This document shows, one piece after another, positions 1 through 64,000 of a DNA stretch of 64,000 bases. Both the position numbers and the translations under genes were made by a program. The notes under the pieces are model-generated. The model was not told the DNA's origin, searched no databases, and saw only the letters and a program-made list of their open reading frames with translations. Position 1 is the stretch's first letter. Each line of letters begins with the position of its first letter. The stretch is from Flavicella sediminum (GTDB taxonomy: Bacteria; Bacteroidota; Bacteroidia; Flavobacteriales; Flavobacteriaceae): contig NZ_VDET01000007.1 of the NCBI RefSeq assembly GCF_006381105.1, positions 186,001 to 250,000 on the forward strand, written 5' to 3'.

Positions 1-368
1 ATCCTTTTGATCAAGTCAATTTCTGTAACCGTAAGTCCATTTCCTGGCATTCCAAACCGATATTGCAACTCCGTTTTGGTGTCTACAACCGAAAAATTTT
101 CTCGAGTCCAAGCTTCTACAGGAATTTCCTTTAAAGGAATATTTTCTTTTTCTAATAAATTTTTCAAATGTTCGCCAGTATCTCCTCCGGAAGTAAAAAG
201 ACATTTGTTTTTTACCTCTAGCACCTTCAACACTCGGGAAATATTAACGCCTCCCCCACCGGCTTGGTATTGAATGGCATGACAACCTAATTTTTGTTCA
301 GGCACCATTTGATCTATTTTTGCACTTTTATCTAAGGCAGGATTTACCGTTAAAGTTACTATACTCAT
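1..368 (-). CDS. pfkB: PfkB-family phosphofructokinase (6-phosphofructokinase II-like), N-terminal part
   Basis: These are the first 122 codons of a ribokinase/PfkB-type sugar kinase; the rest lies beyond the window edge. Visible motifs are the opening MSIVTLTVNPALD, the substrate-binding glycine run GGGGVNISRVL (residues 37-47), GGDTGEHL (61-68) and WTRENF (87-92). Their order and wording follow E. coli phosphofructokinase isozyme 2 more closely than FruK or tagatose kinases, as far as I recall those sequences. The family phosphorylates fructose 6-phosphate with ATP in glycolysis. The missing C-terminus holds the anion hole and catalytic Asp, so activity cannot be judged. It follows a run of stress-related genes on the same strand, separated from them by a hairpin at 457-494. 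The exact sugar specificity is inference. Confidence 0.8.
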   Translation of the reverse strand, partial: MSIVTLTVNPALDKSAKIDQMVPEQKLGCHAIQYQAGGGGVNISRVLKVLEVKNKCLFTSGGDTGEHLKNLLEKENIPLKEIPVEAWTRENFSVVDTKTELQYRFGMPGNGLTVTEIDLIKR

Positions 369-456
369 GGTCTATTTTATTTCTATAATTGTAAAGCTAG
401 TTAATTAGCGCTATGGTAAAAATAGCAATTTATTCTATGCAAAACATGTGCAAATG

Positions 457-494
457 AAAATGCCCATTTATTAATTCTAATAACTGGGCATTTT
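457..494 (-). terminator. Hairpin terminator upstream of pfkB
   Basis: A 10-bp perfect stem (AAAATGCCCA paired with TGGGCATTTT) with an 18-nt loop. Read on the minus strand it ends in a short T run. It would end the transcript of the usp/small-protein genes before pfkB. Confidence 0.55.
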
Positions 495-545
495 ATATGC
501 AATGGGTTTTAGGAAGGGTACCTCTTTTGAAAACCTTATATTTTT

Positions 546-641
546 TTATTGAAAAATCGGCACCGGTACCAACCAAGATAACAAGACAATGATGGCAATT
601 CCGATTAAAAAAATCATGCGATTAAATTTACGATTTGTCAT
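546..641 (-). CDS. Tiny single-span membrane protein (31 aa)
   Basis: An ATG-to-TAA frame of 31 codons. It starts 10 nt after the stop of the universal stress protein on the same strand, so it could be the last gene of that transcript. A basic N-terminus (MTNRKFNR) is followed by an unbroken hydrophobic helix of about 18 residues (residues 9-26), then a short tail ending VPIFQ. This is the classic make-up of a small inner-membrane protein. No family is recognised. Support comes only from composition, position and the AGGTAGGT stretch before the ATG, which resembles a ribosome binding site. It could still be a chance frame. Confidence 0.45.
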   Translation of the reverse strand: MTNRKFNRMIFLIGIAIIVLLSWLVPVPIFQ

Positions 642-651
642 ACCTACCTAT

Positions 652-1482
652 TTATTCATGAATGGTTAATACCGTATTTGATGCTAACTGTCCTAGGGTT
701 GGAATAATATCCGATTTATACAGACCTATTTTTTGTAATAAATCTGGTTTTTTATCGATAATACACATAATACCATCCAAATGTGTACCTGCATAATCTT
801 TTAATCGATACGAGGGCTGGATGTATTCTAAACCAATAGGATTGTTGGAAATTTCTTTTAAATAATTGATAAAGGATTCCAAATTATTGCGCACTCTAGT
901 CGACAAAGAGTTTTGTTTTTGCAGCACCAAAATGCCGATCTTAAAATTAGGGTTTGCCAATATTTTACAAAATTTATTAATTTCATTCGTCGTTACCTTT
1001 TGTTTAAAGTCTGAAGCAATGGTTAAATAAACACCATCTTTAGCACAAGCATGTGGTGGTACCAATAAAATGGGACACGTACGTATGTTTTCCAAAATAT
1101 GCTCTGTATTTCTACCAATGGTTTTTACAGCTTTTCGGGTTAAAATCACCAAATCAATGTTTATTTCTTCTAGGTACTTTTTCATGGCTTCTACCAAATT
1201 CAAACATTCTGAAATGGCATGAAACTCGTGTTTTATATGTGTCGATTTTAGCGTGTACCGCTCTACCAACTTCCCTAGTTGCTCTAAAGATTCTTCTTTA
1301 GGCTTGTCGAAATATTCTTTGTCTGCAAACAACATTTCAATAGCATTTAAACCTGCTACATCATAGGTGTAGGTATTCAAAAAATAAAATTCACAAGGTT
1401 CATTTATAAAAAGTTCTGTCACATAGTCTATCGTTTGATAGCTATTCAGTGAAAAATCGGTGGGAATTAAAATTTTTTTCAT
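652..1482 (-). CDS. Universal stress protein (tandem UspA fold)
   Basis: A 276-residue protein, about twice the length of one Usp domain. The N-terminal half starts MKKILIPTDFS, the standard beta1 and nucleotide-side Asp of UspA proteins. It continues to an ILLVPPHA strand near residue 140, which closes the first domain. The second half is more divergent. Usp proteins are cytoplasmic and are induced in growth arrest, anoxia and other stresses; many bind ATP, but the G-2x-G-9x-G(S/T) loop is not clear here, so ATP binding is doubtful. It is 7 nt downstream of the gene at 1490-1879 and probably cotranscribed with it and with the tiny membrane protein below. The neighbouring phosphofructokinase and GreA-like genes suggest an energy-limitation response; that is inference. 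Confidence 0.85.
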   Translation of the reverse strand: MKKILIPTDFSLNSYQTIDYVTELFINEPCEFYFLNTYTYDVAGLNAIEMLFADKEYFDKPKEESLEQLGKLVERYTLKSTHIKHEFHAISECLNLVEAMKKYLEEINIDLVILTRKAVKTIGRNTEHILENIRTCPILLVPPHACAKDGVYLTIASDFKQKVTTNEINKFCKILANPNFKIGILVLQKQNSLSTRVRNNLESFINYLKEISNNPIGLEYIQPSYRLKDYAGTHLDGIMCIIDKKPDLLQKIGLYKSDIIPTLGQLASNTVLTIHE

Positions 1483-1489
1483 GTTCTTA

Positions 1490-1879
1490 TTATTTACGTT
1501 GATACCTACTTATTAATTGATAAAACCGATTCTTAAAATCGTTACATTCTTCTACTAATTTTAAATAATTGATCCGCTTTTGTTCGTGGACTTTGTACCT
1601 ATTTACATCGTAGTCATGGTCGCCATACTCAAATTCAACCTTTAGCTCCTGCTCGTATTTACAAAGATTGGCCATCAACAAAACATTTTTTCTTCGAATT
1701 GTCAAAAGGGCACTTGAAACCGAATGATCTCTTAACAATTGTTTTTCAATAATGGACAAGTGCTCTAATTCTGTATTGAAACATTCCATGGAAAACATCC
1801 AAGAATTGGCCTCATTGATATCTTTTTGTATGCACAGTTTTCTATGCCTTTCTATGGTATGTCTTGAAATTGTTGTCAA
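1490..1879 (-). CDS. Hypothetical protein, about 129 aa, uncertain start
   Basis: A soluble, charged, mostly helical protein with no family I recognise. The longest frame starts with TTG at 1879 and no in-frame ATG precedes it. The first in-frame ATGs are at about residues 28 and 31 (M in SWMFSMECF), so the true product may be about 100 residues. It contains heptad-like stretches rich in Leu, Glu and Lys (for example LEHLSIIEKQLL) and a basic C-terminus (YQLISRYQRK). The form suggests a small helical bundle, perhaps binding a protein or an ion, but no motif proves it. It is spaced 7 nt from the universal stress protein gene downstream and is likely part of the same transcript. Confidence 0.6.
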   Translation of the reverse strand: MTTISRHTIERHRKLCIQKDINEANSWMFSMECFNTELEHLSIIEKQLLRDHSVSSALLTIRRKNVLLMANLCKYEQELKVEFEYGDHDYDVNRYKVHEQKRINYLKLVEECNDFKNRFYQLISRYQRK

Positions 1880-1950
1880 CGATGTAGGGGCTAAGAAATA
1901 TTATTAGTATTATACGAGGAACCGTATTTTTTTCAATTCATGCTAATTCA

Positions 1951-2430
1951 CTACACCACCATGTCCATAAAATCATAGGTTTGCACCTGACTGACGCGCG
2001 TAATGGTAAGCTGTTGTTTGCCACTAGGAAAATCCCAAACAATAATATCGCCTTTGGAATAACCAATAAGCGCTGCCCCCATCGGTGTTAAAATTGAAAT
2101 TTTATTTTGTTTTAAATCTTTGTCCTTTGGAATCACAACTTGCATGGTTCTCTCCCATCCATTGTTAGAGGTAACAGTCACTTTGGTGTTTAAACGAACA
2201 ACATCCATCGGCACTTCTTCTTCATCCAATACATGCGCTGTTTTCATTTCTTCGTGTAAACGTTGTAAGGATTTATGTATTTCTTGATCTTCCACATAGC
2301 CCGAAACATTTAAAATTCGCTTTAAATACACATACTCTTTTTTTTCTAAAATCAAACTTCCGTATCTCATAGTTTCTACTTTTAATAAATTAAGGAAAAC
2401 GCTTAAAAGGATAACTTCGTTTTCATTCAT
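1951..2430 (-). CDS. GreA/GreB-family protein, Rnk-like
   Basis: A 159-residue protein. The C-terminal half (residues about 80-155) reads as the FKBP-like GreA/GreB C-terminal domain: KVTVTSNNGWERTMQVV, then the signature ILTPMGAALIGYSKGDIIVW and a final QLTITRV strand. The N-terminal half is helical but short and lacks a clear Gre coiled coil with the acidic tip. It could therefore be a Rnk-type protein that binds RNA polymerase without transcript-cleavage activity. The start is the ATG at 2430, next to a clean intergenic region. A terminator at 2482-2503 separates it from the response regulator upstream, so it has its own promoter. Its role in stress-modulated elongation is known for the family; details here are inference. 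Confidence 0.8.
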   Translation of the reverse strand: MNENEVILLSVFLNLLKVETMRYGSLILEKKEYVYLKRILNVSGYVEDQEIHKSLQRLHEEMKTAHVLDEEEVPMDVVRLNTKVTVTSNNGWERTMQVVIPKDKDLKQNKISILTPMGAALIGYSKGDIIVWDFPSGKQQLTITRVSQVQTYDFMDMVV

Positions 2431-2481
2431 TCAATAGGCAATACATGTGCCATGACAATAGTTCAAAAGTTTACAAAACAC

Positions 2482-2503
2482 AAAAACCCTTTTAATTAAA
2501 GGG
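2482..2503 (-). terminator. Terminator after the sigma-54 response regulator
   Basis: The stem CCCTTT/AAAGGG is followed, on the minus strand, by a T run (aaaaa at 2482-2486 on the plus strand). It sits between the response regulator and the GreA-like gene. Confidence 0.55.
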
Positions 2504-2588
2504 CTTCGGGCAGTTTTTATAAAACACCATTGTAAAATGTATCGGGGTAAAATTCCCCACTAGGGTAAAAAAGTAGCAGTTTTAAAGT

Positions 2589-3917
2589 CTATTCCAACAG
2601 TTTTTGTCGAATGGTTTTACGGTCTATTTGAAGAATTTCTGCCGCTTTGGTTTTGTTATTTCCTGTAGCCCTCAATACTTTTTCTATGTATTGTTTCTCA
2701 ATCACTTTTAAAGGCTGTAATTTTTCTGAAGAAATTGGCAATGCATATTTTAAATGCTCAGGCAAATCAGCTACCTCAATCGTTTTATTACACATAATAA
2801 CCGCTCGTTGAATGCTGTTTTCTAGCTCTCTAATATTTCCTGGCCAGTCGTAACGTTCTAAAATAGCCAAGGCTTCCGGACTTATTTTTACAAATCCATC
2901 TTTGTATTCAATGCCGTATTTGAATAAAAATTTATCGACCAATAAAGGAATATCTACTTTTCGTTCTCGCAAAGGTGCTATTTCAATTTCAACCACTGTT
3001 AAACGATAGAATAAATCTTCTCTAAACGTTTGTTTTTTAATCAATTCTCGCAAATCACTATTGGTCGCGGCAATAATGCGGACATCTATTTTTTCTGCTT
3101 TTGTGGCCCCTACTTTTACGACTTCTTTTTCTTGAAGTACACGCAGCAAACGTGCTTGAACCGCTTGGGAAGCATTTCCTATTTCATCCAAAAAAATAGT
3201 TCCCCCATTGGCGGCCTGAAAAAAACCTTCTCTATTTTTTTCTGCTCCTGTAAAAGCTCCTTTTAAATAACCAAACAGCTCCGATTCTAATAAATTTTCT
3301 GGAATAGCCCCACAGTTTACCGCAATAAACGGAGCTCTTGAAAATTTTCCTTGGTAGTGAATGGCACGTGCTACCAATTCTTTTCCAGTACCACTTTCTC
3401 CTTTTACAAAAATAGTGGCTTTGTTGTTTTTTACACGCTCAATAATTTGAATGACCTTGTTTATTTTTTCCGAATGTCCTATAATTTCTCCATAAGCTTT
3501 TTTAGCATCCTCCGACCTAGTAGGGTCTATTCCTGCTTTTTCTGGCTTCAGTGCCAAGGAAGCATCAACGGCTACTTTTAGTTCGTTTTTGGTAAACGGT
3601 TTGGTTACATAGGCCACCACACCCGATTTGATGGAGACCAAGGAATCTTGAACAGATGGATAGCCCGTGACCATTAATTTAGGCAATTTGGGATAATGCT
3701 CCGAAACAAATTTGATCAATTCAAAACCGTCAATTTCTGGCATTTTTAAATCGGTGATTAGCAAATCTATTTTAGTGTCTCGTAAAATTTGCACCGCTTC
3801 TTTTACCGAAACCGCTTTGTAGGTATGGTAATTCCACGATTGTAAATGACGTTGTAAGAGTTCTAAAATATCAATATCATCGTCTACAATTAATATATTT
3901 TCCTTTTGTAATTTCAT
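2589..3917 (-). CDS. Sigma-54-dependent response regulator (NtrC family)
   Basis: A complete three-domain activator of 442 residues. The receiver domain (1-120) has the acidic pocket VDDD (11-14), the phosphorylation site Asp56 in LLITDLKMP, and the conserved Thr and Lys (VTKPF near 105). The AAA+ domain (about 145-370) has Walker A GESGTGKE (173-180), the sigma-54 contact loop GAFTGA (220-225), a Walker B region TIFLDEIGN and arginine-finger segments. The C-terminus carries a Fis-type helix-turn-helix (NNKTKAAEILQIDRKTIRQKL). All key residues are intact, so it should open sigma-54 promoters when phosphorylated. The gene follows the kinase gene with no gap between its start and the kinase stop. 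No target promoter of the GG-N10-GC type was identified nearby, so the regulon is unknown. Confidence 0.95.
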   Translation of the reverse strand: MKLQKENILIVDDDIDILELLQRHLQSWNYHTYKAVSVKEAVQILRDTKIDLLITDLKMPEIDGFELIKFVSEHYPKLPKLMVTGYPSVQDSLVSIKSGVVAYVTKPFTKNELKVAVDASLALKPEKAGIDPTRSEDAKKAYGEIIGHSEKINKVIQIIERVKNNKATIFVKGESGTGKELVARAIHYQGKFSRAPFIAVNCGAIPENLLESELFGYLKGAFTGAEKNREGFFQAANGGTIFLDEIGNASQAVQARLLRVLQEKEVVKVGATKAEKIDVRIIAATNSDLRELIKKQTFREDLFYRLTVVEIEIAPLRERKVDIPLLVDKFLFKYGIEYKDGFVKISPEALAILERYDWPGNIRELENSIQRAVIMCNKTIEVADLPEHLKYALPISSEKLQPLKVIEKQYIEKVLRATGNNKTKAAEILQIDRKTIRQKLLE

Positions 3918-5000
3918 TTAATCTAATTTTGGCAATTTTACGGTAAATACGGCTCCTTTGTTTTTTCTATTCTCTGCAACAATTGTTCCTTTATGTCCGG
4001 CTACTATGCCATGTACCACACTTAAGCCCAATCCGGCACCATCTCCAGTGGGTTTTGTTGAAAAGAAAGGTTGAAATACTTTTTCCAAAGCTTCTTCCGA
4101 CAAGCCTATACCTTCATCAGCGACTTTAAGTACCAAGTGTTTGTTTGATTGAAAAACATCAATATGTACCGTACTTTTTTTAGGTGAAAAATAAATGGCA
4201 TTCATCACCAAATTAAACACAACTTGTGTAATTTGTACCTTGTCTGCTCGCAGCATAAGCAGCTCTTCTTCTAAATGTAACGTATAACGAACCTCAGCTT
4301 TTTTAAAGGTCGCATCCAATAAAGCAACAGACTCTTTTACAATAGGAACAACGTTTAGTTCCTTTAGTTCCTTGGGCATTTCACAGGCAAAAAACAGTAA
4401 TTTTTTAACCACTTCTCGAGAAAATATGGCATTGGAAATAATTTTATCCAAATCTACCGCACTGTGTTTGGATAGTTCCGTTTCTTCTTTTAACAATTCG
4501 GCAAAACCTAAAATATTGGCCAAAGGTGTGTTTAGTTCATGCGCAATTCCTGCGGTAATTTCACCCAAAATACCTAAACGGTCTGCATGTTCCATTTGCC
4601 GTTTTAACGACCTCTCATTGTTTTGAATTTCTATACGCTCTAAAAGATTTCCTAATTTTAAAGCCACATTGTCCAAAAGTGGTTGCTCTTCTTTTAAAAA
4701 GCTTGCCTCCTTTTCTAATAAAGAAGCGACAATTTTACCTTGTACTTTGTTAAAGACAATGATTTCAGAACAAATTTGTTTTTCGGAAGCTATGCTTCCT
4801 GTTTTATACCTATCCTTTGGCGTTTCAATTAGAATTTCTGTCGTATTTGGAGCGTAAAAACCTTTTTTTAAACACACTGCAATTGCTCTGATCGTATCAA
4901 TCATCTCTTTGGAATTGGCATTCACAATAATAGAAGAGACTTCATAAAGACAGGTCAATTCCTTGATTCGTTCTTGCAATGCTAATTCTGATGTATTCAT
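3918..5000 (-). CDS. Sensor histidine kinase partner of the sigma-54 regulator
   Basis: A 360-residue soluble kinase without membrane spans. The N-terminal 120 residues form a GAF-like sensor region with a coiled start (LQERIKELTCLYEVSSII). The HisKA domain has the phospho-acceptor His154 in GIAHELNTPLANILGF. The HATPase domain shows the N box (VMNAIYFS), G1 (VADEGIGLS), F (FQPFFSTK) and G2 (GAGLGLSVVHGI) boxes. The stop codon lies immediately before the regulator's ATG, so the two are made together. A cytoplasmic GAF kinase probably senses an internal signal such as redox state or a small ligand; no heme or cysteine motif was seen that would say which. Confidence 0.93.
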   Translation of the reverse strand: MNTSELALQERIKELTCLYEVSSIIVNANSKEMIDTIRAIAVCLKKGFYAPNTTEILIETPKDRYKTGSIASEKQICSEIIVFNKVQGKIVASLLEKEASFLKEEQPLLDNVALKLGNLLERIEIQNNERSLKRQMEHADRLGILGEITAGIAHELNTPLANILGFAELLKEETELSKHSAVDLDKIISNAIFSREVVKKLLFFACEMPKELKELNVVPIVKESVALLDATFKKAEVRYTLHLEEELLMLRADKVQITQVVFNLVMNAIYFSPKKSTVHIDVFQSNKHLVLKVADEGIGLSEEALEKVFQPFFSTKPTGDGAGLGLSVVHGIVAGHKGTIVAENRKNKGAVFTVKLPKLD

Positions 5001-5158
5001 AAATAGTCCTGTTTTTTTTGGGATAGCTGTTTAAAAGCAGCTTTTTAAAAGGAATTTTAAATATAGAAAAATTACGGAATATTAACGAAGAACAAATGAA
5101 TACTTCATACAGCATTTTCTAAATAGTTCCAACTTGTACCAAACAGAATTTTACAGAC

Positions 5159-5893
5159 TTAATTTAACAACGAGTTTTTATTGACAAACTCTAAAAATTT
5201 GGCTTTGTATTGTTCAGAAACCGTGATGCGCTGGTTGTTTATTATTATTTGACTGCGCTCTATTTCTTCTACATTTTTTAGCGAAACTATAAAAGACCGA
5301 TGTACACGCATAAAATGCGAATCTGGTAATTCTTCTTGTAAAAATTTCAAACTCATCAAGGTCAATATCGGTTTTGGCTGATCCTTTAACCAAATTTTTA
5401 TATAATCTTTCAAACCTTCAAAATACAATACGTCTGCCAATTTAATGCGAAGCTGTTTGTATTCCGATTTTACAAAAAGAAATTCTTTTTCTTCGGAAAC
5501 AATCTCTTGTTGATTTGTTTTAACTAATGAAAACCAAGTATTTGCTTTGTTGGCAGCTGCTAAAAACTCGGCATAATCAAAGGGTTTTAATAAATAATCT
5601 AAGGCTTCAACTTTAAATCCTTCTAAGGCATATTGATCAAAAGCTGTGGTAAAAACCACCCGTGTTTCTTTGGGTAGCATTTTAGAAAATTCAATTCCTG
5701 TTAGGTCTGGCATTTGAATATCTAAAAACAACAAGTCTACAGGTTCCTTTTTTAAAAATGCTAAAGCTTCAATAGCACTACTACATTTTTGTTTCAACTC
5801 TAAAAAAGGAGTTTTCTCTACGTAGCTTTCTACTAAATTTAAAGCCATAGGCTCATCATCGACAATAACACAAGTAATTTTTATTGAACTCAT
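5159..5893 (-). CDS. LytTR response regulator
   Basis: A 244-residue regulator with a receiver domain in residues 5-120 (acidic VDDE at 11-14, phosphorylation Asp58 in LLFLDIQMPDL, Lys in LLKPFDY) and a LytTR DNA-binding domain in about 140-240 (FVKSEYKQLRIKLADVLYFEGLKDYIKI and FMRVHRSFIV). LytTR domains bind imperfect direct repeats. It lies 3 nt downstream of its kinase gene (5897-6934), the usual Bacteroidota pairing. A separate intergenic gap of about 160 nt divides it from the sigma-54 system downstream. Targets are not evident. Confidence 0.93.
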   Translation of the reverse strand: MSSIKITCVIVDDEPMALNLVESYVEKTPFLELKQKCSSAIEALAFLKKEPVDLLFLDIQMPDLTGIEFSKMLPKETRVVFTTAFDQYALEGFKVEALDYLLKPFDYAEFLAAANKANTWFSLVKTNQQEIVSEEKEFLFVKSEYKQLRIKLADVLYFEGLKDYIKIWLKDQPKPILTLMSLKFLQEELPDSHFMRVHRSFIVSLKNVEEIERSQIIINNQRITVSEQYKAKFLEFVNKNSLLN

Positions 5894-5896
5894 AAT

Positions 5897-6934
5897 TTAG
5901 TTGGTTTCAATTTTTAAGGTGACTAAAAAGCGATTGTCTTTTAATATCCGTGTAAAGCTAAATTTATCGGCATACAATAATTCCAAACGTTTTTCTAAAT
6001 TTTGCAAACCAATACCTGATCCACTTTTGTCATCGGTTTTCTTTGGGTAATTATTGTTTTCAACGGTAAATAGAACCCGTTTGTTTTCACAGCTCATAGA
6101 GATATCAATACGGCTCTGTTTTGTTGCAGACACCCCATGTTTAAACGCATTTTCAATTAGGGAAACAAATAACAAAGGGGCAATTTGTATTCCTGTCTCT
6201 TGCAAAGGAAAACTAGAATGAATAGTCGTATTATCAGAAACTCGCAAGGCCATTAAATTGATGTATTTTTTAAGAAAATCAATTTCCTTAGCCAAAGGCA
6301 CCATTTCTAAATTGGTTTCATACAATAAATAACGCATCAATTTGCTTAAACTATGAATGGACGATTTGGCCTGTTCTGGCGAAACATCTACCATTGAGTA
6401 AATATTATTCAGTGAATTAAAAAAGAAATGTGGTTGCAACTGGTAATGCAAATGTTGCAATTCCGATTTCAATTTAAAATGGCTTGCTTCTTTTCGTTCT
6501 GCTTCAATAGTACTCCAACGTTTTGTGGTTTTTAGGGCTATTGAAAATAACAAAGGTGCCATATAAGACAAGAGCTGCATGTAAATGGCCATTTTAAAAG
6601 GAAGTCTTACCGATCTTTCACTTCGAGTGCTTTTTCGTAGCAATTCTTGGAAAAAATTATCCTCTATATATTCTTTTAAAAACACAAATAAAATAATCAT
6701 CAAGCCATTTAGAATCACAAAAGGCAGCATTTTCTTCGGAAATAAAAACCTGTCTATGAGCACAAAATAATTGAAATAAAAGATCATCAAAGAAAAAACC
6801 AATGGGATCCAAAAATGAGCTATTAGCCTATAGATTTCTTGCTCTTGACCATAAGACAATAAGTATGGAAGGCAAAAAAGCAACAGCCAAACTAGTACAT
6901 GGGATACGATAGTAATTTTTTTATTCTTGTACAT
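5897..6934 (-). CDS. LytS-like membrane histidine kinase
   Basis: A 345-residue kinase with four predicted membrane helices in the first 135 residues (around 8-28, 38-60, 70-88, 112-135) and a His_kinase domain of the LytS type. The phospho-acceptor is His169 in QLQPHFFFNSLNN, the hallmark of this class. The ATPase part has the N box (LIENAFKHG) and the glycine box (GSGIGLQNLEKRL). It feeds the LytTR regulator encoded 3 nt downstream. There is no extracytoplasmic sensor domain of any size, so the input is probably membrane-related. The start is the ATG at 6934. Confidence 0.93.
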   Translation of the reverse strand: MYKNKKITIVSHVLVWLLLFCLPYLLSYGQEQEIYRLIAHFWIPLVFSLMIFYFNYFVLIDRFLFPKKMLPFVILNGLMIILFVFLKEYIEDNFFQELLRKSTRSERSVRLPFKMAIYMQLLSYMAPLLFSIALKTTKRWSTIEAERKEASHFKLKSELQHLHYQLQPHFFFNSLNNIYSMVDVSPEQAKSSIHSLSKLMRYLLYETNLEMVPLAKEIDFLKKYINLMALRVSDNTTIHSSFPLQETGIQIAPLLFVSLIENAFKHGVSATKQSRIDISMSCENKRVLFTVENNNYPKKTDDKSGSGIGLQNLEKRLELLYADKFSFTRILKDNRFLVTLKIETN

Positions 6935-7603
6935 GCAGTTTTATTTTAAATCGTATGTTAAATTAAAGATCTTCCCAAGCCTAGTATTAACCTGATACGA
7001 TTGCTAGTTTTTAAACGCTATAAAGGTAAAACTATTTCCTATTTCTGTACCCTATAATAGATAATTTAGCGCATTATCTATACCAATAAGGGGATTTTAT
7101 AGATTGTAAAATGCTTGTGCATGTTTTACGCTGTTCCTTAGCCAGGAGAAGTAGCTGAATGCATACGAAAACTAGTAGCGCTATTACGGTGTTCGATAGC
7201 CTATGCTGAGCAAAGACCCAACGATTAAATCATAGTTAGAATATCAAATACCAAGGCGTTCGAAGACCCTGTTTTACGACTACGCTACCCACTTCAGAGA
7301 CCTTCCCTACAGTTTTCCCCCTATTTACTCCTAAAAAACTCCATTTTTTAAACATACAGCCTTCCGTTACCCGAAGAACTCCCGAACAAAACCCGAACAA
7401 AACCTCCTAAAAACGCTGTTTTTGTACGATTATAAGGCAACCGTAGTCATTGGGTGTCAAAAGTTGCTTGACGTTGTTGTTTGGTGTTGAAACCACTCGC
7501 AAACCATTAGTTTGAGAGACTATGTATCAGCAGGTTTCAAGGTTTTGGATGTTCGCTTCTTAGGTTTTATGTTCGTTGTATATTAACTATAAATTTTAGA
7601 ATT
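6935..7603. other. 669-nt gene-free stretch ahead of the DUF6266 gene
   Basis: No frame in this stretch looks like a gene. It is visibly less AT-rich than the surrounding intergenic DNA, especially 7100-7500. It holds three tandem 11-nt units at 7370-7402. The right end supplies the leader of the gene at 7604. A tRNA-like look around 7140-7200 did not hold up. Confidence 0.5.
7370..7402. repeat. Three tandem 11-nt units
   Basis: The unit CCCGAACAAAA occurs twice back to back (7381-7391 and 7392-7402), preceded by a degenerate copy CCCGAAGAACT (7370-7380). It lies about 200 nt upstream of the DUF6266 start; a protein-binding or replication-slippage origin is possible. Confidence 0.6.
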
Positions 7604-8245
7604 ATGGCTACATTTGAAAAAGGTATTCTTGGCGGATTTTCTGGCAAAGTTGGTAACGTAGTAGGTACGCGTTGGCGTGGAAAAAATGTAATGCGTAGTT
7701 TGCCACAACGTGGTAATTATATGCCTACAGTAAAACAGGAAGAACAGCGCGAAAAGTTTAAAACGGTCATCAGGTTTTTAAGTCCTATTGTAGAAGTATT
7801 GAACCTTTATTTTGGAAGTCCACAGGGTGATAAATCGCGTTCTAATTTGGCAACTTCTTACCATCTTAAAAATGCAGTGGTGTCTTCCCCCACAGGCATG
7901 GCTATGGATTATGCCAAGGTACTGATTAGCAAGGGCGATTTAAGAGGTATTGATGCAGGTACTTTAACTGTCGGTGCTACGCAAACGCTTGTTTTTGGCT
8001 GGCAAGACAATAGCGGACAGGGAAAGGCTACAGCCAATGATCAATTGATGGTAGTGGTGTATGCACCCGATCTTCATTTGTTTTATAGCAATGTAACAGT
8101 TGCTAACAGAGATGCCACCACAGCAACGGTAACTTTACCGGAGTTTATGGCGGGTTTTGAAGTAGAAGTTTGGGCTTCTTTTAGCAAACCAAACACCAAT
8201 TTTGCTGCTATAAGCACTTATATGGGTGCTGTTACAGTTCTGTAA
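7604..8245 (+). CDS. DUF6266 family protein
   Basis: A 213-residue protein with the typical start of the Bacteroidota-restricted DUF6266 family: MATFEKGILGGFSGKVGNVV, then GTRWRGKNVMRSLPQ. It has no signal peptide and no membrane span. The rest predicts mostly beta strands, with two Ig-like or jelly-roll-like halves (for example the alternating GTLTVGATQTLVFGWQDN and TATVTLPEFMAGFEVEVWASF). The biological role of the family is unknown to me. The gene stands alone, has a long leader and is closed by a very strong terminator, so it is probably an independent, well-expressed unit. It sits in an accessory stretch with an HTH protein and a transposase. Confidence 0.85.
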   Translation: MATFEKGILGGFSGKVGNVVGTRWRGKNVMRSLPQRGNYMPTVKQEEQREKFKTVIRFLSPIVEVLNLYFGSPQGDKSRSNLATSYHLKNAVVSSPTGMAMDYAKVLISKGDLRGIDAGTLTVGATQTLVFGWQDNSGQGKATANDQLMVVVYAPDLHLFYSNVTVANRDATTATVTLPEFMAGFEVEVWASFSKPNTNFAAISTYMGAVTVL

Positions 8246-8290
8246 AAATAGGCTTGCGTATCCAACGCAACTTTTACACAGATTTTTAAG

Positions 8291-8341
8291 GCGTAGTAGC
8301 CTATAACATACCCAATGTTATACGCTAGTACGCTTTTTTTT
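8291..8341 (+). terminator. Strong rho-independent terminator of the DUF6266 gene
   Basis: A 19-bp arm starting GCGTAGTAGCC pairs with its complement ending TAGTACGC, with two internal mismatches and a 5-nt loop, followed by eight T. Confidence 0.9.
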
Positions 8342-8397
8342 ATGTGCTTGTATGGCTAATTCTTTAAAAAGGCGGGTACAGCAAGGGGGGCGACTGC

Positions 8398-8652
8398 CTA
8401 TTGTTTGATATTGCGAAGTGACTTTTGTAAAAACAACTTATTTAACAGGTGTTTTGGGTACATAGGACTACGGCCTAATTTAAAACTAGGAATGTGATGT
8501 TGTTTGCGTAACCTGTAAATGGTACTTCTACTTACATGCAAATGTTCCATAATTTCTTCGGTGGTAAGCCATACTTCATTTTCTAACAAATGGGCATCAA
8601 ATTCTAAATGATTGTCTTCTGATGTAACGGTGTTCTTTTTTTCTTTTTTCAT
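8398..8652 (-). CDS. Excisionase-like helix-turn-helix protein
   Basis: An 84-residue protein whose residues 28-75 form the winged MerR-type HTH of the excisionase/HTH_17 family: VWLTTEEIMEHLHVSRSTIYRLRKQ, then IPSFKLGRSPMYPK. The first 25 residues are polar and low in complexity. Such proteins act as recombination directionality factors or as small transcription factors, and in Bacteroidota they often sit on mobile elements. No integrase gene is visible in the window, so an excision role cannot be supported; a regulator of the neighbouring accessory genes is equally possible. It converges with the DUF6266 gene and begins after about 600 nt with no convincing larger gene. Confidence 0.8.
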   Translation of the reverse strand: MKKEKKNTVTSEDNHLEFDAHLLENEVWLTTEEIMEHLHVSRSTIYRLRKQHHIPSFKLGRSPMYPKHLLNKLFLQKSLRNIKQ

Positions 8653-8866
8653 AATGCTTTTTTTTAGTTTCCATACGACTCTGTAATAGAGTCGCTTACC
8701 TTACTAATATAATTATTATTTTTCCAAAAAAAGACGCTAGTTAAAAAAATACCCAATTTTAGGGAGGTGGAATTTGCTTGTTTTTTTGGATTTTTAGCTG
8801 CTAAAACACATTTGATATTTTGTGAGAAAGTGGTTATATTCGTTCTTGTAGATTTTAAAAACTGAA

Positions 8867-8971
8867 ATGGATACTACCGCCAAAAAAAACTTGTATTCCC
8901 TTTTTGGGAGCCTTTTTAGATTGTTCAATATTGTATATAGAATTAAAATTTTATATTACTTGATCAAATGA
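8867..8971 (+). CDS. Possible small protein (34 aa), first of an overlapping pair
   Basis: An ATG-to-TGA frame, MDTTAKKNLYSLFGSL onwards, with aromatic and hydrophobic residues in its second half (LFRLFNIVYRI, then ILYYLIK). A flavobacterial-type box, TATATTCG, lies about 25 nt upstream with TTGAT about 20 nt before it. The stop overlaps the next ATG as ATGA, a coupling seen in real operons. No homologue is recognised, and 34 codons can occur by chance. Confidence 0.3.
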   Translation: MDTTAKKNLYSLFGSLFRLFNIVYRIKILYYLIK

Positions 8972-9072
8972 ACGGAAAGACCTATCAAGTACAATGGAAT
9001 AATGATAAAGATAGTAGATTTGTCAGTCGAATCTATTACATCACTTTTAGAATAGTGCAATACCTTGATTAA
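8968..9072 (+). CDS. Possible small protein (34 aa), second of an overlapping pair
   Basis: An ATG-to-TAA frame whose start overlaps the previous stop by 4 nt (ATGA). The product starts MNGKTYQVQWNNDKDSRF and is basic, with an aromatic tail (IYYITFRIVQYLD). The arrangement, rather than the sequence, is the reason for listing it. Confidence 0.28.
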   Translation: MNGKTYQVQWNNDKDSRFVSRIYYITFRIVQYLD

Positions 9073-9252
9073 AATTTATCATGACTAACAGGTTTATATC
9101 AAGAAAGAGCCATGTAGAATAATAACGTAAGCTAAAAGCCATTCGTATATTTAATACCATCACCTTAAAGGGATTAGAAAACCCTAAAACAACAAAAAGC
9201 CCCCTGTCCCCTAAATGAATAAGCGAAGTTTTAACACTAAAGAACCTTAACA

Positions 9253-9978
9253 ATGAACCACTACAATCCTAAGAAACACCATCGTAGGTCTATCCGTTTA
9301 AAAGGATACGATTACGCCCAAGCAGGATTGTACTTTATAACGCTTTGCGTACAAAACAGACAGCATTTATTTGGAGAAATTATGAACGGAGAAATGCAAT
9401 TGAATGCATTTGGAAAGATTGCCGCACAGGAATGGATAGCCACTGAAGAGATTCGAAAAAACTGCACTTTAGGAGCCTTTATCATCATGCCCAATCATTT
9501 TCATGCCATTATTTCTATAGATTACGCTTTAAAAGAATCGGAAACTATTGGAACCTTTACATCGCCATCTCAAAGCATCGGAGCCATTATAAGAGGCTAT
9601 AAAGGAGCAAGCACCAAAAAAATTAAAGAAAGAATTAGATTAGAAGAAAAAAAGGAATTCGATTCTAAAAGAAAGGAATCTTTCTTAAGTACGGGCGAAT
9701 TGCAATTCGCCCCAACGGATAAGGAATTCGCCCCAACGGATATAAAAGGATTCGATTCGGAGGATAAAAAGGAATCCGCCCCAACGGATATAAAGGGATT
9801 CGATTCGGAGGATAAAAAAAGATTAAATTTAGCGGATATCGATTTATCTAGATCTATCTGGCAACGCAATTATTACGAACATATCATTAAAAATGACAAA
9901 GCTTTTAAAAATATAGAAAACTACATTCTTAAGAATCCTTTAAAATGGGAAGAAGATACATTTCATAAGAAAAAATAA
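9253..9978 (+). CDS. REP-associated tyrosine transposase (RAYT, Y1/IS200-like)
   Basis: A 241-residue Y1 transposase. The N-terminal part opens HRRSIRLKGYDYAQAGLYFITLC, the usual RAYT start. The metal-binding HUH is His82-Phe-His84 in MPNHFHAII. The catalytic Tyr is Tyr207 or Tyr208 in WQRNYYEHIIKN, followed by the family ending YILKNPLKW. All catalytic residues are present, so the protein may be active. Between the two catalytic parts (residues about 132-195) lies a low-complexity insert (repeated APTD, IKGFDSEDKK) encoded by a REP-like palindrome and a 48-nt tandem duplication. RAYTs are domesticated single-copy transposases that act on REP palindromes; here the palindrome is within the gene itself. 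Confidence 0.9.
   Translation: MNHYNPKKHHRRSIRLKGYDYAQAGLYFITLCVQNRQHLFGEIMNGEMQLNAFGKIAAQEWIATEEIRKNCTLGAFIIMPNHFHAIISIDYALKESETIGTFTSPSQSIGAIIRGYKGASTKKIKERIRLEEKKEFDSKRKESFLSTGELQFAPTDKEFAPTDIKGFDSEDKKESAPTDIKGFDSEDKKRLNLADIDLSRSIWQRNYYEHIIKNDKAFKNIENYILKNPLKWEEDTFHKKK
9693..9712. repeat. REP-like perfect palindrome inside the RAYT gene
   Basis: A perfect 20-nt inverted repeat: GGGCGAATTG is followed by its exact reverse complement CAATTCGCCC. Half copies (attcgccccaacggat) recur at 9727 and, with one change, at 9775. It is translated as GELQFAP in the insert of the transposase. Confidence 0.8.
9723..9818. repeat. Two tandem 48-nt repeats within the RAYT gene
   Basis: Unit 1 is 9723-9770 and unit 2 is 9771-9818. 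They differ at only two of 48 positions (one Phe-to-Ser change, one silent), so the duplication is recent. The length is a multiple of three and keeps the frame open, adding a 16-residue unit (APTDIKGFDSEDKK core) twice. Confidence 0.9.
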
Positions 9979-10129
9979 ACGATTCTTCCTCCATCCCCAG
10001 TAGTGCGGCCAATTTAAGAATTTATTTGAATTAGTACAGCCTTATAAATCATATCAGGAACAGCTAAAAAACTAATTTAAAAACGTTTTCCTAGAAAATA
10101 GTATCGCTGTAAAAAATACTTTATACATA

Positions 10130-10158
10130 AAAAAACAGCTTCGAAAATTCCGAAACTG
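10130..10158 (-). terminator. Terminator of the thioredoxin-fold operon
   Basis: On the minus strand the stem CAG-TTCG / CGAA-CTG with one mismatch is followed by at least six T. It lies about 45 nt past the stop of the gene at 10201. Confidence 0.7.
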
Positions 10159-10200
10159 CTTTTATACCCCCATCAAAATTGATGGACTATTGCTACTAAA

Positions 10201-10905
10201 TTATTTATTTGGTTTTACGGGACAACCAATCGCTTTGGTAAAATTAGGCGTTGGCTTCTCGCCATTTTCCAAGGCGTTTATGGCATTTTCTAAATACTTT
10301 ATTTTTACGTCTTCTGCATGTTTTGGATTGTCGTCAATAGTACCAATATATTGTACCTTTTTTGCTTTATCCAATAAAAAAACGTGTGGCGTTCTAACAG
10401 CTCCATACAACGGCGTAATTTTTTGACCTTCATCTGCTAAATACACAAACGGAAATTTCTTTTCAGCTGCTCTTTCTTGCATGGCCTCAAAACTTTCTCT
10501 TTCATTGTTCTCACTCACATTTGGATTGATGGCAATAACCGAATATCCTTTTGAAGCATAGGCAGTGTGCAACGCTATCAAACGGTCTTCATACATTTTT
10601 GAAAACGGACAGCCGTTACAGGTAAAAACAACAATATATCCTTTAGCACCTTTTAGATCAGCCATTGAAAAGAATTTACCATCTACATTTTTAAGTTTAA
10701 AATCTGTAGCGGTATCTCCAATTTTATACCCTCCTATTTCTTCTAAGGTTTTGGTTTGTTCCGGATTGTGATTGCCTCTAGGTGGGCCTTTTCGATCTCC
10801 CTTTGGTGGAGGTCCATTTCTATGGTCTTGGGCACTTACATTTAGGGAGATAAATAAGCTGCTTACTACTAGTACAGCAGCTAAGATGGAATTGCGTTTT
10901 TTCAT
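10201..10905 (-). CDS. Secreted thioredoxin-fold (AhpC/TSA-like) protein
   Basis: A 234-residue exported protein. A signal peptide (MKKRNSILAAVLVVSSLFI, cut near VSAQ) is followed by a Pro/Gly-rich basic stretch (residues about 27-50, PPPKGDRKGPPRG). A redoxin domain follows: IGDTATDFKLKNVDGKFFSMADL, then VVFTCNGCPFS with a CxxC pair, then the cis-Pro loop AVRTPHVFLLD and an IGTIDDN strand. This subgroup of thioredoxin-like proteins works in the periplasm in thiol exchange or as a thiol peroxidase; the partner is unknown. It follows the TlpA-like gene with a 2-nt gap, so the two probably act together. Both CxxC cysteines are intact. Confidence 0.85.
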   Translation of the reverse strand: MKKRNSILAAVLVVSSLFISLNVSAQDHRNGPPPKGDRKGPPRGNHNPEQTKTLEEIGGYKIGDTATDFKLKNVDGKFFSMADLKGAKGYIVVFTCNGCPFSKMYEDRLIALHTAYASKGYSVIAINPNVSENNERESFEAMQERAAEKKFPFVYLADEGQKITPLYGAVRTPHVFLLDKAKKVQYIGTIDDNPKHAEDVKIKYLENAINALENGEKPTPNFTKAIGCPVKPNK

Positions 10906-10907
10906 TA

Positions 10908-11432
10908 TTATTTATTTTTAATTGTTTTTTTTATTTCATTTTTTAAATCTTCTACATCCTCAAAAGCTCTTTCGTAATAAGCTCTATTTTTTGCATTGAA
11001 TACAATAGTAAAAGGAATGGCACCAGACCAATTTGGATCTATTTTATCAATCCAACTGTTGGCATTAGGCGCATCTAATACAATTACTTTTGAAGTAATG
11101 CCCTTCTTCTTTAAAAAGGGTTTTAGTTTTGTTTCAATATCTTCAGGAAAATCAAGACTTACCAACAAGACCTCCACATTCGGATGCTCTTTTTCATAGG
11201 CTTGTAGAATAGGCAATTCTTTAACACAAGGTGCGCACCACATGGCCCAAAAATTAATAAGAAAAGTTTTGTTGGAATCGCTCGTTAATAATGGTTCTAA
11301 TTCCTCAAAACTATACACAGCAATAGAATTGTTTATGTCAGCATTAGTACTTTTTAGTGCTTTTGTAGCAGTTGCTTGTCCATGACAAACAGCGGCAAAT
11401 AAGAAACTAAATATAAGAAGTGGTAATTTCAT
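10908..11432 (-). CDS. TlpA-like periplasmic thioredoxin
   Basis: A 174-residue protein with a signal peptide (MKLPLLIFSFLFAAVCHGQA) and a TlpA/ResA fold: LINFWAMWCAPCVKELPIL with the redox CAPC, VEVLLVSLDFPED, and the cis-Pro segment SGAIPFTIVFN. Family members reduce cytochrome c apoproteins or metal-centre assembly factors in the periplasm, drawing electrons from DsbD/CcdA. No CcdA or cytochrome gene is next to it, so its client is open. It is the first gene of a two-gene operon with the redoxin gene downstream. Confidence 0.88.
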   Translation of the reverse strand: MKLPLLIFSFLFAAVCHGQATATKALKSTNADINNSIAVYSFEELEPLLTSDSNKTFLINFWAMWCAPCVKELPILQAYEKEHPNVEVLLVSLDFPEDIETKLKPFLKKKGITSKVIVLDAPNANSWIDKIDPNWSGAIPFTIVFNAKNRAYYERAFEDVEDLKNEIKKTIKNK

Positions 11433-11609
11433 TTTTTAACGACATTTAATTGCATCCTTCAAAGATAGTAGGATGAACTGTTTAATTAAAAGAAAATAGA
11501 CGTTTGCCAAAAATCACTCTATAAATTCTCCAATTGTATCGATGAACTATACGAGCTCTTCAGCAAGCTAAAAAAAGCTGTTTGGTATAAACTGGTAAAT
11601 GTCCTTGCC

Positions 11610-12026
11610 TTACTTCCTGTTCTTCAACCATTTTTCAATGGGAATTAAAACAGAATTGACAAAAATGACCAAAGTGGTACAAATAAGGGTTTCTAAAAAC
11701 ATACCCGAAGCCGCCAGACAAGCAATGGCTGCACTGCACCAAATAGTGGCTGCAGAACCTAAACCGTGTACATTGGACCCTTCTCTAAAAATAACTCCTG
11801 CTCCTAAAAATCCAACTCCAGAAACAATCATCGCAATAATTCGGGTTAAATCTCCCGATGTTTCTGTGATCTTATAGGAAAGCAATACAAAAATTGCGGT
11901 TCCTGTGGCTACCAACATATTGGTTTTTAATCCTGCCGTTTTGTTGCGCAACTGACGTTCAAACCCAATGGCCAAACCTGCCGACAAGGCCACTAACAAA
12001 CGTAAGGTAAAATCTAAAGTTGTCAT
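11610..12026 (-). CDS. MgtC/SapB family membrane protein
   Basis: A 138-residue protein made almost wholly of four hydrophobic helices, with the family signature AIGFERQLRNKTAGLKTNMLVATGTA (residues about 18-44) and the glycine-rich second motif VSGVGFLGAGVIFREG. It lacks the C-terminal ACT-like domain of the virulence-type MgtC, so it is the short SapB form. The family is tied to growth at low magnesium and to control of ATP synthase, mostly in enteric bacteria; no function is proven in Bacteroidota. It stands alone with no sign of an operon. Confidence 0.9.
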   Translation of the reverse strand: MTTLDFTLRLLVALSAGLAIGFERQLRNKTAGLKTNMLVATGTAIFVLLSYKITETSGDLTRIIAMIVSGVGFLGAGVIFREGSNVHGLGSAATIWCSAAIACLAASGMFLETLICTTLVIFVNSVLIPIEKWLKNRK

Positions 12027-12122
12027 GTTTCAATGTATTTAGTACAAACTAAGATACACATTTATTCGATTTCTTAGAACTCGTAAAAAGAAGGAGTACT
12101 TTTCTTTATAAAGATTGAATAA

Positions 12123-12341
12123 TTACTTAGCTCCAGTAATTTTGATTAAAATTAATCTATTGTTTTCTTTTTCTAGCTTTCCACCCCTCCTTCTTATATC
12201 AGAATAAAAAACCTCATGTTTACTTATTATACTGTTCGTATAGTTATCATGCTGTTTTTTATAATATTCAAATTGCCCAACTAATTTTCGATTGGTTTTA
12301 GTCAATTTATTTCTTTTAGCTAACTCCTTATTTACCCGCAT
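12123..12341 (-). CDS. Doubtful small basic protein (72 aa)
   Basis: An ATG-started frame rich in Lys, Arg and Asn (MRVNKELAKRNKLTKTNRKL onwards) and predicted helical, without recognisable domain or export signal. It sits alone between the MgtC-like gene and the divergent TetR gene. The amino-acid mix follows what AT-rich noncoding DNA gives, so it may not be a gene. Confidence 0.3.
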   Translation of the reverse strand: MRVNKELAKRNKLTKTNRKLVGQFEYYKKQHDNYTNSIISKHEVFYSDIRRRGGKLEKENNRLILIKITGAK

Positions 12342-12435
12342 CTCTTATAGAAATTAGGTAGGTTTTCTCCCTCCTTTTAGCGCTGCTTCTTCCCCTATAT
12401 TTTTAAAGAATTTAAAATTGTGTTAAAAAAAAGAA

Positions 12436-12471
12436 TGAACGTTCACTTTTAAACATGTTTCTATATCTTTG
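12436..12471 (+). promoter_or_regulatory. Promoter with palindromic operator before the TetR gene
   Basis: A perfect palindrome TGAACGTTCA (12436-12445), with matching flanks on both sides (8 of 10 symmetric pairs), precedes a flavobacterial -7 box TATCTTTG (12464-12471). The palindrome covers the place of the -33 element, so a repressor there would block transcription. Autoregulation by the TetR protein is the simplest reading. Confidence 0.6.
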
Positions 12472-12489
12472 CCGAAGAAATAAAACAAG

Positions 12490-13074
12490 ATGGCCAAACT
12501 ACAAAAAAGTATAGACAAGCGAAATGCCCTGATCAAGGCAACCATTGAGTTGGTAAACAACAACGGATTTCATGCCACGCCCATGAGTAAAATTGCGAAA
12601 ATGGCCAATGTATCTCCGGCAACCATTTATTTGTATTTTGAAAACAAGCAGGATTTGGTGAACAAAACCTATATAGAAGTAAAAGCCGCATATACCGATT
12701 ATGCCTTTGCTACCTATGACGAACAAATGAGTATTGAAAAAGGATTTGAAACCATTTGGAAACGCATTGCCGATTTTAAATTGAAGGAATGTGAGCATGC
12801 CCATTTTTTGGCGCAATGTGACAATACCCCAATGATTGATGAACCAAGCCGACAAGAAGGAATCAAACATTTACAACCCCTACTCGACCTTTGGGAACGT
12901 GGTAGAGCAGAAAAAATTATCAAACCTATTTCCGATTATATATTGTATGCCTACGCCATCAACCCTTTGTCCTTTTTAATGATTGCCCAAAAACGAGGTT
13001 CTTTTCAACTGGACAAAACACATATAGAAGAAGCCTACCAATCGGCTTGGAGCAGTATAAAACTGTGCAAATAA
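12490..13074 (+). CDS. TetR-family transcriptional regulator
   Basis: A 194-residue repressor. Residues 8-58 form the TetR HTH: RNALIKATIELVNNNGFHATPMSKIAKMANVS, then PATIYLYFENKQDLVNKTY. The C-terminal helical domain would bind an inducer, probably a small electrophile or aromatic compound judged from the genes it precedes. The downstream nitroreductase (70 nt away) and YqhD-type reductase run in the same direction, so it likely controls their operon and itself through the palindrome at 12436-12445. The inducer assignment is inference. Confidence 0.92.
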   Translation: MAKLQKSIDKRNALIKATIELVNNNGFHATPMSKIAKMANVSPATIYLYFENKQDLVNKTYIEVKAAYTDYAFATYDEQMSIEKGFETIWKRIADFKLKECEHAHFLAQCDNTPMIDEPSRQEGIKHLQPLLDLWERGRAEKIIKPISDYILYAYAINPLSFLMIAQKRGSFQLDKTHIEEAYQSAWSSIKLCK

Positions 13075-13143
13075 AAACGAATACTTAAAGAGAAGTAAGA
13101 AGTACTTCAAACAAATAAAACAACATAAATAACAATTTTAGAT

Positions 13144-13776
13144 ATGGAATTATTAGACAAATTAAACTGGAGATACGCTGCAAAAGCGATGAATGGAGAA
13201 AAAGTAGCTGAAGACAAAATAGAACGAATTTTAGAAGCGGCACGTTTGGCACCTACGTCAAGTGGTTTGCAACCTTTTGAAATTATTGTGGTTAAAAATC
13301 AAGAAATTAAAGAAAAAATTAGACCTATTGCTTGGAATCAATCGGTAATTACAGACAGTTCTCATTTATTGGTTTTTGCCGCTTGGGATACTTATACAGA
13401 AGATAGAATCAACCATATGTTTGATTTGACCAATGAAATTCGTGGTTTTAAAAACGAAGGTTGGGAAAACTACCGTCAAATGTTATTGAGTGCTTACCCA
13501 CAAAAAGACGCTGAAGAGAATTTTAATCACGCTGCAAAACAAGCGTATATTGCATTTTCAGCTGCTATTATTGCTGCTGCTTATGAAGGCGTTGATACCA
13601 CTCCTTTAGAAGGTTTTGATCCTACTGCCGTTGATGAAATTTTAGGACTTCGTGAAAAAGGATTGCGTAGTGCTGTTTTATTGCCAATTGGTTATAGAAA
13701 AACAGAAGAAGATTGGTTGGTAAACCTTACAAAGGTGCGCAAACCAATGAGCGAGTTGGTTACCGTTATTGAATAA
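13144..13776 (+). CDS. Nitroreductase-family NAD(P)H oxidoreductase
   Basis: A 210-residue flavoprotein of the NfsB/NTR family. The first FMN-contact motif is RYAAKAMNGEKV near residue 10 (RYAxK is typical). LAPTSSGLQPFEIIVV gives the phosphate-binding segment, and the C-terminal GLREKGLRSAVLLPIGYRKTEEDW gives the second FMN loop. The enzyme reduces nitroaromatics, quinones or aldehydes with NAD(P)H. It lies between the TetR regulator and the YqhD-type alcohol dehydrogenase, a set-up typical of electrophile detoxification. Confidence 0.9.
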   Translation: MELLDKLNWRYAAKAMNGEKVAEDKIERILEAARLAPTSSGLQPFEIIVVKNQEIKEKIRPIAWNQSVITDSSHLLVFAAWDTYTEDRINHMFDLTNEIRGFKNEGWENYRQMLLSAYPQKDAEENFNHAAKQAYIAFSAAIIAAAYEGVDTTPLEGFDPTAVDEILGLREKGLRSAVLLPIGYRKTEEDWLVNLTKVRKPMSELVTVIE

Positions 13777-13792
13777 TACAAAAACACACAAG

Positions 13793-14953
13793 ATGAACAA
13801 TTTTGATTTTAAAAACCCGACCAAAATTATTTTTGGAAAGGATACCATAAAAAACTTAGAAAACGAAATTCCTAAAGATGCCAAAGTCCTGTTACTTTAT
13901 GGAGGCGGAAGCATCAAAAAAAATGGAATTTACGAGCAAGTAAAATCGGCATTGGCAAAAGTAGACGTCGTTGAATTTGGAGGCATACCTGCCAACCCAG
14001 AATATGCGGTTTTACTAGAAGCCTTAGCTATTATTAAAAAAGAAAACATTACCTACTTATTAGCCGTAGGTGGTGGTTCTGTAATTGACGGGACTAAATT
14101 TTTAGCTTCTGCAGCGCTTTATGAAGGAGAAACTCCTTGGGATATTTTAAGCCAACACATAAGAACAGAAAAAGGAATGCCTTTTGGTACGGTACTGACT
14201 TTGCCTGCTACAGGTTCAGAAATGAATTCTGGAGCGGTTATTACCAGAGCCGAAACCAAAGAAAAATTAGCCATGGGTGGTCCTGGTTTATTTCCTGAAT
14301 TTTCAATTTTAGATCCACAAGTTATTGCCTCAATTCCGAAACGCCAATTGGCCAACGGTTTGGCAGATGCTTTTACACATGTATTAGAACAATACATGAC
14401 CTACCCAGTAGAGGCTTTGCTGCAAGATCGGTTTGCAGAAAGTATTTTACAGACCTTAATTGAAGTCGCACCAAAAGTGCTAAAAGACCCAACGGACTAT
14501 AAAGCAAGTGCCAATTTTATGTGGAGTTGCACCATGGCCTTGAATGGTTTAATTCAAAAAGGCGTACCTACCGATTGGGCAGTACATGCCATGGGACATG
14601 AATTAACGGCTTTGTTTGGTATAGACCATGCACGTACTTTAGCCATTATAACGGCAAGTCATTATACCTATAATTTTGAAACGAAGAAAGAAAAATTAGC
14701 ACAGTATGGCGAACGTGTTTGGCAAATTACAGAAGGAACTTTAGAAGAAAAAGCCCATGCAGCGATAGTAAAAACAGAAGCCTTTTTTAAAGGACTGGAC
14801 ATTGACACAAAATTATCTGATTATACAGATGACTACGAAGGAACGGCGGAAGAAATTGCCAAACGTTTTACCAATCGTGGTTGGGTAGCTTTAGGAGAAC
14901 ACCAGTCTTTATCACCAGATAAAGTACAAGAAATTGTAAAAATGGCCTATTAG
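13793..14953 (+). CDS. yqhD: YqhD-type iron/zinc-containing alcohol dehydrogenase (aldehyde reductase)
   Basis: A 386-residue enzyme starting MNNFDFKNPTKIIFGK, which matches the start and length (387) of E. coli YqhD. I chose the ATG at 13793 over a TTG 24 nt upstream that would overlap the preceding gene. The NADPH-binding loop is LLYGGGSIKK with AVGGGSVIDGTKF. The metal ligands fall in LADAFTHVLEQYM (Asp and His) and GHELTALFGIDHARTLAI (two His). YqhD reduces short and lipid-derived aldehydes to alcohols in the cytoplasm. It follows the nitroreductase by 16 nt, so the two are coexpressed. Confidence 0.93.
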   Translation: MNNFDFKNPTKIIFGKDTIKNLENEIPKDAKVLLLYGGGSIKKNGIYEQVKSALAKVDVVEFGGIPANPEYAVLLEALAIIKKENITYLLAVGGGSVIDGTKFLASAALYEGETPWDILSQHIRTEKGMPFGTVLTLPATGSEMNSGAVITRAETKEKLAMGGPGLFPEFSILDPQVIASIPKRQLANGLADAFTHVLEQYMTYPVEALLQDRFAESILQTLIEVAPKVLKDPTDYKASANFMWSCTMALNGLIQKGVPTDWAVHAMGHELTALFGIDHARTLAIITASHYTYNFETKKEKLAQYGERVWQITEGTLEEKAHAAIVKTEAFFKGLDIDTKLSDYTDDYEGTAEEIAKRFTNRGWVALGEHQSLSPDKVQEIVKMAY

Positions 14954-14974
14954 CCTACATTCAATAGTCTTTTA

Positions 14975-15013
14975 AAAAAAACCTTCCTTTTATTTTTAAA
15001 AGGAAGGTTTTTT
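14975..15013 (+). terminator. Terminator after yqhD
   Basis: The stem AACCTTCCTTTT / AAAAGGAAGGTT with a short loop is followed by TTTTT. The A run on the left lets it act in both directions. Confidence 0.9.
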
Positions 15014-15193
15014 ATTGTTTCTACTTTTCTTAGACTTCTTCCCTATACTGAATACAGCTAACTTTAATTAACTGCTAAACGGCCTGTTTCTACTAATTTT
15101 TAAAAGCCTTCGTAAATAAATAATAGTATTGCTATCATTTCAAAAGGATTGTTATATTTGTTTTTCTTGAACTAATCTTGTAAGCGCAAAGAA

Positions 15194-17023
15194 ATGATAG
15201 AACTATCTGGAATCGTTATCTTAGGAATTTTAGCACAGTGGTCGGCTTGGAAATTTAAAATCCCAGCCATCTTACCTTTAATATTAATAGGATTGCTTGT
15301 TGGCCCCATAGCCGCAGAATGGTTAAGTTCTGATGGTAGCAAATGGATAGAACCTGTTTGGAATGGCGAAAAAGGCTTGTTTCCTGGAGAAAGTCTGTAT
15401 TATTTTGTGTCTTTGGCCATCAGTATTATTTTATTTGAAGGGGGCTTGACCTTAAAATTAAATGAAATTAAAAATGTAGGGCCTGTCATTTCCAAACTTA
15501 TTACCATCGGTTCGGCAGTAACTTTTTTGGGTGCTGGATTTTCAGTTCATTATATTTTCGATTTAAGCTGGCAGGTGTCTTTTCTTTTTTCAGCTTTAAT
15601 TATTGTGACAGGTCCCACAGTAATCACTCCTATTCTAAGAAATATTCCTTTGAAAAAAGATGTTTCTGCAGTTTTAAAATGGGAAGGAATTTTAATTGAT
15701 CCTATTGGTGCTTTGGTCGCCGTTTTGGTTTTTGAATTCATCAACGTAGGTACCGGAACGACCTATACAAAAACGGCTTTTTTAGAATTTAGTAAAATTG
15801 TATTGTTCGGTTCTACCTTTGGCTTTACGTTTGCCCATGCCTTGAGCTTTGCCATCCGTAAAAAATTAATTCCTCATTATTTATTGAATGTATTTGTTTT
15901 GGCTTCCGTTTTAGGAACTTTTGTCCTTTCCGATGCTTTTTCACATGAATCTGGTTTGCTATCGGTTGTAGTGATGGGAATGGTTTTAGGAAACTCCGAT
16001 TTGCCTTATATCAAAGATATTTTAGACTTTAAAGAATCTTTAAGTGTATTGCTAATTTCTATTTTATTTATTTTATTAGCTGCCAATGTCAATTGGGCCG
16101 ATTTAATGTTGATTTACAACTGGCAGACCTTGGCATTGTTAGCAACCATTGCTTTTATCATCCGACCTTTGGGGGTGTTTTTATCTTCCATCAATTCGAC
16201 TTTAAAGTTTAATGAAAAATTGTTTATTAGTTGGGTAGGACCTAGAGGTATTGTTGCTGCAGGTATTGCTTCATTGTTTGGTTTAAAATTGGTGAAAAAT
16301 GGTGTAGAAGGTGCTGAATATATTACACCTTTGGTTTTTGTAGTAGTTTTAGGAACCGTTTTGTTCAATGCGACTACTGCCCGCTTATTTGCTAGAATTA
16401 CAGGGGTATTCTTAAAAAGTTCCAATGGCATATTAATTATTGGTGCTTCTAATTTCTCAAGAATTATTGCGGCTTACTTAAATGAAAATGACCGTCAAAT
16501 AGTATTGATAGATTCTAATATTGGCAATATAGAAAAAGCAAAAAAAATGGGCTTAGACGCCTCGTTGGTGGATATTTATTCCGATGAATTATTGGACAAT
16601 ATAGAGTTGAGTAATATTGGTTTTTTAATTGCCTTGACCGGAAATGCTGAAATCAACAAATATGCTCTTCGTCGATTTAAAAAGCAATTTGGAGAAAATG
16701 GTCTTTTTAGAATTCGTACCCATGCTGAGGTTATTGAAAATCACAAGACGGCCAATGTCATGTACCACAAAAATGACTATGTTTCTGTATCTGAAGTGGC
16801 CAATAAATACCCGCAAATTCACGAAGTAAATTTTGATACCAAAGAAGAATACATCAAATTGATTCGTATGGCCGAAAAGGATCAGGACATGATTCCTTTG
16901 TTTATAAAATATCCCGACAATCACTTGGATATTATCACCTATGTAAACAAAACCCAACTGTCTAATATTAAAAAAGGCAGCTGTTTGGTGTATTTAGGAA
17001 AAGAAATTGGAGAAGATGCCTAA
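15194..17023 (+). CDS. Cation:proton antiporter with TrkA-N domain
   Basis: A 609-residue protein. Residues 1-400 contain about 12 hydrophobic helices of the NhaP/CPA1 type, with the family patches ILFEGGLTLKLNEI, TGPTVITPILRNIPLK and WEGILIDPIGALVAVLVFEF (ion-path Asp), and WVGPRGIVAAGIASLFG. Residues 415-530 form a RossmannFold TrkA-N domain (ILIIGASNFSRIIAAYLN, acidic end of beta2 in VLIDSN), which binds NAD(H) or a nucleotide and gates transport. The protein exchanges Na+ or K+ for protons at the inner membrane. It stands alone between two terminators, consistent with a separate pH or salt-response gene. Confidence 0.93.
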   Translation: MIELSGIVILGILAQWSAWKFKIPAILPLILIGLLVGPIAAEWLSSDGSKWIEPVWNGEKGLFPGESLYYFVSLAISIILFEGGLTLKLNEIKNVGPVISKLITIGSAVTFLGAGFSVHYIFDLSWQVSFLFSALIIVTGPTVITPILRNIPLKKDVSAVLKWEGILIDPIGALVAVLVFEFINVGTGTTYTKTAFLEFSKIVLFGSTFGFTFAHALSFAIRKKLIPHYLLNVFVLASVLGTFVLSDAFSHESGLLSVVVMGMVLGNSDLPYIKDILDFKESLSVLLISILFILLAANVNWADLMLIYNWQTLALLATIAFIIRPLGVFLSSINSTLKFNEKLFISWVGPRGIVAAGIASLFGLKLVKNGVEGAEYITPLVFVVVLGTVLFNATTARLFARITGVFLKSSNGILIIGASNFSRIIAAYLNENDRQIVLIDSNIGNIEKAKKMGLDASLVDIYSDELLDNIELSNIGFLIALTGNAEINKYALRRFKKQFGENGLFRIRTHAEVIENHKTANVMYHKNDYVSVSEVANKYPQIHEVNFDTKEEYIKLIRMAEKDQDMIPLFIKYPDNHLDIITYVNKTQLSNIKKGSCLVYLGKEIGEDA

Positions 17024-17152
17024 TTTTTTATTTTTGATCCCATAAAAAAAAACGATAAACTCCTTTTAAACAACCATTTACACAAGCTGGTTTTGTTACG
17101 TATTTCCTAGGAAAACAAGCCTAATTTATGCAAAAATGTACGACTGAAAAAG

Positions 17153-17166
17153 TATCTTTGCCGCCA
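17153..17166 (+). promoter_or_regulatory. -7 box directly before the EamA gene; likely leaderless mRNA
   Basis: TATCTTTG at 17153-17160 matches the Bacteroidota -7 consensus TAnnTTTG and ends 5 nt before the ATG at 17166. A transcript starting the usual few bases downstream would begin at or next to the start codon. Confidence 0.5.
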
Positions 17167-18065
17167 TGTGGATGTATTTAGGACTTTTGTCGGCTTTATT
17201 TTTAGGATTGCATAATTTATGTAAAAAACACGCAGTAAATAACAACGAAGTGTACCCGGTTTTATTGGGAACCTTGATTTCAGGATTTCTAGTATTTCTT
17301 CCTTTTTATATTGGGTCTCATTACTATCCTGACTCCTTAAAAGAACTCGGTTTTTATATTGCCGATATCCCTTGGACAAGTCACGGTTTTATTGCTGTAA
17401 AATCGATGATCATGGCAGGTTCTTGGATACTAGCTTACCAAGCCTTAAAACATTTACCCATTACAATTGTTACCCCTATTCGCTCAGCAGGCCCTTTTTT
17501 CACCTTTATTGGAGCCATGCTTATTTACAATGAACAGCCTACACCATTTCAATGGATCGGATTTTTCCTGATCATCTTTTCGGTGTTTTTATATTCTAAA
17601 ATTGGAAAAAAAGAAGGAATTGTCTTTAAAAAGAACAAATGGATTTATGCCATTATCGGAGCCACATTTTTAGGAAGTGCTTCTGGTTTGTACGATAAAT
17701 TTTTAGTCCAGTCGCTCGACTTAACTCCACAAACCTTACAATTTTGGTTTTGTTGGTATACCATTATCATTCTACTATTAATTTTATCGGTCAACTTTTT
17801 TCCCAACAAAGAAAAAAGACAAAATTTCAAATTCCGTTGGTCTACAGTAGCTGTAGGAATATTATTGCAAACTGCTGATTATTTTTATTTCAAAGCCTTA
17901 CAAGATCCAGAAGCCTTAATTATGCTACTTTCAGCGATCAAAAGAAGTCAGTTAATCATTGCCGTTGTTATTGGTGGACTTTTATTCAAAGAGAAAAACA
18001 AACGTAAAAAATTAGTGCCTTTGGCAGGTATTATGATTGGTGTGCTATTGATCCTTTATTCTTAA
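17166..18065 (+). CDS. EamA-family (DMT) transporter
   Basis: A 299-residue, ten-helix membrane protein of the drug/metabolite transporter superfamily with two EamA repeats: the first ends in PFQWIGFFLIIFSVFLYS, the second in KLVPLAGIMIGVLLILYS. Residues 1-18 begin directly with a hydrophobic helix, as usual for the family. The substrate cannot be told; members export amino acids, sugars or metabolites. It converges with the helicase gene and shares a bidirectional terminator with it. Confidence 0.88.
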   Translation: MWMYLGLLSALFLGLHNLCKKHAVNNNEVYPVLLGTLISGFLVFLPFYIGSHYYPDSLKELGFYIADIPWTSHGFIAVKSMIMAGSWILAYQALKHLPITIVTPIRSAGPFFTFIGAMLIYNEQPTPFQWIGFFLIIFSVFLYSKIGKKEGIVFKKNKWIYAIIGATFLGSASGLYDKFLVQSLDLTPQTLQFWFCWYTIIILLLILSVNFFPNKEKRQNFKFRWSTVAVGILLQTADYFYFKALQDPEALIMLLSAIKRSQLIIAVVIGGLLFKEKNKRKKLVPLAGIMIGVLLILYS

Positions 18066-18085
18066 TAAACAAAACAGAATTTATC

Positions 18086-18127
18086 CTACAAAAAACGCCC
18101 ATCAGAAATGATGGGCGTTTTTTGTAG
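18086..18127. terminator. Bidirectional terminator between EamA and DEAD-box genes
   Basis: A perfect stem ACGCCCATCA / TGATGGGCGT with loop GAAA, flanked by AAAAA and TTTTTT, lies between the convergent genes. Confidence 0.95.
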
Positions 18128-18142
18128 TAGGAAGTTTGGCTT

Positions 18143-19456
18143 TTACAAAAGCGTTACTCTTACTTTTTTCTTTTTCAATCTAGAATTATTTAATTTTTCA
18201 ACCAATTTACTTGCAATGGTCAAAGGCACTGCTACAAAAGCACAGTCTTGTTTTAAATCAATAGTTCCAAGCTGATCTCTGTTAATTTCACCTTGTTTAA
18301 AAAACAAACCAGCAATATCCCCTTTAGAAATTTTATCTTTTCTACCACCCGAAATAAATAACGTTGCCCAAAATTGTGGCTTACGAGTTCCCGTTTTAGG
18401 AAGTCTGATCACATTTGGTTTTTCAATAAATTCAGGAAAAATCTCTTTGTCACCTTTTATTAAATAAGCCGTTCCTTTCGAATCTACTCTTGCCGTTCTC
18501 CCATTTCTATGCGTATATTCTTCATAAGCATCTGGTGTTTCAAAATGAATGATAAATTTCATTTCAGGAATGTCAATTCCTCTAGAAGCCAAATCACTAG
18601 CCACCAAAACAGAAACACTACCATTCTTTAATTGAATCAAAGCACGCTCTCTATCTTTTTGTTCCATACCCGCATGAAAACAAGTATGCTCTATTTTCTT
18701 TTTATCTAAAAACAGACTGATATCTTCAATGGTTCCTTTTTTATTACAAAAAACGATTCCCGGTTCATTTCCTAAAAAATTCAGCAGTTCCACCAAGGTA
18801 TTGTGCTTATTTTTAGAAGGAGAAACCACCGTTTTTACCACCAACTTTGAAGTCGCTTTTTCTTTTAAATAATTTAGCGTTGCCGCTTTTTCCATTCTAA
18901 AATAACTAGGAATAGCCGCCCCTTGCGTTGCAGACGTTAAAATACGCTTTGTTAAATTTGGCAAATGACTGATGATATTTCGCATATCACCACCAGCACC
19001 TACTTCAAAAGAAATATCAAATTCATCAATCACCAAAGTCTTGATATCTTTGGTCGTAAAACGCGCTTGCACAAAATGATCTGACAAACGACCAGGTGTT
19101 CCAATTAAAATAGCCGGTGTATGTTTTAGTTCAATTTTATCTTTTGAAATAGTTCTACCACCGTAAATAGCATTGGCTTTGTAACCCGATCCCATGTTTC
19201 TGATTACCTGCTCAATTTGAATGGCCAACTCTCTTGAAGGCACTACAATTAAAGCTTGTACTTCTTTGCATTCTGGATCTAATTGTTCCAATACAGGTAA
19301 TAAAAAAGCCAAGGTTTTCCCTGTTCCTGTGGGTGATAACAATATTGAATTTGTATTGTTACGCATCACCTCCAAAGCTTCTTCTTGCATTGGGTTCAAC
19401 GTATGGATATTTAGCTTTGCTAAAATTTCCTCTTGTTCTTTTATAGTATTTGCCAT
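18143..19456 (-). CDS. DEAD-box-type RNA helicase with DbpA-like C-terminal domain
   Basis: A 437-residue helicase. Motif I is SPTGTGKT (41-48), Ia VVPSRELA, Ib GTPGRLSDH, motif III SAT near residue 173, and the second RecA domain has VLVASDLASRGIDIP and HRNGRTAR. Motif II reads DEFD (144-147) instead of DEAD, with both catalytic acidic residues kept. The last 75 residues (QLGTIDLKQDCAFVAVPLTIASKLVEKLNN) match a DbpA-type RNA-binding domain that in DbpA targets 23S rRNA helix 92. A role in ribosome assembly is likely by family. It ends at the shared terminator and is upstream of no other gene. Confidence 0.92.
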   Translation of the reverse strand: MANTIKEQEEILAKLNIHTLNPMQEEALEVMRNNTNSILLSPTGTGKTLAFLLPVLEQLDPECKEVQALIVVPSRELAIQIEQVIRNMGSGYKANAIYGGRTISKDKIELKHTPAILIGTPGRLSDHFVQARFTTKDIKTLVIDEFDISFEVGAGGDMRNIISHLPNLTKRILTSATQGAAIPSYFRMEKAATLNYLKEKATSKLVVKTVVSPSKNKHNTLVELLNFLGNEPGIVFCNKKGTIEDISLFLDKKKIEHTCFHAGMEQKDRERALIQLKNGSVSVLVASDLASRGIDIPEMKFIIHFETPDAYEEYTHRNGRTARVDSKGTAYLIKGDKEIFPEFIEKPNVIRLPKTGTRKPQFWATLFISGGRKDKISKGDIAGLFFKQGEINRDQLGTIDLKQDCAFVAVPLTIASKLVEKLNNSRLKKKKVRVTLL

Positions 19457-19555
19457 AATTTATTCCGAATGTTTGCGATTGGCTATTTGCTTTTCGCTAT
19501 TTTACCTCTACTCTATTACTCAACTGCCAAAAGCCAAAAGCTAATGGATAAAAAC

Positions 19556-21091
19556 CTACCAATCGATAGGGAAATAATCTTTTAAGAATTTACCACACCA
19601 ATGTTTTCCTGTATTGATCCCGTCAATTAAAGGATCCATTACACGCGCAGCTCCATCTACAATATCTAAAGGAGGCTGAAAATCGTGAACCTCAACTTTC
19701 TTTTTTGACAACTCTGCTGGATCTTCATCTGTTACCCAACCGGTATCTACCGCGTTCATATAAATTCCCGACTTGGCAAAGGTTGCTGCAGAAGTATGGG
19801 TTAGCATATTCAAAGCCGCTTTGGCCATATTGGTATGTGGGTGACGGTCTACTTTTTTGAATCTGTGGAATTTTCCTTCCATAGCAGACACATTGATGAT
19901 GTGTTTTTTTCCTGTGTTTTCTTTCATCATTAAATTTGACAAACGGTTACACAATACAAAAGGTGCTACAGCATTTACTAACTGTACCTCTACCATTTCC
20001 GTAGTTTCAATTTCTCCAAGCTTTAAACGCCAGCTATTCGTTTTTCTTAAATCTACCTGTTGCAAATCTTCATCCAATTGTCCTTCTGGAAAAACTTCTG
20101 AAGTCTGCAAAGAATTATCAAAACTGTAAGGAATTTGTGACAATTCTGCAGAATTACGCAAACCAATTCCAGGTTCTGGTCCGTGCCAAGTGACTGGCAA
20201 TACATTGTTTTTACTGGTTTTAGCCGTTGCCGTACTTAGTTCTGACAACTCCTGTAAACAGCCTGTATGATCTTTTAATAATTTTTGTGCCAGTTTAGGC
20301 AATTCGTCCACAGGTAATTTTTCATTTTCCATCAAGTGGAAATAAAATCCTGAAGGTCTTCTTACCGTCTGTGCAGCATTGTTGATCAGTATGTCTAGTC
20401 GATCGTATTTTTGCTCTATATAATTACAAAAAATTTCCACACTCGGAATATGTCTCAAATCCAAACCATGAATATGCAATCGGTCACTCCACTCCTTATA
20501 ATCGTCTTCTTTCGAAAATCGAATCGCAGAATCTGCAGGAAAACGTGTGGTAGCCACAACCGTTGCTCCTGAACGCAATAACATCAAGGTAATATGATAT
20601 CCGATTTTTAAACGAGAACCGGTAATAACCGCCACTTGATCTTTTAAATCTGTAGTTTGAAAACGTTTCGCATAATTCAAATCACCACAGTCCGTACACA
20701 TGGTATCGTAAAAATGATGCAATTTGGTATACACCGCCTTACATACATAACAATTTCGTGGAGATTCCAATTCTGGTGTATCTTCAGGAATGGCCGCAGG
20801 TGCTAATAATTTAGGCGCCACAAACAAAGCCGATTCACGTGCCGATCGAATACCCGTAGATTTTCTTGCATGTGTATCTTTGGCAATCATTTTACGTTTT
20901 GCCGCTTTTTTAGCGTCTTTTCTTCTTCGTTGAAATTCATCACGATTGGGTCTCGACAATTCTCCCGCAACTTTAAAAAGTTGTACTCTTTGTGCTTCTG
21001 GCAACTCAAAAAGCTGATTGGTATCCTCCAACAATCGTTGTATTGTTTGAATACATACGTCTATTTCCGGATTGTTCTTCTGCTCACTCAT
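19556..21091 (-). CDS. Large SDR oxidoreductase with N-terminal zinc-finger-like motif
   Basis: A 511-residue protein. Residues 1-110 are helical and charged. Residues 114-135 contain two CxxC pairs (CYVC and CTDC) that look like a structural zinc site. Residues 150-500 are a short-chain dehydrogenase with the cofactor loop TGSRLKIG (157-164), NNAA (237-240) and Ser402 in NVSAMEG. Where SDRs have Tyr-x-x-x-Lys it reads TNMAK, so Thr420 stands in place of the catalytic Tyr while Lys424 remains. A long insert (about 255-350) separates the NNAA and Ser regions. The substrate is unknown, and classic SDR catalysis is doubtful. Confidence 0.85.
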
Positions 21092-21258
21092 AAAATACTA
21101 CTCCTATATTATCTTTTTATTGGCGCCTTTTCTAGCATTCGTCTCTTGACCCTTACTACGCTCTTTAGCACTTTTGAGCCTACGTTTTTTGTTTTCAATA
21201 AGTTTGCACCATTTTTCTAAAAAAATTAAATAGCAAAGAATACAAACCTAAAACACAA

Positions 21259-22599
21259 TTACTTCTTTTTTTTCTTTTTTGAAACTTCTGGCTTTGCTGC
21301 TGCTGCATTATTTTGCGCTACATAATTGGCCAAAATTTTCTCTACCAATTCTTCTTTGGTCAAATGATGAAAAATAGTTTTCACCTTCTTTTTAAATTCT
21401 TCTGAAATTTCACGATTTGGTTTGGTTTTAAATATTTTCTTTGCCCACAACAAACCGTTATTTTCTTCAATACTTTCTGCATTGGCTTTTTGAAAAGGCT
21501 TAAAACTAATTTCCAAAGCTTTTTCAAATTCAGCAATTTCTGCAACTTCTTCTTGTTGCAATATGGTCAATGACAAACCTTTGGCTCCTGCTCTAGCCGT
21601 TCGACCACTTCTATGCACATAGGCATCAAAAGTATCTGGCAAATGATAATTGACCACGTAAGCTACATCTTTTACGTCAATACCACGAGCCGCCAAATCT
21701 GTGGCTACTAAAATATCAATATACCCTTCTCTAAATTGCCCCATAATACGATCACGAATACCTTGTGACAAACTACCATGGATGGCTCCTGAAGAAAATT
21801 TATTGATGGCTAAATTCTTTGCCAATTTATTAACTGCTGCTTTGGTCTTGCAAAATATAATTCCTCTTTGTCCTTCTTTTGAATTTAAAAAGTGTAGCAA
21901 AACCTCTAATTTCTCTATCGGTTCAACCACCACATACTGATGGTCAATTCCTTGATGTCCTACCGTTGCCATATCCGCTTCTAACTGTAGCACGTGTTTC
22001 GACATGTAATTTTGCACCAATTGTTTGATTGCACCTGGCATAGTTGCCGTAAACAATAAAGTTCTTCTCTTTTTTGGAATTTCTTTGATGATACTATCCA
22101 AACCTTCTTTTAAAGCAACCACCATTTCATCGGCTTCGTCTAAAATAAAATAAGAAATGTTTTTAATATCAATAGCCTTTCGTTCTACCAAATCGGCCAA
22201 ACGACCTGGTGTAGCCACTACAATATGTGTGTCTTCTTTTAAACGTTCTATTTGCGATTTTACAGAAGCACCTCCACAAACAGATGCGATAGAAATACCT
22301 GGACTATTCGTTGCGAAAGCTTCTAAATTCGCAAATATTTGTTGCCCTAATTCTCTTGTAGGAGTTAATATTACGGCTTGAATTCCTGGGTTTTCTAAAT
22401 CAATCAATTGCAACAAGGGCAATCCGAAAGCTGCAGTTTTTCCCGTTCCTGTTTTTGCCAAAGCAACGACATCTTCTTTTTGATTTAAGAGTACGGGTAT
22501 TACTTTTTCCTGAATAGCTGTTGGAACACTAATTCCTAAATCGCTTAAACTTTCTTGTAATGCTGCATTGATTCCTAAATCTGAAAACTGTTGACTCAT
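21259..22599 (-). CDS. DEAD-box RNA helicase
   Basis: A 446-residue canonical helicase: Q-motif region LGISVPTAIQEKVIP, motif I AKTGTGKTAAFG, Ia TPTRELGQQ, Ib ATPGRLADL, motif II DEADEM, motif III FTATMPG, motif V ATDLAARGIDV and motif VI HRSGRTARAG. A 75-residue C-terminal extension ends in a lysine run (KPEVSKKKKKK) that would grip RNA. It works on structured RNA, probably in ribosome assembly or mRNA decay, and such genes are often cold-induced. It is monocistronic and reads away from the NO-defence locus. Confidence 0.94.
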   Translation of the reverse strand: MSQQFSDLGINAALQESLSDLGISVPTAIQEKVIPVLLNQKEDVVALAKTGTGKTAAFGLPLLQLIDLENPGIQAVILTPTRELGQQIFANLEAFATNSPGISIASVCGGASVKSQIERLKEDTHIVVATPGRLADLVERKAIDIKNISYFILDEADEMVVALKEGLDSIIKEIPKKRRTLLFTATMPGAIKQLVQNYMSKHVLQLEADMATVGHQGIDHQYVVVEPIEKLEVLLHFLNSKEGQRGIIFCKTKAAVNKLAKNLAINKFSSGAIHGSLSQGIRDRIMGQFREGYIDILVATDLAARGIDVKDVAYVVNYHLPDTFDAYVHRSGRTARAGAKGLSLTILQQEEVAEIAEFEKALEISFKPFQKANAESIEENNGLLWAKKIFKTKPNREISEEFKKKVKTIFHHLTKEELVEKILANYVAQNNAAAAKPEVSKKKKKK

Positions 22600-22796
22600 A
22601 TAAAATAATTTTGTGCAAAGATAATCACACTTTGACAGCTAATACTACCATTTAGCGGATATTAACTCAATAATGTGTACATAGATGCTATTCTTTACTA
22701 TGAAACCAATTAAAAGAGCTTTTGATCACAATTATTTGTTGGACTGATTCAATTTAAAGCCAACTTTAAAAGAAAATAAAATAACTCTAATTTTAT

Positions 22797-22838
22797 AACG
22801 GATAAGTTTGTCTGTTATTAAATAGTTCTTTAAATTTG
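22797..22838 (+). promoter_or_regulatory. Promoter and candidate operator of the Rrf2 regulator
   Basis: A TTG (22808-22810), 20 nt and TAAATTTG (22831-22838) form a good flavobacterial promoter. An imperfect palindrome AACGGATA-N4-TGTCTGTT (22797-22816, 6 of 8 pairs) overlaps the TTG. It is a plausible site for the Rrf2 protein. The -7 box also rules out an ATG at 22836 as the start. Confidence 0.55.
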
Positions 22839-22856
22839 CCCTATAATTACAACAAT

Positions 22857-23291
22857 ATGTTTTCAAAATCATGTGAATACGGACTTAGAGCCATCATTTA
22901 TATTGCCCAGCAAACAGCTCAGGACAACAAGGTAAGTTTAACAACCATTTCTGATGCCATTGATTCTCCACAAGCTTTTACCGCAAAAGTACTGCAACAA
23001 TTAACGCGCAATGAAATTGTAAAATCAATCAAAGGTCCCTATGGTGGTTTTGTTATAGAACATGAAAAAATGGATGTTGTTAAATTAAGCGATGTGGTGG
23101 CTATATTGGATGGAGATTCTATTTATACCGGCTGTGGTTTAGGCTTGAAAAAATGCAACGAAAACTCTCCTTGCCCCCTGCATTTTAAATTCATTGAAAT
23201 TAGAAACCAACTAAAAAAAATGTTGGAAACCACAACATTAGCCATGGTTGTAAAAGATATGGATACTGAAACCTTCTTTTTAAAAAGATAA
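22857..23291 (+). CDS. nsrR: Rrf2-family regulator, NsrR-like
   Basis: A 144-residue winged-helix regulator starting MFSKSCEYGLRAIIYIAQ, the standard Rrf2 opening. The frame is open to an ATG at 22836, but the promoter -7 box covers that position. Recognition helix SPQAFTAKVLQQLTR and wing GPYGGFVIEH are clear. Cys93, Cys100 and Cys106 (GCGLGLKKCNENSPC) would bind an Fe-S cluster, with spacing like that of NsrR/RsrR types. An NO-sensitive cluster fits the genes that follow: ferredoxin, cupin, quinol NO reductase and globin. The NsrR assignment is by context and could be IscR-like instead. Confidence 0.85.
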   Translation: MFSKSCEYGLRAIIYIAQQTAQDNKVSLTTISDAIDSPQAFTAKVLQQLTRNEIVKSIKGPYGGFVIEHEKMDVVKLSDVVAILDGDSIYTGCGLGLKKCNENSPCPLHFKFIEIRNQLKKMLETTTLAMVVKDMDTETFFLKR

Positions 23292-23347
23292 AAAAATTAA
23301 AAACAAAGAGGATAAGAAGATCCGAGTATAGTCTTTAAAAACACTTA

Positions 23348-23698
23348 ATGCCAAATTCAAATAACATACAAATCAACAAAACAAGCTATACAATAAATGT
23401 AACAGATTCTTACAATGACAAATTTGTATTGAGCTTCAAAAAAAACGAGTATGCAAATTTAAGAGAACTCATTGAAGAGAATTACCCAGAAGAATTTGGA
23501 GCCTGTAAAGGCAAAGGACTTTGCGGCACTTGTGCAGTTAGATCAAACAAAGAAATTAAAAACGATTTTCAATCTGCCACAGAAATAGAAATTCTAAAAA
23601 AAAATAATACAAACCTCAAAAACACCCGACTGGCCTGTCAAGTCCAAGCCAACAAAACTATTGACAAAATGACTTTTAAAATTTTAACTGAAGAATAA
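23348..23698 (+). CDS. 2Fe-2S ferredoxin
   Basis: A 116-residue plant/adrenodoxin-type ferredoxin: four cysteines in CKGKGLCGTC (Cx5Cx2C) and RLACQV. No export signal is seen, so it is cytoplasmic. It lies between the Rrf2 regulator and the cupin and NO reductase genes, so a job in electron supply, in repair of NO-damaged Fe-S proteins or in the reduction of the globin is plausible; the partner is not shown. Gaps of 56 and 12 nt to its neighbours suggest one transcript. Confidence 0.88.
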   Translation: MPNSNNIQINKTSYTINVTDSYNDKFVLSFKKNEYANLRELIEENYPEEFGACKGKGLCGTCAVRSNKEIKNDFQSATEIEILKKNNTNLKNTRLACQVQANKTIDKMTFKILTEE

Positions 23699-23710
23699 AT
23701 AACAACAATT

Positions 23711-24046
23711 ATGAATAAAGCATCCTTATTAGAAAACATTAGCTATCAAGAAAACGACAAGCCAACGGTTACCGTATTGCTAAAAACAGCAGCAACCAAA
23801 GAAGTACGAATTGTCATGAAAGAAGGACAATTTATGAAGGAACACAAAGCCCCCTTCCCTATTATTATTGAATTGTTTAAAGGCTCCATCGATTTTGGTG
23901 TTGAAGGAAAAAAGCAAGTCTTAAAAAAAGGTGACATTATTGCGCTAGAAAGCAATATTCCTCATGACCTATTCTGTACCGAAAACTGTATCATTCGTTT
24001 GTCAATTTCCGTATTAGACACGGTAGAACGAATTCACAAAATTTAA
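23711..24046 (+). CDS. Small cupin-domain protein
   Basis: A 111-residue single cupin (residues 28-95: VRIVMKEGQFMKEHKAPFPIIIEL, then KKQVLKKGDIIALESNIPHDLF). Metal-binding residues are partly visible: His in the MKEHKAP segment, Glu in IIIEL and His in NIPHDL. Similar short cupins are found beside norB in other denitrifiers and NO-detoxifying bacteria and may shield the cell from NO or act on an adduct; no reaction is established. It is in tandem with the ferredoxin and NO reductase genes. Confidence 0.85.
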   Translation: MNKASLLENISYQENDKPTVTVLLKTAATKEVRIVMKEGQFMKEHKAPFPIIIELFKGSIDFGVEGKKQVLKKGDIIALESNIPHDLFCTENCIIRLSISVLDTVERIHKI

Positions 24047-24076
24047 AATTATTTTTTTACACTAAATTATCATAAA

Positions 24077-26293
24077 ATGAAAAAAACCTGGATCGGATTT
24101 ATAAGTGTGGTCGTACTCTCATTTATAGCACTTATATGGATTGGAACGGAAGTCTACCAAACACAACCCCCAATACCACAATCGGTAATTATTAAAGAAA
24201 CCAATGAAATTCTTTACACAAAAGAAGACATACAAATTGGTCAAAATGTGTGGGAATCTATTGGAGGAATGGAAGTCGGTTCTATTTGGGGACACGGAAG
24301 TTATGTAGCTCCAGATTGGACTGCAGACTGGATTCACAAAGAAGCTGTTTTTATGCTTGAAGCTTGGTCGCAACAAGATTTTAACAACAGTTACGAAAAC
24401 CTAAACGTAGAACAAAAAGCAGCCCTAAAAGCAAGATTGATTCAAGATGTTAAGACAAACACCTTCAATAAGAACAATCAATCTATTACCCTTTCTAGCT
24501 ACAGATTAGCAGCCATAAAAAGTAACATTCAGCATTATACCTCTATTTTTTCTGAAGGAAAAGCAGAATATGCTATTCCGAAAGGTGCTTTGGTAGATGC
24601 TGAAAAATTAGAACAATTAAACGCCTTTCTATTTTGGACTTCCTGGGCAGCAAGCACCAACAGACCAGGTAAGGATTACACCTACACCTCTAACTGGCCG
24701 CATGAACCTTTAATAGACAACAACATTACTGATGATTCTATTATTTGGTCTGGATTATCTATAGTACTGTTGCTTTTATTTATTGGAATTCTAACCTATT
24801 ATTATTTATTGAACCACGAAAAAGGAGAATCTCTTACGAAACCAGATACAGATCCTTTGGTAAATTTAAAGTTTGTGAGATCGCAAAAAGCGGTGTTAAA
24901 ATACTTCATTGTTATTTCCTTATTGATTTGCCTACAGGTGGTATTAGGAATTATTACCGTGCATTATACCGTGGAAGGACAAGCATTTTTCGGATTTGAA
25001 TTGGCCAATTATTTACCTTATTCTGTCACTAGAACTTGGCATACACAACTAGCCGTATTTTGGATTGCTGCTACATGGTTGGCAACTGGTTTATTTTTAG
25101 CCCCCATGATTTCCGGTAAAGAAATGAAATACCAAGTTTTTGGAATTAATTTTTTATTCATTGCATTGCTCGTTATTGTTTTAGGATCTATGCTTGGTGA
25201 ATGGTTGGGCGTACACCAATTTTTAGATCTAACTACGAATTTCTTCTTTGGACACCAAGGATATGAATACATGGATTTAGGTAGATTTTGGCAAATATTT
25301 TTAGGAATAGGATTGGTTTTATGGGTAGTGATGGTTAGTAGACATATTATTTTTGCCATTCGTAAAAATGATGCTTCCAAACATTTATTAATTATTTTAT
25401 TAATTTCTGTGATGGCAATTGGAATGTTCTTTTTCTCTGGTTTGATGTACGGAGAAAACAGCAGTCTGCCTGTAATTAACTACTGGAGATGGTGGTTGGT
25501 ACACCTTTGGGTAGAAGGTTTCTTTGAAGTTTTTGCTACCGTAGTAATAGCGTATATTTTCTCTCAAATGAAAATTATTTCACCCAAAACCGCAGGAAGA
25601 GTATCTGTTGCCTCAGCCACCATATTTTTAGCAGGTGGAATTATTGGAACATTGCATCACCTGTATTACTCAGGAACACCCGTACAAGCCATTGCTTTAG
25701 GAGCCACCTTTAGTGCTTTGGAAGTAGTGCCTTTGACTTTAATGGGTTTTGAAATTAGAGAAAATTGGAACCTTTTAAAAAGTAAACCTTGGATGGCAAA
25801 ATACAAATGGCCCATCTTTTTCTTTATTGCCGTAGCTTTTTGGAATTTTATTGGAGCAGGAGTCTTCGGATTCTTAATCAACCCTCCTATTGCTTTGTAT
25901 TATATTCAAGGTTTAAACACTACTGCAGTCCACGCGCATACAGCTTTGTTTGGCGTATACGGAATGCTTGGAATGGGCTTTATTTTAATTTGTTTGCGTT
26001 TTTATTCAGACAGAGTTTGGGAAAGCAAAAAATTAGTTCGTGCCTTTTGGTTTTTAAACATCGGACTGGTAGCTATGGTACTTTTCAGCTTACTTCCTAT
26101 CGGAATTATTCAAGCCTACACTTCTATTACAAAAGGCTATTCTTTTGCTAGAGATGCTGAATTGTTATACTCACCAACGGTACAGACTTTAAAATGGCTT
26201 CGTATGATTGGTGATATTATTTTCTCTGTTGGAATCTTTTATTTCTGTTGGTTTACTGTTTCAGAAACCATTTACAATTTCAAAAGAAAATAA
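24077..26293 (+). CDS. norB: Quinol-dependent nitric oxide reductase (qNOR)
   Basis: A 738-residue single-chain NO reductase. After one N-terminal membrane span comes a periplasmic domain of about 200 residues that resembles cytochrome c but has no CxxCH, the sign of the quinol type (NorZ/qNOR). The heme-copper-oxidase core (residues about 260-735, 12 helices) includes HTQLAVFWIAATWL, the binuclear-site segment WWLVHLWVEGFFEVFATVV with His and Glu, and HHLYYSG and NTTAVHAHTALFGVYG supplying other His ligands. It reduces 2 NO to N2O with quinol electrons at the inner membrane. No nir or nos gene is nearby, so defence rather than full denitrification is the likely use. Confidence 0.95.
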   Translation: MKKTWIGFISVVVLSFIALIWIGTEVYQTQPPIPQSVIIKETNEILYTKEDIQIGQNVWESIGGMEVGSIWGHGSYVAPDWTADWIHKEAVFMLEAWSQQDFNNSYENLNVEQKAALKARLIQDVKTNTFNKNNQSITLSSYRLAAIKSNIQHYTSIFSEGKAEYAIPKGALVDAEKLEQLNAFLFWTSWAASTNRPGKDYTYTSNWPHEPLIDNNITDDSIIWSGLSIVLLLLFIGILTYYYLLNHEKGESLTKPDTDPLVNLKFVRSQKAVLKYFIVISLLICLQVVLGIITVHYTVEGQAFFGFELANYLPYSVTRTWHTQLAVFWIAATWLATGLFLAPMISGKEMKYQVFGINFLFIALLVIVLGSMLGEWLGVHQFLDLTTNFFFGHQGYEYMDLGRFWQIFLGIGLVLWVVMVSRHIIFAIRKNDASKHLLIILLISVMAIGMFFFSGLMYGENSSLPVINYWRWWLVHLWVEGFFEVFATVVIAYIFSQMKIISPKTAGRVSVASATIFLAGGIIGTLHHLYYSGTPVQAIALGATFSALEVVPLTLMGFEIRENWNLLKSKPWMAKYKWPIFFFIAVAFWNFIGAGVFGFLINPPIALYYIQGLNTTAVHAHTALFGVYGMLGMGFILICLRFYSDRVWESKKLVRAFWFLNIGLVAMVLFSLLPIGIIQAYTSITKGYSFARDAELLYSPTVQTLKWLRMIGDIIFSVGIFYFCWFTVSETIYNFKRK

Positions 26294-26314
26294 ATACAAT
26301 TAAATAACCCAACT

Positions 26315-26356
26315 AAATTTGTCAATTTGCCCTTTATAGGCAGGTTGGCAAATTTT
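26315..26356 (+). terminator. Hairpin between norB and globin
   Basis: AAATTTGTCAA pairs with TTGGCAAATTT (one G-T pair), enclosing a further GCC/GGC stem, and ends in TTTT. It may reduce or separate globin expression from that of norB. Confidence 0.6.
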
Positions 26357-26386
26357 ACTTCAAACAAATTCTAAAAAAACACTTAG

Positions 26387-26785
26387 ATGCTCAAAGACAT
26401 AAAAGAAAGAAAAGACATCCGCTTGCTAGTACATACTTTTTATGATATCATAAGAAAAGATTCTTTATTAGGACCTATTTTTAACAGCCATATTAAAAAA
26501 GAACAATGGCCTGCTCACTTAGAAAAACTAACAGATTTTTGGGTAACAGCACTTTTTGGAGAAGCTTGTTTTAAAGGAAACCCAACCTTAGCACACCGAA
26601 CGGTGGATAAAAATTTAAACCACACTATTGCAGCCTCTCATTTTGAACACTGGGTAAGCTTATGGCATACTACCATTGACTCCTTATTTGAAGGGAATCT
26701 GGCCAACAGAGCAAAAATGGCTTCGGAAAACATGGCAGCAGGACAGTTCAACGCTATTTGCACCATGAGAAATACAGCTTCCTAA
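26387..26785 (+). CDS. Group III truncated hemoglobin
   Basis: A 132-residue truncated globin: LVHTFYDIIRKDSLLGPIFN marks the B/C region, EKLTDFWVTALFGEACFKGNP the E helix, and HFEHWVSLWHTTIDSLF the F/G region carrying the proximal His. Group III (trHbP) proteins bind O2 and NO. Directly after a quinol NO reductase gene, it probably oxidises or sequesters NO or protects the respiratory chain. The start is the ATG at 26387, 94 nt after norB. Confidence 0.88.
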   Translation: MLKDIKERKDIRLLVHTFYDIIRKDSLLGPIFNSHIKKEQWPAHLEKLTDFWVTALFGEACFKGNPTLAHRTVDKNLNHTIAASHFEHWVSLWHTTIDSLFEGNLANRAKMASENMAAGQFNAICTMRNTAS

Positions 26786-26799
26786 AATTAGCAACAACA

Positions 26800-26833
26800 A
26801 AAAAGCCCATCAAAATTAATTGATGGGCTTTTA
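26800..26833. terminator. Bidirectional terminator between globin and cold-shock genes
   Basis: AAAAGCCCATCAA pairs perfectly with TTGATGGGCTTTT across a 6-nt loop, between convergent genes. Confidence 0.95.
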
Positions 26834-26852
26834 AAATCTTGAAGTATATGTC

Positions 26853-27044
26853 TTAGATAACTTTTACGTTAACTGCATTTAATCCTTTTTTACCTTCTTC
26901 TAATTCAAATTCAACTTCATCGCCTTCACGAATTTCGTCTACTAAACCAGAAATGTGTACAAAATGATCTCTTTCTACTCCTTCTTCTGTAATAAACCCA
27001 AATCCTTTAGACTCGTTGAAAAATTTTACTGTTCCTTTACTCAT
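26853..27044 (-). CDS. Cold-shock domain protein
   Basis: A 63-residue single cold-shock domain: MSKGTVKFFNESKGFGFI (RNP1 KGFGFI), HFVHISGL (RNP2), and EGDEVEFELEEGKKGLNAVNVKVI. The length is typical of Bacteroidota CspA/CspG proteins. It binds single-stranded RNA and DNA and unwinds mRNA structures. The preceding 165 nt up to the GH16 gene may supply a long cold-responsive leader, which is usual for csp genes, though no motif was identified. Confidence 0.95.
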   Translation of the reverse strand: MSKGTVKFFNESKGFGFITEEGVERDHFVHISGLVDEIREGDEVEFELEEGKKGLNAVNVKVI

Positions 27045-27209
27045 TGTAATGTAATTTAATATTTTATTTTAAAAGCACAAAGATGGGGACAATATTTAGA
27101 TAAACAACATATTAATTCACTTATTTTCAAAAACTTATAAATCAACGATGTTTTTAACCCGAAAGTCTTCTTTTCTATCCTATAACTTTTAAGATTTAAA
27201 ATTCACAAA

Positions 27210-28175
27210 TCACTTATCTTCTAAGCTCCATGTTCTTACCCAATCATATTTTGTGGTTAAATCGTCATGACTACCGGTTTCAAAAACACTTCCTTCTTCA
27301 TCTACAGGATTCCAATCATAGGTTTCAATAGCCATGGTAATAAAACCTTCCACATCAAAATCTGTAGTTGGTGTTACAGAATACACATAGTTACCATCTA
27401 AGAAAAACTGTAACTCTGTAGGAGATTTCCACCAACAAGCATACACAAAAAATCGATCGCTATTTTTTTCTGTCATTTTTACACTTCCACTTCCTCGTGT
27501 TTCTTCATCCGTATCGCAGCTTCGTTTATGTCGAATAGCATTGGAGTGAAATATATGATCCCATTTTGTAGCCCAACTATGTGTGCCGCTATGCACACGT
27601 CCTACACATTCTTGTATGTCTAATTCTAGTTTTCTAGGACAGCCTTGTTTCATAGCCAACCAAAAAGTAGAAGACATAATGGTTTTATTGGCTTTCATTC
27701 TACATTCATAATACAAACCATGATTTCCTGAAGCAATAGAACGTACAATACCCCCACCATGTGTAAATGTATTTCCTTTTACCGTTTTCGGACTCGAAAA
27801 TTTTTGTGTTGTTACATTTAAAAAGCCATCTTTTACCGTTACGTTTTCTGGCTGAAACAAACCTGGAGCTCTTCCTATCCATGTCCAACCATTTGAATCA
27901 GGAACTTTATGCCATTTCTCTTCATTAAAAATCCCGTCATTAAATTCATCCGAGAGGTTCTCAACTTTTACCCATTTTTTTTCTGAAGGTGAAGGATCTG
28001 CAGCTCCTACAAAATATGGTCCAGTCACTTCCTTCTCTTCTTCTTCCTCAACTTCTTCTTTTTCTTTTTCAGTTTCTTGCTCCTCATTAACATCTTGTGC
28101 TGTACTTTTAGTACACGCCAAAGCAAATAACACACAGCCAATCAACAATAATTCTTTGAAGTTCTTTTTTACCAT
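27210..28175 (-). CDS. Surface lipoprotein of glycoside hydrolase family 16 (agarase/porphyranase-like)
   Basis: A 321-residue GH16 enzyme. A lipoprotein signal (LIGCVLFALAC, Cys21 lipidated) is followed by a Glu/Lys-rich linker (30-50). The catalytic GH16 motif is ELDIQE with Glu184, Asp186 and Glu189 in the order E-x-D-x-x-E. The surrounding sequence (FWLAMKQGCPRKLELDIQECVG) is of the marine beta-agarase/porphyranase kind rather than laminarinase. It would hydrolyse a sulfated or plain galactan outside the cell. The sulfatase gene upstream on the same strand supports algal polysaccharide use; the exact galactan is inference. Confidence 0.88.
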   Translation of the reverse strand: MVKKNFKELLLIGCVLFALACTKSTAQDVNEEQETEKEKEEVEEEEEKEVTGPYFVGAADPSPSEKKWVKVENLSDEFNDGIFNEEKWHKVPDSNGWTWIGRAPGLFQPENVTVKDGFLNVTTQKFSSPKTVKGNTFTHGGGIVRSIASGNHGLYYECRMKANKTIMSSTFWLAMKQGCPRKLELDIQECVGRVHSGTHSWATKWDHIFHSNAIRHKRSCDTDEETRGSGSVKMTEKNSDRFFVYACWWKSPTELQFFLDGNYVYSVTPTTDFDVEGFITMAIETYDWNPVDEEGSVFETGSHDDLTTKYDWVRTWSLEDK

Positions 28176-28313
28176 CTTCTAATTCTTTTTTTATTGAATT
28201 GGCAAGTTACTGCGGATTTTAAATTTTATGTAAAAACATTGCTAACAGAAAACTGTACTTTATATAGACAAAAAAAACGGTACCGTCTAGAAAAACTAGA
28301 TTTTAAGAAACAT

Positions 28314-28348
28314 AAAAAGACCTACTTAGCAGAAAAGCAGGTCTTTTT
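28314..28348 (-). terminator. Terminator of the sulfatase gene
   Basis: AAAAAGACCT pairs with AGGTCTTTTT over a 15-nt loop with further internal pairing; the T run reads on the minus strand. Confidence 0.8.
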
Positions 28349-28372
28349 AATATTTGATTTTAAAAATTCTTC

Positions 28373-30007
28373 TTATTTATTTTGAAGACTCAAAAACTTT
28401 TCAAAATTTGGTAAAACTCCCGTTTCGTACCATAATTTACGATGCGGGTGTCCATCTCCTCTTTCATGATCAAACCATGCAGGTTTCACATCCTTAAATT
28501 CATTTGTCCAAGCAACAGTCTGCTTTTGCAAATCGGCTATTATTTTATCAGCTCCTTGAGCAGAAGCACTCAGGTCTTTTGTCTGCCCCGGATCTTTTAC
28601 AGTATTAAACAGTTGCCATTTGCCATTTCCACCAGTTTTTACAATTGTCCATGGATAAGAAATAACAGCCCCATTATGAAATCCGTTTTGAGGTCGTAAA
28701 ATAAAAATGGCTTCTCCTGCTTTTCTCGTATCTTTTCCGGAAATGATGGCGTCCATAAAATTCTTTCCATCTATTTTTTTTCCTTTTGGAATTTTAGCTC
28801 CTGCTAAATCAACAAAGGTAGGATACAAATCCAAAGCACTTATTTCATAATTGTATACTTGCTTCTTTTTAATTTTAGTTGGCCAATGCATAAACATCGG
28901 CACCTTGTGCCCTCCATCAAAAACACTTCCTTTTAAAGCATATAGCGGATAATTCACCGCTCCTTTGCTATAGGTATAGCCACCATTATCACTAAAAAAA
29001 ACAATAAGTGTGTTTTCAAACAAACCTTCCTCTTTCTTCAGCTCAGCTACTAATTTCCCCACATTAGTATCTAAATTAGCAACCATCGTGGCATAGGTTA
29101 CTCTAGCGCTTACAAATTTCTCTATAAGCTCTTTTCTTTTCTCCTCACTCTTGGCTTTTTGAACGGGAGCAGACTCCGTAATGTATTTGCTATTTCTTAC
29201 CAAGTTCTCAAAATTCGGATTGTCTTTTTTAAACTGACTAATTTCATTTGCCGGTGCTTGTAAAGGCGTATGTGGTGCATTGTAGGCCATATACATAAAA
29301 AACGGATCTTTTTCTTTCGATTTAGCAGCTATATAGGCAATCGCGTCGTTTGTAAGAACATCTGTTAAATAAGCATCGTCATTAAATTCATCTCTTGAAA
29401 TATACGCTCTATTTCTTTGCAACGGATCTTGATACTCATTGAGTACAGGCGATTTTGTTCCCAACCTTCTATAGAAAGCAGCCTCATACTCTTTTTCAAA
29501 ATAATTTTTACCCCCGCCTAAAAAACCAAAGAAATAATCAAAACCACGGTCTAAAGGTTGATAAACCCCTTCTTTAGTTCCTAAATGCCATTTTCCAAAA
29601 GCCGCTGTACTGTACTTATGGTTTTGCAATACTTTTGAAAAAAATGTTTCACCAGCAGGAATTCCTATTTCACTACGAATTTCGTTTGGTAAATTGTATT
29701 GAGCACCAATCCTATGAGGATACACACCTGTCAACAAACCCGCTCGACTCGGTCCGCAAAAGGGATGTACTACATGCGCATTTTTACACACAACACCATT
29801 TGCTGCCAATTTATCTAAATGAGGCGTTGGAATAATACCTCTATCTTCAGGAAAATTTGCTTCTCTATTAAACCCCACATCACCATAACCTAAATCATCT
29901 GCTAAAATAACAATAATATTAGGCCGACTGCCCTTGGTTTGTGCTCGCGCAAAGCCCGCCATAAAAACAGCAGCAACAAAAACCATTAGGAATTGATTGT
30001 TTTTCAT
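28373..30007 (-). CDS. S1-family sulfatase (formylglycine-dependent)
   Basis: A 544-residue exported sulfatase. A signal peptide (MKNNQFLMVFVAAVFMAGFARAQ) is followed by the alkaline-phosphatase-like core: NIIVILADDLGYGD (first metal site), then the sulfatase signature CGPSRAGLLTG, in which Cys84 is converted to formylglycine. The FGly maturase lies elsewhere. Later metal ligands are in FSDNGGYTY. The gene precedes the GH16 lipoprotein, separated by a terminator and 200 nt. It would desulfate galactan or another algal glycan in the periplasm or outside. Confidence 0.92.
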   Translation of the reverse strand: MKNNQFLMVFVAAVFMAGFARAQTKGSRPNIIVILADDLGYGDVGFNREANFPEDRGIIPTPHLDKLAANGVVCKNAHVVHPFCGPSRAGLLTGVYPHRIGAQYNLPNEIRSEIGIPAGETFFSKVLQNHKYSTAAFGKWHLGTKEGVYQPLDRGFDYFFGFLGGGKNYFEKEYEAAFYRRLGTKSPVLNEYQDPLQRNRAYISRDEFNDDAYLTDVLTNDAIAYIAAKSKEKDPFFMYMAYNAPHTPLQAPANEISQFKKDNPNFENLVRNSKYITESAPVQKAKSEEKRKELIEKFVSARVTYATMVANLDTNVGKLVAELKKEEGLFENTLIVFFSDNGGYTYSKGAVNYPLYALKGSVFDGGHKVPMFMHWPTKIKKKQVYNYEISALDLYPTFVDLAGAKIPKGKKIDGKNFMDAIISGKDTRKAGEAIFILRPQNGFHNGAVISYPWTIVKTGGNGKWQLFNTVKDPGQTKDLSASAQGADKIIADLQKQTVAWTNEFKDVKPAWFDHERGDGHPHRKLWYETGVLPNFEKFLSLQNK

Positions 30008-30362
30008 TTTAAATTTTAATTTTATTCTTTACATAAGAACTTTATTTACAAGTTCACCCCGTTGTTTACTTTTCAAAACTAAAGAATTCTGAATCCTAGT
30101 AATAATCCAAATTTGCCTTTTAATAACTCTATTTATTCTTTACCACTACAAAGCAAACAATTTACAATAGAAATACCCACTGCTTGGCTTCATTTACGGA
30201 ACATATGTACAATATCAGTTTTTGTCTAGTTCAAAAACTTGGTGAATTGATTTAAATATGGTCAATTTGAGTATTACAGAAAAGTTTTGAGCATACACAC
30301 GTTAAAATTTTAATGACTACATCAAAAACTATTACTTTTTATTTAAACCCGAATCCTTACCT
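30008..30362. other. Divergent intergenic region of the sulfatase and Asp-box genes (355 nt)
   Basis: AT-rich, without a gene. It contains a palindrome ACATATGT near 30202 and an inverted repeat TTCA-N8-TGAA near 30230, possible regulator sites for the facing genes. No TAnnTTTG box stood out in the correct place for either gene. Confidence 0.4.
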
Positions 30363-33300
30363 ATGAAACAAAAACTGTACACTTATCTATCCATTTTTCT
30401 AATAGCATTTACAACACATACTTTGTTGGCGCAAGAAAAAAAATCGGCAGATTTCTTTAGTCGACTTGAAACCGAAAGAGTTGCCTCTGAAAAAACTGTA
30501 ATTTGGGATCAAGTAGGGCCTGGAAATGCTGGATTCGCCAATTTACTTCGCTACCACCCTACCATTCCTGAATTGGTTGTTTTATGTCCGGACATGTGGA
30601 ATATCTACCAGTCTGAAGACAACGGAAAACAATGGTACAATTTAAAAGATTCTGACGGAAATGGAGATTTTTTCCATATAAGAGATTTGTATTACTCGCC
30701 ACAAGACGCAAATTTCGGTTTGGCTATTGAATCTTCAAGAATGTGGAAAACTGAAGATCTTGGAAAAAATTGGACCTATTTAAAAAACTGTCCTTGGTAC
30801 CAAAAAGACAATGAAGGCTATGACAAATCAGGTTGGAAGAAAAAAGTTGCTTCCTTAGCCATCGATCCAAATGACAAAAACACCTGGTTTGTAGGTGGTG
30901 GGACCAATGTAAGAGGCCAGGAATGGCTATCGTGCTACAAAACCATGACCGCAGCGGCTCCTCACGGACTAACTGCCGACAATGAAGGTAAATTATGGAG
31001 AACCAATAACGGAGGAACTAGCTGGACATTAAGCAACTCAGGATTGCACAACAAAGCGCAAGTAGGACGAATTATTGTAAATCCTAAAAACTCCCAACAA
31101 GTATTTGCTTCTTCTAACTACGGTTTGTACAGATCTGATAACGGAGGAAACTCTTGGACAAATATTTCTTCAGGACAATTAGACAATGAAATTATAATGG
31201 ACATGGATTTTTACTACAATAAAAATTCAGGAAAATTTATTTTATACGCTATCGACCAGGTTCAATACCTTAAAAACGGGAGTTCTACAAAATGCACAGG
31301 TGGTATTTTTAAATCTTCTGACAATGGGACTACTTGGACAAATATTTCAGGAGATTTAGGATTAGACATCAATCAACTAACGGGTGGTGTTTCTGATAAC
31401 TACTACAAATACATTGCTATGTGGTTTGGTATTTCAGTTGCTGAAGCTAAAACTACCTACCCGACTAAACCCACAAAAGCATTGCAAATTTTTAACATGA
31501 TCAGCGCTGACCCAAGTCGTGAAGATGCTTTATATGTTGGTTTTGCAGATCCACAAATTGCCAATTCTATTGTTCCAGGAAGATTGTGGACGACCAGTAA
31601 TGGAGGTCAAAAATGGATCAACACGGCAAGATTATACGAACATGTTTGGGAAAACGACAAAGCTTACTGGACCTCTAGAGGAAATCCTTACCATGAAAAC
31701 ATGAAGGTTGGTCATGAATCGCCACATATGCAATCTGGAAACAACTATGCCTTACGTTCTATGCGTGGTTTAGATGTTGGTATTGATGGAAGTGTCATGA
31801 TTATTTCTGACCATAGCACCATGCTAAGTAAAGATCATGGAGAAACATGGCAACAAATGGATGAAGATTATACACCTGATGGAAATATAATTGGTCATGG
31901 AAACAGTAATTTACCTGCCTTACATATTGCACAGGACAAACGTTATGAAACCGCTATTTTAGGTTCTGGAGAACACCGTGTTTGGATTCCCACTAACGAC
32001 AGCCCAGATTCTAGACAAGCTTTAAAATTTATTGAAAGTGCTCAAGAAACTGTAATTACCATGGCTTTTGACCCGTACGACAGTAAAACAATTTACGGTA
32101 CCTCTAGCAGACAAGCAAAAAAACAAAATATATTTAAAAGTACAGATGGAGGATTTAATTGGGCCAATCATGGTGTAGCAACACCTGCAACCAATGCTTG
32201 GGGTGATGATTTTTACACCAATGCCTTAACTATTGACCCCATCGATAATACGAATTTTTACTTTGGAATAACCGACATCAGAACAGCATCTAAAATTAAC
32301 ATGGGAGGTTTTTATTATTCCGACGATCAAGGAAAAACGTTTTCACCTAGAAACAATGGCTTACCGACCCCAGCTAGAATTGAAGATATAGCATTTGACC
32401 CTAGAGACCCTTCAAGAAAATCTTTATTTGTTGCCGCAGAAAAAAATGCTTTTGACTACAATTTACCGCTTGCCAATGGTGGACTTTACCATACAAGCGA
32501 TCGTGGAAAAAACTGGACCAAAGTAAACACTCCTTCTTCTGTGCACGGTGTCAATAGTATTTCTATAGACCACACCAATCGATTATACATCACCACAGGT
32601 TACAGAGGAAACGGTGATGGTATTTGGTATACCGATGATTTCGGAACAAACTGGCAGCAAATTTTCTCTTACCCAGGTACAGAACGATTTGATGTATGTG
32701 TTTATGACCATAATTTACTTGTAAGCACAGTGGATCATTTGGCAAAAAACCCAGGTGTATTTTTAAGCAAAGACAGAGGGCTTACTTGGGCGAAAAATAA
32801 CACAAACATTGCTTCACCCAACCATATAGAAGATGTTCGATTTGACCTTCAAAACCCAAATGAATTATGGCTAGCCACATTAGGAAGTGGTTTTTACAAA
32901 GGAAAAATCAACACCCCAGATCCGGTACAAGTAGTTAAAGTAACACCTAAAGTAATTGATTTTAAAAATAGCTCAAACAACAAATTAACAGCTGTAATAA
33001 TTCAAAGCAAACACAGCGACAAAACCTTGGTTTGGAAATCTGAAAACACCGCTGTAGCCAAAGTCGATCAAAATGGTGTAATTACAGCTACAGGAAAAGG
33101 AAATACTAAAATTTGGGCAAGTACTTCAGACGGAAGATATGCCGATTATGCCACCATCATAATTCATCAAAAACCCATTTCAAGCTCAAATTTTAAAATC
33201 CAATCGATAGGACAAACATGTACAGGAGTAGCAAACGGAAAAATAACAATAAACACCGAAAATAAAGGGAATTATATAGCAAAGCTTACAGAAACTAATG

Positions 33301-33884
33301 AAGTGAAAAACTTCACCCAAAACACAAGTTTTGAAAACTTAGCAGCGGGAATATTTGAACTTACTTTAAATAGCACAGACCAACCCGACTTTAACCAGAC
33401 GATGTTTATAAACATCAAAGAAGTTGAAGAGTTAAACGTTTCAGCAAAAGTAAACGACAGAACAAAAACTGCAGATCTAGATCTAAGTGGCGCAGAAAAA
33501 TACACAATTACCTTAAATGGTAGTAGTTACGAAACAAGTTCAAACACTTTTCAACTAGCACTTCAAACAGGAACTAATAAAATAGAAGTGAAAACAGGTA
33601 AAAACTGTCAAGGTAATTTTACTAAGGAAATTTTCATCAACGATAAGATTCAGGTTTCTCCTTCTCCGTTTTCAACAAATTTAAAACTGTATTTCCCGGA
33701 TAATACCAATGAAAAAGCAAAGGTTTCCATATATTCAGTTTCAGGAAAACTACTCTACTCTAAAATTCAATCAATCTTTAATCATGAACTAGCTATAAAC
33801 ACCAGTTCTTTTGAAAAAGGAATTTATATTCTAAGAACTCAAAATTCGGACAACTATAGCTCTCATAAAATTGTAAAAAACTAG
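30363..33884 (+). CDS. Giant secreted Asp-box beta-propeller protein with Big_2 and T9SS domains
   Basis: A 1173-residue secreted protein. A signal peptide (cut near LLAQ) is followed by residues 30-850 with about a dozen BNR/Asp boxes: SEDNGKQW, TEDLGKNW, TNNGGTSW, SDNGGNSW, SSDNGTTW, TSNGGQKW, SKDHGETW, STDGGFNW, SDDQGKTF, TSDRGKNW, TDDFGTNW and SKDRGLTW. They indicate two joined seven-bladed propellers as in sortilin/Vps10 or GH74-type proteins. A Big_2-type Ig domain follows (VDQNGVITATGKGNTKIWAS). The C-terminus (VSPSPFSTNLKLYF to KIVKN) is a type IX sorting domain. It faces the sulfatase/GH16 genes and is probably a polysaccharide-acting or binding enzyme; no catalytic residue can be named. 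Confidence 0.85.
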   Translation: MKQKLYTYLSIFLIAFTTHTLLAQEKKSADFFSRLETERVASEKTVIWDQVGPGNAGFANLLRYHPTIPELVVLCPDMWNIYQSEDNGKQWYNLKDSDGNGDFFHIRDLYYSPQDANFGLAIESSRMWKTEDLGKNWTYLKNCPWYQKDNEGYDKSGWKKKVASLAIDPNDKNTWFVGGGTNVRGQEWLSCYKTMTAAAPHGLTADNEGKLWRTNNGGTSWTLSNSGLHNKAQVGRIIVNPKNSQQVFASSNYGLYRSDNGGNSWTNISSGQLDNEIIMDMDFYYNKNSGKFILYAIDQVQYLKNGSSTKCTGGIFKSSDNGTTWTNISGDLGLDINQLTGGVSDNYYKYIAMWFGISVAEAKTTYPTKPTKALQIFNMISADPSREDALYVGFADPQIANSIVPGRLWTTSNGGQKWINTARLYEHVWENDKAYWTSRGNPYHENMKVGHESPHMQSGNNYALRSMRGLDVGIDGSVMIISDHSTMLSKDHGETWQQMDEDYTPDGNIIGHGNSNLPALHIAQDKRYETAILGSGEHRVWIPTNDSPDSRQALKFIESAQETVITMAFDPYDSKTIYGTSSRQAKKQNIFKSTDGGFNWANHGVATPATNAWGDDFYTNALTIDPIDNTNFYFGITDIRTASKINMGGFYYSDDQGKTFSPRNNGLPTPARIEDIAFDPRDPSRKSLFVAAEKNAFDYNLPLANGGLYHTSDRGKNWTKVNTPSSVHGVNSISIDHTNRLYITTGYRGNGDGIWYTDDFGTNWQQIFSYPGTERFDVCVYDHNLLVSTVDHLAKNPGVFLSKDRGLTWAKNNTNIASPNHIEDVRFDLQNPNELWLATLGSGFYKGKINTPDPVQVVKVTPKVIDFKNSSNNKLTAVIIQSKHSDKTLVWKSENTAVAKVDQNGVITATGKGNTKIWASTSDGRYADYATIIIHQKPISSSNFKIQSIGQTCTGVANGKITINTENKGNYIAKLTETNEVKNFTQNTSFENLAAGIFELTLNSTDQPDFNQTMFINIKEVEELNVSAKVNDRTKTADLDLSGAEKYTITLNGSSYETSSNTFQLALQTGTNKIEVKTGKNCQGNFTKEIFINDKIQVSPSPFSTNLKLYFPDNTNEKAKVSIYSVSGKLLYSKIQSIFNHELAINTSSFEKGIYILRTQNSDNYSSHKIVKN

Positions 33885-33910
33885 GAAGCAGTCCTTAAAA
33901 TTAATTTCAA

Positions 33911-33947
33911 AAAAAAACATCTACTTAAAAAAGTAGATGTTTTTTTA
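33911..33947. terminator. Bidirectional terminator
   Basis: AACATCTACTT pairs with AAGTAGATGTT, with A and T runs outside, between convergent genes. Confidence 0.92.
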
Positions 33948-33968
33948 TTTCTAAACTATTTTATACCT

Positions 33969-34982
33969 CTAAAACAACAGCACTGTTTTTCCTATAGACT
34001 TTCCTGACTCCTGTAAAGCATGTGCTTTTTTCAAATTACCTGAAGTAAAACCTTCGATAGTGGTCGTTAAAGTAGATTTTAAAACGCCTGTATCTAACAA
34101 TTCTGACACATGGTTCAAAATAACACTTTGTCTAGCAATGTCTTCCGTAGCAAACATAGAACGCGTATACATCAACTCCCAAGAAAAACTAACACTTTTC
34201 ACCTTTAACAAATCTAAATTCAATGGTTGACTACTTCCTGTTATAGAAACAATGTGACCTTGCGGCTTGATAATTTCAGCGGCAGTCTCCCAATACCCTT
34301 CAAGATCAACAAAATCTAAAATATAATTTACTTCACTATGCCCAATTTTCACAAGCTCTTCTTTTAAGTTATGGTGATTTACCACGAAATCTGCCCCCAT
34401 ATCTTTACACCATTGAATAGAATCTGGACGAGAAGCCGTTGCAATTACAGTTAAATTCGTTAATTTTTTAGCCAACTGAATCGCAATAGACCCCACTCCT
34501 CCAGCACCTGCAAGAATTAAAATACTTTTACCCGCATCTTTCACAGGGTCAATACGAATTCTATCAAACAAAGCCTCGTAAGCCGTTAAGCTAGTCAATG
34601 GCATCGCAGCAGCTTCTGCTATGGATAAATTCTTAGGTTTCAACCCTACAATGCGTTCATCAATTAATTGATACTCCGCATTACTTCCACTTCTGGTAAT
34701 ATCACCTGCGTAAAACACTTGATCACCTACTTTAAAATTCGTAGCCTTATCCCCAACTTCAACAACTGTACCCACAGCATCCCAACCTATCACCTTTGGC
34801 TCTTCTAAAACAGTACCTGCTTCTAAAGATTGTCTAATTTTAAAATCGACTGGATTTACAGAATTCGCTGCTACTTTTACTAACAAGTCGAAACCACTAG
34901 CCTTTGGCATCTCTGCTTCAAATTCGATAAAACTATTCTCTTCTGTAATCGCTAACGATTGTTTAAAACCTATTGCTTTCAT
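33969..34982 (-). CDS. Quinone-oxidoreductase-type MDR alcohol dehydrogenase
   Basis: A 337-residue medium-chain dehydrogenase of the zinc-free quinone reductase type: GroES-like start (KAIGFKQSLAI to KVIGWDAVGTVVEVG) and Rossmann domain with LILAGAGGVGSIAIQLAKKL (cofactor loop) and ATASRPDSIQWCKDMGADFVV. It would reduce quinones or enones with NADPH. It is the last gene of a three-gene operon that begins with a flavin-dependent monooxygenase and an SDR, separated from the SDR by 11 nt, which suggests degradation or detoxification of a carbonyl compound. Confidence 0.9.
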   Translation of the reverse strand: MKAIGFKQSLAITEENSFIEFEAEMPKASGFDLLVKVAANSVNPVDFKIRQSLEAGTVLEEPKVIGWDAVGTVVEVGDKATNFKVGDQVFYAGDITRSGSNAEYQLIDERIVGLKPKNLSIAEAAAMPLTSLTAYEALFDRIRIDPVKDAGKSILILAGAGGVGSIAIQLAKKLTNLTVIATASRPDSIQWCKDMGADFVVNHHNLKEELVKIGHSEVNYILDFVDLEGYWETAAEIIKPQGHIVSITGSSQPLNLDLLKVKSVSFSWELMYTRSMFATEDIARQSVILNHVSELLDTGVLKSTLTTTIEGFTSGNLKKAHALQESGKSIGKTVLLF

Positions 34983-34993
34983 TTTATTTATTT

Positions 34994-35809
34994 TTAGTTT
35001 GTTTTTATTATTTTTTCCGTTTGTTCTACTAATACTTCCATTTTTTCTAAATCATATGCATCTGGATGCGCTTTAAAAAACACCCCTTTTAATTCACCTT
35101 TGTCATTATCAAAATACACACCTGTCATTTCATTATACGCTAAAGAAACCGCCAAATCATACAAAATTGAACTTCCTTTTTCAGCTGGCGCCCAAAATTG
35201 TCCATAGGCCTCATTTGCCATTTTTGTATTCAATAAAGAGCCTGGGTTTACAGCCAACACGGAAACCAACTTTAAACGTTTTGACAATGCCATGGTCCAA
35301 ATAGTTAATGCCAATTTACTTTGCGCATAAGCTTCATTTACGGAGACTTGCAACACTCCACTTAAAGCTTCTAAAGAAACAGGAGCTTGCGCTGCCGAAC
35401 TCACATTTACAATCCGTGCCTTTGAAGTAACCGATAACAAATCTAGCAAACCATTTGTTAATACATAAGGTGCTAAATAGTTTACAACAAAGCGAATATC
35501 CAATCCTTTTTCAGTCATAGAAATTGGACTTTTAAAAACACCTGCATTGTTTATCAAAACATCTAATTTTGACACTTTTTCCCGCACTTCAAGGACCATT
35601 TTTCTCACTTGACTCAAGTCGGAGAAATCAGCAACAAAACCTAACACCTTCTTATTTCCTGTAGTGTTTTTAATTTCCGCAACCAACTTACCCACTTTTT
35701 CAGAATCCCTACCATGCACATACACATTGTGTCCTTCTTTTGCGAATTGTATTGCCGTTAACTTCCCAATTCCATCGGTACTACCTGTAATTAAAATATT
35801 TTTCTTCAT
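34994..35809 (-). CDS. Short-chain dehydrogenase/reductase
   Basis: A 271-residue SDR when started at the ATG at 35809; a longer reading frame would overlap the upstream gene. It has the TGSTDGIGKLTA cofactor loop at residue 8, INNAGVF, SAAQ catalytic Ser region, and Tyr-x-x-x-Lys in YAQSKLAL. It therefore looks like a functional NADP(H) dehydrogenase. Its partners (flavin-dependent monooxygenase and quinone reductase) point to a detoxification or secondary pathway. The substrate is unknown. Confidence 0.9.
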   Translation of the reverse strand: MKKNILITGSTDGIGKLTAIQFAKEGHNVYVHGRDSEKVGKLVAEIKNTTGNKKVLGFVADFSDLSQVRKMVLEVREKVSKLDVLINNAGVFKSPISMTEKGLDIRFVVNYLAPYVLTNGLLDLLSVTSKARIVNVSSAAQAPVSLEALSGVLQVSVNEAYAQSKLALTIWTMALSKRLKLVSVLAVNPGSLLNTKMANEAYGQFWAPAEKGSSILYDLAVSLAYNEMTGVYFDNDKGELKGVFFKAHPDAYDLEKMEVLVEQTEKIIKTN

Positions 35810-35816
35810 GTTTTTT

Positions 35817-36779
35817 TTATTTATGACTCTTTTGAAACCTAGGCAATACCTTGGCTGCCAATAGCTCAAGTGTTTTATCCATATTCATAGTATTCAAACG
35901 TAGGTTTAAAGACACATGATTGACACCTATTTCTTGTAAATGTTGCAAATATCGAATCAAATGATTCACTCCTGTTTTAAAACCTAAATGAATAGGCTGT
36001 GGTCTAAAATCATCCTTTTCCTGTAAATCGATATACAAGGGCTGCAAAAAAGGTTTGTCAAATTCTTGAGACACAGGAATCAGATCTCTCCACTGCTTAA
36101 TAGTTTGCTGTTGTTCACCTAAATTTCTTGGATAATACATCCACCCATCGCCATTCGCTGCATTCCACTCCATAGACTGCTGACTAAACCCCGTTAGCAT
36201 CATTGGGATTTTATTCCCAGTCGCTTTTGGTAAAACATCAATACGACCATTCAATTCGCCATGCATATTGTTTTCAAGAACAGGAAAATCACTTTGCGCC
36301 TGTCTAATATAAGTAAAAGCATCTCTAAAACTTTGCCCTCTCTTTTCATAAGAGATTCCCATTCCCGGATATTCCTCAAAGCGATCTCCAGAGGCAACTC
36401 CCATAATCAATCGCCCACCCGACAACTGATCAATAGTAGCGGCAGATTTTGCTACATGTACAGGGTGATGCAACGGTAAGGCAATACTAGAAACACCCAA
36501 TGCAATTTTAGAAGTCTGTCCTGCCAAATAGCCTAAATACGTAAAAGGATCAAAAGTTTGACCTGCATCACCAAAGGAAGGCACATTAAAGGGGACATCG
36601 CGTATCCACAAAGCTTTAAAACCCAATTCCTCTACTTGCTTTACACGATTTAGATGTCCGATCATTGTAGGTACTGGTCCTGAAGTATACTTCTCAATTG
36701 GCACCACAACACCAATACTCAATTCATTCTTTTCGAATACCGTATTGTAGCCTTTATTTATTTGTTCAAAACCCTTCAT
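35817..36779 (-). CDS. Luciferase-like flavin-dependent oxidoreductase
   Basis: A 320-residue TIM-barrel protein of the luciferase-like monooxygenase (LLM) class, started at the ATG at 36779 (MKGFEQINKGYN). Motifs include ELGFKALWIRDVPF, FDPFTYLGYLAGQTSKIALG, IDQLSGGRLIMGVASGD and the MLTGFSQQSMEW region. The class uses FMNH2 or F420-type cofactors; in Flavobacteriaceae FMN is likely. It is the first gene of an operon with an SDR and a quinone reductase. Light production is not implied: no luxA/B pair is present. Confidence 0.9.
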   Translation of the reverse strand: MKGFEQINKGYNTVFEKNELSIGVVVPIEKYTSGPVPTMIGHLNRVKQVEELGFKALWIRDVPFNVPSFGDAGQTFDPFTYLGYLAGQTSKIALGVSSIALPLHHPVHVAKSAATIDQLSGGRLIMGVASGDRFEEYPGMGISYEKRGQSFRDAFTYIRQAQSDFPVLENNMHGELNGRIDVLPKATGNKIPMMLTGFSQQSMEWNAANGDGWMYYPRNLGEQQQTIKQWRDLIPVSQEFDKPFLQPLYIDLQEKDDFRPQPIHLGFKTGVNHLIRYLQHLQEIGVNHVSLNLRLNTMNMDKTLELLAAKVLPRFQKSHK

Positions 36780-36824
36780 ATCTAATTCTTTATTGATAAA
36801 TACTTTTTTAGCGCAAACAACTAT

Positions 36825-36849
36825 CAAAAGTATAGTTACAAAAGTATAG
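36825..36849 (-). promoter_or_regulatory. Tandem -7 boxes and repeat before the LLM operon
   Basis: The plus strand shows CAAAAGTATAG twice, at 36825-36835 and 36839-36849; on the minus strand each reads TACTTTTG, which fits TAnnTTTG. Outer arms AACTATC / GATAGTT (about 36819-36855) form an inverted repeat around them, as expected of a repressor site over a promoter. Confidence 0.5.
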
Positions 36850-37051
36850 ATAGTTTTAAACCCTCACAATAACGGTCAAATAGTATAGTAGCATCTAAAA
36901 AACTCAAAACACTATATAACAACATATTAACTTCTAAAAAAATAAATAATTAGTGTTATATATATTTTAAAATTCGTTTTCAACAACTTAAATGACAGTC
37001 TTACCAGAATAATTTTTATTTTGCATGAAAGATTTTTACCAACAACAAACT

Positions 37052-37654
37052 ATGAATTTATTCAATCCCAATCCGATTTACAATATTCTTCCATATGACG
37101 GAGAAGCTGTTTTTTAAGACCAAATATTCAACACAAAAGAAGCGCACAATTATTTCGACACACTTTTAAATACCATTCACTGGAAAAACGACGAAGCTAT
37201 ACTTTTCGGAAAAAGAATCATCACCAAAAGAAAAGTCGCCTGGTACGGAGAAAAAAACTACGCTTACACTTACTCCCACACCACAAAAGTCGCTCATAAC
37301 TGGACCGCAGCACTACTAGAATTAAAAAAAATAGTGGAACAAAAAACAGAAACCACATTTAACTCCTGCTTGCTAAACCTATATCACAACGGCAGCGAAG
37401 GAATGTCATGGCATAGTGACGACGAAAAATCTTTAGGCAAGGAAACGATTATAGCCTCCTTAAGTTTTGGAGCCGCAAGAAAATTTGCTTTCAAACACAA
37501 AACCACAAAACAAACAATTTCTTTAATTTTAGAAAAAGGCAGTTTACTAGTCATGAAAGGAAAAACCCAAGAACACTGGCTACATCGACTTCCACCTTCA
37601 AAAAAGATAGACAAGCCCAGAATCAATTTAACTTTTAGAAATATTATTTCGTAA
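37052..37654 (+). pseudogene. AlkB-like 2OG-Fe(II) dioxygenase with an in-frame stop
   Basis: The frame starts MNLFNPNPIYNILPYDG and stops at a TAA at 37115-37117 after 21 codons. It then continues, uninterrupted in the same frame, from DQIFNTKEAHNYFDTLL to the TAA at 37652-37654. An AlkB-family protein of about 200 residues would be expected. The downstream part keeps the metal triad HxD (WHSDDE) and distal His, and the 2OG-binding Arg in PRINLTFR. An in-frame ATG also exists at 37025. The simplest cause is one TAT/TAC-to-TAA change in the conserved AVFY motif. A reinitiated product of about 106 residues would lack part of the substrate lid. Confidence 0.8.
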
Positions 37655-37818
37655 AACCGAATTCGTAAAACTAAAGCCCCTGTTTAAATAAATGAGCACT
37701 TTACAACAGTACATTCGTTTTAAAACAGCTCATCGCAAAATAACGCAATTATTTACCTATGTTAATAATTGCGTTTTATTAATTATATTTACCTACCTAA
37801 TTTAAAAAAAATCAACTC

Positions 37819-38316
37819 ATGAAATTTAATTTAATTATTACCGCCGTAGCAGCTATCATCCCATTATTTATGGGATTTATTTGGTACAATCCAAAAGTTT
37901 TTGGAAAAGCCTGGATGAAAGAATGTCAGTTTACACCAGAATCTATAGGGAAACCAAATCCGATGATTTTTGTTTATTGCTACCTACTAAGCTTTTTATT
38001 AGCCTTTATGCTAAGCCCAATAGTAATTCATCAATTTGGCGTATTCTCCGTACTGATAGACGAGCCAGGGATTTTAGAGGTTGGATCAGACATAAATGCT
38101 TACTTTACTGATTTTATGAGTAAATACGGAACAAGATTTAGAACATTTCCTCATGGAGCACTTCATGGAACTATGGTTGGACTTTTAATTGTTTTACCTG
38201 TTATGGGAACCAATGCAATGTTTGAAAAAAGAAGTTTTAAATACGTATTGATCAACAGCAGTTACTGGATTGTATCTATCGCATTGATGGGTGGAATCAT
38301 TTGTAAATTCGCATAA
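37819..38316 (+). CDS. DUF1761 membrane protein
   Basis: A 165-residue protein with four hydrophobic helices and a family-typical start FNLIITAVAAIIPLFMGFIWYNPKVFGKAWM, followed by FPHGALHGTMVGLLIVLPVMG. The DUF1761 family is widespread and uncharacterised. It ends at a bidirectional terminator shared with lgt and has its own promoter upstream. Confidence 0.88.
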   Translation: MKFNLIITAVAAIIPLFMGFIWYNPKVFGKAWMKECQFTPESIGKPNPMIFVYCYLLSFLLAFMLSPIVIHQFGVFSVLIDEPGILEVGSDINAYFTDFMSKYGTRFRTFPHGALHGTMVGLLIVLPVMGTNAMFEKRSFKYVLINSSYWIVSIALMGGIICKFA

Positions 38317-38331
38317 AAACAAACCACACAT

Positions 38332-38376
38332 AAAAAAAAAGCCCACGCTCTATATTTTAGAGCGTGGGCTTTTTTA
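38332..38376. terminator. Bidirectional terminator between DUF1761 and lgt
   Basis: GCCCACGCTCTA pairs with TAGAGCGTGGGC, flanked by A and T runs. Confidence 0.95.
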
Positions 38377-38393
38377 TACTTCATTAAAAACAA

Positions 38394-39224
38394 CTAATTT
38401 TTCTTGACCCCCTGCTTACTAGATGCATACATAAAATACAAACCTATTAAAATAAGCGGAATACTTAATAATTGTCCCGTATTCAAAGTCAAAAACAAAT
38501 CTTCTCTCCCATCTATCTGTGCCTCTTTTAAAAACTCTATCACAAAACGCACTGACCACAATGTTGCAAAGAAAAATCCGAACAAATATCCTAACTGCTC
38601 TTTTTTATTTGTCTTCCAATACATTCTCCACAAAATCAAAAACACTAATAAGTAACCAAACGCTTCATACAATTGTGTTGGGTGACGAGGAAAATCTTCT
38701 CCTAATTTTTTGAAAATAATTCCAAAATTACTTCCTGTAGCTTTTCCAATAATTTCAGAATTCATCAAATTCCCAATTCGAATAAAAAAACCAGCCAAAG
38801 CAACAACGATACCCACTCTATCTAAAACAAACAAAAGCGGCTTCTTTAAAATATTTCTACTGTAAAAATACAAAGCTGTAATAATTCCTACTGCAGCTCC
38901 ATGACTTGCCAACCCTGCAAACCCGGTAAATCGGAAAGGAGACAGTTTAATAGGTAATAAAATTTCTGCCAAATGATTTTGAAAATAAGCCCAGTCATAA
39001 AAGAAAACATGTCCCAATCTGGCCCCTAAAATAGTTGCCAAAACCGTATATATAAATAATTTATCTAGTTTCTCTAAAGGAATTTTATCATTGACAAAAA
39101 TTCGTTTCATTAAATTTAACCCCAAACCAAAAGCCAATACAAACATTAAGCTATAATAACGGATAACAAAAAAACCTAAATCGATTCCCAAACTAGGATC
39201 CCAAGTGATGGCTAATAATTTCAT
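38394..39224 (-). CDS. lgt: Prolipoprotein diacylglyceryl transferase
   Basis: A 276-residue integral membrane enzyme with about seven helices. The Lgt signature is ALAGFFIRIGNLMNSEIIGKATGS, containing the conserved RxxNFxNxE-like patch, and the catalytic His/Arg region is GDFPRHPTQLYEAFGYL. It transfers diacylglycerol to the lipobox Cys, the first step of lipoprotein maturation, and serves lipoproteins such as the GH16 enzyme here. It follows yidD and cysS with a 42-nt gap. Confidence 0.95.
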   Translation of the reverse strand: MKLLAITWDPSLGIDLGFFVIRYYSLMFVLAFGLGLNLMKRIFVNDKIPLEKLDKLFIYTVLATILGARLGHVFFYDWAYFQNHLAEILLPIKLSPFRFTGFAGLASHGAAVGIITALYFYSRNILKKPLLFVLDRVGIVVALAGFFIRIGNLMNSEIIGKATGSNFGIIFKKLGEDFPRHPTQLYEAFGYLLVFLILWRMYWKTNKKEQLGYLFGFFFATLWSVRFVIEFLKEAQIDGREDLFLTLNTGQLLSIPLILIGLYFMYASSKQGVKKN

Positions 39225-39266
39225 TTATTTTTTATTTATTCACGAATTACTTCGCAATTAGTATTT

Positions 39267-39497
39267 TTATTCTTTTTTCGGAACAGGATCGTAACCGCTT
39301 CCACCCCAAGGGTGACAACTAAAAATTCTTTTAACCGCCATTTTCCCTCCTTTAAACAAACCATGAATTTTCAAAGCTTCAATGGTATAATGCGAACATG
39401 TAGGCGAATATCGACATGTAGAAGGTGTATACGGCGATATCATAACTTGATACAAGCGAACCAACAACACAAATGGATATGTCAGTAATTTCTTCAA
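39267..39497 (-). CDS. yidD: YidD membrane-insertion efficiency factor
   Basis: A 76-residue YidD protein with the family core [31 protein letters not shown] and [15 protein letters not shown]. The three Cys characteristic of the family are present. The start is a TTG at 39497, adjacent to the cysS stop (TAATTG), so translation may be coupled. YidD promotes YidC-dependent insertion of inner-membrane proteins. Confidence 0.92.
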
Positions 39498-40976
39498 TTA
39501 ATTAACGGAAAACGTTGTTCCTTCTTTTCCATCTTTTAACTGTATGCCTAAATCTGCCAGTTCATCACGTATTTGATCTGACAACGACCAATTCTTATCT
39601 TCTCTTGCCTCTTTACGAAGCTTGATCAATAACTCAATAGCACCGCTTAATTTCCCTGAATCATCTTGCCCAGCTTCATCTTCTAAACCTAATACATCAA
39701 AAACAAAAGCATTCAATGTTTGCGTTAACAGCTCTATATCCTCTTTAGTCAAGCTTTCCTTCCCGTCGTTTACCAAATTCACAAATTTCACAGCTTCAAA
39801 CAATTGTGCAATCAAAACCGGACTGTTAAAATCGTCATTCATGGCAGCATAACAACTATCTTTCCATGCTGAAATATCCAACGAAGAACTTGCTGATATT
39901 TTTAAACCACCCAACAAACGCAAACCTTGCATTAATTTTTGGAATCCTTTTTCAGAAGCCTCAATTGCTGCGCTAGAAAAATCTAAAATACTTCTATAAT
40001 GCGCTTGCAACATAAAGAAACGAGTAACACTTGGTGTAAAAGGTTTTTCTAATTTATCGTTTTCACCTGAAAATATTTCTCCAGGTAAAATATTATTCCC
40101 TGTCGACTTTGCCATTTTTTGACCGTTTAAAGTCAACATATTTGCATGCATCCAATAATTTACAGGATTTTTACCGTTTGTACAATTGGCTTGTGCAATT
40201 TCACATTCATGATGCGGGAATTTTAAATCCATACCGCCACCATGTATGTCAAACTGCTCTCCCAAATACTTTGTACTCATAGCCGTACACTCTAGGTGCC
40301 AACCAGGAAAACCATCACTCCAAGGAGAAGGCCAGCGCATAATATGCTCAGGACTTGCTTTTTTCCACAAAGCAAAATCTTGTGGATTTTTCTTTTCAGA
40401 CTGTCCATCTAGCGTTCTGGTATTATGAATAGAATCTTCGATATTTCTACCCGAAAGAATTCCGTATTTTTCCGTTTCATTGTATTTCAACACATCAAAA
40501 TACACGGAGCCATTAACAATATACGCCAATCCTTTTTCAAGAATATCATTGATGATTTCAATTTGCTCAACAATATGCCCAGTAGCCGTAGGCTCAATAC
40601 TAGGAGGTAAATTATTAAACTGCTTTAAGATATCATGAAAATCTACTGTATATCGCTGTACAACCTCCATAGGCTCTATTTGCTCAATTCTAGCTTTTTT
40701 CGCAATCCTATCTTCACCCACATCCGCATCATTTTCTAAGTGACCAGCATCTGTAATATTACGCACATAACGCACTTTAAAACCCAAATGCCTTAGGTAA
40801 CGAAAAACCAAATCAAACGACATAAAAGTCCTTACATTTCCTAAATGCACATTGCTATAAACCGTTGGTCCACAAACATACATTCCAACTGCTCCTTCAT
40901 TTATCGGACTAAAAACTTCTTTTTCTTTGCTTAAGGAATTGTAAATTTTAAGCGAATTTTCTTTATATAAACTCAT
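39498..40976 (-). CDS. cysS: Cysteinyl-tRNA synthetase
   Basis: A 492-residue class I synthetase. HIGH-type motif [11 protein letters not shown] (near residue 35), the zinc-binding Cys/His set, and KMSKS as KMAKSTGN at about 265. It charges tRNA-Cys. Length and motifs are complete. Translation of yidD starts at its stop codon. Confidence 0.97.
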
Positions 40977-41206
40977 GTATTTTCTCTTATTCTTAAAGAG
41001 CGTAAAGATAACAACAATTAGGAGATGGTAAAATATAAAACCGGCTAGTTTCCCTTAATAAAAGTTAAAAAGCACAGCTACAGAATTGCCAAACCTAAAA
41101 ACAATTGATTTTCATGGAATTTGAGTCGCAATCATGAAAATCAAAATCACCAAATTGACTACATTTGCAGAGAATAAAAAAAGACTTTCAAAAAGAAACA
41201 AACTAG

Positions 41207-43198
41207 ATGTTAAAAAAAATACCGAGTTATATAAAATACCTCTTTACTCAGATCCTTCTTGTATTCTTATACATTTCTGTACACAGAGCCTTATTCTATC
41301 ATTTTTTCGCAGACTTAAGCAAAGCCAGTGAAAAAGACATCACACAAGCCATTGCTTACGGAATACGATTTGACATTAAACTAGCCATGATTACAATGTT
41401 TCCACTAGCTATTTTAATTTTTATTTTTAATACGAAGTTTTTCATAAAAAAAATATTTAAAAAAATCAGCATTGCCTATTTAACAACCAGCTACCTAGTA
41501 TTAACCTTATTCTATTTATTTGATTTTGGCTATTACGAATACCTAAGTACGCGATTGGATGCAACATCATTGCGCTTTTTTAACGACCTTAAGATATCGA
41601 CACAAGTATTAATAGAGAGCTATCCTATTTTCAAAGGTCTGTTTTTGTTGCTTATTTTCCTAACCTTTATCGGGTTTGTAAGTAAAAAAATCTATGAATT
41701 TTATGCAAACAACAGCTTAATTGTCAGCAAAAAAAGAAAAGCCTTTTTCGTTATTGTTCCATTTTTTTTAATGGCTTTTGGTATTTACAATAGTTTCTCG
41801 CATTATCCTTTAAGATGGAGCCAAGCTTTCTTCTCTAAAGACAATCAAATCAACCAATTTACCCTAAACCCAGTCCTTTATTTCTTTGATAGTTTTGCGT
41901 TTAGAAGCACAGGGTTTGATTTAGAAGCCACTAAAAGTTACTACCCAGTAATTGCAGACTATCTAAACCTTCCAAAGGACAGTATTTCATTTGAAAGAAA
42001 GGTAGTTTTTAAAGAAAAACACGACAAACAACCCAACATCATCGTAGTCATGATGGAATCTGTAGGCGCTGCACCCATGAGTTTTTATGGAAACCCTATA
42101 CAAAGCACTCCTAAAATGGACAGTATTGTAAAGAAAAGTATTCATTTTACAAATTTCTTTGTACATAAGGCAGGAACCGCAGGAAGCGTATTTGCAAGTA
42201 TTACAGGTTTACCCGATGTAGACATGGTAAAAACAGCTTCAAGAAACCCGATGGTTATAGATCAACGAATAATTTTTGACCAATTTAAAGGGTACGAAAA
42301 ATTGTATTTTCTTGGCGGAAGTGCGAACTGGGCCAATATCAGAGGTTTATTCCAATCGAATATCAAAGATTTAAAAATATTTGAAGAAGGAAGCTATGAA
42401 ACCGAAAACAGAGCTGACGTTTGGGGTATTGACGACTACGAACTTTTTAAAGAAGCCGACAAAGAACTCGTAAAACTTCACCAACAAGACAAGCCCTTTA
42501 TCACCTATATACAAACAGCTACCAACCACATGCCATTTACGGTACCCGACGAAAAAGAGAGCTACAAACCTTTACAAGAAGACGAAATCAGCGCCGATTT
42601 GCTGAAAAAATCAGGATTTAAGTCGGTTGCACAATTAAACGCCTTGCGCTACTTAGACTTCAATATAGACATCTTTTTAAAAAGAGCTAAAAAATCTGGG
42701 TATTACGACAATTCTATTTTCTTTTTCTTCGGAGACCACAACACCGCAATGAATGAATTTGATTTTATGAAACGAAAAGAATTTACCTTAGGGTTAAGCA
42801 TGCATCATGTTCCTTTTTTTATACACGCACCTAAATTTGTTAAAGCTAAAGAAATAAACACACATGCAAACCTAATTGACCTATACCCCACCGCCGCAGG
42901 ACTTGCTAAAATAGACTACACGAATTACACTTTAGGAGTTGACCTATTAGACAGCACACGTACTAAAAAAGCATCATTTATTTACATGAAACAAGGTGAA
43001 CCCGGCATAGAACTACTAAAAGATGGTTACGCATACACGAGAACTATTCACACAAAAAAAACAGCATTGTACGATTTATCTAAGGACAAATTGATCAATA
43101 TTGAAGCAACAGAACCAGAGACCGCAAAAAAAATGGACAGCTTATTGCAAGCTTTTTACCACTCAACAAACTACCTTTACTACAACAACAAGAAATAA
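41207..43198 (+). CDS. LTA-synthase-like phosphoglycerol transferase/sulfatase-fold enzyme
   Basis: A 663-residue membrane enzyme: five N-terminal helices (to about 195), then an extracellular sulfatase-fold domain of the LtaS/OpgB type. VVMMESVGAAPMSF supplies the first metal ligand, the nucleophilic Thr is in KAGTAGSVFASITGLP, and later ligands are in FFGDHNTAMNEF and HHVPFFIHAP. Gram-negatives with this fold transfer phosphoglycerol or phosphoethanolamine to surface glycans or lipids; the substrate here is open. The start at 41207 gives a membrane-inserted N-terminus. Confidence 0.88.
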   Translation: MLKKIPSYIKYLFTQILLVFLYISVHRALFYHFFADLSKASEKDITQAIAYGIRFDIKLAMITMFPLAILIFIFNTKFFIKKIFKKISIAYLTTSYLVLTLFYLFDFGYYEYLSTRLDATSLRFFNDLKISTQVLIESYPIFKGLFLLLIFLTFIGFVSKKIYEFYANNSLIVSKKRKAFFVIVPFFLMAFGIYNSFSHYPLRWSQAFFSKDNQINQFTLNPVLYFFDSFAFRSTGFDLEATKSYYPVIADYLNLPKDSISFERKVVFKEKHDKQPNIIVVMMESVGAAPMSFYGNPIQSTPKMDSIVKKSIHFTNFFVHKAGTAGSVFASITGLPDVDMVKTASRNPMVIDQRIIFDQFKGYEKLYFLGGSANWANIRGLFQSNIKDLKIFEEGSYETENRADVWGIDDYELFKEADKELVKLHQQDKPFITYIQTATNHMPFTVPDEKESYKPLQEDEISADLLKKSGFKSVAQLNALRYLDFNIDIFLKRAKKSGYYDNSIFFFFGDHNTAMNEFDFMKRKEFTLGLSMHHVPFFIHAPKFVKAKEINTHANLIDLYPTAAGLAKIDYTNYTLGVDLLDSTRTKKASFIYMKQGEPGIELLKDGYAYTRTIHTKKTALYDLSKDKLINIEATEPETAKKMDSLLQAFYHSTNYLYYNNKK

Positions 43199-43213
43199 AC
43201 AAAAATTAAGCAT

Positions 43214-43254
43214 AAAAAAAACTCATCTAAGCTAACCTAGATGAGTTTTTTTTA
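43214..43254. terminator. Bidirectional terminator
   Basis: ACTCATCTA pairs with TAGATGAGT with flanking A and T runs, between convergent genes. Confidence 0.92.
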
Positions 43255-43268
43255 TGTTTTAAACACTC

Positions 43269-43748
43269 TTAGTAGTCTCTAAAAATTGCGTGCATCATAC
43301 GCTTCTTATCATTGATACTTTCCTCTAAAGAAATCATAGTTTCCGTTCTATTTACCCCCGGAACATCGTCAATTTTAAAGATGATATTTTTAGCATCTTC
43401 CGTATCTCTTGCTCTAATTTTACAGAAAATATTAAACTTCCCTGCAGTCACATACGCAACAGTCACATTAGAAATTGCTTTTAAACTAGCAATCACCTCT
43501 TTGGTCATGGAAGTTTTTTCAAGATAAATTCCAATATGAGCAATAAAAGCATAACCCATTTTCTCGTAATCTAGCGTCAAAGTAGAACCTCTAATAATCC
43601 CTTCTTCCTCCATCTTTTTAACACGAACATGTATCGTTCCTGCTGATACCAATAATTTTTTAGCAATATCCGTAAAAGGAGTTCTTGCATTTTCAATTAA
43701 CATATCTAAAATCTGATGATCCACTTCATCTAAATGATATTTCTTCAT
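43269..43748 (-). CDS. Lrp/AsnC-family regulator
   Basis: A 159-residue Lrp-type regulator: HTH in DEVDHQILDMLIENARTPFTDIAKKLLVSAGTIHVRVKKM and an RAM/ActR ligand domain (GIYLEKTSMTKEVIASLKAISNVTVAYVTAGKFNIFCKIRA). Lrp proteins respond to amino acids such as Leu. The M14 peptidase gene is upstream on the same strand but 90 nt away. Confidence 0.93.
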   Translation of the reverse strand: MKKYHLDEVDHQILDMLIENARTPFTDIAKKLLVSAGTIHVRVKKMEEEGIIRGSTLTLDYEKMGYAFIAHIGIYLEKTSMTKEVIASLKAISNVTVAYVTAGKFNIFCKIRARDTEDAKNIIFKIDDVPGVNRTETMISLEESINDKKRMMHAIFRDY

Positions 43749-43838
43749 ATCCGCTATTATTTTATTACAAATTTACTATTTAACAAAAATAATAAAATAT
43801 TTCTAAGAAAATCGAATATTCCTTACGAAAAACATAAT

Positions 43839-44918
43839 TTAAATTGATTTTAAGCAGGTTTTATTCAAATCATACTCTTGGTGCCCTACAAAATCAGACA
43901 AATCACCTCTTGTAACCTCTTCTTTTTCAAGAACTAACACATTATCTCTCACCAAATAATCGTACTGCACGGCCACATCTTCGATAAGACCTTGCTCATT
44001 TTTTACATTTCTATAAATAATATCGTAGCACTTTTTGTCATTGTTAGGAATATCGAAATAAGGCTGATACACCGAATAATCAGACTCTTTAGCCACAAAA
44101 AGAATTCCCTGCAACAATGCAAAGAAATTAAACTTACGAACCACATCTCGATCGTAATCATCATAATAATGACCAGCTTCAATCAAAATTGTATTATGAC
44201 CTAGCTTTTGAAAATTATCTCCCGTAGCAGTCGGATAAAACTCATCTGTATACCTTCCAACATGCTCTGGAATCACTTTAGAAAGCAATGCGTTCATAGA
44301 AACAATTACACTCATCGTTTCCTTACGTCCGCTTGTTAACGTTCGCTCCACATCCTCCGAAGGCGCTAAAAAAGAAATAGTAGCTGGATTCTTAGTCCCC
44401 TCTACATTAAATATAGTACGTTGGTCATGTAAATTAAAACAGAACTCAGGATCAAACTCATCCAAAACCGCTCGTAACAATTTACTTTCTTTAGCCTCTA
44501 AAGCAACTGCATCTCTATTTAAATCGACTTTATTTGCATTAACACGTGTAAACACCTCTGAGCCGTCAGGGTTCAATACAGGTAAAAATACAATTGTACA
44601 CTGTTCTAAAATCGCCTTTTGTTCCGCAATTAAATTGTCAGGACTCTCAAAGAACCGAAACAAATCGAACACAGCTTTTGTCCCGGTACTTTCATTTCCA
44701 TGCATCTGAGACCAAATCAATATTTTTTTTGGACCTGACCCAATTTGTATTTTATAGATATCTGTATCCTTTTCAGAAGTACCTTCTACATGTATTCTAA
44801 ATAAATCTTGATTTAATTTTTTTACTAAAGGAGCAATATCTTTAAATAAAATTCGCCTCCCTTTTAGAGCCTTTTCAAAATTGTTATCGTACCAATTTTG
44901 AAGGCTTTCAATATTCAT
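43839..44918 (-). CDS. M14-family zinc carboxypeptidase-like protein
   Basis: A 359-residue protein started at the ATG at 44918 (MNIESLQNWYDNNF); longer versions would start upstream of the promoter box at 44932-44939. The zinc site is HGNE (H-x-x-E in SQMHGNESTGTK) with a third His in NLHDQRTI, and a Glu near EAGHYYDDYD can act as the catalytic base. No signal peptide is evident, so it may act in the cytoplasm. It is transcribed away from the XRE regulator at 45205 and shares the repeated operators between them. Confidence 0.88.
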   Translation of the reverse strand: MNIESLQNWYDNNFEKALKGRRILFKDIAPLVKKLNQDLFRIHVEGTSEKDTDIYKIQIGSGPKKILIWSQMHGNESTGTKAVFDLFRFFESPDNLIAEQKAILEQCTIVFLPVLNPDGSEVFTRVNANKVDLNRDAVALEAKESKLLRAVLDEFDPEFCFNLHDQRTIFNVEGTKNPATISFLAPSEDVERTLTSGRKETMSVIVSMNALLSKVIPEHVGRYTDEFYPTATGDNFQKLGHNTILIEAGHYYDDYDRDVVRKFNFFALLQGILFVAKESDYSVYQPYFDIPNNDKKCYDIIYRNVKNEQGLIEDVAVQYDYLVRDNVLVLEKEEVTRGDLSDFVGHQEYDLNKTCLKSI

Positions 44919-44927
44919 AATTTCCAT

Positions 44928-45213
44928 GTTACAAATGTAAAAAATACCTTGTTTACAATTGTAACAAGTTAAGTTTTTAATTTTGTTTACAATTGGAAAC
45001 AAAAAGAACTGTTCATACACCGCGTTTTTTCTTTATTAAAAACAAAACAAAGAACAGCTTCGATAAAAACATGTAAAATACATTTAATCAGAATACTATA
45101 TAACCTTACCTAAAGCTTATGTTTACATTTTTAAAAGAAATCAAACTAGTGTTTGCACAATTCAATACAATGAATTACATTTGTAAACACCTAACTAAGT
45201 TACAATGTTAAAC
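44928..45213. promoter_or_regulatory. Cluster of repeated palindromic operators between M14 and XRE genes
   Basis: At least five copies of a site related to GTTTACAATTGTAAAC: 44928-44940 (GTTACAAATGTAA), 44951-44966 (GTTTACAATTGTAACA), 44985-45000 (GTTTACAATTGGAAAC), 45175-45188 (TTACATTTGTAAAC) and 45199-45213 (GTTACAATGTTAAAC, over the XRE start codon). The first and fourth also contain TACATTTG, a -7 box for each divergent gene. It suggests joint control of both genes by the XRE protein. Confidence 0.75.
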
Positions 45214-45615
45214 AACTTAAATTTCTCGACAAGACTAAAAAAAGTAATCGAATATTATGGCATTTCTGCCTCTGCATTTGCCGATGTTATAGAAGTTCCG
45301 AGATCTAGTATCTCTCATATCTTATCAGGAAGGAATAAACCAAGCTTAGATTTTGTCTTAAAAATTACACACAAATACAACGAAGTAGATTTGTATTGGT
45401 TGCTTGATGGAAAAGGATCGTTTCCCAAAAACAACTTCACCCCTACGCAAGAAACGAAACAAAATATTCCTCAACCTAAAAAAGTAGATCAAGTCGAAAT
45501 GAGCTTTGAATCAAAAAATAAAAACGAGCCACCTCTGTTTGCAAATTCAGAAATTGACAAAGTTCTTATATTCTACAAAGACGGAACTTTTAAAGAATAC
45601 AAAAACAGAGATTAG
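45205..45615 (+). CDS. XRE-family helix-turn-helix regulator
   Basis: A 136-residue protein. Residues 7-65 form a Cro/C1-type HTH: FSTRLKKVIEYYGISASAFADVIEVPRSSISHILSGRNKPSLDFVLKI, continuing with YWLLDGKGSF. The C-terminal half is polar and unlike any family I know, ending with a short basic tail. It is likely the regulator that binds the palindromes in front of it and of the M14 gene. Closed by its own terminator. Confidence 0.9.
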   Translation: MLNNLNFSTRLKKVIEYYGISASAFADVIEVPRSSISHILSGRNKPSLDFVLKITHKYNEVDLYWLLDGKGSFPKNNFTPTQETKQNIPQPKKVDQVEMSFESKNKNEPPLFANSEIDKVLIFYKDGTFKEYKNRD

Positions 45616-45642
45616 AAATTTCGAAGAGAGAAAAAAATAGCA

Positions 45643-45696
45643 AAACAGCATTTTCAATTTATTTTTCGAATAAACTGAAAATGCTGTTTTTTTTTT
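45643..45696 (+). terminator. Terminator after the XRE gene
   Basis: AAACAGCATTTTCA pairs with TGAAAATGCTGTTT, followed by eight T. Confidence 0.93.
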
Positions 45697-45882
45697 ACAA
45701 AAACCAGAAACCTTATAAATCGCATAAAAACCATCATAAATTATATTTTACGGTATACGTAAAATACAGCCCTCTGCCAACACGATACCTCTTCCGCATA
45801 AAAACAACTAGACCTACACTTCAAAAGCATTACAGTCACATGAAAACAGCACTGTTAAGAAGATCATTAATATAGACCACAC

Positions 45883-45926
45883 AAAAAAGCATCCTTCAGT
45901 TTTCTAAAAACCAAAGGATGCTTTTT
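45883..45926 (-). terminator. Terminator of the M1 aminopeptidase gene
   Basis: AAAAAGCATCCTT pairs with AAGGATGCTTTTT over a 17-nt loop; it reads into T on the minus strand. Confidence 0.9.
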
Positions 45927-45943
45927 CAGTAAATGAAAAGAAA

Positions 45944-48403
45944 CTACTCCACCAACTGCACCAAACCAGATTTTACCACAGCCACTAATTCTTTTGCATT
46001 AGAGTTGTTCGACTTCTCTTGTTTGTACACCATTTCTCTCAACATAGAAATCATTTTCTTATCAAAATTGTATTTTTTGTATTGCTTGCCTTTTACAACC
46101 ATATCTGCAACCAAATTTCGATACGCTTGCACATTATTACTAGCAGCTATCCATTGAAAAGCTTTTGCAAACAATTCATTGATTTCTTTATCATTATTTA
46201 AATGCATTCCTTGAATCACAGAACCAGCAACAAACGACATCTCTTCTACATCTCTATTTTTAAAATACATTTTAGACAAAGGAAATGCGATCGCTTTTTT
46301 AACACTCTTCGGTAAGCTTTTTGCTTTTTTCATAGCCAAGGGCTTGTCCAAATAATACAAAGCCTCCAAAGCACTTGTCTTCACTAAATTTGATTCGCTC
46401 TCACAGGCTTTTTCAAACCCAGCTTGATAATCAAAATACACAAGTCTACCCAATACTTTAATTGCAGCAGCTTTGACAAAATTGTTTTTAGCTGTTTTTA
46501 CCAATCTTTCTATTTTCCCAATCACATCGCGCTTGGCATGTTTGTTACTTAAGTCAATTCCTTCCAAAGCCACTACTTGAACTTCATAATACGAATCATC
46601 AAAAGCTTTGACCACCAATTCAAAAACATCTTTATCTTCTTGATGCTTGATCAATTCTTTTAAGGCAGTCATACGATCTAAATAATGTGGCGCATTCTGC
46701 AACTGAAATTTATATTCTTTTAAAGCTTTGTGCTGTCTAAACTCTCCCAACACCACATGATCTGCATTTACATGAATCCAATCTGGATATTTTTCATAAG
46801 AATACACAAAGGATTTTTCACTAGCATCCACAAACAAATCTCTACTTGTTTTTTTACCTTTTTCATAAATCACAATATTTACTGGAAAATAAAACACAGC
46901 GTCTTCCGACTGTTTCAATGTGATGGTGACGGTTTTTTCAAGAATATTATAATCGTGAGAAATACTCACATCAGGATGCCCAGATCCATAATACCACTGA
47001 TCAAAAAACCAATTCAAATCTTTACCTGAAACTTCTTCAAACGCCATTCTTAAATTATGCGCTTCCGCAGCCTTGAATTGAAAATCTGTCAAGTATTTTT
47101 TTATCCCCTGAAAAAAGGCAGCATCACCAATATAATTTCTTAGCATATGCAACACAACACCTCCTTTATTATAGCTCACAGCATCAAACATATCTTCCTT
47201 GTTCACGTAATCAAAACGAACCAAATGTTTTCCAAGATTGTCTCCTTTTTTATAACCTTCAATTTCTTTTTGCATATGTGCATCTGCTCTGTCTTTTCCA
47301 TAGGCATGCGCCACCCATAAATATTCACTATAATTTGCAAACGACTCATTCAAGGTTAAATTCCCCCAATTCTCCGTAGTTACCAAATCGCCAAACCAAT
47401 GATGAAACAATTCATGTGCAATAATATTTTCCCATGTATTTTGATCTAACAAATCGCCTTCCGACTGATAAGCTCCTTCACCATGCACCACGGCAGTGGT
47501 ATTTTCCATAGCACCGCTCACAAAATCGCGAACTACAATTTGACTGTATTTATCCCAAACATAATCGATACCCGTTATTTCCGAAAAATAATCTAGCATC
47601 CGTGGCGTATTTCCAAAGATTTTCTTTGCCAAATGTTCGTATTCCTTTTCTACATAATAATTTACTTCTTTTCCTTTCCACTTATCTTTTACAACAGCAA
47701 ACTCACCAACCCCCATAAAAAATAAATAAGGCGCATGTTTTTGATCCATTTTCCAATAATCCGTTCTAAAACCTTCCTTTTTAACATCACTTGAAATTAA
47801 CATTCCATTGGATAGCGTTTTGTATTTATCAGGAACGGTAATATAAATTTCCTGTGTTGTTTTTTGATTCGGTTTGTCAATTGTAGGAAACCAGCAGCTA
47901 CTTGCTTCCGTTTCACCTTGCGTCCAAATTTGCGTAGGCTTATCTACAGAATCTCCATTCGGATTGATAAAATATAAACCTTTAGCACTGGTAATTGCAT
48001 TGCTACCCTCTTGCTTAACTCTATTTGGTCTTGCCGTATAATCTATATACAAATGAAGAGTGTCTGTTTTTTTATAGGTTTTATCTAAATCAATATAAAT
48101 TTTCATTCCATCGTAATGGTATTCTAATTTTTTTCCTGCTATCGAAATTTCATTGATCAGCATTCCTTTGGCATCTAGTTCTAATTTATCCGTAGCATAA
48201 AAATGCGGAGTAACATCCAACCAAGCTTTCCCGTATAATAATTCTTCTGAAAAATTAAAACCCACATCAAGTTTTGTGTGTTGTAAATTGAAGGTTTTAT
48301 TATAGACTTGGGCGTTTTTATATTTTAATTGTTTGCTTGGTATTTGCGCAAAAGAAACTACTGTTGACAACAGTAGCAATCGTAAAAGACTCTTAAATTT
48401 CAT
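45944..48403 (-). CDS. M1-family aminopeptidase, exported
   Basis: An 819-residue protein started at the ATG at 48403, where it begins with a signal peptide (MKFKSLLRLLLLSTVVSFAQ). The M1 exopeptidase motif GAMEN is in VSGAMENTTAVV and the zinc site HELFHHWFGD with the downstream Glu in LNESFANYSEYLW. A C-terminal HEAT-like helical region follows (residues about 570-819). It degrades peptides in the periplasm or at the surface, freeing amino acids. A -7 box lies at 48420-48427. Confidence 0.93.
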   Translation of the reverse strand: MKFKSLLRLLLLSTVVSFAQIPSKQLKYKNAQVYNKTFNLQHTKLDVGFNFSEELLYGKAWLDVTPHFYATDKLELDAKGMLINEISIAGKKLEYHYDGMKIYIDLDKTYKKTDTLHLYIDYTARPNRVKQEGSNAITSAKGLYFINPNGDSVDKPTQIWTQGETEASSCWFPTIDKPNQKTTQEIYITVPDKYKTLSNGMLISSDVKKEGFRTDYWKMDQKHAPYLFFMGVGEFAVVKDKWKGKEVNYYVEKEYEHLAKKIFGNTPRMLDYFSEITGIDYVWDKYSQIVVRDFVSGAMENTTAVVHGEGAYQSEGDLLDQNTWENIIAHELFHHWFGDLVTTENWGNLTLNESFANYSEYLWVAHAYGKDRADAHMQKEIEGYKKGDNLGKHLVRFDYVNKEDMFDAVSYNKGGVVLHMLRNYIGDAAFFQGIKKYLTDFQFKAAEAHNLRMAFEEVSGKDLNWFFDQWYYGSGHPDVSISHDYNILEKTVTITLKQSEDAVFYFPVNIVIYEKGKKTSRDLFVDASEKSFVYSYEKYPDWIHVNADHVVLGEFRQHKALKEYKFQLQNAPHYLDRMTALKELIKHQEDKDVFELVVKAFDDSYYEVQVVALEGIDLSNKHAKRDVIGKIERLVKTAKNNFVKAAAIKVLGRLVYFDYQAGFEKACESESNLVKTSALEALYYLDKPLAMKKAKSLPKSVKKAIAFPLSKMYFKNRDVEEMSFVAGSVIQGMHLNNDKEINELFAKAFQWIAASNNVQAYRNLVADMVVKGKQYKKYNFDKKMISMLREMVYKQEKSNNSNAKELVAVVKSGLVQLVE

Positions 48404-48419
48404 TTGGTAAGATTTTGGA

Positions 48420-48427
48420 CAAAAATA
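48420..48427 (-). promoter_or_regulatory. -7 box of the M1 aminopeptidase gene
   Basis: The minus strand reads TATTTTTG here, fitting TAnnTTTG, 16 nt before the ATG at 48403. It argues against a longer N-terminus from an upstream start. Confidence 0.5.
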
Positions 48428-48478
48428 AAAAGACAATTCTCTTTAGGTGTATAATATATTGTTAAAAGACTAGGCGGT

Positions 48479-49390
48479 CTACTTATCGTATTTTATATGC
48501 GTCATTTGATCGCCATACGTTTCTTCCATATACGAATAACCATCTTTCCACCATTGCGTCATTTTCTCTTTATCAAAAATCAACGAGTTTGTTGTTAACA
48601 CGGTTGGTGTATAATACATATTCAATTTTACATTGTTGTTTTTCGCAGCCAATTTCCCTATCGTTAAATTGTGTTTTTCAACCTGCTCTAAGGCGAAATC
48701 GAAAATATTAGAAATTAACGAAAATGGATTTTTTGAAGACAAACGGTTAAAGTGAGAAACTTCTGTATCTAAAATAATAACATCGACTTCCGTGGCACCT
48801 CTATTTATGGCTTCTCTAACAGGCACCAAACAGCCAAAACCTCCATCAACATATTCGCAATAATTTTTTTCGAAGACACTCATAAAAGGTGCATAATTAC
48901 ATGAAGCCCAAATCCAATCACAAAATTCATCATAAGAATAATCATGAATAGATTTGTATTCTATTTGACTGGTTGTTAAATTAGAAACCGTGACCACCAA
49001 ATCCATGGTTGATGTTTTTAATAACAGAAAATCGTGATTTGATAAATTTTTTCGAATCAATTTTCTCAAGTTCCCACTTTCACCAAAGGTTTTTCTTTTT
49101 CTGATTAAATTCCACAATACATTTAAATGATTGATGGCAACTACTTTTTCTCCGTGCAGTTTTTTTATAAAGAAAGGACTGTTGTCAAAAATACTTCGCT
49201 GATTGACATTGGTGTAAATTTCTTTTAACTCTTCAATTTTCCCTAGTGCTAAATGTGGAATAAGCAAACTACCCGTGGAAGTCCCTAAATATAAGTCGTA
49301 TTTTTTTTTCTTTGTTTTGATCAAATACTCAGCAACACCCCCTGCAAATGCTCCTTTACTTCCACCTCCGGATATTACTAATGCTTTCAT
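48479..49390 (-). CDS. Patatin-like phospholipase
   Basis: A 303-residue single-domain patatin. Oxyanion loop SGGGSKGAFAGG (residues 7-18), nucleophile Ser in GTSTGS (about 37-42) and the Asp of the Ser-Asp dyad in VDGGFGCLVP (about 187). No signal peptide and no outer-membrane barrel, so cytoplasmic. It would free fatty acids from phospholipids. Divergent from the lipoprotein pair at 49475. Confidence 0.92.
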   Translation of the reverse strand: MKALVISGGGSKGAFAGGVAEYLIKTKKKKYDLYLGTSTGSLLIPHLALGKIEELKEIYTNVNQRSIFDNSPFFIKKLHGEKVVAINHLNVLWNLIRKRKTFGESGNLRKLIRKNLSNHDFLLLKTSTMDLVVTVSNLTTSQIEYKSIHDYSYDEFCDWIWASCNYAPFMSVFEKNYCEYVDGGFGCLVPVREAINRGATEVDVIILDTEVSHFNRLSSKNPFSLISNIFDFALEQVEKHNLTIGKLAAKNNNVKLNMYYTPTVLTTNSLIFDKEKMTQWWKDGYSYMEETYGDQMTHIKYDK

Positions 49391-49474
49391 CTTTTTTGTT
49401 AATGATTTTTCTTAAGTTTGAAACTCAATTCAACTAGGTTATAAAAATATAAAAATAATGATTCTTTTTTAGCC

Positions 49475-50041
49475 ATGCGCCATCAACTTAACATACTTCT
49501 ATATTTCTTTTTATGCCTTGTCATTAGCTGTAAAGATAAAAGCCTAAAAAACACACTCGACTTCACTTGTAAATCGATACCAGAAAATAAAAAAAACATC
49601 ACTTTAAAAGATGCCAAAAAAACTTTTGAGCTAAGCATCCCCGAAAATTGGAAACGAGAACTTTTTGTAGACACCAAAGAATCTCGTTTTTATTGTGCAG
49701 ACACAACAAGAGAACTCACGGAAGCTTATATTTTTGATTTGGGTTATTTTGAAACAGAAATTAATTTCGACAGCATCCTTTCAAAAAATCAAAAAAACAA
49801 AACTACAAGCGATCCTATTTTTAAAAGCGGTTTGAGTAAATTTAAAACACGTGATTGTTTTTATGTATTTTCAACTTCCGAAAAACTTGGTTTTCCATCA
49901 CAAAAATTAACAGTGTTTTTTAAGAACCAAAACAACAGTCATTACAAACTTAATATAGATGTTTATGGCGACACAAATACGAATCAACGCTTTTGCGAAG
50001 GATTGGATATATTTGAATCTGTAAATTTATTTCAAAATTAA
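49475..50041 (+). CDS. Hypothetical lipoprotein (188 aa)
   Basis: A lipoprotein by its start: basic N-terminus, hydrophobic stretch ILLYFFLCLVISC and Cys20 as the lipidation site. The rest is a globular beta-rich domain that I cannot place. One base separates its stop from the start of the membrane protein gene downstream, so the two products likely work together at the envelope. Confidence 0.85.
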   Translation: MRHQLNILLYFFLCLVISCKDKSLKNTLDFTCKSIPENKKNITLKDAKKTFELSIPENWKRELFVDTKESRFYCADTTRELTEAYIFDLGYFETEINFDSILSKNQKNKTTSDPIFKSGLSKFKTRDCFYVFSTSEKLGFPSQKLTVFFKNQNNSHYKLNIDVYGDTNTNQRFCEGLDIFESVNLFQN

Positions 50042-50042
50042 A

Positions 50043-51146
50043 ATGAGGCTAAGAAAATTAAATACCATTCAAAAAATTAGATGGGTAGAAAGCATTGCTA
50101 TTCTTGGATTTTTAATCACAGCCCTAATTACACCAAAACTTTGGCTCAACACAAAAGATTTTCCTGTCATTCCCCTTTTTGAAAATATTCCTATACCCGC
50201 AGCTCCTTACGATTGCATCATTGCTATTTCATTTTTCATATTATTGTTGCTGCAATTATTTAGGCCTCGACAATTTCTGGGATTATTTATTATTCTTTTC
50301 TACACTTATTTGTGTTTTATTGATCAAAACCGACTGCAACCTTATTATTATCAAAGTATACTAACCTTGCTTGCCGTTAATTTATTTCCTAAAAAAGGAA
50401 ATTCAAGAGTTGTTTTACATGCTATAGCCTTGCTATTTTTTGCCACCTATTTTTGGAGTGGTGTTCAAAAATTAAATGAAATATTTTACGAGCAATGGAT
50501 GGGTGCACTTTTAAAACATTTTTCTTTTGTTCCTTTTGAACTTTTGGAAATGTTTACCTATTTAGTCCCTTATTTAGAATTATTGATGGGTGTATTTTTA
50601 CTTTTCAATCGCACTCGGAAATTTAGTCTTATTGCCATAGTGGGCATGCACAGCATTATTACTATTATGCTTTTTTACTTGGGGTACGGCTACAATGTGG
50701 TGCCATGGAATTTACAAAACATTGCCAGTGTTTTGGTTTTATTTTGGTCATTAAAAACAAAATCTGGCTGGGAAATATTTACAGATCAATTGGAGTATCG
50801 AAAATTCATCATCATTATTTTCACCATCTTTTTACCTATCAGTAATTTTTTTGGTGGCTACGACCATCTCTTATCGTTTAGCTTTTTTACTTCTAAATTA
50901 AAATACTATTATGTTATAATTAACGACAAAGATTTGGAAGAAAATCTGCCCGAACACATTAAAAAATATTTACGTCCGCATAACGGACAATCGATTTTAT
51001 ACCCAAATGAATGGGCAGGCGAAGTCAATAAAGTTTTATTTTACCCGCAAGATCGTGCTATTCATTATTTAGAAAACTACCTGCATACATTTTCCGACAA
51101 GGAAGACAAATCTAAACTGACAACACTAATTGTGTACAACCAATAA
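50043..51146 (+). CDS. HTTM/DoxX-like polytopic membrane protein
   Basis: A 367-residue protein with about eight membrane helices. The segment ALLFFATYFWSGVQKLNEIF, then FEQW-like contacts and VPWNLQNIASVLVLFW, resemble HTTM and DoxX-related families. HTTM domains include the vitamin-K-dependent carboxylase relatives, but no catalytic residues can be named. A soluble C-terminal tail of about 90 residues follows (to LIVYNQ). It is coupled to the lipoprotein gene by a 1-nt gap. Function unknown. Confidence 0.75.
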   Translation: MRLRKLNTIQKIRWVESIAILGFLITALITPKLWLNTKDFPVIPLFENIPIPAAPYDCIIAISFFILLLLQLFRPRQFLGLFIILFYTYLCFIDQNRLQPYYYQSILTLLAVNLFPKKGNSRVVLHAIALLFFATYFWSGVQKLNEIFYEQWMGALLKHFSFVPFELLEMFTYLVPYLELLMGVFLLFNRTRKFSLIAIVGMHSIITIMLFYLGYGYNVVPWNLQNIASVLVLFWSLKTKSGWEIFTDQLEYRKFIIIIFTIFLPISNFFGGYDHLLSFSFFTSKLKYYYVIINDKDLEENLPEHIKKYLRPHNGQSILYPNEWAGEVNKVLFYPQDRAIHYLENYLHTFSDKEDKSKLTTLIVYNQ

Positions 51147-51314
51147 TTATTTTCGTTTTTTGGCTGAATCAGGAATATTTTTAAGCTCACCTTTTTCTAC
51201 GCGAATTTTTCCTGAATTCACCAAAGCTTCTAAATTAATTGGTTTGCTTACAATTGTCTCTTTCAATTTCTGTTTTTGAATCAGACTGGAAATGTTAAAT
51301 TTTTTATCACTCAT
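51147..51314 (-). CDS. Small hydrophilic protein (55 aa)
   Basis: An ATG-to-TAA frame of 55 codons with an ordinary coding composition: MSDKKFNISSLIQKQKLKETI, then SKPINLEALVNSGKIRVEKGEL and a basic end. It abuts the stop of the convergent gene with no gap. The minus strand has TATCTTTG (51326-51319) 5 nt before the ATG, so the mRNA may be leaderless. The middle part resembles short antitoxin or ribosome-linked peptides in form only; no family assigned. Confidence 0.6.
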   Translation of the reverse strand: MSDKKFNISSLIQKQKLKETIVSKPINLEALVNSGKIRVEKGELKNIPDSAKKRK

Positions 51315-51318
51315 GTGC

Positions 51319-51343
51319 CAAAGATAGTTATTCCTTATTTTTG
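51319..51343. promoter_or_regulatory. Back-to-back -7 boxes for the small protein and M28 peptidase
   Basis: On the minus strand TATCTTTG (51319-51326) serves the 55-aa gene; on the plus strand TATTTTTG (51336-51343) serves the M28 gene, ending 21 nt before its ATG. The two boxes overlap spatially, so the promoters may interfere. Confidence 0.5.
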
Positions 51344-51364
51344 AAAGAAACTTGTAAAAACAAT

Positions 51365-52651
51365 ATGCGTTTTAAAACTTCTCTTTTCCTTATTGCCCTT
51401 TTATTTTGTAATGCTACTTTCTGTTTTGCACAACTTAACAATGCAAAAAAAATAATCCACACCTTAAGCTCTCCAGACTTTCATGGTAGAGGCTATGTTT
51501 CCAAAGGCGATAAAATTGCCGCAAAATTCATTCAAAAAGAATTTAAAAAATTAGATTTAAAAAAATTCAACAAATCCTATCTACAAGAATTTTCATTCAG
51601 CATAAACACACAGCCCAAAGAATTATTATTAGCACTTAACAAAGAAAAATTAATTCCTGGTAAAGAGTATTTGATAGACCCTGCAAGTCCGAGTATAAAA
51701 GGAACCTTTGAAACACTAAGTACCAATTGCAACGAACTGCTACACACGGATCAATTTTTAAACAAACTTCGAAATTCAGCCAATAAAATTTTATTGATTG
51801 ATTGTTACAACTTGGCCAGTTTTGACAGAAAACAAAAGAACAAAATTAATGAGCTCATTAATTTTTTGCGTTATAGTAAAGAACACCCTGCAAAAGCAGT
51901 TATTGTTTTCAATACAGAAAAACTAACTTGGCACGGAAGCACCATACAAGCGCCCAAAGCCTCATTTACAGTTTCTAAAAAAGTAAATTTAGAAACGATA
52001 AAAACCATCAAATTAGACTGCAAAAGTAAATTTAAAGAAAAATACACTTCAAATAATTGCATTGGATATATAGAAGGTAGCACTGAAAAAGACTCTATTA
52101 TTGCCATTACTGCACATTACGACCATCTAGGACGTATGGGAAAAAGCACCTATTTCCCGGGTGCCAACGACAATGCTAGCGGAATTGCCTTATTGCTTGA
52201 AATCGCCAATTACTTTTCGCAACACCCACCTAAATACACCTTGGTATTTCTAGCTTTTGGTGGTGAAGAAATTGGTCTATTAGGCTCTAAATATTTCACC
52301 GAAAACCCATTATTTCCTTTAAAAAACATAAAATTTCTTTGGAATTTTGACTTAGCAGGAACCGGTAGCGAAGGCTTAAAAATTGTCAATGGATCGGTTT
52401 ATGAAAAAGAATTTGAAAAATTATTGGCAATCAACACCAAAGAAAATTTACTTCCAGGAATTTACAAAAGAGGAAAAGCTTGCAATAGCGATCATTGTTA
52501 TTTTGACCAATTGGGTGTTAAAACCTTTTACAGCTACACTTTAGGCGGTATAAAAGCCTATCATGATATTTACGACAAACCAGAAACTTTACCTTTGACA
52601 GAGTTTTTAGATTACAAAAAAATTATGTGTCGTTTTATTGAACAACTATAA
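51365..52651 (+). CDS. M28-family zinc peptidase, exported
   Basis: A 428-residue enzyme started at the ATG at 51365; a TTG further upstream would lie within the promoter. It has a signal peptide (MRFKTSLFLIALLFCNATFCFAQ). Zinc ligands: His and Asp in HYDHLG and GANDNASG, Glu-Glu in GGEEIGLLGS, Asp in WNFDLAGTG and His in NSDHCYF. All are present, so it is an active aminopeptidase of the M28 type. A PA-like insert near residues 130-220 is possible. Confidence 0.92.
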   Translation: MRFKTSLFLIALLFCNATFCFAQLNNAKKIIHTLSSPDFHGRGYVSKGDKIAAKFIQKEFKKLDLKKFNKSYLQEFSFSINTQPKELLLALNKEKLIPGKEYLIDPASPSIKGTFETLSTNCNELLHTDQFLNKLRNSANKILLIDCYNLASFDRKQKNKINELINFLRYSKEHPAKAVIVFNTEKLTWHGSTIQAPKASFTVSKKVNLETIKTIKLDCKSKFKEKYTSNNCIGYIEGSTEKDSIIAITAHYDHLGRMGKSTYFPGANDNASGIALLLEIANYFSQHPPKYTLVFLAFGGEEIGLLGSKYFTENPLFPLKNIKFLWNFDLAGTGSEGLKIVNGSVYEKEFEKLLAINTKENLLPGIYKRGKACNSDHCYFDQLGVKTFYSYTLGGIKAYHDIYDKPETLPLTEFLDYKKIMCRFIEQL

Positions 52652-52740
52652 CCAACTGTTTATCAGTAAAACAACAAAGAATTACAATTATTTTATTTAT
52701 CTTTAAAGGAACGTCTTTTAAAGACATAAAATAGTTAGGT

Positions 52741-53187
52741 ATGAAAACAGGTAAAATAATTACGAATCACGCTTTGAAGATTTATCTAGGAATTGTGTTC
52801 TTTTTCTTTTTAATGAAGCTACTCAATTTAGAACACTTAGTGCAACTAAGAATGTTTAATTTCCTATTTGTTGTTTGGGGAGTAAACGCAGCTATAAAGA
52901 AAAATATTTTCGGAAATTTAGACAACTCCTATTTAACAAACCTATCCATCGGTTTCTCTACAGCCCTATTTGCGGTCATTGCCGTTTCCATTTCTTTGAT
53001 TGTGTACAGCATGGCAATTGACGATGCTGTTATTGTACTAATGGAAAAATCAATGTTATGGGGAAATAATCTTACACTTGGTCATGTAGTGTTTGCTATT
53101 TTAATTGAAGGAATGGCTTCTTCCGTAATCTGCTCTTTTTTAATCATGCAATACTGGAAAAAACACAAATTAAACACAAGCTTTTAA
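52741..53187 (+). CDS. Four-helix membrane protein of unknown function
   Basis: A 148-residue protein with four hydrophobic helices (IYLGIVFFFFLMKLL, FNFLFVVWGVNAAI, TALFAVIAVSISLIVYSMA, HVVFAILIEGMASSVICSFLIM). No family recognised; DUF4199-type membrane proteins of Bacteroidota are similar in layout. It has its own terminator, shared with the ArsR gene. Confidence 0.75.
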   Translation: MKTGKIITNHALKIYLGIVFFFFLMKLLNLEHLVQLRMFNFLFVVWGVNAAIKKNIFGNLDNSYLTNLSIGFSTALFAVIAVSISLIVYSMAIDDAVIVLMEKSMLWGNNLTLGHVVFAILIEGMASSVICSFLIMQYWKKHKLNTSF

Positions 53188-53200
53188 ATTTGGTTATTTA

Positions 53201-53250
53201 GTTTTTTTAACCGCCTATTAGTTTAAAACTAATAGGCGGTTATTTTTTTA
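53201..53250. terminator. Bidirectional terminator
   Basis: AACCGCCTATTAGTTT pairs perfectly with AAACTAATAGGCGGTT around a 2-nt centre, with T and A runs outside. Confidence 0.95.
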
Positions 53251-53258
53251 CTTGTTTC

Positions 53259-53546
53259 TTACTCCAAAACCTTTAATATCTGCCTATCTGAAAGTCTATA
53301 ATAATTATACTTTCCTTTTTTTTCAGAAGTCAACACACCACTATCTTTCATTTTAATTAAATGATGCGACAACATAGATTGTTCTACAGTAATTCCAATA
53401 GCCTTTTTTATCTCCGATACAGTCAGTGCTTCTTGCTGCCCTAAGGCTTCAATAATTTGCAAACGGACAGGATGAGAAACTACTTTTAATAGTTGAGCTA
53501 CTTTTGTGATTTTTTTTAAACTCTTTTTTGACGGGATAGTATTCAT
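53259..53546 (-). CDS. ArsR-family transcriptional regulator
   Basis: A 95-residue winged helix: KVVSHPVRLQIIEALGQQEALTVSEIKKAIGITVEQSMLSHHLIKMKDSGVL and the wing KKGKYNYYRL. There is no Cys metal site, so it may sense something other than arsenic (perhaps redox or another metabolite). It is divergent from a possible RNA and the acyl-CoA reductase gene, and its own promoter carries a palindrome (53579-53588). Confidence 0.92.
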   Translation of the reverse strand: MNTIPSKKSLKKITKVAQLLKVVSHPVRLQIIEALGQQEALTVSEIKKAIGITVEQSMLSHHLIKMKDSGVLTSEKKGKYNYYRLSDRQILKVLE

Positions 53547-53568
53547 AGCATATTTATTTCAATTTAAA

Positions 53569-53588
53569 CAAATATATGAACATATGTT
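53569..53588 (-). promoter_or_regulatory. ArsR promoter with palindromic operator
   Basis: The minus strand has TTG, 20 nt, TATATTTG (the -7 box at 53569-53576). The spacer contains the perfect palindrome AACATATGTT (53579-53588), a likely ArsR site. Confidence 0.65.
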
Positions 53589-53621
53589 GTTTTATTCAAA
53601 TATATTTGTATATTCGTAGCA

Positions 53622-53752
53622 GATAAGTTATTAACAATTACTTATTTATACCCCCGAAATGAAAAAGAAGGCGGCAATTGGATGAAACCTTACCCCTTAT
53701 ATCTAATTGCAATAATAATTGAGACTGTCTATATATAGGCAGTCTTTTTTTT
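53622..53752 (+). ncRNA. Candidate structured small RNA
   Basis: Preceded by TTG (53587-53589), 19 nt and TATATTCG (53609-53616), and ended by the hairpin at 53722-53745 plus eight T. Between them are two further stems: ATAAGT / ACTTAT (about 53622-53645) and a 10-bp stem GCAATTGGAT (53674-53683) with ATCTAATTGC (53701-53710, one G-T pair) around a 17-nt loop. No sizeable coding frame. It matches none of the riboswitch classes I know. It could be a stand-alone RNA or a leader of the acyl-CoA reductase gene, but its terminator separates it from that gene. Confidence 0.5.
53722..53752 (+). terminator. Terminator of the candidate RNA
   Basis: AGACTG (53722-53727) pairs with CAGTCT (53740-53745) with an inner TCTA/TAGG stem, then eight T. 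Confidence 0.85.
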
Positions 53753-53793
53753 GTCATTTTCAAGCTAGCATTATATTTCCTTCTTAATAAATA

Positions 53794-53820
53794 TTGTTCA
53801 TGATATATTAATTACTTTTG
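53794..53820 (+). promoter_or_regulatory. Promoter of the acyl-CoA reductase gene
   Basis: TTG at 53794-53796 and TACTTTTG at 53813-53820 with a 16-nt spacer; the likely transcript start is about 20 nt before the ATG at 53848. Confidence 0.55.
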
Positions 53821-53847
53821 CAGCATCAAATTTATTCAACAAAATCG

Positions 53848-54906
53848 ATGACACTAGAAGAAAGAAAAAAAGCCTTTGTTAGCCTTGGAGAATTTTTAAG
53901 TCAGTTTACTTGTAAAGGAATTGAACAAAAAGAAAACATTCCTTTTAACGATGTATTTTTTGATGCATTTAAAATGCAAATTAGCAGAGCCAAAGAATCG
54001 AATGGTTGGTTTACTCAAGACAATGTATTATTTTCAATTGAAAGTTGGAGCAAAGCATTGACTCAAGAAAATTTGGACCAATGGACAAGTGCATATTCAT
54101 TTAAAAACAGTGAGCCTAAAACCATTGCCGTTATCATGGCAGGGAATATTCCTTTAGTAGGTTTCCATGATTTTTTAAGTGTATTACTATCTGGAAATAG
54201 TGTTTTAGCAAAACTATCTTCAAACGACAAGTATTTTCTTCCGTTAACGGCAAAGTATTTAGAGTATATTCAACCTGAATTTAAAGGAAGAATCCAATTC
54301 ACTGAAGAAAAACTAGTAGACTTTGATGCCGTTATTGCAACAGGTAGCGACAATACTGCTCGCTATTTTGATTATTATTTTGGAAAACACCCACATATTA
54401 TAAGACAAAACAGAAACACCGTGGCTGTGCTTACAGGAAATGAAACCGAAAGTGAGCTAGAAGCCATGAGTGATGATATTTTTAGGTATTTTGGTTTAGG
54501 TTGTAGAAGTATTTCTAAAATGTTACTACCAAAAGGGTACGACTTGGACAATATTTTTAAAGCCGTTTTTAAACACAAAGACATTATTTCTTATGAGCGT
54601 TATGCAAATAATTACGATTACAACAAGGCCGTTTATTTAATGAGCTTGTTTGATCTTAGAGAAAATGGTTTTTTAATGTTAAAAGAAGATCCTAGCTACG
54701 CCTCTCCTATTTCTAGTTTGTTTTATGAATACTACGATTCTATTGACGAATTAAAAGAAAAATTAGCCAAAGATCAGAACAAAATTCAATGCATAACAAG
54801 CAACTCTTCAGAACTAGAAAGCATTCCTTTAGGAGCTACTCAAAAACCGCAATTATGGGATTATGCAGACGGAGTTGATACCATTGCATTTTTGTTAACA
54901 TTGTAG
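53848..54906 (+). CDS. LuxC-type acyl-CoA reductase
   Basis: A 352-residue enzyme of the aldehyde dehydrogenase superfamily, LuxC subgroup, started at the ATG at 53848. Cofactor region IMAGNIPLVGFHDFLSVLLSGN, then FDAVIATGSDNTARYFDYYFGKHPHIIRQNRN; the nucleophilic Cys lies in FGLGCRSISKM. It reduces an acyl-CoA or acyl phosphate to an aldehyde. There is no luxA/B/D/E, so light production is out; in Bacteroidota this gene commonly lies next to serC. Confidence 0.9.
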   Translation: MTLEERKKAFVSLGEFLSQFTCKGIEQKENIPFNDVFFDAFKMQISRAKESNGWFTQDNVLFSIESWSKALTQENLDQWTSAYSFKNSEPKTIAVIMAGNIPLVGFHDFLSVLLSGNSVLAKLSSNDKYFLPLTAKYLEYIQPEFKGRIQFTEEKLVDFDAVIATGSDNTARYFDYYFGKHPHIIRQNRNTVAVLTGNETESELEAMSDDIFRYFGLGCRSISKMLLPKGYDLDNIFKAVFKHKDIISYERYANNYDYNKAVYLMSLFDLRENGFLMLKEDPSYASPISSLFYEYYDSIDELKEKLAKDQNKIQCITSNSSELESIPLGATQKPQLWDYADGVDTIAFLLTL

Positions 54907-54999
54907 TTAATAATTTAAGAAAAAAGTCATTGTAAATTGAAAAAAAAAACTAAAATTTGCATTTCGTTTTAAATAACTCAAGAAAGAAATCATACTCAG

Positions 55000-56058
55000 A
55001 TGAAAAAACATAATTTTAGTGCAGGACCTTCAATACTTCCTCAAGAAGTTTTGAAAAAAGCAAGTGAAGCAATTGTTAATTTTAACGGATTAGATTTGTC
55101 TCTAATTGAGATTTCTCACCGTAGTAAAGATTTCATTGCAGTAATGGACAAAGCGCAGGCTTTGGTAAAAGAATTATTGGAATTACCAGAAGGTTATTCA
55201 GTATTGTTTTTACAAGGTGGAGCAAGTACACAATTTTTAATGACTCCTTACAACTTAATGAAAGTTGATGGAAAAGCTGCCTATGTTGATACTGGTGCTT
55301 GGAGTTCTAAAGCAATAAAAGAAGCCGTTAACTTCGGAGAAACAGTTGTTGTTGCCTCTTCTAAAGACAAAGGATATAATTATATTCCTAAAGGATACGA
55401 AATACCTTCAGACGCAGATTATATTCACTTTACATCAAACAACACCATTTTTGGAACTCAATTAAACGAATTCCCTGGTGATATGTTAAAAGTAGTAGAT
55501 ATGAGTTCTGATATCTTTTCAAGAAAAATAGACTACACACAATTTGATATCGTGTATGCTGGAGCTCAAAAAAATATGGGACCTGCAGGAACGACTTTAG
55601 TAATTGTAAAGGATGAAATTTTAGGAAAAACAGGAAGAACTATTCCTTCTATGTTAGACTATGCAGTACATGCAAAAGCTGGAAGTATGTACAATACACC
55701 TCCTGTATTCCCTATCTATGTTTCTATGTTGACTTTAGAATGGTTGAAAGAAAAAGGTGGCGTTGCGGTTATCGAAAAAGAAAACAAAGCAAAAGCAGAC
55801 TTGTTGTACAACGAAATTGATAACAATCCTTCATTTAACGGATTTGCAGCTAAAGAAGATCGTTCTAGCATGAATGTGACTTTTACACTTGCTGACGAAT
55901 CTTTAAAAGGAAAATTTGATGCTTTGTGTACAGAAGCAGGAATTAGCGCTATCAACGGTCACAGGTCTGTTGGAGGTTATAGAGCTAGTATTTACAATGC
56001 ATTACCAATTGAAAGCGTTCAAGTTTTGGTAAAAGCAATGCAAGATCTAAACAAATAA
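55000..56058 (+). CDS. serC: Phosphoserine aminotransferase
   Basis: A 352-residue class V aminotransferase. Start KKHNFSAGPSILP, LDLSLIEISHRSKDF, FLQGGASTQF and PLP-Lys in YAGAQKNMGPAG. It converts 3-phosphohydroxypyruvate and glutamate to phosphoserine in serine (and pyridoxine) synthesis. A terminator separates it from serA, which is in the same pathway. Confidence 0.97.
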   Translation: MKKHNFSAGPSILPQEVLKKASEAIVNFNGLDLSLIEISHRSKDFIAVMDKAQALVKELLELPEGYSVLFLQGGASTQFLMTPYNLMKVDGKAAYVDTGAWSSKAIKEAVNFGETVVVASSKDKGYNYIPKGYEIPSDADYIHFTSNNTIFGTQLNEFPGDMLKVVDMSSDIFSRKIDYTQFDIVYAGAQKNMGPAGTTLVIVKDEILGKTGRTIPSMLDYAVHAKAGSMYNTPPVFPIYVSMLTLEWLKEKGGVAVIEKENKAKADLLYNEIDNNPSFNGFAAKEDRSSMNVTFTLADESLKGKFDALCTEAGISAINGHRSVGGYRASIYNALPIESVQVLVKAMQDLNK

Positions 56059-56071
56059 TTTAAACAATTTT

Positions 56072-56108
56072 TAAGCGACACCTTAATTCAGTGTCGCTTT
56101 TATTTTTT
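56072..56108 (+). terminator. Terminator between serC and serA
   Basis: AAGCGACAC pairs with GTGTCGCTT followed by T-rich sequence (TTTTATTTTTTT). It likely weakens serA expression relative to serC. Confidence 0.85.
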
Positions 56109-56128
56109 TATACATAAAAATCAAAACA

Positions 56129-57079
56129 ATGAAAGTATTAGCAAACGATGGATTGGCACAAAGCGGGGTAACTGCTTTAGAAGCTGCTGGTTTTGAAGTA
56201 ATTTTGACAACTGTTGCTCAAGAGCAATTAGAAAACTATATCAACGAAGAAAACATTGACGTAATTTTAGTACGTAGTGCAACTACAGTACGTGAAGAAT
56301 TAATCGATGCTTGTCCTTCTATCAAAATTATTGGTCGTGGTGGTGTTGGAATGGATAATATTGATGTACAATACGCTAGAGATAAAGGTGTGCACGTTAT
56401 CAATACACCTGCTGCTTCTTCTCATTCAGTTGCAGAATTAGTTTTTGCACATTTATCTGGCTTGGCTCGTTTCTTACAAGATTCAAACAGAAATATGCCT
56501 TTAGAAGGTGAAGCAAACTTTAAAGGTTTGAAAAAAGCATACGGTGCTGGTGTTGAATTAAAAGGTAGAACATTAGGTGTTTTAGGTTTTGGTCGTATCG
56601 GACAAGCAACCGCTGCTGTAGCTTTAAGATTAGGAATGAAAGTTGTTGCTTTTGACCCATTTATGGAATCTGCAACCATTACACTTGATTTTATTGATGG
56701 ACAAAAAGTTGACTTTAAAATTGATACTATTTCTAAAGAAGAAGTTTTAAAACAAGCTGACTTTTTAACCTTACACGTACCTGCTCAAGATGAGTATGTT
56801 ATTGGTGCTAAAGAAATTGAATCTATGAAAGACGGTGCTTTTATCGCAAATGCTGCTCGTGGTGGTGTTATTGATGAAGTTGCTTTGATTGCTGCTTTAG
56901 ATAGTGGTAAATTAGGTGGAGCTGCATTGGATGTTTTTGAAACAGAACCAAAACCAGCTGTACAAGTTTTAATGAACTCTAAAGTTTCATTAACGCCTCA
57001 TATTGGTGCTGCAACTAGTGAAGCACAAGATAGAATTGGTGGAGAATTAGCTTCTCAAATTATTGCGTTGTTGAAATAA
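56129..57079 (+). CDS. serA: D-3-phosphoglycerate dehydrogenase (short, no ACT domain)
   Basis: A 316-residue dehydrogenase. NAD loop GVLGFGRIGQATAAV (about 149-163), substrate loop VRSATTVREELID, catalytic His in LTPHIGAATSEAQ. It lacks the C-terminal ACT domain (E. coli SerA 410 residues), so allosteric inhibition by serine as in E. coli is not expected. It makes 3-phosphohydroxypyruvate for SerC, encoded upstream. Confidence 0.95.
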   Translation: MKVLANDGLAQSGVTALEAAGFEVILTTVAQEQLENYINEENIDVILVRSATTVREELIDACPSIKIIGRGGVGMDNIDVQYARDKGVHVINTPAASSHSVAELVFAHLSGLARFLQDSNRNMPLEGEANFKGLKKAYGAGVELKGRTLGVLGFGRIGQATAAVALRLGMKVVAFDPFMESATITLDFIDGQKVDFKIDTISKEEVLKQADFLTLHVPAQDEYVIGAKEIESMKDGAFIANAARGGVIDEVALIAALDSGKLGGAALDVFETEPKPAVQVLMNSKVSLTPHIGAATSEAQDRIGGELASQIIALLK

Positions 57080-57099
57080 CACAACTTCTTAGTATATAT

Positions 57100-57129
57100 A
57101 AAAAGCCATCCCTAAGGATGGCTTTTTTT
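57100..57129. terminator. Bidirectional terminator between serA and the TTL-like gene
   Basis: AAAAAGCCATCC pairs with GGATGGCTTTTT around loop CTAA. Confidence 0.95.
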
Positions 57130-58126
57130 ATGTAATAATTTTCCAACTTGAAATTTCTATAAAACCTTTGTTTTCTGCTGTTCTCAATCCCATCACAGAC
57201 AACATTTCTTCTAACATATCATTTTTTATACCTCCATGGTTTTCGTTTTTAGATTTCATGGAAGGTCCTTTATTTACTTCACAAATAATAGCTTGATTGT
57301 TTGTATCCACTAAAATATCAATTCCAAATACTTGAAAACATTTGGCTTGCTCCAAATTTTCCAACTTCCCAAATTCATGAACAGCAGAATCTAATAATTT
57401 ATTTATTTTTTCACACAAATCCCTAAAGAAAGTTTTGTATTCAACCTCTAGTTCATCTAACAATTCACTCATCAACTCAGGAAATTCTTCAGGAATAGCG
57501 TTTCTTGCATGTGTGATCATCCGGTCATACATTTGAATGTCTTTACCAGGTGGTTTTCCATAAATACAAACTCCTTCGTAATACAAATAGGCTGTTAATT
57601 TATTCTTATGCAAAGTCAATAATGCATAAACTCTAAAGTTAAATGAAGTTCCTTTGTGCCTCCTAAGATTTGTAATTAAAGGTTGTGCTATATCCGATTT
57701 CTCTTTTTCGTTCAATACTTTTTGTACAGAATCTACCAAAACCAATCCCAGTCTTCTATGCCTGTTATCTTTTAAAATAAAATGATTTCGAGTATCCGTT
57801 TTCAATCGTCTTATATCTTTCTTATCATCTAATATATAGGTCTCGGGCATAATACGCGAAGCTTGCTCTCTTCCGTATGAGTTTACCAAATTCATCCAAA
57901 CAGTACGCCTATTGATCATACAATCTGTCCCCGTTACCACACCAATGTATTTATTTTCTACTTTGCCCAAACCTTCTAACTCCTTTGAATCAGCCTTGTC
58001 GGTTAAAGGAAAATAAACATCCCATTCTTCTGTATCTAAAGAAATCACCATGTTGTTTTTTTCTAAAATATCGAGATATCTTTGGGAAGGTAACTTGTCG
58101 TATTTACAAATTTTAGTTTTACTCAT
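57128..58126 (-). CDS. Tubulin-tyrosine-ligase-like ATP-grasp amino-acid ligase
   Basis: A 332-residue protein carrying the TTL (tubulin-tyrosine ligase) form of the ATP-grasp fold: MPETYIL (93-99, equal to the PETFIL of TTLLs), FILKD (116-120), RRHKGTSFNFRVYALL (155-170, the TTL RVY motif), YLYYEG (180-185), FGIDILVD (267-274) and ICEVNKGPSM (281-290, like the LEVNASPS end). Eukaryotic TTL enzymes ligate Tyr, Glu or Gly to acidic protein tails. The gene lies 63 nt downstream of a gene for a protein with such a tail, behind a terminator and without an own -7 box, so it likely depends on readthrough. Its amino-acid donor is unknown. YheC/D-type ATP-grasp proteins are a weaker alternative. Confidence 0.85.
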   Translation of the reverse strand: MSKTKICKYDKLPSQRYLDILEKNNMVISLDTEEWDVYFPLTDKADSKELEGLGKVENKYIGVVTGTDCMINRRTVWMNLVNSYGREQASRIMPETYILDDKKDIRRLKTDTRNHFILKDNRHRRLGLVLVDSVQKVLNEKEKSDIAQPLITNLRRHKGTSFNFRVYALLTLHKNKLTAYLYYEGVCIYGKPPGKDIQMYDRMITHARNAIPEEFPELMSELLDELEVEYKTFFRDLCEKINKLLDSAVHEFGKLENLEQAKCFQVFGIDILVDTNNQAIICEVNKGPSMKSKNENHGGIKNDMLEEMLSVMGLRTAENKGFIEISSWKIIT

Positions 58127-58145
58127 TTAAAATAGGTTTAAAATA

Positions 58146-58171
58146 AAAAAACCGCAACATTTTGCGGTTTT
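58146..58171 (-). terminator. Terminator between acidic-tail protein and TTL-like ligase
   Basis: AAAACCGCAA pairs with TTGCGGTTTT around a 4-nt loop; on the minus strand it is followed by TTTTTT. It lies after the acidic-tail gene and before the ligase gene, so it would keep the ligase at a lower level. Confidence 0.85.
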
Positions 58172-58189
58172 CAAGTACTTTTATAACAC

Positions 58190-58507
58190 TTATAATTCTT
58201 CTACGTCTTCTTCAAAATCTTCATCTCCTTCAAGTTCCTCATCCTCAGCAGTTGTGTCTTGATATTCCTGATTAGCGACAATAATAGCATCCAATTCAGT
58301 TTGTGTAATCCATGCTCCTTCATGGAATACTAACAATTCATCACCATGTTTCAAATGTGCCTTTAAAGCGTTTCCTGAAACTGTAATTACTTTTCCTTTG
58401 TGAAGTAGTTTAACTTTTTCTCCACCCTCATCATTTCCTTTTAAGGCAATAACCGATAAAGTTACAGTCGCCAATGCCGCAGCTTTTAAGATGTTTTTTT
58501 TATTCAT
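58190..58507 (-). CDS. Small protein with highly acidic C-terminal tail; putative TTL-like substrate
   Basis: A 105-residue protein in three parts. Residues 5-23 form a hydrophobic segment (NILKAAALATVTLSVIAL) that could be a signal or anchor. Residues 31-60 (KVKLLHKGKVITVSGNALKAHLKHGD) resemble a small domain common in secreted Bacteroidota proteins (usually CHNGHTITVS...AHLAHGD), with the usual Cys missing here. Residues 88-105 end in EEDVEEL and contain 13 Asp/Glu of 18. That tail is like the acidic end of tubulin that TTL enzymes modify. Its gene precedes the TTL-like gene on the same strand. Substrate status is inference. Confidence 0.85.
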   Translation of the reverse strand: MNKKNILKAAALATVTLSVIALKGNDEGGEKVKLLHKGKVITVSGNALKAHLKHGDELLVFHEGAWITQTELDAIIVANQEYQDTTAEDEELEGDEDFEEDVEEL

Positions 58508-58567
58508 TTCAATAAAAAATTAAGTTTGAGTAAAATCGGGGGCCTTGGACTAAGCAATGGAACTTTT

Positions 58568-58575
58568 CAAATATA
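58568..58575 (-). promoter_or_regulatory. -7 box of the acidic-tail protein gene
   Basis: Minus strand TATATTTG; a TTG lies 25 nt further upstream, which is wider than usual, so the promoter may need an activator. The leader would be about 60 nt. Confidence 0.45.
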
Positions 58576-59009
58576 GTGTTAAAATTTAGATTTATTTTTA
58601 CAAATCAATAGTTTTTACTTTTAAATTCTTAATCGAATCACTGTTCTAGTGAAATAATTGTAATACTCACTTATTTTCGGTAAACATTTTAAAAACACAT
58701 TTAGTCATTTGTTTTAGTAATTTAAAGAGAATCTAAATAATACTGTTTACTCTTTTATTTAGTTAATTTTACACAAATCATCCATTAAAAACTATACAAT
58801 AAAACTTAGCTTATTGTTTATACAAGACAACAAATTCTACTTTTTAATCTTAAAAATTCGGGGTATATAAAAAATAATTACATATTCAACAACTCTCCTG
58901 TTTATATTTTTCAACGAACCGAATTCCATCCATATTCTTCTTTTTGTTCCATCGAATGAACAATAGTCAAATAAAGGATTATACGATCTTTTATTATTGT
59001 ACTATTTCG

Positions 59010-59017
59010 TATATTTG
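59010..59017 (+). promoter_or_regulatory. -7 box of the pflB gene
   Basis: TATATTTG, 38 nt before the ATG at 59056. The -33 element is unclear, in line with regulated (for example oxygen-dependent) expression. Confidence 0.45.
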
Positions 59018-59055
59018 AAACAGCAATAAACAAGATAATTACAAAACATAAACAC

Positions 59056-61281
59056 ATGAAAACAATAGCATTCAAAAATGGAGTTTGGAACAAAAGAATA
59101 AACGTTAGGGATTTTGTCGTCAAAAACATTACTCCTTATTATGGTAAAGAAGACTTTTTAGTAGGTCCTTCTGATAAAACCAAAAAACTATGGGAAATCT
59201 GCAAAGAAACCGTTAAAGAAGAACGATTAAATAATGGTGTACATTCTGTAGATACTGCTACTGTATCTGGAATTAATTCATTTGAAGCAGGTTATATTGA
59301 TCAAGAAAATGAAACTATTGTAGGTTTACAAACCGACCAGCTGCTAAAAAGAGCCATGAAACCTTTTGGAGGTTATAAAGTGGTTCAAAAAGCATTGGCT
59401 GAACACGGATTGGCTCCAAATAAAAATGTTAACGAACTATTTTCTAAATACGTAAAAACACACAACGATGGTGTATTCTCTGCCTACACTTCTGAAATAA
59501 AAAAATTCAGGTCTTTAGGATTTTTAACGGGCTTACCCGACAACTATGCTCGTGGAAGAGTTATAGGAGATTATCGTAGAATTGCCTTGTACGGAATTGA
59601 TTTTCTTATAGAAAACAAAAAAGCGGATTTAGAAAAAATTACAGGCCCAATGAGTGACGCCGTTATCCGCCTGCGTGAAGAAGTATCTGAACAAATAAAT
59701 GCCTTAAAGGACATGGTAAAAATGGGTGCGCATTACGACTTAGATTTAGCTCGTCCTGCACAAAATGCCCAAGAAGCGGTTCAATGGACGTATATGGCAT
59801 ATTTAGCTGCCGTAAAAGAACAAGATGGCGCTGCTATGTCTTTAGGAAATGTTTCCTCTTTCTTAGATATTTTCATCCAACAAGATTTAGAAACTGGAGC
59901 TATTACGGAAGTGGAAGCTCAAGAATATATTGATCAATTTGTTATGAAATTGAGAATGGTGAGACATTTAAGAATGGAGGCCTACGACCAAATTTTTGCA
60001 GGAGATCCTACTTGGGTTACCGAAGCGATTGGAGGTATGTTTTCAGACGGTCGTACAAAAGTCACAAAAACTTCTTTCCGTTTCTTACACACACTTTACA
60101 ACCTAGGCCCATCTCCTGAACCAAATATTACCATTCTTTGGTCTTATGGTCTGCCTCAAAATTTTAAAAACTACTGTGCCAAAGTTTCTATTGACACCTC
60201 TTCTATTCAATTTGAAAATGATGAATTGATGAGAACCACACGTAATTCTGACGATTATGGAATTGCTTGTTGTGTTTCTTTCCAAGAAATTGGAAAACAA
60301 ATTCAATTTTTCGGAGCCAGAACTAATTTGGCTAAAACTTTATTATTGGCCATAAATGGAGGGAAATGTGAAATTACAGGAACTCAAATGGTTGACGGTA
60401 TTGCTCCTTATACCGATGAATATTTAGATTTTGACAAAGTGAAAGCCAATTTCGAAATTGCGATGAAGGAAGTGGCTAGAGTGTACAATGATGCCATGAA
60501 TATCATTCACTATATGCACGACAAGTATTACTATGAAAAAGCGCAAATGGCTTTGATAGATACCAATCCTTTTATCAATATTGCCTACGGAATTGCAGGC
60601 TTATCTATTGTTGCCGATTCACTTTCTGCCATTAAATACGCCAAAGTAAAACCAATTAGAAATGAAGAAGGCTTAACCGTTTCTTTTGCTATTGAAGGAG
60701 CTTTTCCTAAATATGGAAATGACGATGATCGAGTGGATTTATTAGCGAGCAAAGCGGTTGCAGATTTTAATAATGAATTGAAAAAACTTCCGGTTTATAA
60801 AGAAGCTGCCGTTACCATGTCGGTATTAACCATTACTTCAAATGTTGTGTATGGTAAAAAAACAGGAGCCACTCCTGATGGAAGAGAAAAAGGGGTTCCC
60901 TTTGCTCCTGGTGCCAACCCTATGCACGGACGAGATTCTCATGGGGCCATAGCTTCTTTAAATTCTGTAGCAAAAATTAATTATGCAGATTCTCAAGATG
61001 GAATTTCAAATACCTTCTCAATTGTTCCTAAATCTTTAGGGGCTACACAAGAAGAAAGAATTGATAATTTGGCAAGTACGCTGGATGGTTATTTTGACAA
61101 AGGCGCCCAACATTTAAATGTAAATGTACTCGACAAAGAAACCTTGTTAGATGCTATGGAAAATCCTGAAGAATATCCACAGCTTACCATTCGTGTTTCT
61201 GGTTATGCAGTAAATTTTATTAGACTGACAAGAGAGCAGCAAATGGAAGTTATCACTAGATCTTTCCATGAAGCCATGTAA
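59056..61281 (+). CDS. pflB: Pyruvate formate-lyase
   Basis: A 741-residue glycyl-radical enzyme. The active-site pair Cys405-Cys406 is in [13 protein letters not shown] and the glycyl-radical Gly716 in [12 protein letters not shown] close to the C-terminus. It splits pyruvate with CoA into acetyl-CoA and formate without oxygen. The length and motifs match E. coli PflB (760). The activase gene follows 60 nt downstream. Together with norB this suggests life at low oxygen. Confidence 0.97.
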
Positions 61282-61295
61282 AACTTAACTCATAT

Positions 61296-61321
61296 GGGTA
61301 TCTAACTTTGTTTAGATACCC
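61296..61321 (+). terminator. Perfect hairpin between pflB and pflA
   Basis: GGGTATCTAA pairs with TTAGATACCC around a 6-nt loop; only a few T follow, so termination would be partial. It may lower pflA output relative to pflB or stabilise the pflB mRNA. Confidence 0.7.
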
Positions 61322-61341
61322 TTCACTTAAAGAATATCGCT

Positions 61342-62091
61342 ATCAAAACAGCTCAAAATACATTAAGAATTCACTCCATAGAATCTTTTGGAACCCATGA
61401 TGGTCCTGGAATTAGGATGGTCGTTTTTTTACAAGGTTGCAAATTAAAATGCTTGTATTGCCATAACCCTGACTCTATTGACACGCATGGAGGAACGGAA
61501 CATGACATTGAAGAATTGGTACAACGCGCCATAAACATGAAATCCTATTTTGGTAAAAAAGGAGGGGTTACTGTCTCAGGTGGAGAACCATTGTTGCAAT
61601 CTAAAGAATTGATTCATTTTTTTAAGCGATTAAAAGAAGAAGGAATTCACACAAATATTGATACGAATGGTAGAGTACTCAATCATTTTACAGAAGCGCT
61701 TTTGGACAACTATACCGATTTGGTGATGCTTGACATAAAGCATATGGAAGAAGCAGGTTACCGAGCCTTAACAGGGGCAAAAAGCAAGGAAACAACTTTC
61801 AAATTTGCAGCTTATAGAGAAGCCTCAGGGAAAAAAATGTGGTTGCGCTATGTGTTAATTCCTGGTCTAACAAATACTCCTGAATTATTGCATGCTTTAG
61901 GTGCCCATTTTAAAGAGTATCAAACTATTGAAAAAATAGAATTACAGCCTTACCACAAACTTGGCGTTCATAAATGGAAAGCTTTAGGATGGAAGTATGA
62001 ATTGGAAGATGCTCGAGAAAATACTCCTGAAGAATTAAAAGAAGCTGCTGCTATTTTGAACAAATATTTTAAAGAAGTTAAAATCAATTAA
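61342..62091 (+). CDS. pflA: Pyruvate formate-lyase activating enzyme (radical SAM)
   Basis: About 249 residues if begun with the ATC at 61342. The conserved start NTLRIHSIESFGTHDGPGIR is in frame upstream of the first ATG (61417), which would cut into it. Between the in-frame stop TAA at 61303-61305 and 61417 there is no ATG, GTG or TTG. The radical-SAM cluster motif CKLKCLYC (Cx3Cx2C) follows, then GGVTVSGGEPLLQ (SAM binding) and WLRYVLIPGLT. It makes the glycyl radical on PflB. Alternative starts are ATC at 61336 or ATT at 61369, or a sequence error. Confidence 0.88.
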   Translation: MKTAQNTLRIHSIESFGTHDGPGIRMVVFLQGCKLKCLYCHNPDSIDTHGGTEHDIEELVQRAINMKSYFGKKGGVTVSGGEPLLQSKELIHFFKRLKEEGIHTNIDTNGRVLNHFTEALLDNYTDLVMLDIKHMEEAGYRALTGAKSKETTFKFAAYREASGKKMWLRYVLIPGLTNTPELLHALGAHFKEYQTIEKIELQPYHKLGVHKWKALGWKYELEDARENTPEELKEAAAILNKYFKEVKIN

Positions 62092-62271
62092 TCCAATTCT
62101 AAAATAAATAAATTTAAAAACCGCCAAAAACAAAAAACACTTCTACAACTACCTAAAATACTGTAAAACAGTCTGTAAAATTGGAAAATATTTTTATAGA
62201 GCAAAGAATCCAAGAATTATTTTCAATGAAGTTTTCATGAAAATTAATTTCTAGCATGAAAAAATGACCCC

Positions 62272-63774
62272 ATGAAAACTTTTAAAGAACTACACAAACC
62301 GGCATCAGAATTCAACAGCCGATCGGAATACCTAGAACACGAATTACAAATTATGAAACCTAGAAGATTTAGACTAAACCTTCCGGGTAGAGATTTTAGA
62401 TTTGAATGGGAAGATTTAATTCCTGCCTTTGCAGGTACTTTGGGTATTATTGCCATGTACTCATCTGTAATGATGGCCTGGGCAGATGGACTTACGGAAG
62501 CTTGGGATCATATTACATTGGGGAAAGATTTTGCCATTGAGGTGTCTAGAGTTGAAATGCTTATTCCAGCCTTTTTATTTGTTATTTTGGCCTCTGGTTT
62601 TTTTAATCCAAGAGCCAATTTAGCAGGAAATCATGGACCTATGATTCCTCTTATTGCTAGTATAGCATTGGCGGGGGCTCATCCATTAGCTTTGGCTATT
62701 TTAATTGGAATTTTTGGCTTGTTACTCAGTTTTTTTAAAGGAGGATCTCGTTTGGTCAATCTGACTAGTAAAGGTGTAGCAGGTGGCTTGTTAATATTTT
62801 TAGGTTTTACAGGAGCTTTGAGTCAAATAAGAACTATTCAAACATGGAGCAAGGGTTTGGCTTCTTCTACAATAGAAGCGGGAAGCTTGGGCTATTTGGG
62901 CTTAGTTATTTTATCTGTAACTGTAATTTTATACAGCTTTCTTGCTAGAATTGACAAACGTTGGTTGGCCATTCCGGCCTGTGCTATAACAGCTTTACTT
63001 ATAGCTTTAATAGGAGGGGCTAGTTTCGACCTACAAATTACCACAGAAATTGGCTTACCTAATTTAAACCCAGTTTATTGGTGGGGAAGCACAAATGAAG
63101 GCTGGATGCTTGGTTTGCCTGAAAGTCAACATTTTATTGCCTCTTTGCCTTTTGCCATTTTAGCAGTAGCTATGTGGTCGCCCGACTTCCTAGGTCATCG
63201 AATTTTCCAAGAAATGAATTATCCAAAGCGATCTGAAAAAGTATTGATGGATGTAGATGACACGATGACCATGTGTTCTATTCGGCAAATGGTAGGAACT
63301 GCCGTTGGAGGAGGAAATATTACTTCTTCATGGGGAACCTATTTGATACCGGCAGCAATTGCCAAAAGACCCATTCCAGGAGGCGCAATTTTATTAGGTT
63401 TAATGGTTATGACTGTGGCCATTTTAGGAAGTCCGATAGATATTGCTGTTTGGCCACCTGTACGATCTATTGCTTTGCTAGTAGGTGTGTTTTTACCTAT
63501 GATTGAAGCAGGAATACAAATGGTAAAAGAAAGCGCTTGTGCGCAAGCAGCTGGTATTTGTATTTTTATGGCCATGGTAACAAACCCGGTATTAGCTTGG
63601 GCTTTGGCCATGTTTTTAGACAATAATGGACTTATTGGAGACAAAAAAAGAGCTGAAAAATTATCTAAAGTAGACAGGTTACTGATTCCAATTAGCATAT
63701 TAATTATTTGCATTGCCGCGGTATTAGCCGTCGGCATGCTAAAAGGCAGCTATGGCTTGGAAGCCTTTTTGTGA
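62272..63774 (+). CDS. DUF3360 family membrane permease-like protein
   Basis: A 500-residue protein. A soluble N-terminus of about 45 residues is followed by 11-12 helices with SLC26/xanthine-permease-like repeats (AGNHGPMIPLIASIALAGAHPLALAILIGIFG; GTAVGGGNITSSWGTYLIPAAIAKRPIPGGAILLGLMVM). DUF3360 proteins are unexplored; an anion permease fold is likely. It lies 180 nt after pflA and might carry formate or another acid; that is a guess from context. Its terminator is at 63782-63803. Confidence 0.82.
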   Translation: MKTFKELHKPASEFNSRSEYLEHELQIMKPRRFRLNLPGRDFRFEWEDLIPAFAGTLGIIAMYSSVMMAWADGLTEAWDHITLGKDFAIEVSRVEMLIPAFLFVILASGFFNPRANLAGNHGPMIPLIASIALAGAHPLALAILIGIFGLLLSFFKGGSRLVNLTSKGVAGGLLIFLGFTGALSQIRTIQTWSKGLASSTIEAGSLGYLGLVILSVTVILYSFLARIDKRWLAIPACAITALLIALIGGASFDLQITTEIGLPNLNPVYWWGSTNEGWMLGLPESQHFIASLPFAILAVAMWSPDFLGHRIFQEMNYPKRSEKVLMDVDDTMTMCSIRQMVGTAVGGGNITSSWGTYLIPAAIAKRPIPGGAILLGLMVMTVAILGSPIDIAVWPPVRSIALLVGVFLPMIEAGIQMVKESACAQAAGICIFMAMVTNPVLAWALAMFLDNNGLIGDKKRAEKLSKVDRLLIPISILIICIAAVLAVGMLKGSYGLEAFL

Positions 63775-63781
63775 ACAAATT

Positions 63782-63803
63782 AAAAAGCAACAAATTGCTT
63801 TTT
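63782..63803 (+). terminator. Terminator of the DUF3360 gene
   Basis: AAAAAGCAA pairs with TTGCTTTTT around a 4-nt loop. Confidence 0.85.
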
Positions 63804-63845
63804 AAAACTATAAAATTCTTGTTTATTGTTTATTACTTGTGTTCA

Positions 63846-63886
63846 TCTCTCCCTTTTGCTGAGTTAAAAAAGGGAGAGATTTTTTA
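63846..63886. terminator. Terminator at the end of the window gene
   Basis: TCTCTCCCTTTT pairs with AAAAGGGAGAGA with a loop of 10 nt and a T run; it can act in both directions. Confidence 0.85.
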
Positions 63887-64000
63887 TTCCTCAACAAATT
63901 CTAACCAAGAGAACTGATTCGCATCATGCACAGCTTCTTCACTTTCAATAGGGAAAATAGTTGAAGTAACTCTTCGGTCACCCGTGGCATCATTTCTATC
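63884..64000 (-). CDS. C-terminal end of an unidentified gene
   Basis: The last 38 codons and TAA stop of a minus-strand gene that begins beyond position 64000. The visible end, RVTSTIFPIESEEAVHDANQ, then FSWLEFVEE, is acidic. No family can be assigned from this fragment. Confidence 0.6.
   Translation of the reverse strand, partial: DRNDATGDRRVTSTIFPIESEEAVHDANQFSWLEFVEE

Follow-up and report, generated by a model that had tools for sequence, protein, structure and literature searches.

Does a bacterial member of the tubulin-tyrosine ligase (TTL) family, encoded next to a small protein with a strongly acidic C-terminus, modify the tail of its neighbour, or do the two genes just happen to lie side by side? 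The TTL family has known members in eukaryotes and giant viruses; a pair of this kind in Flavicella sediminum would represent a bacterial system for the modification of protein tails. Such a system was proposed in a first-pass annotation of the window (i.e., the whole 64,000-nucleotide stretch of DNA analysed here), in which the small protein was regarded as the substrate of the ligase. The two open reading frames had been placed correctly, both on the minus strand and separated by 63 bases, and the motifs quoted from the 332-residue product are indeed present in it (Table 1).

Table 1. Features of the ligase locus, with positions counted from the first nucleotide of the window
Feature	Position	Strand	Basis
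TTL-family (TTLL-like) ATP-grasp ligase, 332 aa	57128..58126	-	PF03133, TTLL6 profile match, homologues in congener and 735-kb phage
Small protein (105 aa) with acidic tail; N-terminus signal-peptide-like; HKG...HGD segment without Cys	58190..58507	-	
Terminator-like hairpin, between 105-aa gene and ligase gene	58147..58172	-	Hairpin scan and folding compared with shuffles
serA-like gene, 2-Hacid_dh, convergent with ligase gene	56129..57079	+	Pfam; same neighbour in congener G005
serC-like gene, Aminotran_5, precedes serA-like gene	55000-56058		Pfam
Pyruvate-formate-lyase-like gene, upstream of 105-aa gene, divergent	59056-61281		Pfam

The 2-Hacid_dh and Aminotran_5 genes are presumably serA and serC, and these names are used for them below. 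On the other side of the locus, window positions 59056-62091 hold the pyruvate-formate-lyase-like gene, which carries a glycine-radical domain, followed by an activase-like radical-SAM gene.

The assignment of the 332-residue protein to the TTL family, which had been read from motifs, is far beyond chance as judged from sequence. Membership in PF03133 was defined by a score above the gathering cut-off of the curated model; the protein scores 68.9 bits (cut-off 20.1; E 5.6e-19; residues 72-311), and its homologues in a congener and in a huge phage score 71.6 and 79.9 bits, respectively. Against PDB chains, the single sequence matches TTLL6 (2.7e-5) and TTLL7 (3.7e-5), while a profile built from the three homologues reaches 4.4e-17 for TTLL6, 1.3e-13 for TTLL7, and 2.9e-9 for the best TTL chain; the TTLL6 alignment spans profile positions 36-334 of 346. 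Residues K119, Q148, D270, E283, and N285, which we take to form the ATP-grasp core, are invariant in the three homologues and aligned to TTLL6/TTLL7 residues, as is R165 of the FNFR motif, presumably a substrate-side arginine. Candidate positions for the first, N-terminal lysine of the ATP-grasp set are R73/R74 or a lysine nearby. Two further features, which we assume to be general among tubulin ligases, are altered: the second substrate-side arginine (EGLAR/DGLVR) is replaced by I188 in the window protein, by valine in the congener, and by isoleucine in the phage, and the LTNxSxNK motif is missing in all three, the window protein having MITHARNAI at this place. The enzyme therefore probably has a substrate other than that of the tubulin ligases; both its target and its donor probably differ from theirs. 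Taken together, the 332-residue protein seems capable of ATP binding and ligation, with an altered substrate pocket. An AlphaFold2 model computed from a two-sequence alignment, with the phage homologue left out, gave a pLDDT of 35.7 and a pTM of 0.29.

The ligase is rare in the bacterial family. Protein searches that included the F. sediminum genome itself detected it in two genomes both among 60 relatives and among 397 members of the family, the second genome in each case being that of the same congener; within the genus it occurs in two of six genomes. The scan of genome contigs returned a single locus (CAJQMT010000021.1, a metagenome-assembled genome of an uncultured member of Flavobacteriaceae), which is taken to be that of the congener again. 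The TTL model matched only the genome of origin among 199 genomes of the family, and profiles built from close homologues did the same in 395 and in 178 genomes. When PF03133 was run over 395 genomes of the phylum, 47 were matched, the genome of origin included. From this search, 29 places in other genomes were taken, a reading frame lay over 28 of them, and 10 of these frames were scanned with Pfam; eight match Dala_Dala_lig_C, of the D-Ala-D-Ala ligase type, and one ATPgrasp_ST, of the sugar-transfer type, in each case far better than the TTL model, and these nine were therefore set aside. The remaining one (L070:1228-3279, minus strand) belongs to a long frame from a different genome of the phylum; its TTL match is marginal (20.6 bits; cut-off 20.1), and Pfam gives no second match at 0.001. 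No match was found in 72,556 plasmid records, and five scans of viral contigs (with two-row, three-row, and 64-residue alignments, with the phage protein, and with the C-terminal 64-residue stretch of the window protein) yielded no relative; since these viral scans use short peptide patterns, remote relatives can escape them.

Outside the congener, a single homologue was found (28% identity over 273 residues); it is encoded in the 735-kb phage record LR756501.1 and also in LR756503.1, a twin record of equal length. This record, which is without annotation, is taken to be the 735-kb genome of the huge-phage study (PMC7162821), and the word ligase is absent from the available part of the main text of that paper. 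The phage gene (662108-663385, minus strand; L026:3731-5011) encodes a 426-residue TTL-family protein (PF03133, 2.5e-22) and follows a chaperonin gene (Cpn60_TCP1) at a distance of approx. 1 kb. Phage tubulin was considered as a target and ruled out, the 735-kb record having no PF00091 match.

In the congener, the ligase gene occupies the same chromosomal place, convergent with serA. The ligase proteins of the two species are 52-53% identical, as compared with 88.6% for serA, 86.9% for serC, and 72.4% for the LuxC-like gene that precedes them. Nonetheless, dN is 0.37 against a dS of 2.67 (near saturation), and selection therefore keeps the ligase protein. The other four congeners searched, one of them with a genome that is 87% complete, possess serA followed by different genes, and the ligase was not found in them. 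The gene, found at the same place in two congeners and not found in four, is thus either of long standing in the genus and frequently lost, or has been acquired; its divergence exceeds that of the adjacent genes.

The neighbouring 105-residue protein has the features attributed to it in the first-pass annotation: a hydrophobic N-terminus, an HKG...HGD segment, and an acidic tail with 13 Asp/Glu residues among the last 18 and 15 among the last 25. No other of the 90 ATG-initiated open reading frames of at least 60 residues in the window reaches 10 acidic residues in its last 18. Searches against Pfam and NCBIfam gave nothing above the cut-offs. Residues 9-22, which follow lysine residues, are strongly hydrophobic (mean hydropathy 2.2); as judged from similarity, hydropathy, and inspection by eye, a signal-peptide-like N-terminus precedes the HKG...HLxHGD segment, and the protein is predicted to be exported. 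No match at E 10 was found for it in five other genomes of the genus, the ligase-bearing one included, and none in 50,697 phage records; 72,556 plasmid records gave one weak match (E 0.1), to a thrombospondin type 3 repeat protein.

Matches to the HKG...HGD segment occur in 22 further genomes out of 299 in the family (E 0.05 or better, the weakest possibly being due to chance). From 23 other places, 12 segments with HLxHGD were extracted, and all 12 begin with Cys-His (e.g., CHKG or CHIPPG), whereas the corresponding stretch of the 105-residue protein is LLHKG, with leucine for cysteine, and the whole protein is free of cysteine. Four relatives (L004, L028, L035, and L043), of which the whole or nearly the whole sequence was read, all have by eye a signal-like hydrophobic start, and the 90-residue protein encoded by L043 aligns from residue 3 of the 105-residue protein onward, including the signal-like part. 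The CHKG...HLxHGD segment thus recurs in proteins of the bacterial family, these four and others, and no Pfam or NCBIfam model covers it in the members scanned; a Cu-binding_MopE motif occurs in two of the three relatives scanned. The CHKG...HLxHGD segment may represent an unnamed, perhaps metal-binding domain. Since the cysteine is missing from the 105-residue protein, the role of the relatives need not apply to it. As far as the tail is concerned, it more likely functions outside the cytoplasm, for example, in cation binding; the tail is explained more simply if the protein is exported and its acidic end perhaps binds cations.

A terminator-like hairpin between the two genes, as had been described, is present, with 11 pairs followed by a T-rich stretch. 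The number of terminator-like sites in positions 57000-59100 is by itself no evidence, because one was found and 0.5 (sd 0.7) are expected from shuffles; the folding of the 71 bases around the hairpin has a z of -3.3, and 1 of 200 shuffles folded equally well. The hairpin ends approx. 20 bases ahead of the ligase start, and expression of the ligase would therefore depend on read-through or on a promoter within the 105-residue gene. A promoter scan found sites no more numerous than in shuffles.

According to the first-pass annotation, the ligase would add amino acids to or near the C-terminus of the 105-residue protein, and the hairpin would make the substrate much more abundant than the enzyme; the addition would then take place in the cytoplasm, prior to export. 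We regard this as unlikely, although several observations speak for it. The genes are adjacent on the same strand, with the hairpin in the short space between them; the only tail of its kind in the window adjoins the type of enzyme that acts on acidic tails; modification could take place before export; and only two other loci are known, so the partner could be missing there by accident. However, the combination of the ligase with an acidic-tail neighbour was found at one of three homologous loci, that of the window, in what is a small sample. In the congener, the ligase is adjoined by a NUDIX gene in the opposite direction, and the 34 open reading frames of the surrounding 12 kb have at most four acidic residues in the last 18; around the phage homologue, the maximum among 25 open reading frames is six. 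The expected co-occurrence thus failed at both other loci (n = 2). In addition, the 105-residue protein resembles exported proteins from 22 genomes in which no ligase was found (these genomes being taken as among those searched), which also argues against its being the substrate. Of the proposed tail-modification system, the TTL-family ATP-grasp protein with its residues kept is supported and the acidic protein as its substrate is not; as a tail-modification system, the pair is weakly supported. In a broader form of the idea, a TTLL-like subfamily of a few Bacteroidota and their huge phages would use a new acceptor pocket to extend the acidic end of a protein, either one destined for export and still in the cytoplasm or some different acidic one, by amino acids, as a bacterial counterpart of the tubulin code; this appears quite unlikely.

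The ligase might instead serve in conflict between phages and hosts, modifying a host or phage protein and moving between Bacteroidota and huge phages. The restriction of the homologues found to one congener and a 735-kb phage is consistent with this, as are the sporadic presence in the genus and the low identity between the congeners (52% for the ligase vs. 87-89% for serC and serA). Moreover, genomes larger than 634 kb are predicted by the authors of the huge-phage study to replicate in Bacteroidetes (PMC7162821), and for jumbo phages the modification of host proteins has been predicted for ligases of another ATP-grasp family, the R2K peptide ligases (PMC7824862). However, the chromosomal place shared by the two congeners suggests descent with the chromosome, the LuxC-like neighbour is likewise just 72% identical, and the phage homologue is remote; the best match to a defence model is PDC-S26 (0.0047, 14.1 bits), and PADLOC and PHROGs gave nothing of weight. 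On balance, a role in conflict is improbable. Modification of FtsZ or of ribosomal protein S6, in the way that TTL and RimK modify tubulin and S6, is very unlikely: the genome does have one PF00091 match, an FtsZ-like protein with a long acidic region behind its core, but FtsZ is nearly universal (PF00091 in 13 of 14 control genomes) and the ligase was found in two of the 397 family genomes, and the last 20 residues of FtsZ contain just six acidic ones. This FtsZ-like protein (L090, G000:C12:485000-487800) is 691 residues long. It is highly improbable that the enzyme, as in graspetides, joins acidic side chains of the tail to further residues within the peptide itself. An ATP-grasp gene beside a protein with an acidic end, which we take to be precursor-like, might bring such a system to mind; however, the enzyme belongs to PF03133, RimK-type models stay below their cut-offs, and the last 18 residues of the 105-residue protein contain no Ser, Thr, or Lys.

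We therefore favour, as a rather probable reading, a divergent bacterial TTLL-like amino-acid ligase next to a separate, exported acidic protein, their adjacency probably being incidental. For the ligase, sequence comparison establishes family membership, the ATP-grasp residues, one substrate-side arginine, and selection to keep the protein. By the logic of the family, the enzyme would use ATP to convert a carboxylate, be it that of a small molecule or, in a protein, of a glutamate side chain or the C-terminus, into an acyl phosphate, to which an amino acid would then be joined. The 105-residue gene, with its HKG...HGD segment, would be a unit of its own. Thus, the enzyme is real and uncommon, and a partner role of the 105-residue protein is unsupported; the claim that the latter is a substrate would matter only if mass spectra confirmed it. 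A bacterial TTL member, in turn, offers a small system for finding a non-tubulin target.

Within the context of known systems, the 105-residue protein shares the HKG element, the subsequent A-x-x-HLxHGD, and, with L043, the hydrophobic start with CHKG...HGD proteins of the same bacterial family; it differs from them in having no cysteine before the first histidine and in its acidic tail. The ligase resembles RimK in that both are ATP-grasp amino-acid ligases, RimK acting on the end of a protein by adding glutamate to ribosomal protein S6 (PMC4431377); nonetheless, RimK models match it below their cut-offs (PF08443, 0.029, 14.4 vs. 21 bits; TIGR00768, 0.017, 14.5 vs. 143.4 bits). R2K ATP-grasp ligases have been predicted to modify proteins in bacteria and in jumbo phages (PMC4431377; PMC7824862), a secreted TTL-like domain is described in animals (PMC2824669), and TTL occurs in giant viruses (PMC11915834). 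Among the titles listed from the open-licence literature, which for one search were 12 of 101 papers, none describes a bacterial TTL with an acidic partner. With the eukaryotic PF03133 enzymes TTLL6, TTLL7, and TTL, the window ligase has in common the ATP-grasp core and the K, Q, FxxR, (I/L)D, and ExN positions, and TTLL6 can be aligned with it over most of the protein; it departs from the tubulin ligases in the EGLAR/DGLVR arginine, for which it and its homologues have Ile or Val, and in the lost LTN-x-S-x-N-K motif. The huge-phage protein lacks the same arginine and shares the motifs W-x-Y-x-P, GxD, PET, QVFGxD, and E[VC]NKGP[SD]M with the window ligase, but has an N-terminal extension of approx. 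60 residues and other neighbours. The only tubulin relative in this genome is FtsZ-like. A constrained TTL member in such a bacterium, with a relative in a 735-kb phage, suggests that the TTL family has targets besides tubulin.
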